DNA of 48,009 bases from Desulfobacteraceae bacterium (GTDB taxonomy: Bacteria; Desulfobacterota; DSM-4660; Desulfatiglandales; Desulfatiglandaceae), in the NCBI GenBank assembly GCA_003599015.1, contig QZIK01000048.1:1-48009 (forward strand), written 5' to 3'. Of this stretch, positions 1 to 48,009 are shown piece by piece. The position numbers and the translations under genes are program-made. Positions within the stretch are counted from its first letter, which is position 1, and each line of letters begins with the position of its first letter. A model generated the notes under the pieces. It did not search any database. It saw nothing but the letters and a program-made list of their open reading frames with translations, and was not told the DNA's origin.

Positions 1-595
1 GCACGGGGATCATCGGCGCCAGCGTGGTGAGCATGACCAGTGATTTCAAATCAGCGTGGGTGCGGGCAAATCTGGATTATAAAACGACGACGTTTTCCAA
101 GTATTCCAACACCAGCACGCTTCCATACAGCGCCATTACTGAAGCCGCAAGGCTCATATACTGGCCTTTTCTCAGACCGAGCATACCGAAGCTGAAGGCA
201 GGAATATAAAACATCAAAACAATGGGTCTTGCTGCGGGTAAGGCATACAAAGAGACCATGCCCCAGCATGTGGAGTAGAATATCTGAATCCAGGTGAGAG
301 AGGGATCCGAAAACCTCAGGTTCAGCCCAGTCATAAAAAGAAACAAGAAGAGGGCGTTCCCGGCCACAGCAACACCCATGAAAATCCGCCACTGGACTGT
401 ACTCAGCTCGCCGAGCCCAAGCCGGCATGTAAGTATAGTTGCTATTGTTACCAGGGCGTAAGTGGCAACTGCCATAGCAAACCGCCTCAGGCGGAGTCGC
501 TGTGCCTTAGCGATGTCTCCTCCCGCCGGGACGCTACTAACGGCATTGTCTATGCCACTCAACTGGATTCCACCATCCACAAAAAGTTCGGCCAA
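1..595 (-). pseudogene. N-terminal multi-TM membrane domain of a probable signalling protein (MASE-like), interrupted by an in-frame TAA at 77-79; runs off the left edge
   Basis: ORF 77..595 is hydrophobic with several TM segments. The same frame stays open after the TAA down to base 2 and reads SRFARTHADLKSLVMLTTLAPMIPV. Family assignment is by general character only. Confidence 0.4.
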
Positions 596-784
596 AATTT
601 CTTTATCGTTTCAGAGCCGTTATGCTACTTATTCAATATATTAAAAAAAGTCAACATCAGGAAAACCGCATCATGATAAACAAGGACTGGCGAGCTGGGC
701 GGGCTATTTTTATTGCCCTGCCTGTCTTCCTTTTGTCATAAACCTGAGCTAGAATGGGAGAGAGGAGATTATAATATAGCAAGA

Positions 785-2479
785 ATGGCTAAGCATAATA
801 AATCTGGTTGTAATATCGGTTCCGTTTTTGACGCAATTTTCGTTCTCCCATACCCCTTTTCCGATCACCCATCCTTTCCTGAAGGGCTTCTTAAAAGAGC
901 GCTGGAGCATGCCGGGTTCTCAGTGGGGATTATCGAGAAGCCTTTCTGGCAGCGGCCCGAATCGTTTACGGTACTGGGGAGGCCTAGACTCTTTTTTGCA
1001 GTTATCTCAGGACCGGTGGACTCAATTGTCCTAAACTACACCTCCTCACGCAAAAGACGGATGGAGGATCTTTACCAGTTAAGGGGCGAGTCTTTTTTCC
1101 CCGGCTACCCTCCTTCCGTATCTTACAAAATCAGGCCCGACAGGACAACAGTTGTATTCTCTCAGCGCCTCAGGGAGGCCTATAGAGGAGTACCTGTAAT
1201 TATAGGCGGCATTGAGGCAAGTCTCAGACTTTTTGCCCACTACGACTTTCAGCAGGATGCATTGCGCAGATCCATTCTTCTGGACTCAAGGGCGGACCTC
1301 CTGGTGACCGGTCCCGGTGAAAAGCAGCTGACAGGGGTTGCAGAGCTTTTAAACCGAGGTGCGCAGATAGAGGAAATAAACCTGGCCGGAACAGCAAAGG
1401 TCTCAAGGACAAAAGAGTATTATCAAAGGGCTGTGGAGCTTCCTTCCTATGAAGAGATCAAGGCCCTGCCTTTTAAACTGGTTGAGGCCCACATGCTATT
1501 GGAAAAGGCCTTACACAACTGCCAAGGGGTTATTCAAAGACACGGAGACCGATTGATTGCAGCCGAGGCGCCTGAGCATTATTCACAGGAGGATCTCGAC
1601 CGAATTTACGGGCTTCCATACAAAAGAACCCACAACTTCAAGGACTCTTTTTCACCAGCCCTCAGGATGAATCTTTTCTCAGTCACCTCTCACAGGGGAT
1701 GTGCGGGAGGATGCTCCTTTTGCTCCCTCAATCTCAAGGAAGGCCGGCGGGTGATATCCCGCTCCCATGACTCCATCCTAAGAGAGATAAAGGGTTTTGC
1801 CGCCCATCCCGCATGGAAGGGATATGTATCCGACATAGGGGGGCCATCAGCAGAGATGTATGGCTCCTCGTGCGCAGGAAAAACCTGTCTGAGGTCCTCA
1901 TGCCTCCTTCCATCGCGTTGCAGGGGCTTTGAATGGGGTAGACCTTATCTACAACTACTGCGGGATTGCCGTATGCTTCCGGGGGTAAAAAAGATATTTG
2001 TCGGCTCAGGGCTCAGGTATGATCTTCTGCTGCGGTATCCGGATTTGCTTGAGGAAATCATGTTGCACCATTGCGGAAAGTTTATAAGAATAGCCCCTGA
2101 ACACACAGAGGAAAACGTTCTCTGTCTCATGGGCAAGCCTTCATTCAAGTCTCTGGAGGATTTCGTATCACTTTTCAATTACATCAAAAAGGGCTTGAAA
2201 AGGGATGTTCAATTATGCCCCTATCTTATCGTGGGGCACCCGGGAGAGACGGCACGCGATGTACCGGCGATGAAGGAGAAGCTGTCTTCGCTGGGACTTG
2301 GAACAACAGACGTGCAGATCTTCACGCCAACGCCGGGGACTCTGTCAACGGCAATGTACTGGGCCGGATACGACCCGTCCGGAAATGCTATTCCTGTTGA
2401 AAAAAATTTGAAGACCCTTACCATGCGTCGCACTTATGTATCGAGTTCTAATTTTTACAGGAATAAAGCCGCCACCTGA
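785..2479 (+). CDS. ygiQ: YgiQ family radical SAM protein
   Basis: MAKHNKSGCNIGSVFDAIFVLPYPFSDHPSFPEG start, CAGGCSFCS radical SAM cluster motif, DIGGPSAEMYG, IRIAPEHTEE and QIFTPTPGTLSTAMY motifs typical of YgiQ. The start at 785 is preferred over 713. Confidence 0.93.
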   Translation: MAKHNKSGCNIGSVFDAIFVLPYPFSDHPSFPEGLLKRALEHAGFSVGIIEKPFWQRPESFTVLGRPRLFFAVISGPVDSIVLNYTSSRKRRMEDLYQLRGESFFPGYPPSVSYKIRPDRTTVVFSQRLREAYRGVPVIIGGIEASLRLFAHYDFQQDALRRSILLDSRADLLVTGPGEKQLTGVAELLNRGAQIEEINLAGTAKVSRTKEYYQRAVELPSYEEIKALPFKLVEAHMLLEKALHNCQGVIQRHGDRLIAAEAPEHYSQEDLDRIYGLPYKRTHNFKDSFSPALRMNLFSVTSHRGCAGGCSFCSLNLKEGRRVISRSHDSILREIKGFAAHPAWKGYVSDIGGPSAEMYGSSCAGKTCLRSSCLLPSRCRGFEWGRPYLQLLRDCRMLPGVKKIFVGSGLRYDLLLRYPDLLEEIMLHHCGKFIRIAPEHTEENVLCLMGKPSFKSLEDFVSLFNYIKKGLKRDVQLCPYLIVGHPGETARDVPAMKEKLSSLGLGTTDVQIFTPTPGTLSTAMYWAGYDPSGNAIPVEKNLKTLTMRRTYVSSSNFYRNKAAT

Positions 2480-2493
2480 CGAAGGAACAGAGT

Positions 2494-3423
2494 TTAATGA
2501 CTTGTCCCGCTGCCTAAAGGAACAGAGGTCAGCATCAAACGGGAGACAAGATTAACCAGTCCCCATATTGCGTCGGCAGCAAAATGGGCCTCCACTGATT
2601 GGTCAAATAAAACAGAAACCCTTGCCTCGAACTCCTCGTCCTGTTCCCAGAGAAGCACGTAGAGAGGCACCTTTGGGAAAACCTTAAGCATATAAGCGGC
2701 ATCTGCCATCGGCAAGGGGGTCCCTCCAAGCCCTTCCGCAGCCCTCTTGAACCCTTCAAGATCCTCTCCAAAACGCATCTCCAGCGGATTAAGATTGAGC
2801 TCATGAGGCCCCCGGAAAAAATGCGAGCACTTAAGTTGCTTGACGCTGACAGGCCGGTTGCTGAGTCCGCGGGGATTGGCGCCGAGCAGATATAGAATTG
2901 AGAGAAGTACAATAAGCTGGTCTTCTATGCGAATCCAAGAACCTCTGCATTCACGGTAAAGCGATTTTCCCGCTGCATCCACCAGGAACCATTCATTCAG
3001 AAAGGGCATGAGAATGCCCGACTGGGGATGGAGGGTTACATCAGCATCCGAACAAATGATCTTAGGGTCTTTGCGGGCGAGATCTTCCCAGTATCGTGGG
3101 GAAACCTTCACGAGGTCCCCTGAGGGGGAACGGTTGCTGCCTTCCCTTCGCCTTCGCTCCTGCATACTGAGAAAGCCTTCACTGAAAGGATAAGGGCCTG
3201 TTCTAAATTTATCGCAGGGAAAGCTTTCACAGTCCCTCATGCAATAAGCTATCCGTTTTTCAATGGCGCAGACAAGAACCGGACATGCGGCTCCGAACAA
3301 TCTAAGCTGAGCAGCAGTCTTGTTTTTTGCTTCCTCCGATCGTCCGGATCCACAGCTTGAGCACATGCCAAGAAGCTGCAATCGGCATGCGTCACAGCTG
3401 ATTCCACACGCTCCTGTAGCCAT
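2494..3423 (-). CDS. Cys-rich DUF3795-like N-terminus fused to a DUF3786-like domain
   Basis: N-terminal CGISCDACRLQLLGMCSSC...CPVLVC...CMRDCESFPC pattern, then a soluble C-terminal domain resembling DUF3786. Confidence 0.65.
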   Translation of the reverse strand: MATGACGISCDACRLQLLGMCSSCGSGRSEEAKNKTAAQLRLFGAACPVLVCAIEKRIAYCMRDCESFPCDKFRTGPYPFSEGFLSMQERRRREGSNRSPSGDLVKVSPRYWEDLARKDPKIICSDADVTLHPQSGILMPFLNEWFLVDAAGKSLYRECRGSWIRIEDQLIVLLSILYLLGANPRGLSNRPVSVKQLKCSHFFRGPHELNLNPLEMRFGEDLEGFKRAAEGLGGTPLPMADAAYMLKVFPKVPLYVLLWEQDEEFEARVSVLFDQSVEAHFAADAIWGLVNLVSRLMLTSVPLGSGTSH

Positions 3424-3494
3424 ATCAATCTCCCATGCCCGCCCCGGACCTTATCTCCGTCGGGGCAATAGAGCCATAAGGCAGAAAAGGGTCC

Positions 3495-3986
3495 CTAGGC
3501 AAGTCCGGACACCAGGCGATACATCCAGTTGACAATCACGGCCAGCCCAAAGGCAACCAGAATACCTTTCTTAAGCCTCCCTGAAAAAAAAAGAAAAACC
3601 CTGCGTCCCTTTCTAACCTCATACCACAGCAATATCAGTTGAAATACGGCAAAAAACCAGGCTGCCGGATAAAGCAGACATCCCATAGGAGAGTTTGAAA
3701 CGGCCCACTGCCATTCCCCTCCGGCCATGGCCCAAAAGGACCTAGTGATCCCGCAGAAAGGGCATGGGTATCCTGTCAGCTCAAGAAACGTGCAGGCCCT
3801 GAGGGGAATCCTCCCCAGCGATACTGTGTGAGAAACCAGCAAAACTAAAGCCGCCGGGACTCCAAGAACGATTCTGGGCACCAGGATATCCCATCGCGAA
3901 GCAGCTCTTAAATCAGTTTCAGGCCTCAACCCTCCTCTGTCCTCATGCTGAGTGAGTGTATGATATCCTTTCATGGGAAAATACAT
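3495..3986 (-). CDS. DUF2752-like small membrane protein
   Basis: Contains LTGYPCPFCGITRSFWAMAGGEW plus TM segments. The start may be 3974, inside the 3' end of the upstream gene. Confidence 0.65.
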   Translation of the reverse strand: MYFPMKGYHTLTQHEDRGGLRPETDLRAASRWDILVPRIVLGVPAALVLLVSHTVSLGRIPLRACTFLELTGYPCPFCGITRSFWAMAGGEWQWAVSNSPMGCLLYPAAWFFAVFQLILLWYEVRKGRRVFLFFSGRLKKGILVAFGLAVIVNWMYRLVSGLA

Positions 3987-4557
3987 CTCTATAGGCCACA
4001 GTAATCAAACAGGCTTGGATAGGCAGTGTAAGCACAACCCCAATTCCGCAGGCTATAAGTCCTATGCTCCCTATCAAACCTGCAACGGCGGAAAAGCTCA
4101 GAAAATGCCAGAAATTGGTCCTTACAGCCCGATAGCTCTCTGCAGAAGCCTCCCAGAAATTCATGCCCCTTTCAACTATAAGAAACATCCCGAACATGAG
4201 CAGGGCCTGGGCAACATAGACGATGAAAAGCGCAGCCAGCTGCCCCACGCAGGGAAAAAATGAAACCAACAGCCCGCAAATGACAGTTGCAATCCCCCAC
4301 ACAAAAAAGAAGAGCAAGGAATCCAGGAAGAACTGAAATCCTCTGAAAAGATGTCCGACCTCAACCTTCTCATTGGGTTTATCAAGAAGGCTCAAGGTTA
4401 TTAAAATCATCCCTGCAATCATTGGTCCCGCCAGTATTCCAGCCGTGGCGCCGCTCAATATCACGGCTATAAGCGTCGCAAGGATAAGGATTCCGGCGTT
4501 CTTTTTGAAAAGATTCAGACCTTCCTCGAACCACTTCCCATATCTTACCTCTGCCAT
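3943..4557 (-). CDS. Integral membrane protein of unknown function
   Basis: Multiple hydrophobic helices, MAEVRYGKWFEEGLNLFKKN start; overlaps the downstream DUF2752-like gene. Confidence 0.65.
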   Translation of the reverse strand: MAEVRYGKWFEEGLNLFKKNAGILILATLIAVILSGATAGILAGPMIAGMILITLSLLDKPNEKVEVGHLFRGFQFFLDSLLFFFVWGIATVICGLLVSFFPCVGQLAALFIVYVAQALLMFGMFLIVERGMNFWEASAESYRAVRTNFWHFLSFSAVAGLIGSIGLIACGIGVVLTLPIQACLITVAYRDVFSHERISYTHSA

Positions 4558-4993
4558 GGACTCAAACCCTTTCATGCATCAGATTGCTTTTAAACTTAAT
4601 GAATGTATCAAACTTACCCCCATATGAACTATTTTACAAGTTAACCCTTCCAGAAACAAATTGAATAAAAAATTGTATATTCCGGTGACAATCCCAAAGG
4701 CAAGAACACCTTCATACTACCCAAAGGCAATTCAAGTGTCAGTTCCTTATTGATTCTGTTCATTTCAACCTTATGATAGCAGAAAACTCCTTGTCCACAA
4801 AGGCCACAGCCATAATCGCAACCGTGTTCCCCTTGACTAACCCCGTTGTTTTAAATAAACTTTCGGCTGTGATGACCGCATGAGAAAAATAATGCTCCCG
4901 GCCCGTTTGCCAGTGTTTCATCCCTGCCAACGAGGGGCTTTATCAGGTATTTTAATGAAACGATAAAACCGACCAGGAACGGAGGAGTAAATA

Positions 4994-7882
4994 ATGGCCA
5001 AGAATTCTGACCGGGATGGTCTGACTCAAAGGATTAGAGAGCTTGAAAGGGAATCAGACCAGCTCAAATCGGCCAAGAAGTCCCTCTTTGAAAGCGAGCA
5101 GAGGCTTATACAGATCATTGAGGGAAGCTCCATAGCAACAATAGTAATCAACAAAGATCATATAATAACGCATTGCAACAGGGCATTTGAAAATCTTACT
5201 GGCATACCGTCCGGGGATATTATAGGGACCAAAAGGCAATGGCAGGCTTTTTATCCCGATGAAAGGCCTGTGCTTGCCGATTTTGTAGTGGATGGTCTTC
5301 CAAGGGATAAAATTGCCAGGTATTACGGGGAAACCTTCAAGGAGTCGGCAGTGACCGAAGGGGCCTATGAGGCAGAAGGTTTTTTCCCTACACTTGGGAA
5401 AGAAGGCAAGTGGATCTTCTTTACGGCTGCACCGCTCAGGGATTCCGAGGGAAGGATTACGGGCGCTATAGAAACACTTCAGGACATAACACACAGAAAA
5501 AGATCCGAGGAGGAGCTGAGAGGTTCTCAGCGCAGGATCAGAAACCTGCTGGATTTCGTTCCTTATCCTACGGTAGTCTTCACCCTGGAGGGTCGGGTAT
5601 CCTATGTAAACCCCGAGTTCACCAATGTCTTCGGCTGGACCAACGATGAACTTCAAGGCAGATCAATTCCCTATGCCCCGGCCGGTCTGGAGGAAGAAAC
5701 AGGCCGCATGATAAAAAAACTATTCCGGGAAAAACTCCTCAGACGATATGAGACGAGACGGCTTACCAAGGATGGGAAGATCCTCGACGTGGTGATGAGA
5801 GCCGGGATATTTCCTCCTTCGGGAGGTGAACCCGGGGGAGAGATCGTTATTCTGAGGGACATCACCAGAGAAAAGCGAATAGCCAGAAACAACGAAGCCA
5901 TGCTCAGGATCAGCATGGCACTTCCGGAATATCCTGATCTCGAAGACTTGCTGGATTACGTAAGTCGGGAGGTCAAGGAACTGCTGAACGCTGAGGGCGC
6001 TCTTGTACTCCTTGTTGATGAGGAAAGAAAAGACCTCTACTTTATGGGCGCAGCATATGACGACTCCACCACGGAGGAAAGAGTAAAGGATGTGAGGGTG
6101 CCTTTACACGGAAGTATCGCAGGCAAGGTTGTAAGGACCGGCTTACCTATTATTGTCCCTGACGTAGCCAAGGAGCCTACTTTTTACAAAGGCGTTGACC
6201 AGCGTCTGGGCTACCATACAAAAAGCCTTCTGGATGTGCCTCTCAGGAGCGGCGATCGTATTATAGGGGTTTTGTGCGCACGCAACAAAAAGGATGGAGG
6301 GTTTGAGGAACCCGATGCAGAGATCCTCAATATGATTGCGGGCACTGTTGTGCTTTCGATAGAAAACGCAAGGTTCTCCGAGGATCTCAAAAAGGCATAC
6401 AGGACGAATGAATCCCTTCTGAGAATCAGCATGGCACTGCCCGAGCACCCGGATCTGGAGGAGCTTCTTGATTTTATAAGCGGGGAGGTAAAACGCCTTG
6501 TTTCCTCAGAAGGCTCTCTTGTGGTGCTTCTGGATGAAGAGAGGCAGGAGCTTTTCTTCTCCGGAGCCGCATATGATGACGAAGCTACCCAGGAACGGGT
6601 AAAGGAAATAAGGTTTCCCATTGATCAACTGGTTGCAGGCAAGGTAATCCGAACCGGCAAGCCCATTATAGTAAATGACGCGGATCAGGATCCTCAATTG
6701 TCCAGGGAGAGGGACAAAAAACTGGGATACAAGACCCGCAACCTTCTTTTGGTGCCGTTACGCAGCAAAGACCGCATAATAGGTGTTCTCTGCGCCATAA
6801 ACAAGAAACAGGGCATTTTCTCTCAGGCCGACAGCGAACTTTTGAGCATGATAGCAGGCACGGTTGCGCTTTCAATCGAAAACGCCCGTTTTTCCGATGA
6901 GCTCATCAAGGCGTATCGGGAGGTTACAGGCATGAACCGGGCAAAAGACAAGGCTATAAACCACCTCTCCCATGAGCTCAAAACACCCCTTTCTGTTTTG
7001 TCGGGTTCATTGAACATTCTTGCCAGAAGGCTGGAGAGCCAGCCCAGGGAGACATGGAAGCCGGCCTTTGAAAGAGCCACAAGGAACCTGGAGCGAATCG
7101 CGGACATCCAGACCGAGGTCGAGGACATAATGCAGGAAAGGCATTACAAGACTTACGGCCTGCTCAAGCTGGTTCTGAGCCAGTGTACCGATGAACTTGA
7201 AACCCTTGTGGCCCAGGAGACGGGAGAAGGCCCTATAGTAAAAAGGATTCATGAAAAGATCGAAGAGATCTTCGGCCCCAAGGATGCAGCCCCTAAAGAA
7301 ATATTGCTGCATGATTTCGCAAAGCAGCGCATTGAAGAGCTGAAACCACTTTTCTCCCACAGAGAGGTAAAGATTAAGACCTTTCTTGAACCGGCCCCCA
7401 CTGTGTGGATCCCTCTTGAGCCTCTCCGGAAGGTCATGGACGGGCTCGTCAAGAATGCAGTGGAGAATAGCCCTGATGGGGGAACCGTTGAAATATTCGT
7501 CCGCCAGGGAAAAGAGAGGGGTGGAGCTGAGCTGGAGATCCTGGACCATGGTGTAGGGATACGTGACGAGGATCAAAGAAGGATCTTCGAGGGTTTCTTC
7601 ACCACCAGGGATATAATGGCATATTCATCAAAGAGACCTTTTGATTTCAATGCGGGAGGAAAGGGTGCAGACCTCCTGAGAATGAAGATTTTTTCTGAAA
7701 GATATAATTTCAAGATTCAAATGGTTTCCAAACGGTGTCCCCTCATACCTGGTGAACTGGATGTATGTCCCGGAAAAATCTCCGACTGCGTCAACTGCCG
7801 AGGAGAGTCAGACTGTTCAGACAGGGGAGGAACCTCTTTTATAGTCTCATTCCCGCCTCAGCGCCAGAAACAGGGTTCTTAA
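4994..7882 (+). CDS. Cytoplasmic PAS-PAS-GAF-GAF sensor histidine kinase with a Cys-rich C-terminal insert
   Basis: Two PAS domains, two near-identical GAF domains, HisKA motif NHLSHELKTPLSVL, HATPase N-box KNAVENSPDGG and DHGVGI. Shine-Dalgarno GGAGGAG precedes the ATG. Confidence 0.9.
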   Translation: MAKNSDRDGLTQRIRELERESDQLKSAKKSLFESEQRLIQIIEGSSIATIVINKDHIITHCNRAFENLTGIPSGDIIGTKRQWQAFYPDERPVLADFVVDGLPRDKIARYYGETFKESAVTEGAYEAEGFFPTLGKEGKWIFFTAAPLRDSEGRITGAIETLQDITHRKRSEEELRGSQRRIRNLLDFVPYPTVVFTLEGRVSYVNPEFTNVFGWTNDELQGRSIPYAPAGLEEETGRMIKKLFREKLLRRYETRRLTKDGKILDVVMRAGIFPPSGGEPGGEIVILRDITREKRIARNNEAMLRISMALPEYPDLEDLLDYVSREVKELLNAEGALVLLVDEERKDLYFMGAAYDDSTTEERVKDVRVPLHGSIAGKVVRTGLPIIVPDVAKEPTFYKGVDQRLGYHTKSLLDVPLRSGDRIIGVLCARNKKDGGFEEPDAEILNMIAGTVVLSIENARFSEDLKKAYRTNESLLRISMALPEHPDLEELLDFISGEVKRLVSSEGSLVVLLDEERQELFFSGAAYDDEATQERVKEIRFPIDQLVAGKVIRTGKPIIVNDADQDPQLSRERDKKLGYKTRNLLLVPLRSKDRIIGVLCAINKKQGIFSQADSELLSMIAGTVALSIENARFSDELIKAYREVTGMNRAKDKAINHLSHELKTPLSVLSGSLNILARRLESQPRETWKPAFERATRNLERIADIQTEVEDIMQERHYKTYGLLKLVLSQCTDELETLVAQETGEGPIVKRIHEKIEEIFGPKDAAPKEILLHDFAKQRIEELKPLFSHREVKIKTFLEPAPTVWIPLEPLRKVMDGLVKNAVENSPDGGTVEIFVRQGKERGGAELEILDHGVGIRDEDQRRIFEGFFTTRDIMAYSSKRPFDFNAGGKGADLLRMKIFSERYNFKIQMVSKRCPLIPGELDVCPGKISDCVNCRGESDCSDRGGTSFIVSFPPQRQKQGS

Positions 7883-9291
7883 TGTATCTGCCCAAAACCA
7901 AGATAGTTTGCACCATTGGACCGGCAAGTCGCTCTTACGAGACTATAAAAAACCTGATCGCTCAGGGCATGAGCGTGGCAAGGCTAAACTTTTCCCACGG
8001 CACCCACGACGAGCATCTCGAAAACATCCATACTCTGAGACGGGCTGCAAAGGAGATGGGAAGGGCATTGGCCCTCCTTCAGGATCTGGGGGGGCCCAAA
8101 ATAAGGGTAGGAAACATACCCGATCCAGGGATGCGACTTGAGACCGGCTCAGAGGTAGTTTTAACGGCAAGGCACGTAGAGTGTTCGAATGCTGTGATAC
8201 CGGTCACATATCCTCATCTGGCAAGCGAGGTGCTTGAAGGCGACCGCATACTTCTTGCCGATGGGTTCATGGAACTTGAGGTAAGAAGCGTAAGCGAGGC
8301 TGACATTACTGCCCAGGTTATTACCGGAGGCGTGCTCACCTCCCACAAGGGTATAAACCTGCCCACCAGAAGCATCAAGACCTCTTCTCTGACCGCCAAA
8401 GACGAGTCAGACCTTTCATTCGGCATAGATAACGATGTGGATTACATAGCTCTATCCTTTGTGAGGCGTCCGGAAGACGTTGAGGCAGTAAAAGAGATAA
8501 TTGCGAGGAGAGGCGCAGGCACCCCGGTCATAGCCAAGATCGAAAAGCATGAGGCGATTATAAACATAGAAAGAATAATTGATATCTCCGACGGGGTTAT
8601 GGTGGCCAGAGGGGACCTGGGAGTAGAGATACCCCTTGAAGAGGTCCCGATGGTTCAAAAAATGGTCATAGAAAAGGCAAACGCCTTGGGAAAGCCGGTT
8701 ATAACGGCCACGCAGATGCTGAGATCCATGGTGGACTCCCCAAGACCCACAAGAGCTGAGGCCACTGATGTCGCCAATGCAGTCCTGGACGGAACCGATG
8801 CTGTTATGCTCTCAGAAGAAACAGCCATAGGAAGGTACCCTGTGGATGCAGTTGCGATGCTTGCCCGCATCATGAAAAGAGCCGAGGCCACTTTCCCTCA
8901 CCAGCGTTATCTTTCCATGAAACCCGAAAGGCATGTCCCTGATTCTGTGGCACATGCCTCATGTGTACTGGCCCACCACCTTCAGGTATCGGCCATAGTG
9001 GCCCCAACACAGTCCGGCCAGACTGCCTGCAGGCTTTCCAGATTCCGACCGGACAGGCCCATAGTCGCGCTCTCTCCCCAGCCGGGAACAGTCAGGCGCC
9101 TCACACTTGTGTGGGGATGCATTCCCAGGCTGATAGAAAACCCCAGGGACACTGATGACATGATTGAGCTTGCTGCAAAGTCGGCCCTTGTGTCAGGAAT
9201 CGTAAAAAAGGGGGAGACTGTAGTTATAACGGCAGGACACCCTGTATGGGTTGCAGGAAGCACTAACATGCTTAGGGTTATAACTCTTTGA
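7882..9291 (+). CDS. pyk: Pyruvate kinase
   Basis: MYLPKTKIVCTIGPASRS, IAKIEKHEAIINIERII, VMVARGDLGVEIPLEEVPMVQK, MLSEETAIGRYPVDAV. The ATG overlaps the preceding stop (TAATG). Confidence 0.97.
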   Translation: MYLPKTKIVCTIGPASRSYETIKNLIAQGMSVARLNFSHGTHDEHLENIHTLRRAAKEMGRALALLQDLGGPKIRVGNIPDPGMRLETGSEVVLTARHVECSNAVIPVTYPHLASEVLEGDRILLADGFMELEVRSVSEADITAQVITGGVLTSHKGINLPTRSIKTSSLTAKDESDLSFGIDNDVDYIALSFVRRPEDVEAVKEIIARRGAGTPVIAKIEKHEAIINIERIIDISDGVMVARGDLGVEIPLEEVPMVQKMVIEKANALGKPVITATQMLRSMVDSPRPTRAEATDVANAVLDGTDAVMLSEETAIGRYPVDAVAMLARIMKRAEATFPHQRYLSMKPERHVPDSVAHASCVLAHHLQVSAIVAPTQSGQTACRLSRFRPDRPIVALSPQPGTVRRLTLVWGCIPRLIENPRDTDDMIELAAKSALVSGIVKKGETVVITAGHPVWVAGSTNMLRVITL

Positions 9292-9361
9292 AAGAAGGCT
9301 AAAGAAAGTCAGAAAACCATGCTGCCCAGGGACAAGGAAAAGACCGCTAATTCACAAGCCT

Positions 9362-10735
9362 CTATCTGGCCCACAGAAAGAGCGTTATCAGTCCCAGATA
9401 AATGAAAATTCCAAGGATATCATTGGAGGTTGCAACAAAAGGGCCTGTGCCGAGAGCAGGATCAACCTTCATTCTCTTTAGGAGCAGCGGGATGGCTGAT
9501 CCTGCAAAACCGGAAAAAAGGATGATTGACACAAGCGCCAACCCCACCACCGCCCCCAGGGGCGGATCGGAAAGCCATGTTCCTACAACCAGAGCGAGAA
9601 TTGACCCGCATATCAATCCGTTTATCAAGGCTACCCTCAGCTCCACCCACAGCCTTTTCCAGATCTTGACCATGCTTATATCACCGGTGGCAAGTCCGCG
9701 GACTACAACTATCGCAGCCTGAGTACCGCTGTTGCCGCCCATGGCCATTATCACCGGGAAAAAAAAGGACAGCGCCACCACCTTGGCCAGAGACCCCTCA
9801 AAACGACTTATCACAAACGCGGCAACCAGTTCTCCCAGCAGGGCACCCAGCAGCCAGGGAAGTCTGGCCTTTGATATAACCGTCGGAGAGCTCTCTGTTA
9901 TATCCTGAGGAAGAATACCGGCTATGATGGCTATATCCTCATCCGTCTCCTCCTCCATTACATCCACAATGTCGTCATGGGTTATCCGGCCTACCAGCCG
10001 GTGTTTATTATCTACAACGGGAATGCTCACAAGATCGTATTTTTTGACCAGCCGGACAACTTCCTCCTGGTCGGCATCAGCTTTTACTGAAACCACATCA
10101 GGATCCATGATCTCCCTTATCTTTTGATCCGGCTGCTCCAGTACCAGGTCACTTAAGGCAACCACACCAACAAGACGGCCATAGCCGTCAACCACCCAAA
10201 CAGAATAAACCCTTTCAACCTCCTCTTTTTTGCGCCTGATTGTATCAATAGCATCCTGTACCGTTGCATCGGCCTGAACAGCAACAAATTCGAGGGCCAT
10301 GATACCGCCCGCCGAATCATCGCGGTAAGGCAGAAGTTTTTCCAGATCCCTTGATGTCTCATCGTCAACCGTCTCTATGATTTGCCGGGCCCTGTCCTCA
10401 GGCAGATCGCCCAGAAGGTCCGCCGCGTCATCAGAGTCAAGCTCTTCTACTATATCGCTGATAACCTCATTGTCCAGATCCTCAAGCAGCCTTCCCTGAA
10501 CAGGAGGCTCTATCTCCACAAGGATGTCAGCCGCCCCTTCCGGCTCCAGGAGATCAAAGATGAAAAGGCGCTCATCATGATCCAGATGTTCGAGAAGATC
10601 CGCCACATCAGCCGGCGCCAGCTCTTCTATGAGTTTTTTGAGTGCATCCGTATCATGCCCCTCCACCAGGGACTTTACGTGATCAACCAGCCTTTCATTT
10701 ATGGTTTCACCATTCGACACAGCATTATCCCTCAC
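9362..10735 (-). CDS. mgtE: Magnesium transporter MgtE
   Basis: MgtE N-domain (LAPADVADLLEHL, LPEDRARQIIE), CBS pair, and C-terminal TM domain with MAMGGNSGTQAAIVVVRGLATGDI. Confidence 0.95.
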   Translation of the reverse strand: MRDNAVSNGETINERLVDHVKSLVEGHDTDALKKLIEELAPADVADLLEHLDHDERLFIFDLLEPEGAADILVEIEPPVQGRLLEDLDNEVISDIVEELDSDDAADLLGDLPEDRARQIIETVDDETSRDLEKLLPYRDDSAGGIMALEFVAVQADATVQDAIDTIRRKKEEVERVYSVWVVDGYGRLVGVVALSDLVLEQPDQKIREIMDPDVVSVKADADQEEVVRLVKKYDLVSIPVVDNKHRLVGRITHDDIVDVMEEETDEDIAIIAGILPQDITESSPTVISKARLPWLLGALLGELVAAFVISRFEGSLAKVVALSFFFPVIMAMGGNSGTQAAIVVVRGLATGDISMVKIWKRLWVELRVALINGLICGSILALVVGTWLSDPPLGAVVGLALVSIILFSGFAGSAIPLLLKRMKVDPALGTGPFVATSNDILGIFIYLGLITLFLWAR

Positions 10736-10765
10736 TTTTTATCCGTTCGAAGATATCCAGTCCTA

Positions 10766-11779
10766 TTACAGCTTGAGTCTCTTGATCTGCCTCAAGACGA
10801 ACCTTGACAACCCGTCTGTTCCTCGCGCAGCCTCCAGAACATTTTCAAGCGGAACCTCAGCCCTGCCAGCACTCTTGTGGCCGCCACCGGAACCTCCTAT
10901 TTTTTTTGAAATCCTTTGGGCCGCCCTTCCGGCATCACCTTTAAGCCCTGCATTCCTGAAAATCACAATAAGTCTGTCGTCAAACAGACCTGATGCAATG
11001 CTCCATGTGGCTTCGGCAAGCTTCATGAAGAAATCCGCCACAAGCACAAGCACATCCGGGCTCTCGACCCTGTCCATGTAAGTGAAGGCAACGCCTTTGT
11101 AAAACAGAACCCTTTCCATGGCAAGCTTATAGCTTTCCAGCGTCCGGCGGGTCATTTCTGAAGATTCTATTTTTTTTATGATATTCATGTTGGCGAAAGG
11201 ATAAAGATACCTGAGGGCATTTATATCGTTTGAAAGAGATCCTTTGACGAAATCTCCGGTATCTGTCTTTATTCCGTAAAAAAGAGCAGTGGCAAGACGA
11301 GCCGAGGGCCTTATCTTTGCGGCCCTCAGAAGCTCTGTCATGATGGTGGAATTCGCTCCGTACTGTTCCCTTATATCAACAAAAAGGCCCGTAGTCTGAG
11401 GATTGACAGGATGATGGTCTATAACTATATCAAACCTGCGGCGGCTGAACTCCTGATGGTGTGACGGTTGTGAATCAACAAGCGCCCATCTGGTAAATCG
11501 TTCTGGCTCAATCTCGCTTACAGGCTTAAGCTCAATCTTGAGAAGCCGTATCATGGCAAGATTGTCGGCCCGCTGGATGGTGTTTACGTGAAAAACATCT
11601 ATCTTCTTTGCCCGCCTCCAGAAGATACGCCTGAGAGCCAGAGCGCTTGCCATTGCATCAGGATCCGCATCAATCAGAACGGCAAGGGAATCATCGCCTG
11701 TAACAAGCTCCCGAAGTCTCCTGACCCTCTCCAAGGCCGTTGTGGATTTTGGAAAAGGGTGATCCATGAGATCTACCAA
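10766..11779 (-). CDS. DHH-family phosphoesterase (NrnA/RecJ-like)
   Basis: LIDADPDAMASALAL, VDSQPSH, IDHHPV and the C-terminal GGSGGGHKSAGRAE (DHHA1-like) motif. Confidence 0.85.
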   Translation of the reverse strand: MVDLMDHPFPKSTTALERVRRLRELVTGDDSLAVLIDADPDAMASALALRRIFWRRAKKIDVFHVNTIQRADNLAMIRLLKIELKPVSEIEPERFTRWALVDSQPSHHQEFSRRRFDIVIDHHPVNPQTTGLFVDIREQYGANSTIMTELLRAAKIRPSARLATALFYGIKTDTGDFVKGSLSNDINALRYLYPFANMNIIKKIESSEMTRRTLESYKLAMERVLFYKGVAFTYMDRVESPDVLVLVADFFMKLAEATWSIASGLFDDRLIVIFRNAGLKGDAGRAAQRISKKIGGSGGGHKSAGRAEVPLENVLEAARGTDGLSRFVLRQIKRLKL

Positions 11780-11895
11780 TTCTGATTTCCCCCCTTTTAC
11801 TGAGCCAATGCCTGTAAGGCCCTGAAGACGTTTATCCCCGATGTCAGAAACCTATATCAGGAAATGACACAATGCAAACTCAAACATGCATCTCC

Positions 11896-12705
11896 CTACC
11901 AGGGCCAGAATCTCTCAAGAGTCGCGATGCTTGGATCTATATCCTCTCTTGTGTGGGGCTCAATGGTCATAACCGGTCTTTTGTTCCTGTTCTTTTCAAG
12001 CCATCTGAAAAGCAGCGGAAAATCAACGGTACCCTTACCAATGGCCAGATGTTCATCTCTTATTCCATTATTGTCATGGAGATGCAGTTGATGGAGAAAT
12101 TCGCCAAGCACCTGGAGCCATCGTTCAAGGGATACCGAACTGAAGGCTGCCTGGTGGCCGACATCCAGGCAGAACCCCACCTGTTCCCTGGCCAGGGCCT
12201 TGAAGAGGTCTAAAAGCTCTTCAGGACTGTTCTCAAACACATTCTCAAGCACCAGCCGGCCCCCTTCATCTGCCACACGGGAGCCGAACCATCTCCACAC
12301 GGAAAAGCTGTATTCAAGCCATTTATCCTTCATGTGGCGGTACCTTCTGTCCTCATAGGCAGCATGGCACACAACGGTCCTTGGTTTAAGAATCTTCACT
12401 ACATCAATTACCTGCTGGAGTCTCTTTCTGACCACTCCTCTCACCAGCTGGTCCGGAGATCCCGGCGCTATATCCATGAAAGGGGCATGAACCGTTACAG
12501 TAAGACCTCTTTCTTTAAGGATTCCGGCCATCCCTTCAAGGTTTTTATGGTTCAGGCTGTCCAGTGCTTCCGAATCAAAGCTTATCTCCGGATTCAGTCT
12601 TTTTTCCAGAAACATGGAAAGGGAGTCCCCGGCAAACATTGCGTATGGTATCCCCACATGTACCATTCCAAGGATATTTCTTTTCTCTGTCATGATTGAC
12701 AACAC
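11896..12705 (-). CDS. Sugar phosphate isomerase/epimerase-like TIM-barrel protein (AP endonuclease 2 family)
   Basis: VHAPFMDIAPGS, VCHAAYED, LVLENVFENSPEELLDLF, FCLDVGHQAAF, LHLHDNNG, MTIEPHT. Confidence 0.8.
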   Translation of the reverse strand: MLSIMTEKRNILGMVHVGIPYAMFAGDSLSMFLEKRLNPEISFDSEALDSLNHKNLEGMAGILKERGLTVTVHAPFMDIAPGSPDQLVRGVVRKRLQQVIDVVKILKPRTVVCHAAYEDRRYRHMKDKWLEYSFSVWRWFGSRVADEGGRLVLENVFENSPEELLDLFKALAREQVGFCLDVGHQAAFSSVSLERWLQVLGEFLHQLHLHDNNGIRDEHLAIGKGTVDFPLLFRWLEKNRNKRPVMTIEPHTREDIDPSIATLERFWPW

Positions 12706-12802
12706 CTTCCCGGCGGACTATATATCCCCCCAATCGCTATCATTCAAGAGGAATTCAAGCGCATTTAAAAAACACAACCAATAAATTGATCCGTTAAAGT
12801 CT

Positions 12803-13165
12803 ATGAAAAAGGCACTGTTTTCAACCCTGTTATCAGCTTTGGTTATACCCGGCCTCGGGCAGATCATAAACCACCGCCCTATAAAAGGCCTTATCATACT
12901 GGGCCTTGTTACGGTTTTGTTCCTGGGAGGGATTTTTTCCCTGTACCTTGCCCTTGTTGAGGCAATGACTACTCAGCCGGCCGGCCATGTGCACAGCTTA
13001 TCCCTAAACTTAATACTTCATGAAGCAGACATGATCTTTCCCGTACTGTTTGGGACCGCATTCATAACGTTGTGGCTTTTCTCTGTCGTTGACGCATTCA
13101 GAGACGGCAGGAAGCTGGAACAAAAAGAAAACAGGACAGCAAATGAGATACTATCTGATAGATGA
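12803..13165 (+). CDS. Small membrane protein
   Basis: Hydrophobic ORF MKKALFSTLLSALVIPGLGQIINHRPIKGLIILGLV; its 3' end overlaps the next gene. Confidence 0.6.
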   Translation: MKKALFSTLLSALVIPGLGQIINHRPIKGLIILGLVTVLFLGGIFSLYLALVEAMTTQPAGHVHSLSLNLILHEADMIFPVLFGTAFITLWLFSVVDAFRDGRKLEQKENRTANEILSDR

Positions 13166-13475
13166 AATATCCCCCGACCACATTAAAACGGCCAAGGATT
13201 TTCTGAAAGAAACTGCCCTGTCTTCAGGCATTGAATCAATTTTCTGGGTTAGTTTGCCTCATGATCTGCTAACCGGCAGCCAGTACGAACACACAGGATG
13301 CAGACCTCATGTCTTTGCCGTTGAAACAGGCCCAAGCTGGATAAAATTTGAACTCTTTATCAGGTCGCTTACAACCATGAGATGCACCTGTCCGTCCTAC
13401 TGCTCCAAGCAACAGGCGGAATTTATCCTCAACTTTGCAGAGGCAATGATTGCAAAGTTGGGGATCAGGACCTGA
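13143..13475 (+). CDS. Conserved hypothetical protein
   Basis: MRYYLIDEISPDHIKTAKDFL...; internal ATG at 13143 preferred; overlaps the upstream gene by 23 nt. Confidence 0.55.
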   Translation: MRYYLIDEISPDHIKTAKDFLKETALSSGIESIFWVSLPHDLLTGSQYEHTGCRPHVFAVETGPSWIKFELFIRSLTTMRCTCPSYCSKQQAEFILNFAEAMIAKLGIRT

Positions 13476-13513
13476 ACCCTTTTCCCTCACAGGAGCCTTA
13501 TTTTTCGAGGGCT

Positions 13514-13557
13514 GCCTCAGGCAGAGTTTCTAAATGACAAGCACTCTGCCTGCAGGC
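13514..13557. terminator. Hairpin between convergent genes
   Basis: GCCTCAGGCAGAG ... CTCTGCCTGCAGGC inverted repeat with one bulge, between the 13475 and 13560 gene ends. No strong T-tract. Confidence 0.4.
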
Positions 13558-13559
13558 CT

Positions 13560-13958
13560 CTATTTTCTCATCAGCAGTACTGCTATCCGGTCCTTGATAG
13601 CCATGGAGGCGCCTTCATCCCCCATAATGCCGACCCTTATGACAACCTCTGTTTCCTTGGGCGATTTATATGTAAGGGAGAGTTTGACGGCCTGGCCATC
13701 TGCCCTTGTTCCCTCTATCTTTCCCCCTGTCAGGTCATGCTTTGAATCCGTTATGGTAATACCCAACTCGGCCAGGGCCTTATTACTGGCGTCCCAAGTC
13801 TCTATAAAGGGATATTCATAAACTACCTCCAGGGTGCCGTTAAGGTATTTGAATCCCGCCACACCAGCAGCCGTACCAGCGCCGAAGATCACCAGAGTGC
13901 CGCACCCCGCCATAAGCAGGAGCAAAGGAATAACAGCCAGATATCTAACCATTCTCAT
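13560..13958 (-). CDS. DUF3568-like lipoprotein
   Basis: Lipobox LLLMAGC; TLEVVYEYPFIETWDASNKALAELGITITDSKHD pattern. Start at MRMVRY. Confidence 0.7.
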   Translation of the reverse strand: MRMVRYLAVIPLLLLMAGCGTLVIFGAGTAAGVAGFKYLNGTLEVVYEYPFIETWDASNKALAELGITITDSKHDLTGGKIEGTRADGQAVKLSLTYKSPKETEVVIRVGIMGDEGASMAIKDRIAVLLMRK

Positions 13959-14111
13959 ATGTTTCAATCTCCTTTCAAGCCGGCCGGAGCCTCTGGTCAT
14001 ATTTTTAATCCCCCTGCCGACAACTGTCAACCCATAGCTTTGGGTTTGACTTATTATGATGGATTTGTTAATTATCAGCGTTTCGCATCAGCCTTATCGG
14101 AGGAATAAAAA

Positions 14112-16904
14112 ATGGACTACAAACAAACCCTTAATCTCCCTTTAACCGCATTCCCGATGAAGGCCAATCTGGTCAAAAATGAACCCGAAATCCTTAACTA
14201 TTGGGACAAAATAAAGGCTTACAGCATAATCAGGGAGCGATCCAGGGGACGGCCGCAATATATGTTACATGACGGCCCGCCCTATGCTAACGGCAATATC
14301 CATATGGGTACAGCCTTCAACAAGATCCTCAAGGATATAATAGTAAAGTCAAGACAGATGGCAGGCTTTGACGCGCCTTATGTTCCCGGATGGGACTGTC
14401 ACGGGCTGCCCATCGAACACAAGGTTGATACTGAACTGGGAGCAAAAAAAGCTTCAATGACCCAGGTGGAGATCAGAAAGTACTGCAGGAAATACGCAGA
14501 AAAATTCATTGACATCCAACGGAGTGAATTCAAAAGACTTGGAGTGCTTGGGGAGTGGGAAAGACCTTACCTGACCATGAACTATGCCTACGAAGCAACC
14601 ATAGTCAGGGAGTTCGGAAAATTCGCACTGAACGGCAGCCTTATACGCAGCAAAAAACCCATATACTGGTGCATATCATGCAGGACTGCACTCGCTGAAG
14701 CAGAAGTTGAATACGGACCGCATACCTCGCCGTCTATCTTCGTTAAGTTTCCCATGATCTCGGATATGGGTCGTCTGGACAAAAACCTTGAGGGAAAACA
14801 GGTATTCATCGTCATATGGACCACCACACCCTGGACCCTCCCGGCTAATTTGGCCGTGGCTCTTCATCCTGATGTCGAATATGCGGCGGTTGAGACGGAA
14901 CAGGGCGAGGTTTTGATTCTGGCGGCATCTTTGCTGGATCAGTGCATGGAAACATTTGGGATCAAGAACTACAGGATTCTTTTCGTGTTTAAAGGAGAGA
15001 CCCTTGAACGATACGAGGCCGGGCATCCTCTTTATGACAGATCCTCTCTAATAGTGCTGGCGCCATATGTAAGCCTGGACACGGGAACAGGTTGTGTACA
15101 CACGGCACCGGGCCACGGGCGTGAAGATTATGAAACCGGTCTCCTCTATGGTCTGGATGCCTATTCTCCGGTTGACGACTACGGTCGCTTCACACAAGAC
15201 GTCGAATATTTTTCCGGCCTTACGGTTTTTGAGGCAAACTCCGCCATAAACAGGAAACTTTCTGAGGACGGAAGACTACTTAAAGAACAGTCTATAACCC
15301 ATGAATATCCCCACTGCTGGCGCTGTAAGCGGCCTGTTATATTCCGTTCCACCGAACAGTGGTTCATATCCATGGAGAGTCAAAACCTGAGGGGAACCGC
15401 CCTCAAGGCAATAAACGAGGTCAGGTGGATACCCTCCTGGGGAAAGGAAAGGATTTACGGGATGATAGCGAACCGTCCCGACTGGTGCATATCAAGGCAG
15501 AGGGCGTGGGGGGTCCCCATCACAGTATTTTTCTGTAGAGATTGCGGCAAGATCCTTATAAATCAAGAGATCATTGATCATGTCGCAGCCCTCATGGAGA
15601 AAGAGGGTGCCGACGTTTGGTTCAGCCTGCCGGAGGAAAAGCTTTTGCCCGGAGGGACCTCATGTCCTTACTGCGGTTCTTCCAGCTTCAGAAAGGAAAC
15701 CGATATACTGGATGTCTGGTTTGACTCCGGGGTCAGCTACGCTGCCGTTATGGAGCGCAGGGACTATCTGAGAAGCCCGGCCGACCTTTATCTTGAGGGC
15801 AGCGATCAACACCGGGGATGGTTTCACAGCTCGCTTTTATGCTCTGCAGGGACAAGGGGCAAGGCCCCGTATAAAAGCGTTCTCACACATGGCTTTGTAG
15901 TGGACGGCTCCGGCAAGGCGATGCACAAATCAGCCGGAAACGTTATAGCCCCTGAAGATCTTATAAAGAGATACGGCGCGGAAATCATAAGGCTATGGGT
16001 AGCGGCAGAAGACTATAGAGATAACATAAGGCTCTCCGAGGAGATACTCCAGAGGCTTACTGAAGCCTATCGCCGGATTCGAAATACTTGTAGATATCTC
16101 CTTGGAAACCTTTCAGATTTTAACCAGGCAACCGACTCTGTGCCCTTCAGGGAAATGGAGGAGATTGACAGATGGGCGCTTGACAGACTTTCACGGCTGG
16201 ACGAAAGACTTACCAAGGCCTATGATGACTTTGAGTTCCATCTGGTCTATCACGGGATCCACAATTTCTGCGTCCTTGATCTTTCCTCTTTTTATCTGGA
16301 CATCATCAAGGACAGGCTTTACACAGCTCCCAAAAATTCCAGAGAGAGGCGTTCCGGCCAGACTGCAATGAACATAATCCTGGAGGCCCTGGTGAGGCTT
16401 ATGGCTCCTATTCTCTCATTCACCGCAGAGGAAATCTGGGGCTACATGGGAAAAGAAGGAAGGACCGAGAGCATCCATGCGGATATATTCCTCCCCCTCA
16501 ACCCTGATTTCAGGGATAATGAGCTTGCCGAGCGCTGGGAAGGCATCACGGCCGTTAGAAAGGAAGTCACAAAGGCTCTGGAGATAAGCAGAAAGGACAA
16601 ACTTATAGGTCATCCCCTTGATGCTGCCGTGACAATAGGTCTTCCACCAGAAATATTAGGCAAATTAATTCCTTATGAATATAAGTTGAGATCTATCTTT
16701 ATCGTTTCTTCAGTTGTTCTCAAGGATTCGGATGCGGTTGTCGGCGGTCATCAGAGCGAGACTATGCCGGGGGTAAAGATTCTGGTTTCACCCTCAGGCG
16801 ACCCCAAATGCGACCGCTGCTGGGTCAGGGACCCTTCCGTCGGCCAATACAAAGAACATCCGACCATATGCTACAGATGTCTTTCTTCACTTAATCAGAA
16901 CTGA
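14112..16904 (+). CDS. ileS: Isoleucyl-tRNA synthetase
   Basis: [56 protein letters not shown] and C-terminal zinc motif CDRCWVR...CYRC. Confidence 0.98.
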
Positions 16905-16915
16905 CGGAGAAGAAT

Positions 16916-17398
16916 GTGAACAGGACCACCACGTTATTGATATCTCCGGCCCTGGCGGTGGCGGTCCTGGATCAGTTGACCAAGTATATGGTTGTTCAGG
17001 GTCTTAAGCTTCACTCATCGGTGGAGTTAATACAAGGTTTTTTAAATCTGGTCCACGTCAGAAACCGCGGCATAGCATTTGGAATGTTTCACGGGCTTTC
17101 ATCAGGGACAATCTCCTATATACTTGCTGCCGTAAGCATACTTGCCATAATTGTGATAAGCTGTTTCGCAGTAAAGCACAGCAATGGATCTCGCATCATG
17201 ACCGCGGCGCTTTCCCTTATAGTCGGAGGCGCTGCCGGCAATCTGATTGACAGGCTCAGGATCGGTGAAGTTATTGACTTTATTGATGTCTATATCGGCA
17301 CATATCACTGGCCTGCATTTAATGTGGCTGATTCGGCCATCACTATGGGCACATTTTTATTTATAGCGGGACATCTCTTTAACAAAAACAGGGCTTAG
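16916..17398 (+). CDS. lspA: Lipoprotein signal peptidase II
   Basis: DQLTKYMV, GGAAGNLIDRLRIGEVIDFID, WPAFNVADSAITMG. Confidence 0.96.
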   Translation: MNRTTTLLISPALAVAVLDQLTKYMVVQGLKLHSSVELIQGFLNLVHVRNRGIAFGMFHGLSSGTISYILAAVSILAIIVISCFAVKHSNGSRIMTAALSLIVGGAAGNLIDRLRIGEVIDFIDVYIGTYHWPAFNVADSAITMGTFLFIAGHLFNKNRA

Positions 17399-17410
17399 CA
17401 GGATCAACAG

Positions 17411-18199
17411 ATGTTGCCTGAATTATTTTCTATCGGACCTTTGACAGTTCACAGTTACGGACTACTGGTAGCATTGGGATTCCTCACCGGAATAATTATA
17501 ACTGTTCGGATTGGAAGAACCGAGGGCATAAACCCTCAACTGATAATGGATCTTACCTTTATCCTTGTTGTTTCTGCAATTGCAGGATCCAGGATCTTAT
17601 ATGTTCTTATAAATCTTTCCCACTACAAAACGAATCCACTAGATATCTTCAAGATATGGGAGGGAGGTCTGGTTTTTTCCGGTGGAGTAACCGTTGCAGC
17701 CCTTTCACTGGTATGGTATGCAAAAAGAAAGTCCTTAAACCTCCTCAAGACCGCAGATCTTTTTGCTCCAGGCGTTGCTGTCGGGCAGGCCATAGGTCGT
17801 CTTGGATGCCTCATGGCAGGATGCTGTTACGGGGTTGTCACAGATGAGCCATGGTCTATAATATTTACTCATCCCAAGTCGCTCGCTCCATTGAATATAC
17901 CACTTCATCCGACCCAGATATATTCATCCGTCATCGGAGCATGTATCTTCCTGGTTCTCTTCATCCTTTACAGATACAGAAAGTATGACGGACAGGTGGC
18001 CCTTTGGTTCCTTATACTGCACAGCACGGCGCGGCTTTTTGTAGAAAGGTTCAGGGGGGATGACAGGGGGCTGGTTACTGAAGGAATGACCGCCACCCAG
18101 TTTCTTTCCCTGCTTATCCTCATTTTTTCCGTAATAGCGCTGACGGTTTTAAAGAAAAGGGCAAAAAAGGCATCTCCGGATGGCAGGAACCATTCATGA
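17411..18199 (+). CDS. lgt: Prolipoprotein diacylglyceryl transferase
   Basis: GGLVFSGG, GQAIGRLGCLMAGCCYG, HPTQIYSS, RFRGDDRG. Confidence 0.96.
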   Translation: MLPELFSIGPLTVHSYGLLVALGFLTGIIITVRIGRTEGINPQLIMDLTFILVVSAIAGSRILYVLINLSHYKTNPLDIFKIWEGGLVFSGGVTVAALSLVWYAKRKSLNLLKTADLFAPGVAVGQAIGRLGCLMAGCCYGVVTDEPWSIIFTHPKSLAPLNIPLHPTQIYSSVIGACIFLVLFILYRYRKYDGQVALWFLILHSTARLFVERFRGDDRGLVTEGMTATQFLSLLILIFSVIALTVLKKRAKKASPDGRNHS

Positions 18200-19687
18200 C
18201 AAGGAGTTTCGCAAACTCTCCCTCCACAGGTAGAGGACAATGCCTGTTGCTACGGCAGCATTGAGGGAGTCAATGCCTGCCTCCATGGGAATCGAAACAA
18301 GATCGCACTTCCTCAGATTTTCAGGGAGTCCCATCCCTTCCAGCCCTGCAACCAGACAGAAGGAGGATGGAAATCGAAATTCTGAGATATTCCTTCCTTC
18401 CGGTGAAAGAAGTAGCAGCGAAGATCTGCTGCCGCTCAACTCAGTGATGGAAGGCCCCTGACAAAGAGGCACCCGCATTAGAGCGCTTCCGGCAGCCCTT
18501 GCCGATTTTGGGAGAAATGGATGGGCGGCCTCTTTGAGGATAACGACCCTTGAAACCCCAAATGCCGCTGCCGACCTTATGGCTGCACCCACGTTGGCCG
18601 GGTCCTGAAACGGAACAATAAGCGTGCACCCTTCTACAGGATCGGTTTCATTCCAAACATGCATGGGGTCAACCTTGACAAGGAGTATGGGGCTTCTGGT
18701 ACCATGGATATCCACCTGTCTGAAAAGTTCAGGCTTAAGCTCGATATGCCTTATACCCTGGGCGTCAGCCTCATAATGCATATTCTCTCCGGATGAAAAC
18801 AGAAGGGCTTCGCATTGTTCAGGAAAATCGCGGAGCACCTCCCTTACGTGCCGGCCGCCGGATATAAGCGCTAGGCCGTATTTTTTTATGCCTCTTGCCC
18901 CATGCAATGCCATTAGCATCTTGAATGATTCGTTGTTTGTGCTTGTAATCACCTTTGTCCCGGCTAAATAAAAAGAGGAATCGCCAGCCCCACCGGATAG
19001 GGCATGAAAATACGGATCGGCGCCCTGAATATGGCTCATAGAACGCCTGTTGAACACCAGAAGTCTTCTTTTATGCGGCGAGTCGGGTATGGAATAGGCC
19101 AGATCTTTTTCAAGGTCAAAGCTTTGGCCGAAACGCTCCTTTGCGTCCGCAATCTCCCTGTCGCAGTTGGGGCCTTTCATGAGAATCACTTTTCCACCCT
19201 CCGGGAGAAAGTCCTTAACCCGCTGGAGAGTTCCTGCCGCGGTCTCCAGCGCCCTGGTTATAACACCTGAAACAGGCATGTCAAAACGGCCGGATATCTT
19301 ATGGGGATAGACATCCACTCCTTTGAATCCCAGCAGGGCGCAAGCCTCCTTCAAAAAGGAAACCCGCCTGGCTCTTCCCTCGGAAAGTATCATTTCAATC
19401 TCAGGCCGGACTATCTTGATCGGAATGCCTGGAAAGCCTGCGCCCGTGCCTATGTCCAGTAGTGGTGACGGAAGCTCAACAAGACCCGGCACAAGGGCAC
19501 AGTCAACGTAGTGCTTTATGACCGTGCTTTCAAAGCTCTTTATTCTTGTAAGGTCAAGTTCCTGGTTTCTCCTCCTCAAGAGGCCGTCAAAACGCCAGAA
19601 AAGCTCGTATTGATCCCTGGAAAGTGCTAGATTGCTTTTTTGAAAAATCTCTACAAGGTATTTTAAACTAGGTGCAGGGCGCGCCAT
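18194..19687 (-). CDS. Fusion of RsmG (GidB)-type 16S rRNA methyltransferase with a SpoU/TrmH-family RNA 2'-O-methyltransferase
   Basis: N-terminus has RsmG features (LLDIGTGAGFPGIPIKI, ITRALETA). C-terminus has SpoU motifs (DPANVGAAIRSAAAFGV, GLEGMGLPE, IPMEAGIDSLNAAVATGIVLY). One uninterrupted 497-aa frame. Confidence 0.88.
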   Translation of the reverse strand: MARPAPSLKYLVEIFQKSNLALSRDQYELFWRFDGLLRRRNQELDLTRIKSFESTVIKHYVDCALVPGLVELPSPLLDIGTGAGFPGIPIKIVRPEIEMILSEGRARRVSFLKEACALLGFKGVDVYPHKISGRFDMPVSGVITRALETAAGTLQRVKDFLPEGGKVILMKGPNCDREIADAKERFGQSFDLEKDLAYSIPDSPHKRRLLVFNRRSMSHIQGADPYFHALSGGAGDSSFYLAGTKVITSTNNESFKMLMALHGARGIKKYGLALISGGRHVREVLRDFPEQCEALLFSSGENMHYEADAQGIRHIELKPELFRQVDIHGTRSPILLVKVDPMHVWNETDPVEGCTLIVPFQDPANVGAAIRSAAAFGVSRVVILKEAAHPFLPKSARAAGSALMRVPLCQGPSITELSGSRSSLLLLSPEGRNISEFRFPSSFCLVAGLEGMGLPENLRKCDLVSIPMEAGIDSLNAAVATGIVLYLWRESLRNSLS

Positions 19688-19704
19688 AACGGTATCTCTT
19701 GATC

Positions 19705-20397
19705 ATGAAAACAAGATCTAATCCCTTCTCAAAGGTCAAGGTCCTCTATGAGGACAATCATCTCCTTGCCCTTTTCAAACCTGCCGGGGTACCTACTCAG
19801 GGAGACATCACAGGCGACCCATCACTACTGGACTGGGCAAGGCAGTGGATAGGAAAAAAATACAAGAAACCCGGCGCTGTTTATATCGGCCTGGTCCACA
19901 GGATAGATCGCCCTGTTCAGGGTGTTGTCCTTTTTGCCAGGACTTCAAAGGCAGCGGCAAGGCTTTCTGAGCAGTTCAGAAGGCATTCCGTGAAGAAGAC
20001 CTACTGGGCAGTCATCCATGGGACACCTGAGACCCGCAGCGGCGAAGCATCCCTTTACCTTGTCAGGCGGGGATCAAAGAGCATTCCCGTATCTCAGGAA
20101 GATCCAGGAGGAAGATATGCCCGCCTCTCCTTCAATGCCATAGCTTCGGCACAGGGTTATTGCCTGATGGAAATTGCTCCCCTCACAGGAAGGCATCACC
20201 AGATAAGGGCAACCCTGGCCGACATGGGCCATCCCATCCTGGGGGATATAAAATACGGTTCCCAGCGCAGGATCAACCCCGGGGAGATCGCACTCCTTGC
20301 AAAGAGCCTCACATGCCTTCACCCGACTAGGAACCAGGTTATTACCTTTGAATCCCCCATTCCGGACAACTGGCCCTGGCCTCCTCCCGAGGATTAG
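19705..20397 (+). CDS. RluA-family RNA pseudouridine synthase
   Basis: LYEDNHLLALFKPAGVPTQGD, GLVHRIDRPVQGVVLFARTSKAA, LTGRHHQIRATLADMGHPILGDIKYG. ATG at 19705, with an alternative TTG at 19699. Confidence 0.92.
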   Translation: MKTRSNPFSKVKVLYEDNHLLALFKPAGVPTQGDITGDPSLLDWARQWIGKKYKKPGAVYIGLVHRIDRPVQGVVLFARTSKAAARLSEQFRRHSVKKTYWAVIHGTPETRSGEASLYLVRRGSKSIPVSQEDPGGRYARLSFNAIASAQGYCLMEIAPLTGRHHQIRATLADMGHPILGDIKYGSQRRINPGEIALLAKSLTCLHPTRNQVITFESPIPDNWPWPPPED

Positions 20398-20531
20398 GGC
20401 CTGGGTGCCTTTGCCTGCGTTCCGGATGCGCCGGCGGCCTGCTCTTTGGCCCTGAGTTTAAGCCTCTTGGCCCTCCTGTGGCGCCTCCTTTCAATCTCTC
20501 TTATGCGCTCTATCTTCTTGTGTCTGGCCAC
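20394..20531 (-). CDS. 45-aa highly basic small protein, not in the supplied ORF track
   Basis: GTG start at 20531 with AGGAGG six bases upstream; reads (M)ARHKKIERIREIERRRHRRAKRLKLRAKEQAAGASGTQAKAPRP*. Sits in line 25 nt after the 20556 gene. Confidence 0.65.
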   Translation of the reverse strand: MARHKKIERIREIERRRHRRAKRLKLRAKEQAAGASGTQAKAPRP

Positions 20532-20555
20532 AATCAACCTCCTAAAAGTAAGTGT

Positions 20556-20942
20556 TCAAATCTCTGAGGGCCAACGACCCTTTTTTCCGAAAAAGAACCT
20601 GAAAAGGTCCTGAAATTTCCTCCTGAGAGAAGGATCAGCCAGAGCCTTTACCTCAGGAAGAGTATTTTTCACATCATAAAAATCCTTGAGCCTCAAAAAT
20701 ATCTCCCTGCCAAAGGCAAACTCATCATTTGAAAAAGCCTTTTCTTGGCACAGAGACTCAAGGAGCAGCATAAGGGGACCGCGGTATGCCGCAACCATTC
20801 GATAGTTATAATAGTACAGCTCTCTTTCCTTCTTGTACTGCCTTGGCGCAAAGGATTCAATAGCGGCTATGACCCTGTCCAGATCCTCAACCGATCCGCC
20901 GGCTCTGCGGTTAGGTTTTCGGAAAAATATATCTAGAACCAT
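20556..20942 (-). CDS. Hypothetical protein
   Basis: 128-aa ORF in a same-strand cluster; no family recognised. Confidence 0.6.
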   Translation of the reverse strand: MVLDIFFRKPNRRAGGSVEDLDRVIAAIESFAPRQYKKERELYYYNYRMVAAYRGPLMLLLESLCQEKAFSNDEFAFGREIFLRLKDFYDVKNTLPEVKALADPSLRRKFQDLFRFFFGKKGRWPSEI

Positions 20943-21041
20943 AAAAGACCTCCACAGGCCAATTCAGTCTTTACCATATCAATACCTCTTGCCGCAATAC
21001 GGCCCCTCAAGAAAGTCCATATGAATTCATTTTCCTTTGCT

Positions 21042-21863
21042 TCAGCCGTTACCCAACAAATCAATCACATAGCTGAGAAAGAAAACGGCGCCGGCAACCA
21101 GTATTATGGTAGCTCCTGAAGAAAGGTCGAATAAATATGACAACCAAAGGCCGGAAAGGGTAAATGCCACACCCAGGATTGTGGACAACACCATCATCCT
21201 GCTTATGGATCTCGTGTATTTCTCAGAAATGTAAGGGGGTATTGTAAGAAGAGCGATCACCAGGATAAGTCCAACGACACGGATGACCATTACAACGCAA
21301 AGGGCGGTCATGACAAGGAGCGCAAGATAAAGTGTCTTAACAGGTATCCCCACCACAACCGCAAAATCCTCGTCGTATGAAAGCGCCATAAACTCCTTGT
21401 AAAAGATCGCCACCGTCAGAACAATCACGGCATCGAGGGGAAGCATAAGCCAGAGCTCTGAATCAGAAACCGCCAGAATGCTGCCGAACAGGTAGCTCAT
21501 CAGGTCCACATTATATCCCGGCACAAGATCAACGAGCACAACACCCAGGGCCATGCCCACCGCCCAGAGGACCCCTATGACCGTATCAGCCCTGTGTTTG
21601 CTCTTCAGACTTACAAGCCCCATAACTATTGACACAGCGACTGAGAAGACAGCAGCCCCGAAGGTAGGAGGAACCCCAAGGTAAAAGGCCAGCCCTATGC
21701 CTCCGTATGCCGCATGAGCGATGCCTCCCGATATGAATACTATCCTGTTTACTACCACCAGAGTCCCTATAATACCGCAGGAGATACTCACAAGGACTCC
21801 GGCCAGCACAGCGTTTCTCAGAAAATCAAACTGGAGAGCTTCCCACATCTCATTTCGCCTCAT
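21042..21863 (-). CDS. Metal (Zn/Mn-type) ABC transporter permease
   Basis: ZnuB/ABC-3 features: FLRNAVLAGVLVSISCGIIGTLVVVNRIVFISGGIAHAAYGGIGLAFYLG. Start may be 21848 (MWEALQF). Confidence 0.9.
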   Translation of the reverse strand: MRRNEMWEALQFDFLRNAVLAGVLVSISCGIIGTLVVVNRIVFISGGIAHAAYGGIGLAFYLGVPPTFGAAVFSVAVSIVMGLVSLKSKHRADTVIGVLWAVGMALGVVLVDLVPGYNVDLMSYLFGSILAVSDSELWLMLPLDAVIVLTVAIFYKEFMALSYDEDFAVVVGIPVKTLYLALLVMTALCVVMVIRVVGLILVIALLTIPPYISEKYTRSISRMMVLSTILGVAFTLSGLWLSYLFDLSSGATIILVAGAVFFLSYVIDLLGNG

Positions 21864-22611
21864 GGGTGGGCAGCACCCTGTGTGGAACTCCGTGGGCGAT
21901 CAGATCCACAGGGCAGGCATATGCCATATCCAGCATCTCGGTTGTTATTTTCCCTTCGCTGTGAAAAATCAGGGAGCGATTCACACAGGCAACGGACTTT
22001 ACATAGCGGGAAACGGCCCCTATGTCATGGGTTATCACAACAATGGTCACCTGACTGTTAAGCTCTTTAAGGAAGCTGTACAGATCCGTTTCGAACTCAG
22101 GGTCCAGGCTGCTGGTGGGCTCATCCAGAAAAAGTATTTCAGGATCGGTTGCAAGGGCCCTTGCAATGAAAACCCTCTGCCGCTGGCCTCCTGACAGCCT
22201 GCCCACATGGGTGTCTGCATGGGCAATCATTCCAACCCTGGCAAGGGCCTCTCTGGCTTTTTCCCTGTCGGTCCTGGTATAGAACCGGCCGAGATGCGAG
22301 CGGGACAGCCTGCCCATAAGCGATATCTCCATGGCTGAAATCGGAAAATTGTTATTGAAATCGGTCCCCTGAGGCACATAGCCTACTCTATGATTGGCAT
22401 CAAGGGGAGATTCCCCCAGGATCCTTATTGAACCCCTGTCAGGCTTCAGGAGCCCGAGCATAAGCTTAAGGAGAGTAGTTTTTCCTCCCCCATTGGGCCC
22501 CAAAATGCCGAGAAAATCCCCCTGTTCAAGGGTAAAGCTCACATCCTTAAGGATCTGGTTGTCCCCGTAGGAAAAGCATACATGCTCAACTTGGACGGCT
22601 GGAAGCTTCAT
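21850..22611 (-). CDS. Metal ABC transporter ATP-binding protein (ZnuC-like)
   Basis: Walker A GPNGGGKTT, signature LSGGQRQRV, Walker B ILFLDEPTSSLD, VITHDIGAVSRYV. Confidence 0.92.
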   Translation of the reverse strand: MKLPAVQVEHVCFSYGDNQILKDVSFTLEQGDFLGILGPNGGGKTTLLKLMLGLLKPDRGSIRILGESPLDANHRVGYVPQGTDFNNNFPISAMEISLMGRLSRSHLGRFYTRTDREKAREALARVGMIAHADTHVGRLSGGQRQRVFIARALATDPEILFLDEPTSSLDPEFETDLYSFLKELNSQVTIVVITHDIGAVSRYVKSVACVNRSLIFHSEGKITTEMLDMAYACPVDLIAHGVPHRVLPTHEAK

Positions 22612-22690
22612 TGCTCAATCCGATCTGCATGGTCCGCTGATGAATTCTTAATGCTGACGTCACCAAGTAGCCTCTAAGAACCGGACGGAT

Positions 22691-25345
22691 TTAGTCTTTC
22701 ATTGCCTCAAAGAAATGAAGGTTTTTGAGAAGCTTTTCCCTTGCCAGGGCAGCGGCCTCGTGTTTTTCCCGCACCTCTGCCACAACCTCTGGAGAGGCCT
22801 TTTGGAGAAAACCCTGGTTGGAAAGTTTCTTTGAAAACATCTCAAGGTCCTTGTCCTTTTTGGCTATCTCTTTAGCAAGTCTCTTTTTTTCCTCCTCAAA
22901 GTCAAGAAGACCCTTTAGAACCACGTGGACCTGAACGGCACCAACCACAGAGGTTGCCGAACCCTCCGGCTTCTTAAGACCAAACCCGATCTGCGGATTG
23001 TCCGCCTTGGCCAGGGCCTCTATGTGGGAGATGTTTTCCACAAGAAGGGATCTTGCCCGCTCCTCACCTTCGTGGACGTCCAGCACCACATGAACCCTTC
23101 TGGAAGGAGGGATGTTCATCTCGCCCCTGATACCGCGAACGGCACCTATCACACCCATAAGGAGCTCCATATCCGGGAGCGCATCCCTATCCTCGATCCA
23201 TTCAGAGGAGCCCGGATATGGCGCCTTCATTATGCTGCCTGAAACGCCGGGGACCTTTTCCCATATCTCTTCTGTAACAAAGGGCATGAATGGGTGAGCA
23301 AGCCTCAAGACTGCCGACAATACCGCTTTCAACGTCTCTCTGGTGCCGGCCCTCATTAATTGATCTTCTCCGTAAAGGCCCTTTTTGGCCATCTCCAGAT
23401 ACCAGTCGCAGAACTCGTGCCAAACAAAATGATAGCAGATATTGGCAGCGTCATTGAAGCGATACTCATCAAGGGCCTTTTCCATCTCCCTGCTCACATG
23501 GGCGAGCCTTGTAAGAATCCAGCGGTCAGGAAGCGGATAACATCTCCGGCCTGCCTCATCCTCACCCTCCTCAAGATTGCCTGTGACAAGGCGTGCCGCA
23601 TTCCAGAGCTTGTTGACGAAATGGCGGTATCCTTCGATTCGGTCTTCGGACAACTTTACATCCCTTCCCTGGGCGGCGAGTGCAGCCAGGGTAAATCTAA
23701 ACGCATCGGTTCCGTACTTGCCCATCACATCAAGGGGGTCTATGACATTCCCCTTGGATTTGCTCATCTTCTTTCCCTCTGCATCCCTCACCAGAGCATG
23801 TATGTACACATCCCTGAAAGGAACCTCCCCCATGAAATGAATCCCCATCATCATCATGCGGGCAACCCAGAAAAATAATATGTCAAATCCGGTTACAAGA
23901 ACCGACGTGGGGTAAAAGGTTTCAAGTTCCTTTGTCCTGTCGGGCCAGCCCAATGTGGAGAAAGGCCAAAGCGCTGAGCTGAACCAGGTATCCAGCACAT
24001 CGCTTTCCTGGATCAGGTCTTTTCCTCCGCAATCCTTGCAGATTGAAGGGGGTGCGATGGCGACATTCACCTCGCCGCATGATTTGCAGTACCAGGCCGG
24101 TATCCTGTGTCCCCACCAGATCTGTCTGGAGACGCACCAATCCCTTATATTGGACATCCAGTCAAAATAGACCCCTTCCCAGGTGGCCGGATATATCCTG
24201 GTCCTGGATTGCCTGACCGCAAGGCTTGCAGCATCTGCAAGGGGCTTTGCCCTCACGAACCACTGCTTGCTCAAAAGCGGCTCTATCATGGTTTTACATC
24301 TGTAGCAGTGGCCGACCGCGTGCCTGTAAGGATCAATCTTTTCCAGCAATCCCTGGGACTCCAGGTCTGCAAGGATCTTTTTCCTGCAATCAAATCTGTC
24401 CATACCGGCATACGCACCGGCAAGCGAGTTCATTTTCCCGTCGTCATCAATGACTTTGACCCGTTCAAGATTGTGCCTGTTTCCTATTTCAAAGTCATTA
24501 GGGTCGTGGGCCGGGGTGATTTTGAGCGCTCCTGTTCCAAAGCTGGGATCAACATAGGAATCCCCTATGACCGGTATGGATTTATTGAGGATTGGGAGAA
24601 TAACTGACGCTCCAACAAGTGAGGCGTATCTGTTGTCATCGGGATTTACTGCGACCGCAGTATCTCCCAGCATGGTTTCAGGCCTTGTGGTCGCCACAAC
24701 CAGATAACCGTCTATTTTTGCAAAGGGATACCGCACCCAGTAAAGGAAACTGTCTTTATCCTCGTGCTCCACCTCCAGGTCGGCAAGAGCCGTATGACAT
24801 CTTGGGCACCAGTTGATGATATAGTCTCCACGATAGATAAGCCCCTCTTCATAGAGACGCACAAAGACCTCCCTAACGGCCCTCGACAATCCCTCATCCA
24901 TTGTAAAGCGTTCCCTGCTCCAGTCGCATGAGCATCCCAGCCTTTTCAACTGGTTGATGATGAGACCTCCGTATTTTTGCCGCCACTGCCAGACTAGCTC
25001 TATAAAACGTTCCCGGCCAATCTCATGCCGGTTTGTACCCTCGACAGCAAGGCTTTTTTCCACCACGTTCTGGGTGGCGATTCCAGCGTGATCCGTGCCC
25101 GGTTGCCAGAGGACCTTAAAGCCCTTCATGCGCCTGTAACGGCACAGGATGTCCTGAAGCGTATTATTAAGGGCGTGTCCCATGTGAAGGGTGCCTGTAA
25201 CATTAGGCGGAGGAATCACTATACAGTAAGGCGGCCCTTCAGACGTTAGATCGGGCTTAAAAAGGCCCTCTTCCTCCCAATAGCGGTACCATTTACCCTC
25301 CACATCTTCAGGCTCAAATGCCTTTGCCATTATCTCTTCTTTCAT
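22691..25345 (-). CDS. valS: Valyl-tRNA synthetase
   Basis: PPPNVTGTLHMGHALNNTLQD, WQPGTDHAGIATQ, DVLDTWFSSALWPFSTLGWP, KKMSKSKGNVIDPLD, C-terminal coiled coil. Start at MKEEIMAKAFEPEDVE preferred. Confidence 0.97.
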   Translation of the reverse strand: MKEEIMAKAFEPEDVEGKWYRYWEEEGLFKPDLTSEGPPYCIVIPPPNVTGTLHMGHALNNTLQDILCRYRRMKGFKVLWQPGTDHAGIATQNVVEKSLAVEGTNRHEIGRERFIELVWQWRQKYGGLIINQLKRLGCSCDWSRERFTMDEGLSRAVREVFVRLYEEGLIYRGDYIINWCPRCHTALADLEVEHEDKDSFLYWVRYPFAKIDGYLVVATTRPETMLGDTAVAVNPDDNRYASLVGASVILPILNKSIPVIGDSYVDPSFGTGALKITPAHDPNDFEIGNRHNLERVKVIDDDGKMNSLAGAYAGMDRFDCRKKILADLESQGLLEKIDPYRHAVGHCYRCKTMIEPLLSKQWFVRAKPLADAASLAVRQSRTRIYPATWEGVYFDWMSNIRDWCVSRQIWWGHRIPAWYCKSCGEVNVAIAPPSICKDCGGKDLIQESDVLDTWFSSALWPFSTLGWPDRTKELETFYPTSVLVTGFDILFFWVARMMMMGIHFMGEVPFRDVYIHALVRDAEGKKMSKSKGNVIDPLDVMGKYGTDAFRFTLAALAAQGRDVKLSEDRIEGYRHFVNKLWNAARLVTGNLEEGEDEAGRRCYPLPDRWILTRLAHVSREMEKALDEYRFNDAANICYHFVWHEFCDWYLEMAKKGLYGEDQLMRAGTRETLKAVLSAVLRLAHPFMPFVTEEIWEKVPGVSGSIMKAPYPGSSEWIEDRDALPDMELLMGVIGAVRGIRGEMNIPPSRRVHVVLDVHEGEERARSLLVENISHIEALAKADNPQIGFGLKKPEGSATSVVGAVQVHVVLKGLLDFEEEKKRLAKEIAKKDKDLEMFSKKLSNQGFLQKASPEVVAEVREKHEAAALAREKLLKNLHFFEAMKD

Positions 25346-25429
25346 CCTGCCCCTGCTCCTTAAAAAAGCCTTATAACCGCCCGCAATCAAAGCGAAGCGC
25401 CTCTGCAAAACGCCTCTACTGAGGCCCTG

Positions 25430-25474
25430 TTTTGAAAACAAGAAAAGGGGTTGCAACCTTATAAAGGCAACCCC
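25430..25474 (-). terminator. Rho-independent terminator after the 25525 gene
   Basis: Minus strand GGGGTTGC-CTTTATAAGGTT-GCAACCCC followed by TTTTCTTGTTTT. Confidence 0.7.
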
Positions 25475-25524
25475 CTGACTGAATAGTACACTTGAAAGGT
25501 TATGGCAAAAAGCCGACCGGCGTT

Positions 25525-26088
25525 TTAAACGCGGGGGATCCTTAAACTCTCCCTCAATGCCTCAATGGCCTCCTTTATGGCCCTTTCTGCCGCAGCCTCA
25601 ACAGCCTGTCTGGCAACCCTTTCAACGGCTTCATTTACTGCCCTGGCAATAATTGCCTCAAGGCGTTCCTCGCTTATTCCTGCGGCGGCAAGATCATCGC
25701 CTCGAGTCTTATCCAGGAGATAACCGTTATCTGCGTCCAGATCCAGATGATTCGGCTCCGCTGCTGGAGACTCAAACCCTGCAGCCCTTGAAAATATTTC
25801 CTCAATCTCCTTGTCGAGAGATCCCAGGCTCTCATACTCCCCGGGCATAGCCTTTGATTCGACCTCCCCTCCGGCCTTTTTTCCGAATGCTTCTTTTTCT
25901 GGAACATCATCAAAAACCCTATCTGGAGACACGCCCTTCTTTACGGGGTTGACAAGTTCTATGATGTCTTCATCAAACTCCATTCGCCCCGGTGCAGTCA
26001 AAGGATCCTCCGGCAGATCGTCAAATTCAAATTCCAGCATTTCCTTGCCTGCTTCACCCTTGCCGCCTAAGGCATCGTCCTTCACCAT
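25525..26088 (-). CDS. Hypothetical acidic protein with a long amphipathic C-terminal helix
   Basis: Low-complexity acidic N-terminus, then LEAIIARAVNEAVERVARQAVEAAAERAIKEAIEALRESL. GAGGAG upstream of the ATG at 26088. Confidence 0.55.
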   Translation of the reverse strand: MVKDDALGGKGEAGKEMLEFEFDDLPEDPLTAPGRMEFDEDIIELVNPVKKGVSPDRVFDDVPEKEAFGKKAGGEVESKAMPGEYESLGSLDKEIEEIFSRAAGFESPAAEPNHLDLDADNGYLLDKTRGDDLAAAGISEERLEAIIARAVNEAVERVARQAVEAAAERAIKEAIEALRESLRIPRV

Positions 26089-26309
26089 GGGGATGATCTC
26101 CTCGCAATACATTCGAGCCGTTCATGTTGAAACTTCGGGATTTTTTAGCATAACGGTGCTACGCTGTCAACATACAGGGAAGTAGTCTCTCCCGATCATT
26201 GACTCTTGTGCAGGAACGCTTTTAATGGTATTGTCTCTTTTCGCCTGTGCCGGAGTAACATTTCAGCCCGCCCGGCACGAACAACCTCTTTGTTACTCAG
26301 GTTAAAATA

Positions 26310-26386
26310 GGGCGATTAGCTCAGGTGGATAGAGCGTTGGTCTCCGGAACCAAAGGTCGCGCGTTCGAGTCGCGCATCGCCCACCA
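26310..26386 (+). tRNA. tRNA-Arg (anticodon CCG), CCA encoded
   Basis: Cloverleaf: GGGCGAT/ATCGCCC acceptor; anticodon stem TTGGT/ACCAA with loop CTCCGGA; GCGCG-TTCGAGT-CGCGC T-arm; terminal ACCA. Confidence 0.96.
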
Positions 26387-26407
26387 AATAAAAACAAGGG
26401 GTTAGTA

Positions 26408-26429
26408 AATAAACTTAATGCGGTTTATT
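26408..26429 (+). terminator. Weak AT-rich hairpin after the tRNA
   Basis: AATAAAC-TTAATGCG-GTTTATT. Confidence 0.25.
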
Positions 26430-26636
26430 ATTCCAGCCTTTTTATCCAAATCCTTGCTCCTTCTTAATATCAAGGAATTCGCCGCTTCGATTAAACTGAG
26501 ATGACAAGCTTGCTGTTGACACACCGGGCATGGGATCTTAAGCTTTATTTCAAAAGATTGGTCATTGGGCATATTGTAACTGCAACCAGCGTTATAGAAA
26601 CCCTTTGACAGGGAGTTATCTGATCAGGAGGCCTTT

Positions 26637-28019
26637 ATGAAGCGATTATCCTTTGCGATGGCTTGCTGTGCGATTTTCCTTCTTGCAATTCATTCACCTG
26701 ATGCCGAAGGAGGCGAGGGTTTCGACAGGGCAGTGGAAAGGCTTTCCGATGAACTGGTGAGAAGGGCGGATATTTCAGGAAGGCAGGTAATTGTAAGTCC
26801 CCATTCATTCTACGATGCGGAGAACGGAATGAGTCTTCCGCTTGCGCTGAACCTAAAGGCTGCCCTTGTCAGGGGCCTGACAAAAAACAATATCACTGTT
26901 CTGAGCCCGGACCCTGATCAGCTTGAATACAGTCGGATCAGAGGATCTTGGATCAAGGAGAAATCGGAGCTTTTCATACATCTTGAGGTGATCAAATTCG
27001 GTGAGGGAGGTGCCGAGGTAACGGCAGCGGTTTCATCAAGGGTCCCTTTAAGTGAGATAGATCCCAAGGCCCTTGAGGCAGACCGGGAGTCCTGGGGCAG
27101 GTACCTTATCCGCAGGCTTGAAGCGAACTGCTCCGGTGCAAAGTCCATTTCAATCCATGTAAGACCTATAAAAGTCCCGCCGGAGAAAGCTGACCCTGAC
27201 CTGGGTCCATATCTGGGTGAATGGCTTTACTCTGCATTAACAGAGAGCAGCGTTCTGCGGCCCCTTGACCAGCAGTCTGCAATGAGAGGGGTTCCCATAA
27301 AGGAGCTACGCACCCGTGGAATAGCTCCCAAGGCCAAGGTGGAAAAGGAGCAGCCCTCGCTCACAGCGGATCTGATCAGAGCCGATGGGGAACTTCGTGG
27401 AGAGGCATGGCTTCATACCGACAAGGGCATCATGGAGATGAGACTTCGAGTCGTTGACAGGTCAGGAAGACAGGTGACAGCCGCTGCCGGTGACATTCCC
27501 GTCGCACTCTTCCCATCTGAACTAATGCAACCCCCCAGGGCATCAGCAACTCCTCCCAGGGAAGGAATCTCAAAAAAGGGACTTTTTGCAGAGATCAGCA
27601 CGACAAAAGGAGAGGGACGCCCGGTTTACCATAAAGGCGAAAGAATAGCATTTTTTATAAGGTTGAACAGACCTTCTTATTTTTATCTTTTCAACCTGGA
27701 TTCATCGGGAACGGCTACACTTCTCTACCCTGTGGACAGCGACGGACGGCCGGCTGGCAGCGGGAAATGCGGAAGGCTCCTTGAGCCTAACAAACTCCTT
27801 GTCATTCCTGAAGATGGTTGCAGTGTTGATCTTGTTGTACAGGAGCCTTTCGGCAAAGACACTGTCTGGGGAGTGGCAACAGAGGCCCCTCTCGGGCTTC
27901 CAGAATCTTTCACAGGAGAATGGAGCAGATCAGAGTTGGTCGTAGAACGAATAAGGAGCCGGGGGCTTTCCGGACAGAGCGGTTACGCCGAATGCGAGTT
28001 GCAGGTAATAACGAGATAA
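26637..28019 (+). CDS. Exported DUF4384-like protein with an FlgO/CsgG-like N-terminal region
   Basis: Signal peptide; ALNLKAALVRGLTKNNITVLSPD region; C-terminal PVYHKGERIAFFIRLNRPSYFYLFNLDSSGTATLLYP as in DUF4384. Confidence 0.7.
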   Translation: MKRLSFAMACCAIFLLAIHSPDAEGGEGFDRAVERLSDELVRRADISGRQVIVSPHSFYDAENGMSLPLALNLKAALVRGLTKNNITVLSPDPDQLEYSRIRGSWIKEKSELFIHLEVIKFGEGGAEVTAAVSSRVPLSEIDPKALEADRESWGRYLIRRLEANCSGAKSISIHVRPIKVPPEKADPDLGPYLGEWLYSALTESSVLRPLDQQSAMRGVPIKELRTRGIAPKAKVEKEQPSLTADLIRADGELRGEAWLHTDKGIMEMRLRVVDRSGRQVTAAAGDIPVALFPSELMQPPRASATPPREGISKKGLFAEISTTKGEGRPVYHKGERIAFFIRLNRPSYFYLFNLDSSGTATLLYPVDSDGRPAGSGKCGRLLEPNKLLVIPEDGCSVDLVVQEPFGKDTVWGVATEAPLGLPESFTGEWSRSELVVERIRSRGLSGQSGYAECELQVITR

Positions 28020-28111
28020 AGCCAGTACTCGTCTTTTGGAGGGGCAAATGAAACACAGCACGCTCCAGCAAAAGCAGAAAAACTGCAAATTTAAAGGGCG
28101 TCCCCTCGAAC

Positions 28112-28843
28112 TCAAAAGGCTGATCTTCCAGCCTTACGCATCCTCTCTTTTTCAGCAACCCTTCGGGTCTCTTCACTCTTAAGCATTTCCTCAAGATTTT
28201 CAACAAAGTAAATGCAAATGAGATACTCCCTGCTGTTCCATCGGTTTATGAATGAAGAAACCATAAACACATCCCTGCCCTCTTCCCAGAAAAGCGTACG
28301 GCCCTCCATCTGGCCCCACGCGAACTCTTTCGGCTGTCCGTATTTTTTCAGGATCGTGTCCACCATTGATCCTCCCTCAGGACCTGCCGTGATTTTGAAG
28401 AAAAGGGGTTTTAGGGAATCATCCGAAAAAAACAGCTCCACATAGTTAAAGGGCGTATTCTGTTTCCTTGCGTAACGGTAGACCAATTTTGTGGTTTCAT
28501 GCTCTACCCGCTGGCGGGGCGGCCAATTTAATCTTTGGTTCAGCTCTGAAAGGGCTGGAAAATGTTCTTCCAGAAACCCCTTGTAGTTTATGGACAGGTC
28601 CATGGTGTTTTTCTGAGAAACGGCATCCGGACCCAGCTTTTGACTCAATTCCTGGCGTATCGAGTGTGAATATAGGGAGTTGGCGCCAAGGTCGAAAAAG
28701 GTAAAACCCTGTACTCCAGGTGGCTTGTTCTGGGGACGGGGTTCATCTCCGGAGCAGCCCTGGAGCAGAAATACAACTATCAGGACGGCAGCAATGAATT
28801 CGGACCAAAAAAAATATCCTTTCAAAATACGCTTTCTTGCCAT
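28112..28843 (-). CDS. Hypothetical lipoprotein
   Basis: N-terminal hydrophobic segment with VFLLQGCSGD lipobox-like site. Confidence 0.6.
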   Translation of the reverse strand: MARKRILKGYFFWSEFIAAVLIVVFLLQGCSGDEPRPQNKPPGVQGFTFFDLGANSLYSHSIRQELSQKLGPDAVSQKNTMDLSINYKGFLEEHFPALSELNQRLNWPPRQRVEHETTKLVYRYARKQNTPFNYVELFFSDDSLKPLFFKITAGPEGGSMVDTILKKYGQPKEFAWGQMEGRTLFWEEGRDVFMVSSFINRWNSREYLICIYFVENLEEMLKSEETRRVAEKERMRKAGRSAF

Positions 28844-28987
28844 TAATGGGTCCCTCCTTCACTTTCCATTGTAAGCACAAAGAAAAATGAACGCAACACG
28901 CATAAGCGTTCTCGAAGAACCCGTTTCTTATCTAAGAAAAAGACTTCATGCCCTTAACTGTTATTAGAACTTACATTTCATAGAACC

Positions 28988-30037
28988 TTACTGCACGGAA
29001 TGATCCGGAGCCTGGGCAAAGGAAGTCCTTAAGGACCCGGCCAATTCCTCTGGAGAAACCACGCACACCACCTCACCGTGAAGTTTTTCAAAGTAGTTAA
29101 TATCGCTGATATTCCAGGGTGGAATGAGCATTCTGGGACAAAGGCTCCCGTAAACCCGCGACCCGGAGCCTCTTAGACCTCCCGAAAACAGGGAAAGATT
29201 AAAACTGGGAGTATGGCCTTTAAGATAACCAAGCACCTTGACCAGTCCCTTTGAAAAATACATCCAGTCCTCTTCGGTTATCTCATCAACGGACCGGCGA
29301 TTGGAGAACAGGAAAATTATCTCCCCAAAGACCCCGCGGGGTGAAAAGGCAGATATGAAATGGACTTCTCCCTGACGACCTATATATCTCTCTCCTATCT
29401 TTATCTCCTCAACAATATACTCCTCCCAGAATGAAAAATCCCCATCGTTACTGTATCTCCCTAAACCTTCGAGTACCTTTTGGTGGGAAAAGGTGGGAGT
29501 ATCCTCAACTATTATCTGCAGATGCGGATGATATAAGCCGGCTCCTGCAGAAGGCAGGTAATTCCAGTTAATATAGCTATACTGAAACTCGGGCCGACTA
29601 AGGGTGATCCTTTTGATACCCTCCTGTGCCAGGACAAAGCCGTCTTTCAGCACATCAACGGTGAATTGATCAGGATAAAGGAAATGCTCCTGACTCAGCA
29701 CGATCACCCCGCTGTAGCGGGCATAGGGAAAAGCATTGGGAAACAGCCACGCGCTCCCCCTTTTCATCTTCCCCTCAGGTATTATGTCCGGCGGAAAATC
29801 AGGAGTGGAAGATGCGATCCGCTCAGGACAAAAGGGGCATATTTTCCTTGAGGCTTCAAGGAGCTCAGGTGAAATTGTGACCTCGGGATACTTTCGCCTG
29901 AAGGAAAGGATTCTGGAGACATGTCCGGTGAGACAATCCCTTCTCACCTCAAAGGGCATGGATTTATTTGAAAAGCCCTCCCTTGGATCAAGGTAGCAGG
30001 ATTGTTCTTCCTTTTTAGGGAATTGAATTTTTGCCAT
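28988..30037 (-). CDS. GalT/HIT-superfamily nucleotidyltransferase-like protein
   Basis: CPFCPE, FPNAFPYARYSGVIVLSQEH, LYHPHLQIIVEDTPTF (HxHxQ-type motif as HPHLQ). Confidence 0.65.
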   Translation of the reverse strand: MAKIQFPKKEEQSCYLDPREGFSNKSMPFEVRRDCLTGHVSRILSFRRKYPEVTISPELLEASRKICPFCPERIASSTPDFPPDIIPEGKMKRGSAWLFPNAFPYARYSGVIVLSQEHFLYPDQFTVDVLKDGFVLAQEGIKRITLSRPEFQYSYINWNYLPSAGAGLYHPHLQIIVEDTPTFSHQKVLEGLGRYSNDGDFSFWEEYIVEEIKIGERYIGRQGEVHFISAFSPRGVFGEIIFLFSNRRSVDEITEEDWMYFSKGLVKVLGYLKGHTPSFNLSLFSGGLRGSGSRVYGSLCPRMLIPPWNISDINYFEKLHGEVVCVVSPEELAGSLRTSFAQAPDHSVQ

Positions 30038-30070
30038 GCCGATCCTCCACTTTCTGAAGGTACCTCCCTG

Positions 30071-30892
30071 TCATCTCCAGGTTATTTTCGGCGCCTTGCG
30101 CTCCGGGACACGCCGGTATTTGGACCTGGGATATCCCGCCATCATGGCATAGTGATAAGGATGCCCCTCCGGAAGTCCCACTGCCTCCCTCACAGCCGAC
30201 GACGACTGGAGAGCACCCTCCACCAGACCGGCCCAGCATGTTCCCAGGCCGAGCCCGGGTGCAGCCAGATCAAGGTATGACAAAGCCAGGGTCACATCCA
30301 CCATGCCGGTGGTAGCCGACTGGGGAGCGGACGCCACTATGAGAGCGGGGGCGTTGCATGTAACGGAATTGTAGCCCATGTCCCATGCACCGACTATCAG
30401 AGGAAAGTAAGGAGGCACAGCCTTCGGTGCCTTGGCCAAAAGCTTCCTCATCCATTCAACGGTCGATTCGGCGATGGTTTTGATCCTGCCCTCGTCCAAT
30501 ATGACAATCCACTCGACCAGTTGAAGGTTGCCGCCGCTTGGTGCATATCGGGCAATCTCTATAAGTCGCTGGAGCTTTTCCCTTTCGACCGGTTGCTTTT
30601 TGTATAAGCGGATGGAGCGTCGGGACCGGAGAAACTGCACGGCCTGCTCTTCGCTTATTTCCAGTTCTTTTGATATAAGAGGACTTTGCTCAACAGGAAC
30701 CCTTGCATGGCTCAGGGCACCGTGGGGGCATATTGCCACGCAGTGCCCGCAGCTGTTGCATATTTCTTCTCCGCCCGGAACGATTTCGGGAAACCCGTCT
30801 CCATCCTTTTGCCGAATTATCACCATAGGGCACTCGCGCACGCAGACGCCGTCCTTCTTGCACTTGTTTTCATCAACGATCAATAGTCCCAT
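30071..30892 (-). CDS. Nitroreductase with N-terminal 2x[4Fe-4S] ferredoxin domain
   Basis: CKKDGVCVRECPM and CNSCGHCVAICPHGAL; RRSIRLYKKQPVE and ARYAPSGGNLQ nitroreductase motifs. Confidence 0.9.
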   Translation of the reverse strand: MGLLIVDENKCKKDGVCVRECPMVIIRQKDGDGFPEIVPGGEEICNSCGHCVAICPHGALSHARVPVEQSPLISKELEISEEQAVQFLRSRRSIRLYKKQPVEREKLQRLIEIARYAPSGGNLQLVEWIVILDEGRIKTIAESTVEWMRKLLAKAPKAVPPYFPLIVGAWDMGYNSVTCNAPALIVASAPQSATTGMVDVTLALSYLDLAAPGLGLGTCWAGLVEGALQSSSAVREAVGLPEGHPYHYAMMAGYPRSKYRRVPERKAPKITWR

Positions 30893-31173
30893 TCGTATTT
30901 TCTCCCCTCACTGTATAATGCGTTCTTTTTCTCCTGTTTGAAATGAACTGAAGCCCTGATAATATTAGTCACATAATCCGACATGTAAAGGAATCATCTT
31001 TATCGGCAGAGAAAAAATCAAGTTTCCATGGAGATCATGATGGCTGAAGGCCGATCTATTGCTTTTCTTCAAAAGTTAGGGCAAGATTAAAGCGCGTTTC
31101 CTCACCACAGTCCGGCAGAACCCTTCGGTACTGCCAATCCCGCGTTCTTCCTTATATTGGGAGGAAAACAGAT

Positions 31174-32325
31174 ATGTTGGATGCCTACTTTAATGCCAGC
31201 GAAATAGCCGATGTTGTCTTATCGTGCATTCAGCATACCATTATGGTGACTGATCCCCATGGAAAGATCCTCTTTGCAAGCCCCGGCACCGAACAGCTCC
31301 TTGGGTTTGCCCCTGAGGAACTGGAGGGGCAGGAGCTCTCCCTTATCTTTACAGAAGAAGACATGGAATATCTATACGGTAATCTGCTCACCATGGCCCG
31401 CCACCGCAAGCCCTTTGAGGGTCAGGTAATGCTCGTACGCAAAGATCTCCGGCGTTTTTTTGCCTTTCTGGTGGTCCGTCCCGGAACAGACCCCACCGTT
31501 GATAAAAACATCGTGGTTGTCTGTTTAAAAGACATTGACCATGAGAAGAGGATTGAAAAAACACTAAAGGAAAACCAGTACGAAGACCTTATAAGGATAG
31601 CAAGCGGCGTTGCCCATGAATTGAGGAACCCCCTGGTAAGCATAGGCGGATTCATCAATCGTCTCTACAGGTCCTGCCGCTCGGACCAGGAACATGATCG
31701 CTACTATGAATTCATTCTCGCTAATCTAAGGAAAATAGAACGCCTGGTGGAAAAGGTGGATGCCTTCGCCCTTCTTCCCAAGCCACGACTTAACAGGGAG
31801 CCGGTCGGGCCTGTCATTGAGAGGGCGTTGAAAAATCAAGAGCAGGAGATCAAGCGCAAGGCAGTCAATGTTGTTTCCGATGTTGAGGATGCCCTGTTTA
31901 GATTTGACAAAGCCCATCTACTGAAGGCTATTTCCGTGCTCATTGAAAATGCCCTGGATGCCATCTCAGAGGCCGGAACCATATGCATTTCCTGCAAGGT
32001 AAAGGGAAACGAATGCCGCATCTCTGTTTCCGATACCGGTTGCGGCATTGATCCAAAAGACATCCCTTTTATCTTCAATCCTTTTTTCAGTACCAAGGCT
32101 GACGGGGCAGGAATAGACCTGGCTACTGTTAAAAGGATTATGGACAGCCACTCAGGTCAGATCGAAGTCACATCTGAAAAAGGCCGGGGAACCAACTTTG
32201 TCCTTGTGTTCCCTCTGGAAAGAAGAAGGGCCATACGGACCGCCCCCCTGGCAATAGGTAACAGCCTACAGCAGGGAACGCCCCAACCAAAAACATCCAC
32301 AACAACGGCAACTGATGGAAAATAG
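31174..32325 (+). CDS. PAS-HisKA-HATPase sensor histidine kinase
   Basis: PAS ILFASPGTEQLLGF; H-box ASGVAHELRNPLVSI; N-box ENALDAI; DTGCGI. Confidence 0.88.
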   Translation: MLDAYFNASEIADVVLSCIQHTIMVTDPHGKILFASPGTEQLLGFAPEELEGQELSLIFTEEDMEYLYGNLLTMARHRKPFEGQVMLVRKDLRRFFAFLVVRPGTDPTVDKNIVVVCLKDIDHEKRIEKTLKENQYEDLIRIASGVAHELRNPLVSIGGFINRLYRSCRSDQEHDRYYEFILANLRKIERLVEKVDAFALLPKPRLNREPVGPVIERALKNQEQEIKRKAVNVVSDVEDALFRFDKAHLLKAISVLIENALDAISEAGTICISCKVKGNECRISVSDTGCGIDPKDIPFIFNPFFSTKADGAGIDLATVKRIMDSHSGQIEVTSEKGRGTNFVLVFPLERRRAIRTAPLAIGNSLQQGTPQPKTSTTTATDGK

Positions 32326-33655
32326 AATCAAGGCGGTTATCAGTATTGTCCGAGGGAAATTCATTATCATCGGAATCGCGCTCGGGGCGGCCTTCTGGTT
32401 CATAGAATCGGTAATGCATGTGTATGTTTTCCATGGGGATGATCTAATCGAATCAGTATTCTCCCCGGGGTTCCATGAGGCCTGGATGCGCCTGGTAATC
32501 GTCGGGATGTTCATTTCATTTGGAATTTACGGTCAATGGCTGATAAACGCACGAAGAAAGGCCCAGACAGAGCTCAGCCTTGCAAACGCGGAGCTGGCTC
32601 AGATCTTTGAGACATCCGCCGACGGCATGCGGGTTGTTGACAGGGAGTTCAACATGCTTCGTGCAAACGATACATTTTGCAGACTTGCGGGCGTTAAAAA
32701 GAAAGAGGCGATTGGAAGGAAGTGCTACGACGTGTTTCGCGGGCCATTATGCCACGGGCAGGGCTGCCCTCTGACTCGAATCCTCGCAGGGGAGGAACGG
32801 GTAGAATGCGACGCAGTAAAGGTTCGAGACGGGGCAAATGAGATTCCTTGCATAGTCACTGCAACGCCTTTCCGGGGGCCCACAGGTGAAATCATAGGGA
32901 TCGTAGAGGACTTCAAGGACATATCCTCTCGCAAACATACCGAGGAGGAATTGAGACAATCCAGGCGGCAACTCCGGGAACTTGCCTCGTATCTTGAATC
33001 TGCAAGGGAAAAGGAAAGGACCCGTATTGCCCGCGAGATTCACGACGAACTGGGACAGTCCCTGACTGCTTTGAAAATGGAACTTCACTGGTGTATACGA
33101 AGGTTACCCCAGGATGACAGCCTGCTGGCCGAGCGGGCAAAAAAGCTCCTTAAGCTAGTTGACGAAAACGTCCATCTGGTGCAGAGGATTTCATCGGAAC
33201 TAAGACCTGGATTGCTGGACAATCTGGGACTGTCTGCGGCAATTGAATGGCAGGCGGGTCAGTTAACCGAGAGAACCGGAGTAAAGTGTGATTTCCTTTC
33301 GGACCCTGAGGACATCATACTGGATCAGACCCGGTCCACGGCCATTTTCAGGATCTTTCAGGAAACCTGCACAAACATAGCCCGCCATTCAGATGCAACA
33401 AAGGCGGAGATAGTGCTCAAGGAACTGCCAGCATATGTGGAGCTTAGAATAACCGATAACGGCCGGGGGATAACACAAAAGCAGATCTCCAACCCCAAAT
33501 CATTCGGGCTTATGGGCATAAGGGAGCGGGCGCTTTCTTTTGGCGGAGAAGTTGAAATCTCAGGAAATGAGAAAAAGGGCACCACCGTCAGGGTCAGGAT
33601 ACCAAAGGATGGTACCGGGGAGGCGAAAGGTGATAAGAGTCCTGGTGGTAGATGA
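32315..33655 (+). CDS. Membrane PAS sensor histidine kinase, HisKA_3 (NarX/DesK) type
   Basis: Two N-terminal TM helices, PAS with clustered Cys, H-box RIAREIHDELGQSLTALKMEL, ATPase ITDNGRGI. Confidence 0.9.
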   Translation: MENRIKAVISIVRGKFIIIGIALGAAFWFIESVMHVYVFHGDDLIESVFSPGFHEAWMRLVIVGMFISFGIYGQWLINARRKAQTELSLANAELAQIFETSADGMRVVDREFNMLRANDTFCRLAGVKKKEAIGRKCYDVFRGPLCHGQGCPLTRILAGEERVECDAVKVRDGANEIPCIVTATPFRGPTGEIIGIVEDFKDISSRKHTEEELRQSRRQLRELASYLESAREKERTRIAREIHDELGQSLTALKMELHWCIRRLPQDDSLLAERAKKLLKLVDENVHLVQRISSELRPGLLDNLGLSAAIEWQAGQLTERTGVKCDFLSDPEDIILDQTRSTAIFRIFQETCTNIARHSDATKAEIVLKELPAYVELRITDNGRGITQKQISNPKSFGLMGIRERALSFGGEVEISGNEKKGTTVRVRIPKDGTGEAKGDKSPGGR

Positions 33656-34262
33656 TCACGCAATTGTTAGGGAGGGTCTGAAGCAGGTGCTCTCAGGAAT
33701 TCCCGACATAGTGGTTGCCGGGGAGGCGTCAGACGGGTTGCAGGCCCTGGATCAGGCCAGAAAAGGCATGTACGATCTGGTCCTTCTGGATATTGCAATG
33801 CCGCGAATGAACGGCATGGACGTCCTCAAGCAGCTCAAATCTGAAATGGCGCATCTGCCCGTACTGATGCTCAGTATGTATCCTGAGGAACAGTACGCCA
33901 TAAGAACCCTCAAGGCCGGGGCATCAGGCTATCTTGCAAAGGAAAGCGCTCCGGAGGAACTTATTGCGGCGGTACGAAAGGTATGCAGCGGGGGAAAGTA
34001 CGTTACATCTTCTCTCGCGGAAAAATTGGCGGTATATCTGGATTCTGATTTGGATAGACCACCCCACGATAGGCTCTCGGACAGGGAATACCAGGTATCG
34101 TTGATGATTGCATCCGGCAAAACCGTCTCTGAGATAGCCGCGGAACTCTCCCTGAGCGTTAAAACCATCAGCACCAACAGAAGCCGCGCCCTTGAGAAGA
34201 TGGGGATGAAAACAAACGCCGAGCTTACCCATTACTTCATTAAAAACGGCCTCGTGAGTTAG
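33630..34262 (+). CDS. LuxR/NarL-family response regulator
   Basis: VIRVLVVDDHAIVREGLKQVL receiver, DLVLLDIAMPRMNG, HTH LSDREYQVSLMIASGKTVSEIAAELSLSVKTISTNRSRALEKMGMK. GTG start with GGGGAGG upstream. Confidence 0.92.
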   Translation: MIRVLVVDDHAIVREGLKQVLSGIPDIVVAGEASDGLQALDQARKGMYDLVLLDIAMPRMNGMDVLKQLKSEMAHLPVLMLSMYPEEQYAIRTLKAGASGYLAKESAPEELIAAVRKVCSGGKYVTSSLAEKLAVYLDSDLDRPPHDRLSDREYQVSLMIASGKTVSEIAAELSLSVKTISTNRSRALEKMGMKTNAELTHYFIKNGLVS

Positions 34263-34272
34263 GAGAAGTTTT

Positions 34273-34313
34273 TGTAGGACAAAATCCTACAGGAAACTTG
34301 GTTTTTATCCTAC
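34273..34313. promoter_or_regulatory. Candidate regulator-binding dyad plus third half-site
   Basis: TGTAGGA-CAAAA-TCCTACA (34273-34291) and a further TCCTAC at 34308-34313. Confidence 0.5.
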
Positions 34314-34389
34314 TCAAAAAACCTCCTTTCACTGATAGAATTCTTTAAATCAACGTAGTACTATGAAAACGAAAGTAAAAGAGTCTTAT

Positions 34390-34452
34390 CTGCCGCTTAA
34401 GATGTTTTCAACTGTAAAAGACCGGCAGCTCAAACAGCAAAACTCATCTTAA
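34390..34452 (+). promoter_or_regulatory. Candidate structured mRNA leader with interleaved inverted repeats
   Basis: CTGCCG (34390) pairs with CGGCAG (34423); TTAAGATG (34397) pairs with CATCTTAA (34445), ending just before the Shine-Dalgarno. Confidence 0.35.
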
Positions 34453-34465
34453 AAAGGAGGAGATT

Positions 34466-34897
34466 ATGTCAGGAAAGATTAGAAAATCAGGGTTGGCGGT
34501 TTTTTTATGTGTAGCGCTGTCAGCGGCGTTATTCCAGCTCCCTGCAATATCTCATGGATTTGAGATTATTATTCAGGTATCTCCCAGCACACTCAACCTC
34601 CAGAATCAGGGTGAAGTTGTTACCGTTCACACCAGCATTGCCTATAGCAGCGTTGCCGGGGGAACTGTGACCTTGAACGATGTGCCAATAAGCTGGTGGA
34701 AGGCGGACAATCAGGGAAATTTTGTTGCAAAATTCCTAATGACTGAGGTCAAAGCTCTGGCCGATAGCGGCGGGCTCGAGGTCCCGGGGGAAAATCTTTT
34801 AACTCTTAAGGGAACTACTAAGGATGGCGCGGAATTTTTTGGCGAACAAACCATAACCGTCATAAACGTCATTCCATCAGGTACAGTTAAGAAATAG
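34466..34897 (+). CDS. Small exported protein, predicted beta-rich
   Basis: Signal peptide; mature part FEIIIQVSPSTLNLQNQGEVVTVHTSIAYSSVAGGTVTLNDVPISWW; AAAAAGGAGGAGATT upstream. Confidence 0.7.
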   Translation: MSGKIRKSGLAVFLCVALSAALFQLPAISHGFEIIIQVSPSTLNLQNQGEVVTVHTSIAYSSVAGGTVTLNDVPISWWKADNQGNFVAKFLMTEVKALADSGGLEVPGENLLTLKGTTKDGAEFFGEQTITVINVIPSGTVKK

Positions 34898-34972
34898 AGT
34901 CATTTTTTTAATTAGTCGCACAAAGATTCACTTTTATAGAAGCATTCAGAATTAAAAATTAAATTGTCGCAT

Positions 34973-35007
34973 AAAAAAGGCGGGGCCGAAACGGTTCCGC
35001 CTTTTTT
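34973..35007. terminator. Bidirectional Rho-independent terminator
   Basis: AAAAAAGGCGG GGCCG AAA CGGTT CCGCCTTTTTT between convergent genes. Confidence 0.85.
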
Positions 35008-35076
35008 GTCTCTTTCTGACATCAGATTAAAAGGGATGACGGCACCTAGGAACGAACCTATAAAGCCGCCCGTTTG

Positions 35077-36642
35077 TCACGCTCTTAATGTCTCCATGAC
35101 CTTTTTAGCCAAGCTATTTATGTCAAAGGGTTTCTTAATAATAAGGATTCCGGGCTCAAGAATACCGTGGGGGGCCAAGGCCTCATCCGTGTACCCTGAC
35201 ATGTAAAGCACCTTGATATCGGGTTGCAACTCCCTTAGCCTTTCAGCAAGCAAGGAACCGCTCATTCCCGGCATAACAACATCAGTTACCAAGAGATCCG
35301 GTCTTATCCCTTTATCTTTAATCAGTTTGAGCGCCTCTCCTCCATTGGCTGCCGTGCTTACCCTGTACCCCTTATAGGAAAGAACTCTCTCGCAAAGTCG
35401 CCGCAGAGATGCCTCATCTTCCACAATCAGGATATGCTCACCTTTTCCTTTACCTTCCTCTTCTGAGACCCCCATCCTCTTTGCCTCAGTCACAGCACAA
35501 GTTTGAGGCAGATATATCCTGAAGGTTGATCCCTGTCCCGGCTCTGATTGAACCGTGACATAGCCGCCGGATTGGCTGACTATCCCGTAAACAGTTGCAA
35601 GTCCAAGTCCTGTTCCCTTCCCTTTGTCCTTGGTCGTAAAGAAAGGTTCAAAAATCTTCGACAGGGTCTCCCTGTCCATGCCGCAGCCCGTATCGGTTAC
35701 GACAAGCATAACGTGTTTTCCCTGTTTGGCTCCCAGATGTTCTTGGACATAAGCCTCATCCAGTTCCACATTAGCTGTTTCTATTACAAGTCTTCCCCCC
35801 CTCGGCATCGCGTCCCTGGCATTGACCGAAAGGTTCATGATCACCTGCTCGATTTGCCCTGGATCCGCCATCACCCTGGCCAGATCCTTTGAAAGCACGA
35901 TCTCCAGTTCCACGTCTTCCCCTATCAGCCTGCGCAACATCTTCTCAAGATTCTTTAATACAGCATTGAGGTCCAGCACATCCGGCTGAAGCTTCTGTTT
36001 ACGGCTGAAGGCCAGGAGTTGACGTGTAAGCGCGCCGGATCGTTTTCCCGCTTCCACTATTTCAACTACGCTTTCACGAAGGGGATCCCCAGGAGGGAGC
36101 TTGGAGAGCAGTATCTCCCCATATCCCATAATAATACTCAACATATTGTTGAAATCATGGGCCACACCTCCTGCCAGCCTTCCTATGGCCTCCATCTTCT
36201 GGGCATGGTTCAACTGTTCCTGTAAACTGTCCCGCTCAGCTTCCGCCCGTTTTCGCTCCTTTCTAAGAAGCCTCTGCTCAAGTCCGTTCAGGACTGCGGG
36301 ACCCAAGCGTTTGATGTGTTCCTTGATGACATAATCCCAAGCTCCGGCCTTCATGCACTCTACAGCCGTATCCTCGTTCATGGAACCGGTCAGGACTATG
36401 AAAGGGACATCCGGAGCGTTCTTCTGTGCAATCTTGAGCGCGGTCAATCCATCAAAGTTTGGAAGCTTGAAATCAGACAGTATGATGTCAGGCTTAAAAG
36501 TTTCCAGAGACGCAAGCATCTCTTCCAGCGTCTCAACCCTCTCAAACACGCTTCCGGGAATAACCAGTCTCACCTCCCGCTCGGCGAGTTCCCCATCCGT
36601 GGGAAGGTCCTCTATTATCAAAACCCTGATCTTCTCTTTCAC
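35077..36642 (-). CDS. Receiver-HisKA-HATPase-receiver hybrid histidine kinase
   Basis: N-terminal receiver (IIEDLPTDGELAEREV), H-box GGVAHDFNNMLSIIMGYG, GKGTGLGLATVYGIV, C-terminal receiver (LIVEDEASLRRLCERVL, TDVVMPGMSG). Confidence 0.92.
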   Translation of the reverse strand: MKEKIRVLIIEDLPTDGELAEREVRLVIPGSVFERVETLEEMLASLETFKPDIILSDFKLPNFDGLTALKIAQKNAPDVPFIVLTGSMNEDTAVECMKAGAWDYVIKEHIKRLGPAVLNGLEQRLLRKERKRAEAERDSLQEQLNHAQKMEAIGRLAGGVAHDFNNMLSIIMGYGEILLSKLPPGDPLRESVVEIVEAGKRSGALTRQLLAFSRKQKLQPDVLDLNAVLKNLEKMLRRLIGEDVELEIVLSKDLARVMADPGQIEQVIMNLSVNARDAMPRGGRLVIETANVELDEAYVQEHLGAKQGKHVMLVVTDTGCGMDRETLSKIFEPFFTTKDKGKGTGLGLATVYGIVSQSGGYVTVQSEPGQGSTFRIYLPQTCAVTEAKRMGVSEEEGKGKGEHILIVEDEASLRRLCERVLSYKGYRVSTAANGGEALKLIKDKGIRPDLLVTDVVMPGMSGSLLAERLRELQPDIKVLYMSGYTDEALAPHGILEPGILIIKKPFDINSLAKKVMETLRA

Positions 36643-36674
36643 TTGATCACCTTAAAGGTCTTCTTGACCAATAT

Positions 36675-37118
36675 TTATTTCGGCGGCTGGTTGATCAGAA
36701 GCCAATAAAGGCCGAGGCTGCTCATGGCCTCTATGAATGCCTCGGCGTCAACCGGCTTAACCACGTAACTGTTGGCGCCAAGCGCGTAGGCAGTTTTGAT
36801 ATCCGGGTCCTCCCGGGAAGAAGTAACTATCACAACCGGAATAGACCTCGCCCGCTCATCGGACTTGACGGTCTTAAGCACCTCCAGACCATTCACCTTC
36901 GGCAGTTTAAGATCCAGAAGGATCACCCTCGGAGGTCTTGAAATATCCCTGCTTGAAAAAGCGCCACGGCAAAAAATGAAATCAAGGGCCTCTGCGCCGT
37001 CCTCCACCACTGTAAGGGGATTAATTATATTGCGCTTTCTTATCGCTCTTATGATCATCTCCGCATCACGTGGATTGTCCTCCACCAGCAGGATGTCAAC
37101 CATGCCCGATTCAAACAC
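36675..37118 (-). CDS. Stand-alone receiver-domain response regulator (Rcp1-like)
   Basis: [60 protein letters not shown]. Confidence 0.88.
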
Positions 37119-37120
37119 CG

Positions 37121-37968
37121 CTATTCTTCCTTTCTAAGGGTAAAATAAAAGGTTGCTCCCCTATTCGGCTCAGCATGTGCCCAGATCCTTCCCCCGTGGC
37201 GATGGATAATTCTCTGTACTATCGCCAGACCTACCCCTGTCCCCTCGAACTCCTTTATGCTGTGAAGACGCTGGAAAGCACCGAACAGCTTCCCTGCATA
37301 TTGCATATCGAACCCGGCGCCGTTGTCGTTAACCGAGTACATGATTTCATCTCCCAGGACCTCACAGTCCACTTTTATCAGAGCCCTTTCTTTCTTGGAG
37401 GAAAACTTAACCGCATTTGCCAAAAGGTTGATCCAGACCTGTCGAACAAGAGTAGGGTCACCAACCGCAGGGAGCAACAGGCCGACTTGAAAATCAATTC
37501 TTTTTCTGATCTCTGGATTGGTGAGTTCATGAAAAACCGAGTCGGCAAGTGTTGCCATATCTATTTTAGAGATCTGTATCTCGGCTCTTCCCACCCTTGA
37601 TAAGGCCAGGAGGTCCTCTATGAGTTTACCCATCTCTTTTGCGCTGTTGCTGATAATGCCGCATACCCGCTTTCCCTCCTCGTCAAGACGAGCAGTATCC
37701 TCCTAAGTTCTTTCTCCAGAGAAAAGGGCTTTCCTGTGCACTCATGAAAAAATCCATGAAGCTCCAAGGGGTCTCCTTCTTTGTGCCTCTGTGAAAGAAG
37801 AAGACGCGATGCGGCCTGATTGACATAAACAGGCCTTGCATCGGATGAGACAATGCAAAAAGGGATTGGAGCTTTCTCAAGCATTGGAAGGAATTGACTC
37901 TGTAAAAGACGGGAAAAGTTCATGGCATGTCCCTCTCTAACACAATTAATAATACTAGCATGATCCAA
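37121..37968 (-). pseudogene. Degraded PAS histidine kinase: N-terminal PAS fragment (37618..37968) and C-terminal HATPase fragment (37121..~37680) in different frames, H-box missing
   Basis: The HATPase fragment reads upstream as EDTARLDEEGKRVCGIISNSAKEMGKLIEDLLALSRVGR to an in-frame TAG. The PAS fragment ends in a different frame over the same bases. No H-box in either. Confidence 0.6.
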
Positions 37969-38276
37969 AGGCTTTTTTCAATAACTTTGATAGGTTTCTG
38001 CCGATCTTAGCCCTCGTCCACATAAAAAAAAGTAAAACGGTGACCTTTCACCCAGAAAAAAAGATTACTAATACCTGTCAATTGATCAAATACCCTATTT
38101 CTTTTTCTTGCATTCCTAAAAAGCATGCCGTACAGTACCGCTTTGAAAAATGCCGGTTCGATATTTTCGGGTTGTCGGAAAGCCCGCCTTTTTCCAGAAG
38201 TAGGCGTTCTTGGATGGCTCCTAAGTACCGTACCGCAGCAGATGTTAACGTTCAACAAAGAGAGGAGCCTTAGGAA

Positions 38277-38477
38277 ATGGCGGAAGGAAAAGTCAAGTGG
38301 TTTAACGCAAGCAAGGGTTACGGTTTCATTCAGGCCGACAGTGGCAAGGACATTTTTGTGCATCATTCGGCTATTGAGGGAGAGGGATTCCGTACCCTCG
38401 AAGAGGGCCAGAGGGTCAGCTTCGAAGAGGAAATGGGAAAGAAAGGACCTGCGGCGGTAAAGGTAAAGAAACTTTAG
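38277..38477 (+). CDS. Cold-shock domain protein
   Basis: [52 protein letters not shown]. Confidence 0.96.
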
Positions 38478-38491
38478 TAGACTTTAACGGC

Positions 38492-38525
38492 AAGGAAGGC
38501 CGGGGCAATGGCCTCGACCTTCCTT
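38492..38525 (+). terminator. Hairpin downstream of the cold-shock gene
   Basis: AAGGAAGG ... CCTTCCTT with inner GGGGC/GCCTC pairing; T-run only ~13 nt further on. Confidence 0.5.
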
Positions 38526-38696
38526 TAGCCCTGGCAAATTTTTTTGACATGATCCGGAACTGTAAAGAGGAATGATTTTTCTTCCCGGACCTGCCGGCAT
38601 TAACCACCTGCGACTGCACACTCATCATACAGTAATTTCCGAGAAGGAGTAACCTTGTCCTGTGGCGATTCTTGCCGCGGAGTATTATAATTTTTT

Positions 38697-40472
38697 ATGC
38701 AAAAACGCAACGACATCCGAAACCTGGCAATCGTAGCCCATGTAGACCACGGAAAGACAACGCTTGTGGACGCCATGCTATGGCAGAGCGGGGTCTTCCG
38801 GGATAACGAACAGGTGGCTGAAAGGGTCATGGACAGCCTTGATCTTGAAAGGGAAAAAGGCATCACCATCATGGCCAAGAATACCGCCATAACCTATCGT
38901 GGGGTAAAGATAAATATAGTTGACACTCCCGGCCATGCGGATTTCGGAGGTGAAGTAGAGCGGACCCTCAACATGGTGGACGGTATCATGCTTCTGGTGG
39001 ATGCAACAGAAGGCCCGCTTCCCCAGACAAGATTCGTGCTGGGAAAGGCCCTTGCAAAAGGTCTTCCGCCCATAGTGGTGATCAACAAGATTGACCGGCC
39101 TGACAGACGCATCCAGGAAGTCCTCAATGAGATCTACGACCTGTTCATAGACCTGGACGCAACGGAAGAGCAACTGGATTTCCCGATCCTTTACACAAAC
39201 GCCAAGGCCGGGATTGCTCTCAAGGAGCCGGACGGAAAAGGAGGGGACCTGGTTCCCCTTTTTGATGCGATACTGGAATACATTCCCCCGCCGTCCTTTG
39301 ATCCCGCTTCGCCGCTCCAGGTCCTGGTAACAACCCTTCAACACAGCGACTACGTGGGAAGGATTGCTGTGGGAAAGGTGGTAAACGGAACCCTTTACCG
39401 GGGCCGAGAGGTAGTCCTGCTTAAGCCCGATGGAACAAGAAAAAAGGCATTGCTCAGCATGGTCTATTCTTACGAGGGGCTTAGCCGGGTTGAACGCGAC
39501 GAGGTACATGCAGGAGACATTGCCGCAGTAGCCGGCGTTGATGAGATCTACATTGGGGACACCCTTGGAGATTTGGAGGACCCTAGGCCCCTTCCCTCGA
39601 TAACCGTTGAAGAGCCGACCATATCCATGGTCTTTTCGGTTAACAGCTCACCCCTTGCCGGAAAGGAAGGAACTTTTCTTACCTCCCGTCACATCAAGGA
39701 AAGACTCGAAAAGGAACTTCTGTACAATGTGAGCATAAGGCTTGAGCAGGCTGAAAACAGGGATTCTTTCCGGGTGAGCGCAAGAGGGGAGCTTCAGCTT
39801 GCCGTACTGGTTGAAACAATGCGGAGAGAAGGCTTTGAGCTTTCCCTTTCCAAACCGACCATCATAACAAAGCTGGTGGACGGCACTTTAACCGAACCCA
39901 GGGAAATTGTGGTGGTGGATGTCCCTGAGGCCTTTCTGGGGATAGTAACCGAGATGTTAAGCTCCAGGAGGGGCAAGATGACCAGGATGATCAACAACGG
40001 CTTTGGACGGGTGCGGATGGATTTTGAGATCCCATCCAGATCGCTCATAGGATTTAGGAGCAGATTTTTAACCGAAACACGCGGCACGGGGATCCTTACC
40101 GCCATTGTCTCAGGCCGGATGCCTCATGCAGGCGAGTTAGCCGGAAGACCCAACGGCGTGCTGGTTTCTGACCGGGCGGGAAAGGCGGTTGCATACGCCA
40201 TATTCCACCTGCAGCCCAGAGGCACCATATTTGTCAAACCAGGGGACCCTGTCTATCCCGGCATGATAGTGGGCGAAAACTCCAGATCAAATGACCTCCA
40301 TGTAAACATTACAAAGGAAAAAAAGCTCACAAATATAAGGGCCTCAGGTTCGGATGAGGCCCTTCGGCTTATTCCACCCCGCCAGTTCAATCTCGAACAG
40401 GCAATGGAATACATATCAGATGACGAACTGGTGGAAGTAACCCCCAGATCCATAAGACTCAGAAAAAGATAG
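38697..40472 (+). CDS. typA: Translational GTPase TypA/BipA
   Basis: [46 protein letters not shown]-terminal [25 protein letters not shown]. Confidence 0.97.
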
Positions 40473-40474
40473 CC

Positions 40475-42196
40475 CTATTTGCCTTTTTTCTGAAGGATCT
40501 CGCCCCCTCCGAGCTCTCCCATGCTCGCCTTCTCTAAATCCGTCCAGAGGGTTCCCTCTCCTGCATGGATGAGGTTAACTCTTATGTCGGGGTTTATCCT
40601 GCCGGCAAATTCCCACAGGGAGAAGGCCGACGGATCGCCAAAGGCACCTGCTCTGAGGATAAGCCCCCTGGCCTTTTCACCCTCCACCTTTCTGATAACG
40701 TCCGCCTGTGCCTTTCCGAGCTTCATGGTCTTCTCAGCCCTGATCTCGGCTGTGCCCTTTTCTATCTCCGAGACCCTTTTTAACGCCTCTCCCGCTATCT
40801 CAGCCACACTTTTTTCCTGCTCTGCCCTGATAACAGCCTTAAGGCGTTCCGTCTGCTGGCCAACCTCCTGGCCCTTCTGCTGGATGAGGCTCAATTCGGT
40901 GTTCAACTGCGCCTGTTTTCGGGCAGTGTTCTGCTTTTCCTGGTTGGTGAGATCCTCTTCCTGGGCAATACTTGCCTGCTGGATGGGTTCCAGGATCTGC
41001 ATGGGCACGTTCACATGGCGGATAAGGGCATTGTGAATAACGATCTGCCTCTCGGCCAGGGTCTTGGCAAGGGTATCTTTCAAATCCACCTGGAACTTCT
41101 CCCGGCCTTCACCGACAATAAAATCCGTTGCCCTGTATGCCGATCCCTTGAGACGCGAGATGCTCAGGATCTGGGGCATTATGATCTTATCCACAACAGC
41201 CGGGAGATCCCCGAACTGCCGGAAGACCCAGGCAATTGATTCGGGCTTTAGCTCGAACTCCACCGTCATATCAAGGCTGATCTCAAAACCATCCCTGGAG
41301 GGGAAGGTGACGAACTGATCCAGAACAAATCCTGCCACCGCCGCTTCCACCGCCGTCTGGGGCCTTGGAGGGGCAGGAGGAGCGGGTTTTCCTGGAAGCA
41401 TCTTTTTTAAAGGTTCAACTGCCTGCTGATCCGCCTGAGTGGGTCTTGCCTTCTCAAGGTAGTCCCTCCTCCGTTCCTGCTGCTCCATGAGGGCCTGCTG
41501 CTGGAGGGCCCCCACCGCCACGTTGGCCTGCTGCTGAAGGGCAACCTTTTTTGTTACAACAGCGCTTCCCTCCTTTCCCAGAAGAGAGACCTGGTTGACC
41601 CCGATCTCCAGCACGTCAATCCTGAATTCCTTGGGGTTAGCGTAATAAAGACCGGGCTGAAGGATGTCGGCCCTCACCCCTTTCTGTCCCCTGGCCGCAA
41701 ACTCCCCTTCACCTGCCTGCCTGCCTGAAAGAGAGGTGACCACTCCCACATAGCCGATCGGGATACTGACAGCATCAAGGAGATCTATTCGATAACCGTA
41801 TGGATTCATGCGATATCGTCCCGGACCCACCAGCCTTCTCCATATGCCCTTCTGCCCCGGCTCGGCAAGGAATTCCTCCTGGGGAAGTTCACTGCCCACC
41901 TTGGAGGTTACAAGCCCTACCTTTCCGGCCGGAATGGTGACGACGGATCTTATTTCCACGTCATAAAGAAAGGGATCCCTGAAGTGGCGACCTTCGCCGA
42001 GCACATCCTCCTGGATTCCCTTCTGCCCTTTCTTAGCAAGTATCTGGCCCGGAGGCAGGCTTTCTCCTGTCTTGGCAATCACAATGGCCATCTTTCCCGG
42101 AGCAACATAAAAACGACAAAGAAACCATTGGTAGCCGCCCCACAGGAGGCCGAGGACTGCTATTATTCCAATAAAGGATAAGAGAGTTTTCTTCAT
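40475..42196 (-). CDS. Membrane-anchored SPFH/band-7 protein with three tandem N-terminal repeats
   Basis: N-terminal TM; three repeats of the form G..GL..SKVG..LP...LAEPGQKGI....VGPGRYRMNPYGYRI; SPFH core; long coiled coil. Confidence 0.8.
   Translation of the reverse strand: MKKTLLSFIGIIAVLGLLWGGYQWFLCRFYVAPGKMAIVIAKTGESLPPGQILAKKGQKGIQEDVLGEGRHFRDPFLYDVEIRSVVTIPAGKVGLVTSKVGSELPQEEFLAEPGQKGIWRRLVGPGRYRMNPYGYRIDLLDAVSIPIGYVGVVTSLSGRQAGEGEFAARGQKGVRADILQPGLYYANPKEFRIDVLEIGVNQVSLLGKEGSAVVTKKVALQQQANVAVGALQQQALMEQQERRRDYLEKARPTQADQQAVEPLKKMLPGKPAPPAPPRPQTAVEAAVAGFVLDQFVTFPSRDGFEISLDMTVEFELKPESIAWVFRQFGDLPAVVDKIIMPQILSISRLKGSAYRATDFIVGEGREKFQVDLKDTLAKTLAERQIVIHNALIRHVNVPMQILEPIQQASIAQEEDLTNQEKQNTARKQAQLNTELSLIQQKGQEVGQQTERLKAVIRAEQEKSVAEIAGEALKRVSEIEKGTAEIRAEKTMKLGKAQADVIRKVEGEKARGLILRAGAFGDPSAFSLWEFAGRINPDIRVNLIHAGEGTLWTDLEKASMGELGGGEILQKKGK
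41597..42100 (-). repeat. Three tandem ~57-aa protein repeats in the downstream SPFH protein
   Basis: Residues about 33-88, 89-145 and 146-200 align on GQKGI..(D/L)V..PGRY..NPY.Y. Confidence 0.75.
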
Positions 42197-43797
42197 GGCC
42201 TGCCTCCCTGCTTTCCTGTCATGGGGATCTGTATTTCTCCATGTCCCTTTGCGGCACCCTGGGATCTGAACGCCTCAAAAACACCTCCCAGCACATCGGA
42301 TTTGTCCGTGGTGAGTAGAGATCTGATGCGTGGGGCAAGGCTGGTATATAAAGTGTAACGGGCCAGTCCCATCCCTCCTCCAAACGCAGATGCCTGCTCC
42401 TTGAGGACCTGGGCCTGGGCTTCATTTTTGAGACTGATAACACCTGCCTCGGCACCCGCTGAAAGCAGCATGGACTGTACCTGGAATGATGCGGCATCGT
42501 TTTCCAGCTTCGCCACCTCCAGTTCCTTCATGGCTGCCGTAATTTTTACGTCCTGCTCCTGTCTGGCCCTTATCACAGCCCTTATCTTTTGGGTTTCGGC
42601 CTCCACCTTCTCCTTGTTCTGCTGGGCCAGCATCTCCTGGCGGGTAAGTTCCGCCTTGGATCTGGCCTGCTCTATCTGGCGGTCAAACATCTTGGCGGTC
42701 TGGACCGCCACCTCTCTTTCCCTGATGATGCGTGCTATCTCGTCAGGAGGCGAGATGTTGCGAATGAGCACTGACCTTATGCTCACCCCCCAGTCGGCGC
42801 AACGGTCCTTAAGATGCTGCTCCAGATTGTTTTGGAACTGCTGGCGGGTTTCACCCACGATGTAGGCTATGGCCGGGTTTTTACTTCCCTCTATCCGGCT
42901 GAATCCCCTTGCCCTTGGAAGAATTACCTTTTTCAGGATATCCTCCATATCCCCTACCTTGTGGGTGAGAAGTGCCGCGTGTTCCCTTTCAATGGAATAC
43001 TCAATGGTCCCTTCCACTGTTACCGTGAATCCATCCATGGTCAGGAAGGTAATCGCATCATCCCCGCTCATCTCAAACCTCTGGCTCTGGAGGGTCATCT
43101 CCACAACAGAAAACATATAAGGATTGAGATAATAGGACCCTGGATCCAGCACTTCAGATATGGCTCCCTTCATACCCCTTTCGACAAGGTATTTGTTTCT
43201 TTTTTCCGCAGGAAGATCCGAAGTTGCTACATCCTGTCCGATAAGAGAGGTAACGATGCCCACATGGCCTGGTCTGACGGTAACCGCATCAAACATCTGA
43301 ACCGTGTAGGCATATGGATTTATACGGTATTTTCCCGGCCTCAGCACATCGCCAACGATTCCCCTGCTCTTTGAATCGGCGATGATCATACCCGGCGGAA
43401 GGTCAGATCCAAAAAGCCTTATCAGCACCCCCAGCTTGCCTGCGGGTATGTCGGTCACCGGATGAATACTCCATCCCCAGGTGTAGGGATTCCTGAAGTA
43501 TCTTCCTTCAGGAAGGACCTCCATCTGCACGCCCTTCTGGTGGAGTCCGTCCGCGATTATCTGTCCGGAAGGAAGGTCCTGGCCGGTCTTTCGAATGAGT
43601 ACGGCTATCTCATCAGAATCGGGCTCTATACGGCAGAAAACCCAGAACCATACGCAAAGGGCAAATATAACCATCGGAATAAGGAGCCACCCTCCTGCCT
43701 TCCACCAGGGAAAGATCCGGCCTCGGCTGGAAGACGGCTTTCTCTTGACTGAAACGATTCGCTTTTCCTCAGGCTCATTCTCTTCTTGCATAACCAA
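42193..43797 (-). CDS. Paralogous membrane-anchored SPFH/band-7 protein with three tandem N-terminal repeats
   Basis: TM helix, repeats with LPEGRYFRNPY, LRPGKYRINPYAY, LDPGSYYLNPYMF, SPFH core, coiled coil. Overlaps the next gene by ATGA. Confidence 0.82.
   Translation of the reverse strand: MVMQEENEPEEKRIVSVKRKPSSSRGRIFPWWKAGGWLLIPMVIFALCVWFWVFCRIEPDSDEIAVLIRKTGQDLPSGQIIADGLHQKGVQMEVLPEGRYFRNPYTWGWSIHPVTDIPAGKLGVLIRLFGSDLPPGMIIADSKSRGIVGDVLRPGKYRINPYAYTVQMFDAVTVRPGHVGIVTSLIGQDVATSDLPAEKRNKYLVERGMKGAISEVLDPGSYYLNPYMFSVVEMTLQSQRFEMSGDDAITFLTMDGFTVTVEGTIEYSIEREHAALLTHKVGDMEDILKKVILPRARGFSRIEGSKNPAIAYIVGETRQQFQNNLEQHLKDRCADWGVSIRSVLIRNISPPDEIARIIREREVAVQTAKMFDRQIEQARSKAELTRQEMLAQQNKEKVEAETQKIRAVIRARQEQDVKITAAMKELEVAKLENDAASFQVQSMLLSAGAEAGVISLKNEAQAQVLKEQASAFGGGMGLARYTLYTSLAPRIRSLLTTDKSDVLGGVFEAFRSQGAAKGHGEIQIPMTGKQGGRP
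43090..43623 (-). repeat. Three tandem ~58-aa protein repeats in the upstream SPFH protein
   Basis: Residues about 59-117, 118-174 and 175-236 share (D/E)VL.PG.Y..NPY. Confidence 0.75.
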
Positions 43798-44056
43798 GTT
43801 CCTCCTTCCTGAAAGCAGCCGACTGTTTTATGAAATCATCATAAGGTCATAAGACTGGAATGCAGTTTTTCTTATGGATATTAACTTGGCAGAGATGCGG
43901 AAAGCAAGTCCCCAAGCTCATACCTTAATATATGCCTGGGATAAAGGAGAATCAAAACGCAGGATTTCAATCTCAATTTCAACTTACCTCATTATTATTT
44001 CATGTCGTTCTTATGCAATATAGAACTGCTTTCAACCGCCAACTTAAATCATTTTT

Positions 44057-44085
44057 CAGACTATAGTCTGTAGATTTACAGTCTG
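44057..44085. promoter_or_regulatory. Perfect 14-bp palindrome with an extra half-site
   Basis: CAGACTATAGTCTG (44057-44070) and CAGTCTG at 44079-44085 in the 303-bp gap upstream of the SPFH pair. Confidence 0.35.
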
Positions 44086-44100
44086 CGTTCTTGCAAAATA

Positions 44101-45675
44101 CTAAGCATTTGTGATTTGGGCTGGAATGGTTGTTACGGGAAGCGTTACAGTAAAGGTGGAACCATGACCCTCTTTGCTGTTGACCCTTATACGGCCACTG
44201 TGTTTTGCAACTATACCCTGAGAGACGGAAAGTCCCAGGCCGGTGCCCCTGCCCTTGGCCTTGGTGGTAAAAAAAGGATCAAAGATGCTGCCAAGGATGT
44301 GTTCAGGAATGCCTCTGCCGAAATCCACCACTTTTACGGCGACATAACCAGGTTCATCAGCGGGCATAAGAAGGACATGGATCTTTCCGCCCTTACTGGA
44401 TGCATCTATAGCGTTAAGGATAAGATTTAGAAAAACCTGTCTTAGCTGCTGGCTGTCCCCGTGGACGCGAGGCAAATAGCCGGTTGACTGCAAGTCAATC
44501 TTTATACCGGACAGCTTGAGCTGATTGGACGCAAGAGCGATTGTCTCCCTGAGGATCTTTTCAAGATCAAGGGGTTCCACCTGAGAACTGCTTTCTCTGG
44601 CGAAATCAAGCAGGTTGCTGATAATGGATTTTGATCGACCCGCTTCTGCCACCACATCTTCCAGCATATCCTTTCTCTCTTCGTCCGACAGCTTCTCATA
44701 ATCTTCAAGGAGCATGTGTGCTGTAAGCGTTATATTGTTGAGCGGGTTATTGAGCTCATGAGCCACACCCGCGGTAAGGGTTCCCACCGCCCTCATCTTA
44801 TGGGACTGGACAAGAACCGCCTCACGGCTTTCCAGCTCCAGGATCATCTGGTTGATGGCAATGGCAAGATCTGTAAATTCATCTCTGAACCGGCGAGATG
44901 GAGTAATGGGCGTGAAGTCGCCTGAGGCTATTCGCTGGGCATAAACTGAGAAGCGTTCGATTGTACCAAGAATCCTTTTCCCGAGGAGATAAGCGTTTAC
45001 AATCAGCAGCACCAGAATAAAACCAAGGGCATAGACATGAATCCTGCGTGACCAGAGAAGCGCCTCTGATAGGGCCTCCTTTTCTTTCTTCATCAGTTCC
45101 TGACCAAAGGAGACCATCTTCTGGCCCTGCTCCCTGAGCTCAAACTCTATCTCTTTCTTTTTACCCTGATATTGCAGGATGTCTCCTTCACGGGTGTCAA
45201 GTTCTGCCAGCACCTTAAGGAGGGTTTCATATCGCTCGAGATTGCTTATGATCTGGGCGTGCCTGTCCTTGCCGAGTATCCTTTTCAACTCCTCGACATC
45301 TCCGGCATATATCTCCTTGGCCCGATAAACGTTTTCAAGAGCATCATTCAGGTTGGTTCCGTAAAGGAAGAAGTTTTTTTCAAAACGCCTTGCCTGCTGG
45401 ATCTCCAGCATGTAGTCATTAACGATCTCAAGAAACCTTAGCTTTGTTTCCACCTCATGGCTTACAATGATCAGAATTGTCCCGGTCGCAGCGGCAAACA
45501 GAAAAACCAGGAGAAAACTGAGATAAAGCTGCATCCTGAAGGAGAAACGCGGGCGGGCCAGCAGGCCCTCACGGGCCGACTCCGCAGCCTTTATACGCTC
45601 ATAGCGGCCCTCCAGGGTCACCCCCCCCTCCACCGCCGACTTCTCTGCTTCTCCATCTACCAGCATCCTGAACAT
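44101..45675 (-). CDS. Membrane sensor histidine kinase (periplasmic helical sensor-HAMP-HisKA-HATPase)
   Basis: TM at [18 protein letters not shown], helical sensor region, HAMP, H-box [33 protein letters not shown]. Confidence 0.92.
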
Positions 45676-45696
45676 CTCCGGTCGTTCAATAAAGTA

Positions 45697-46095
45697 CTAT
45701 TCATTCCCTTCAGAAACAGCCACTCCAAGGGCCTGCGCTGCCTTGGCAATAGCCTTTCTCAGTTCCTCAGGCGTAAAGGGCTTTGCTATGAAGTCATAGG
45801 CTCCCTTCTCCATTGCCTCGCGGGCAAGAGCCATCATTGCATATCCGGTTATCATTATCACCTTGGTGCGCGGGGACCTTTTTTTTACCCGCTCAAGGAC
45901 CTCTATCCCATCTATATCATCCATGCGAATATCGGTTACCACTATATCGAAGGTCTTTTCTTCTATTCTATTCAAGGCTGATTTGGGGTCCTCGAACACC
46001 TCCACCTCACATCCAATCTTTTCCACGGCCGGTTTAAGTCTTCTACCCACAATGGGTTCATCATCCAGCAGCAGGACATTCAGTTTTTGCGCCAT
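45697..46095 (-). CDS. Single-domain response regulator
   Basis: VLLLDDEPIVGRRLKPAVEKIG, DIVVTDIRMDDIDGIEVLE, MITGYA, DFIAKPFTPEEL. ATG at 46095 has GGAGG five bases upstream. Confidence 0.9.
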   Translation of the reverse strand: MAQKLNVLLLDDEPIVGRRLKPAVEKIGCEVEVFEDPKSALNRIEEKTFDIVVTDIRMDDIDGIEVLERVKKRSPRTKVIMITGYAMMALAREAMEKGAYDFIAKPFTPEELRKAIAKAAQALGVAVSEGNE

Positions 46096-46156
46096 GTTTG
46101 CCTCCATCTCATTTCAGGTCGCTGGGTTATAATAAGGGCCAGGGAAATAGGAAATC

Positions 46157-46981
46157 TCACCTAAAACTCTGTGCCGCCTGCCTGAATATATCGTTTACCA
46201 CATGCACCTCCACATACTTGACGCCGTCTATCTTTCCCGCCATCTCCTTAATCATTTCGGATTTCCGGCGTTTCTCCCTCTTCATGCCTTTTGTCTCAAC
46301 AACGATAGTTGACCCGCTTGCCCTTACCTTTGCATCCGGAAACCGAGGCAGCAGAATGGTCCTGGCCCTTGAAGCGATCTCTTCGTCCCTCAGGCACTTG
46401 ATGGAATAGCTCATGGCCTTGAACTTCTTGTATCCGGCAGCCTCGACGATTGAGTTTACGGCCTCACCTGTTTCTATCTTATTAAGACTTATAACCATAT
46501 CATAACAGCCGGGGTCGGTCTCATCCACGGAAAATGCCTTGAGAGACCATCTCCTCCTGAAGTTCTCAAATCGTTTCAATGCCCTCTGAAGGGCTTCTCC
46601 GGAGAGATTTTTTCCTTCGGCTATCTCCCTTACGAGATCCTCCTGCGGGCAGAGTATCCTCACCTTCAAAACATGAGAGACGCCGAGGACATAGAGGTGT
46701 GCGGCCATCCCGTGGCAGACGACATTATCCTTTAGAAACTCTTCAACAACAGCCTGCTCCATGTGTGCCAGATAAAGGGTCTGTTCCCTTTGAGACATGC
46801 CCAGCACCGATGGAGTCTTATCCAGAGCCTTGATAAGCTTTTCTCTTGAAATGCCGGACTTTTCTGCCACATGTTCGATAATTTCCCTGTCAAGATAACG
46901 ATATCCGAGTTTCTTTGCCGTCTTTTCACCAATCTCTCTCCCGCGTCTGTATGACTCCGATGAGATCGCTATAATTGTCAT
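46157..46981 (-). CDS. Cytidylate-kinase-like family protein with BON-like C-terminus, paralog 1
   Basis: MTIIAISSESYRRGREIGEKTAKKLGYRYLDREIIEHVAEKSG...; C-terminal ARTILLPRFPDAKVRASGSTIVVETKG...IDGVKYVEVHVVND. Confidence 0.75.
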   Translation of the reverse strand: MTIIAISSESYRRGREIGEKTAKKLGYRYLDREIIEHVAEKSGISREKLIKALDKTPSVLGMSQREQTLYLAHMEQAVVEEFLKDNVVCHGMAAHLYVLGVSHVLKVRILCPQEDLVREIAEGKNLSGEALQRALKRFENFRRRWSLKAFSVDETDPGCYDMVISLNKIETGEAVNSIVEAAGYKKFKAMSYSIKCLRDEEIASRARTILLPRFPDAKVRASGSTIVVETKGMKREKRRKSEMIKEMAGKIDGVKYVEVHVVNDIFRQAAQSFR

Positions 46982-47028
46982 TTTCTATTCCTTTCCGATT
47001 GGGTTATCAATCACGTCTTTCAAAGGCA

Positions 47029-47841
47029 TCATACGGCACTTAAAGGGGCAGTAGATCCTGAATGAACTTCCATGCTGTTGATTCCTTCCACCGTTTCTTC
47101 AAGCGGTTTTACCGCCTGGCGCAGTTTATTGGCGTGCCTTTCCCCTGATGTTGTATAGATAACCACATTTCCATATTCACACGTAACCATAACCTCGGGG
47201 AATTCCTCTATAAGGGCAGCCTTTACTGCGCAGGCTGTATCAAGATCATCCAGCTTCTGCTGGGATGAGGCAGTTGTTTTGAATGCCTCGCGGCAGGCCG
47301 CCCGGCAGATAAGGTCAACCGCATCGTCAAAGGAGAGCCTGTCTATCTTAAGCACAAGATCGTACAGAGAGCTGTCCCAGGGATCTGCTCCGTAAAGGCT
47401 CTGTGTCCATTTGCGGCGTTCCTGGTCGTCGGCCGTTATTATTGCGCGGGCCTTTTCCATGTTGATACCCTCGCGCTCGGCCTCTTTTTTTGCCCTTGTT
47501 TCAAGATCTGCAATAATCCTGACTTTCAAGACATGGGGGACACCTTTAAGAAGCAGATGCCCCGCAAGCCCGTGATAGACCACATTGTCTTTTTTCACCC
47601 TTGACACAAGAGCGCTTCGTATGAATGCCACATATACAGTCTTTTTTCGCCCCAGCCTTTCAAGTATGGAAGGGGCATCGTGAATGGCCCTGACAAGCTT
47701 TATCTCATCCACATGATATCTGCCGCTGGCGTCCAGAAGGACTTCCCTGCTTATGCAATCGTATTGGAGGAACTGTGCGACTTTTTCTGCCACCTCCTTT
47801 CCGCTGCTGTATGAACCCCGTGATATGGTTATTATCCCCAT
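47029..47841 (-). CDS. Cytidylate-kinase-like family protein with BON-like C-terminus, paralog 2
   Basis: MGIITISRGSYSSGKEVAEKVAQFLQYDCISREVLLDAS...; C-terminal VKAALIEEFPEVMVTCEYGNVVIYTTSG...VEGINSMEV. Start at 47841 preferred. Confidence 0.78.
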   Translation of the reverse strand: MGIITISRGSYSSGKEVAEKVAQFLQYDCISREVLLDASGRYHVDEIKLVRAIHDAPSILERLGRKKTVYVAFIRSALVSRVKKDNVVYHGLAGHLLLKGVPHVLKVRIIADLETRAKKEAEREGINMEKARAIITADDQERRKWTQSLYGADPWDSSLYDLVLKIDRLSFDDAVDLICRAACREAFKTTASSQQKLDDLDTACAVKAALIEEFPEVMVTCEYGNVVIYTTSGERHANKLRQAVKPLEETVEGINSMEVHSGSTAPLSAV

Positions 47842-47890
47842 AAGCTGACTCCCTTTTCTAATAATATCATGAATAAAAAACTCATCTCCC

Positions 47891-48009
47891 TTAACAGGCT
47901 GTTGAAAACCCCCATCTGCTGCGTTTTGCTCATCCCTTGTCACTGCGGCGTACTGTTAAGTACGCCTCATTCCTCGTGATATCGCAGGCCTTGCATCTGG
48001 GCATTTTTC
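47891..48009. repeat. Imperfect long inverted-repeat element, truncated by the window edge
   Basis: AGGCTGTTGAAAAC...CCATCTGC on the left mirrors GCATCTGGGCATTTTTC on the right; central GGCGTACT-GTTA-AGTACGCC palindrome at 47947-47966. Confidence 0.55.

What the first reader, a model, noticed from the sequence alone, without database searches (positions are those of the whole stretch)
40475..43797. Paired SPFH proteins with triple N-terminal repeats: a possible bacterial vault-like or HflKC-like cage
Seen: two overlapping genes (ATGA) each encode one N-terminal TM helix, three tandem ~57-aa repeats ending in a (V/L)xPGxYxxNPYxY motif, an SPFH/band-7 core, then a long charged coiled coil. Known: the eukaryotic major vault protein has tandem N-terminal repeats, an SPFH-like shoulder and a cap helix; HflK/HflC form an alternating membrane-anchored dome. 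Inference: this pair could build a hetero-oligomeric membrane cage whose walls are made by the repeats.
Basis: partly seen in the sequence, partly recalled or inferred. Interest (0 to 1): 0.78.

Follow-up and report, generated by a model that had tools for sequence, protein, structure and literature searches.

The report
Membrane SPFH pair with vault-like repeats
Two bacterial membrane proteins, always encoded side by side, carry tandem beta-repeats whose predicted shape best matches the wall of the eukaryotic vault, suggesting a taller membrane-bound relative of the HflK/HflC cage and a possible clue to how vault walls arose.

Summary
Genes B (42193-43791, -) and A (40475-42196, -) overlap by ATGA. 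Each encodes one N-terminal TM helix, three ~57-66-aa repeats, an SPFH core and a long helix.

The pair is a conserved cassette. B and A are adjacent in all 15 contigs found besides the window (Desulfobacterota, Verrucomicrobiota, Lentisphaerota), overlapping by ATGA in 14. Among 395 phylum genomes both occur in the same three and never alone. Their distance matrices correlate at r=0.96.

The repeats match major vault protein (MVP) in predicted structure. Modelled alone (pLDDT 86), their twelve best PDB matches are all MVP, led by the MVP R1-R7 crystal over all three repeats. Canonical SPFH proteins match one repeat's length, so the unit is probably a duplicated SPFH N-terminal lobe. Relatives have 3-7 copies; MVP has nine.

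Limits: sequence profiles show no significant MVP link, no MVP Pfam model matches, TM-scores are 0.36-0.47, and assembly is untested. These are not MVP or HflK/C family members.

Best reading: an N-terminally anchored, probably periplasmic A/B hetero-oligomeric SPFH cage (roughly 32 subunits by a published regression) with a wall raised by two extra vault-like lobes per subunit. Function remains inferred.

The parts
42193..43791 (-). Gene B (upstream): TM helix, three repeats, SPFH core, coiled coil; 532 aa from the ATG at 43791 (first-stage TTG start 43797 gives 534 aa)
40475..42196 (-). Gene A (downstream): TM helix, three repeats, variable insert, SPFH core, coiled coil, conserved GTLWTDL tail; 573 aa
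42193..42196 (-). ATGA stop/start overlap between B and A; an ATGA overlap is found in 14 of 15 homologous contigs (L023 has TAAATG)
42203..42208 (-). Shine-Dalgarno-like GGGAGG inside the end of B, upstream of A (translational coupling, inferred)
43801..43807 (-). Shine-Dalgarno-like AAGGAGG upstream of B
43633..43689 (-). B transmembrane helix (residues 37-55)
43447..43629 (-). B repeat 1 (residues 57-117)
43273..43449 (-). B repeat 2 (residues 117-175)
43078..43275 (-). B repeat 3 (residues 175-240), overlapping the N-lobe of the SPFH/Band_7 domain
42745..43062 (-). B SPFH core (residues 246-351)
42385..42744 (-). B long helix / coiled coil (residues 352-471, about 120 aa; low-confidence break at 378-383)
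42131..42187 (-). A transmembrane helix (residues 4-22)
41930..42112 (-). A repeat 1 (residues 29-89)
41759..41932 (-). A repeat 2 (residues 89-146)
41591..41761 (-). A repeat 3 (residues 146-202), overlapping the N-lobe of the SPFH domain
41321..41590 (-). A-specific variable insert between repeat 3 and SPFH core (residues 203-292)
41003..41320 (-). A SPFH core (residues 293-398)
40643..41002 (-). A long charged helix (residues 399-518, by homology to B)
40529..40594 (-). A conserved C-terminal motif region VN(I/L)(L/I)HAGxGTLWTDLEKA (residues 535-556); HxGxGTLWTDL is invariant in the family alignment

Best explanation
A and B are two SPFH paralogues made in coupled translation that probably co-assemble, alternating, into one membrane-anchored cage of the HflK/HflC kind. 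The N-terminal TM helices fix it in the inner membrane, with the body probably in the periplasm. Between membrane and SPFH dome each subunit carries two extra copies of the SPFH N-terminal beta-lobe, which stack head to tail and build a taller side wall, as MVP repeats build the vault barrel. The long C-terminal helices form the dome and the distinct A and B tails close the cap. By analogy with other SPFH cages it would sequester or sort membrane proteins or lipids. Status of the steps. Shown: pairing, repeats, conserved ATGA coupling, repeat-number variation in relatives. Predicted: the fold and its MVP match. Inferred: oligomerisation, periplasmic side, wall role, cargo function. A copy number near 32 is a rough extrapolation from a published regression.
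For: Architecture: Band_7 hits; AF2 model of B; isolated-repeat model pLDDT 86, pTM 0.76, with three main antiparallel strands per unit. The literature describes MVP R1-R9 as antiparallel three-stranded beta repeats (PMC13347060). Vault match: full-length B finds MVP first in the PDB (E 1.9e-12), ahead of HflC, prohibitin and stomatin. The isolated repeats find MVP at ranks 1-12, including the R1-R7 crystal 3gf5, which has no SPFH domain (E 9.8e-4, 187 columns, prob 1.00). Prohibitin, HflC, stomatin and erlin align over only 71-86 columns, and matches outside these families have prob <=0.03. Lobe duplication: Band_7 overlaps repeat 3. In the long-repeat relatives HflC and stomatin align instead to repeat 1 (P 4e-4 and 3e-4; reversed stomatin control 0.12). 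A unit HMM counts 7, 5, 4 and 3 copies in relatives. Obligate pair: B and A adjacent in all 15 contigs besides the window, ATGA in 14 of 15, co-occurrence 3/3 among 395 genomes, mirror-tree r=0.957 with 0/2000 permutations. Canonical HflK/HflC-like genes exist elsewhere in this genome, so this is an extra system. Copy number: CC1 regression y=0.1782x+10.22 (PMC12624060) with x about 120 gives about 32.
Against: No sequence-profile relation between the repeats and MVP (hhalign prob <2), though the MVP side was a single sequence. TM-scores 0.36-0.47 are below the usual 0.5 line. Alignment depth was 15-30 sequences. The Foldseek E-value for the isolated repeats is modest. Positive-inside bias is weak for A (mean K/R 1.3 vs 1.1) and clearer for B (2.3 vs 1.4), and the 7-repeat relatives show the opposite bias. 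No oligomer model and no function data. Nearby genes are not conserved, so there is no functional hint.
Confidence: 0.62

Rival explanations
1. An HflKC-like or stomatin-like membrane scaffold in which the extra lobes are not a wall but flexible arms or binding modules that reach for partners (peptidoglycan, outer membrane, substrate).
For: The SPFH body plan is clear. Repeat number varies between relatives from 3 to 7, which a variable reach would also explain. TM-scores to MVP below 0.5 allow a different inter-repeat packing.
Against: The isolated repeats fold as one continuous array with pTM 0.76, not as loose beads, and the best matches are an oligomeric wall protein.
Confidence: 0.22
2. 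A true bacterial vault: an MVP orthologue that closes into a complete cage by base-to-base pairing.
For: Top structural match is MVP.
Against: N-terminal TM helix in every A and B where MVP uses repeat 1 for half-vault pairing. No Vault or MVP_shoulder Pfam match; no MVP_shoulder match in 395 phylum genomes, although that control did not ring. Three repeats rather than nine.
Confidence: 0.03
3. The resemblance to MVP is convergent: simple stacked beta-units built independently by duplication of a short SPFH hairpin in bacteria, with MVP repeats of separate origin. (This concerns ancestry, so it can hold together with the cage mechanism.)
For: No sequence-level link to MVP. Tandem duplication clearly recurs in this family.
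Against: Both proteins place the repeats directly before an SPFH domain and long helix, and MVP outranks every other beta-repeat protein in the PDB. Duplication from the same parent lobe in both lineages would still make the units homologous.
Confidence: 0.35
4. Each protein forms its own homo-oligomer and the operon only sets dosage.
For: QmcA and stomatin are homo-oligomeric SPFH cages (PMC12624060).
Against: Coupled ATGA overlap kept across phyla, strict co-occurrence, matched divergence r=0.957, and two-paralogue SPFH cages such as HflK/C, PHB1/2 and FLOT1/2 alternate (PMC12624060).
Confidence: 0.12

Closest known systems
Major vault protein (MVP), eukaryotic vault
   Same: Tandem antiparallel three-stranded beta repeats, then an SPFH-like shoulder, then a long cap helix; best PDB match for the full B model and for the isolated repeats
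   Different: Three repeats rather than nine; N-terminal TM helix; two paralogues; no detectable sequence similarity of the repeats; no Vault or MVP_shoulder Pfam hit
HflK/HflC inner-membrane SPFH cage
   Same: Two adjacent paralogues, N-terminal TM helix, SPFH domain, long helix; structural hit 7vhq E 3.1e-11
   Different: Two extra N-lobe repeats; NCBIfam hflC score 18.3 against cut-off 134.4; this genome has separate HflK/HflC-like genes on another contig
Stomatin / prohibitin / erlin / flotillin SPFH cages
   Same: SPFH core and coiled coil; one repeat matches their N-terminal lobe; B profile aligns to the stomatin-like protein from residue 218 on
   Different: They carry a single N-lobe; no tandem repeats
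Long-repeat bacterial SPFH proteins (loci L014-L019, L043-L048)
   Same: Same repeat unit by HMM, N-terminal TM helix, SPFH domain
   Different: Single gene; 3 to 7 repeats; units mostly longer at ~74-78 aa; no family name found in Pfam or NCBIfam beyond Band_7 where tested

Membership tests
SPFH / Band_7 superfamily | Band_7 domain above the curated cut-off | tested here: met
   A 53.7 bits, B 94.6 bits against cut-off 23.6
SPFH / Band_7 superfamily | Long alpha-helical region after the SPFH domain | tested here: met
   B helices 352-377 and 384-471 in the AF2 model
SPFH / Band_7 superfamily | Ring or dome oligomer | not testable with these tools
   No multimer prediction or experiment available
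HflK/HflC | HflC equivalog score above cut-off | tested here: not met
   B 18.3 bits against 134.4; A no hit
HflK/HflC | Two paralogues encoded side by side with N-terminal TM helix | tested here: met
HflK/HflC | Association with FtsH | not testable with these tools
   Needs biochemistry
Major vault protein | Vault or MVP_shoulder Pfam match | tested here: not met
   No match for A, B, homologues or single repeats
Major vault protein | Tandem three-stranded beta repeats N-terminal to the SPFH-like domain | tested here: met
   AF2 model of repeats; PDB ranks 1-12 all MVP; a prediction, with TM 0.36-0.47
Major vault protein | Nine repeats | tested here: not met
   Three in A and B; 3 to 7 in relatives
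Major vault protein | No permanent membrane anchor | tested here: not met
   Hydrophobic N-terminal helix in A and B
Major vault protein | Sequence-profile similarity of the repeats | tested here: inconclusive
   hhalign prob <2 for the repeats in all comparisons; the MVP profile was a single sequence

The most novel reading that the evidence does not exclude
The vault wall arose by tandem duplication of the SPFH N-terminal lobe, and this pair with its 3-7 repeat bacterial relatives represents living membrane-anchored intermediates between the HflK/C-type dome and the vault: half-vaults fixed in the bacterial envelope.
Probability: 0.3. Interest if true: 0.87.

Novelty: new variant of a known kind. 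Interest (0 to 1): 0.66.

Why it matters
[quoted passage not shown] A 2021 review leaves the prokaryotic origin of MVP open (PMC7916137). Membrane-anchored bacterial SPFH proteins with 3 to 7 vault-like repeats contradict the strict form of the first statement at the level of predicted structure and make the second question testable: one can solve these cages and ask whether the repeats form a wall, and whether repeat number sets cage height. The pair is a compact two-gene system with a homologue in a named strain, Desulfoferrobacter suflitae DRH4 (L024).

Tried and rejected
Sequence link to MVP: HMMER profiles of B and of the long-repeat family against PDB sequences found no MVP; hhalign of repeats, full families and a 90-sequence unit profile against human MVP gave prob <2 for repeats, no better than weak register-correct hints.

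MVP in the phylum: MVP_shoulder search found nothing, but the control genomes also gave nothing, so absence is not shown.

Functional context from neighbours: ORF clustering over 15 contigs found no conserved third gene; flanking genes are CRISPR parts, efflux, AraC regulator, sugar enzymes and the like.

Anti-phage defence: no PADLOC match for A, B or two neighbours.

Known family name: NCBIfam and Pfam give only Band_7 or sub-threshold hits. The 2009 classification of prokaryotic SPFH proteins mentions no N-terminal repeats in the passages searched; its SPFH11a/b pair is adjacent, but 11b lacks a coiled coil, unlike this pair.

One scripting error: the stomatin profile was built from a wrong ORF; it was redone.

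Full report
What is there. The window (a 3.0-Mb, 66% complete genome in 149 contigs) encodes two overlapping minus-strand genes. B (upstream) is listed as 42193-43797, but its start is more likely the ATG at 43791: AAGGAGG lies 9 nt upstream of it, only 3 nt upstream of the TTG, and relatives start there. A is 40475-42196. B's TGA and A's ATG overlap as ATGA, preceded by GGGAGG. Both carry a Band_7 domain, one N-terminal hydrophobic helix and a long helix (B by model; A by homology).

The repeats. Unit pairs within one protein are 23-42% identical and cross-protein pairs 24-46%. No shuffle of 2000 reaches the observed self-similarity in A or B. The best cross-protein identity for each A unit is with the unit at the same position in B (A1-B1 46%; A2-B2 40%, tied in identity with A2-B3 but with a higher score; A3-B3 37%), which suggests the three-repeat layout is older than the A/B split. 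Repeat 3 overlaps the start of the canonical Band_7 domain, so the novelty is about two extra copies of that lobe.

The pair as a unit. A genome-collection scan with B found 15 contigs from Desulfobacterota, Verrucomicrobiota, Lentisphaerota and one unassigned bacterium, at 59-82% identity. A sits directly downstream in all of them (one copy, L027, is cut by the contig end), and the ATGA overlap is kept in 14 of 15. In the window's class only two of 85 genomes have B, both in one genus. In 395 phylum genomes A and B occur in the same three genomes and never singly (weaker B matches at E about 1e-25 are the long-repeat proteins). A and B form two separate groups, each on one side of a branch, and their distance matrices correlate at r=0.957, 0 of 2000 permutations. 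No other neighbour is conserved. Patchy spread across phyla suggests lateral transfer of the two-gene cassette (inference).

Relatives with more repeats. A unit HMM built only from A and B finds seven units in ~840-aa proteins (L014-L018), five in L019, four in L043-L045 and three in L047-L048, all in the same phylum. These are single proteins with the same order: TM helix, repeats, SPFH, helix. Their first repeat, rather than the last, shows the profile match to HflC and to the stomatin-like protein, while in B the match begins in repeat 3. Both facts fit duplication of the lobe that lies between TM helix and SPFH core.

Structure. AF2 of B from 15 sequences gives repeats at pLDDT about 75-90, but overall pTM 0.47. 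Foldseek against the PDB ranks MVP first (E 1.9e-12), followed by HflC (3.1e-11), prohibitin, erlin and stomatin. To remove the SPFH core from the test I modelled the repeats alone from 30 A and B sequences: pLDDT 86, pTM 0.76. Their twelve best PDB matches are all MVP, led by the R1-R7 crystal, which contains repeats only; alignments span about 187-194 columns in most rows, TM 0.36-0.47, best E 9.8e-4. SPFH cages match over 71-86 columns, one unit. Unrelated folds have probability 0.03 or less. I take this as good evidence that the unit is the SPFH N-lobe and is MVP-repeat-like, and as suggestive evidence, not proof, of homology with MVP repeats. Sequence profiles do not reach MVP.

Mechanism. 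SPFH proteins studied so far form rings or domes, and two-paralogue members alternate (PMC12624060). The most likely reading is an A/B cage anchored by N-terminal helices, with the repeats raising the side wall and the helices forming the dome. With a helix of about 120 residues the published regression gives about 32 subunits; the helix boundary is uncertain, so this is a rough forecast. Charge bias around B's helix favours a periplasmic body (mean K/R 2.3 on the N side, 1.4 on the C side; acidic residues 0.3 and 2.5), A is neutral, and the long-repeat proteins are opposite, so sidedness is open. The A-specific insert and the invariant GTLWTDL tail are the clearest differences between partners, probably cap or lumen features (inference). 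Function by analogy: sequestering or sorting membrane proteins or lipids. The genome has separate HflK/HflC-like genes on contig 31, so this pair is additional.

Against known families. Member of the SPFH superfamily: yes. HflK/HflC: fails the equivalog score. MVP: fails the Pfam models, repeat count and lack of anchor; resembles it in predicted repeat fold and domain order. Searches of the held literature found no description of bacterial SPFH proteins with tandem vault-like repeats; the library lacks most subscription journals and preprints, so novelty is provisional. A 2021 review notes that BLAST links between MVP and prokaryotic band 7 proteins had been seen and that an MVP origin in prokaryotes is unresolved (PMC7916137).

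Noticed in passing
L014-L019, L043-L048: Single-gene SPFH proteins with 3 to 7 tandem copies of the same lobe in Desulfobacterota; not named by Pfam or NCBIfam beyond Band_7 where tested.
   Followed up: partly
window 46157-46981 and 47029-47943: Two adjacent divergent Cytidylate_kin2 proteins, next to a response regulator (45697-46107) and histidine kinase (44101-45675) on the same strand.
   Followed up: no
window 37121-37968: Two overlapping minus-strand ORFs (170 and 116 aa) that look like C- and N-terminal parts of one sensor kinase, possibly a frameshift.
   Followed up: no
window 40337-40475: A and BipA/TypA (38697-40472, +) converge with 2 bp between them; a terminator-like hairpin for A's strand lies inside the BipA gene (40364-40337). 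BipA follows the pair also in L022.
   Followed up: no
genome contig 31 (L002, L004): Adjacent canonical HflK/HflC-like genes in the same genome, separate from the window pair.
   Followed up: partly
L024 2039-4671: Cas6 and a Cas_NE0113 CRISPR-associated gene lie upstream of the pair in Desulfoferrobacter suflitae; not seen at the other loci examined.
   Followed up: no
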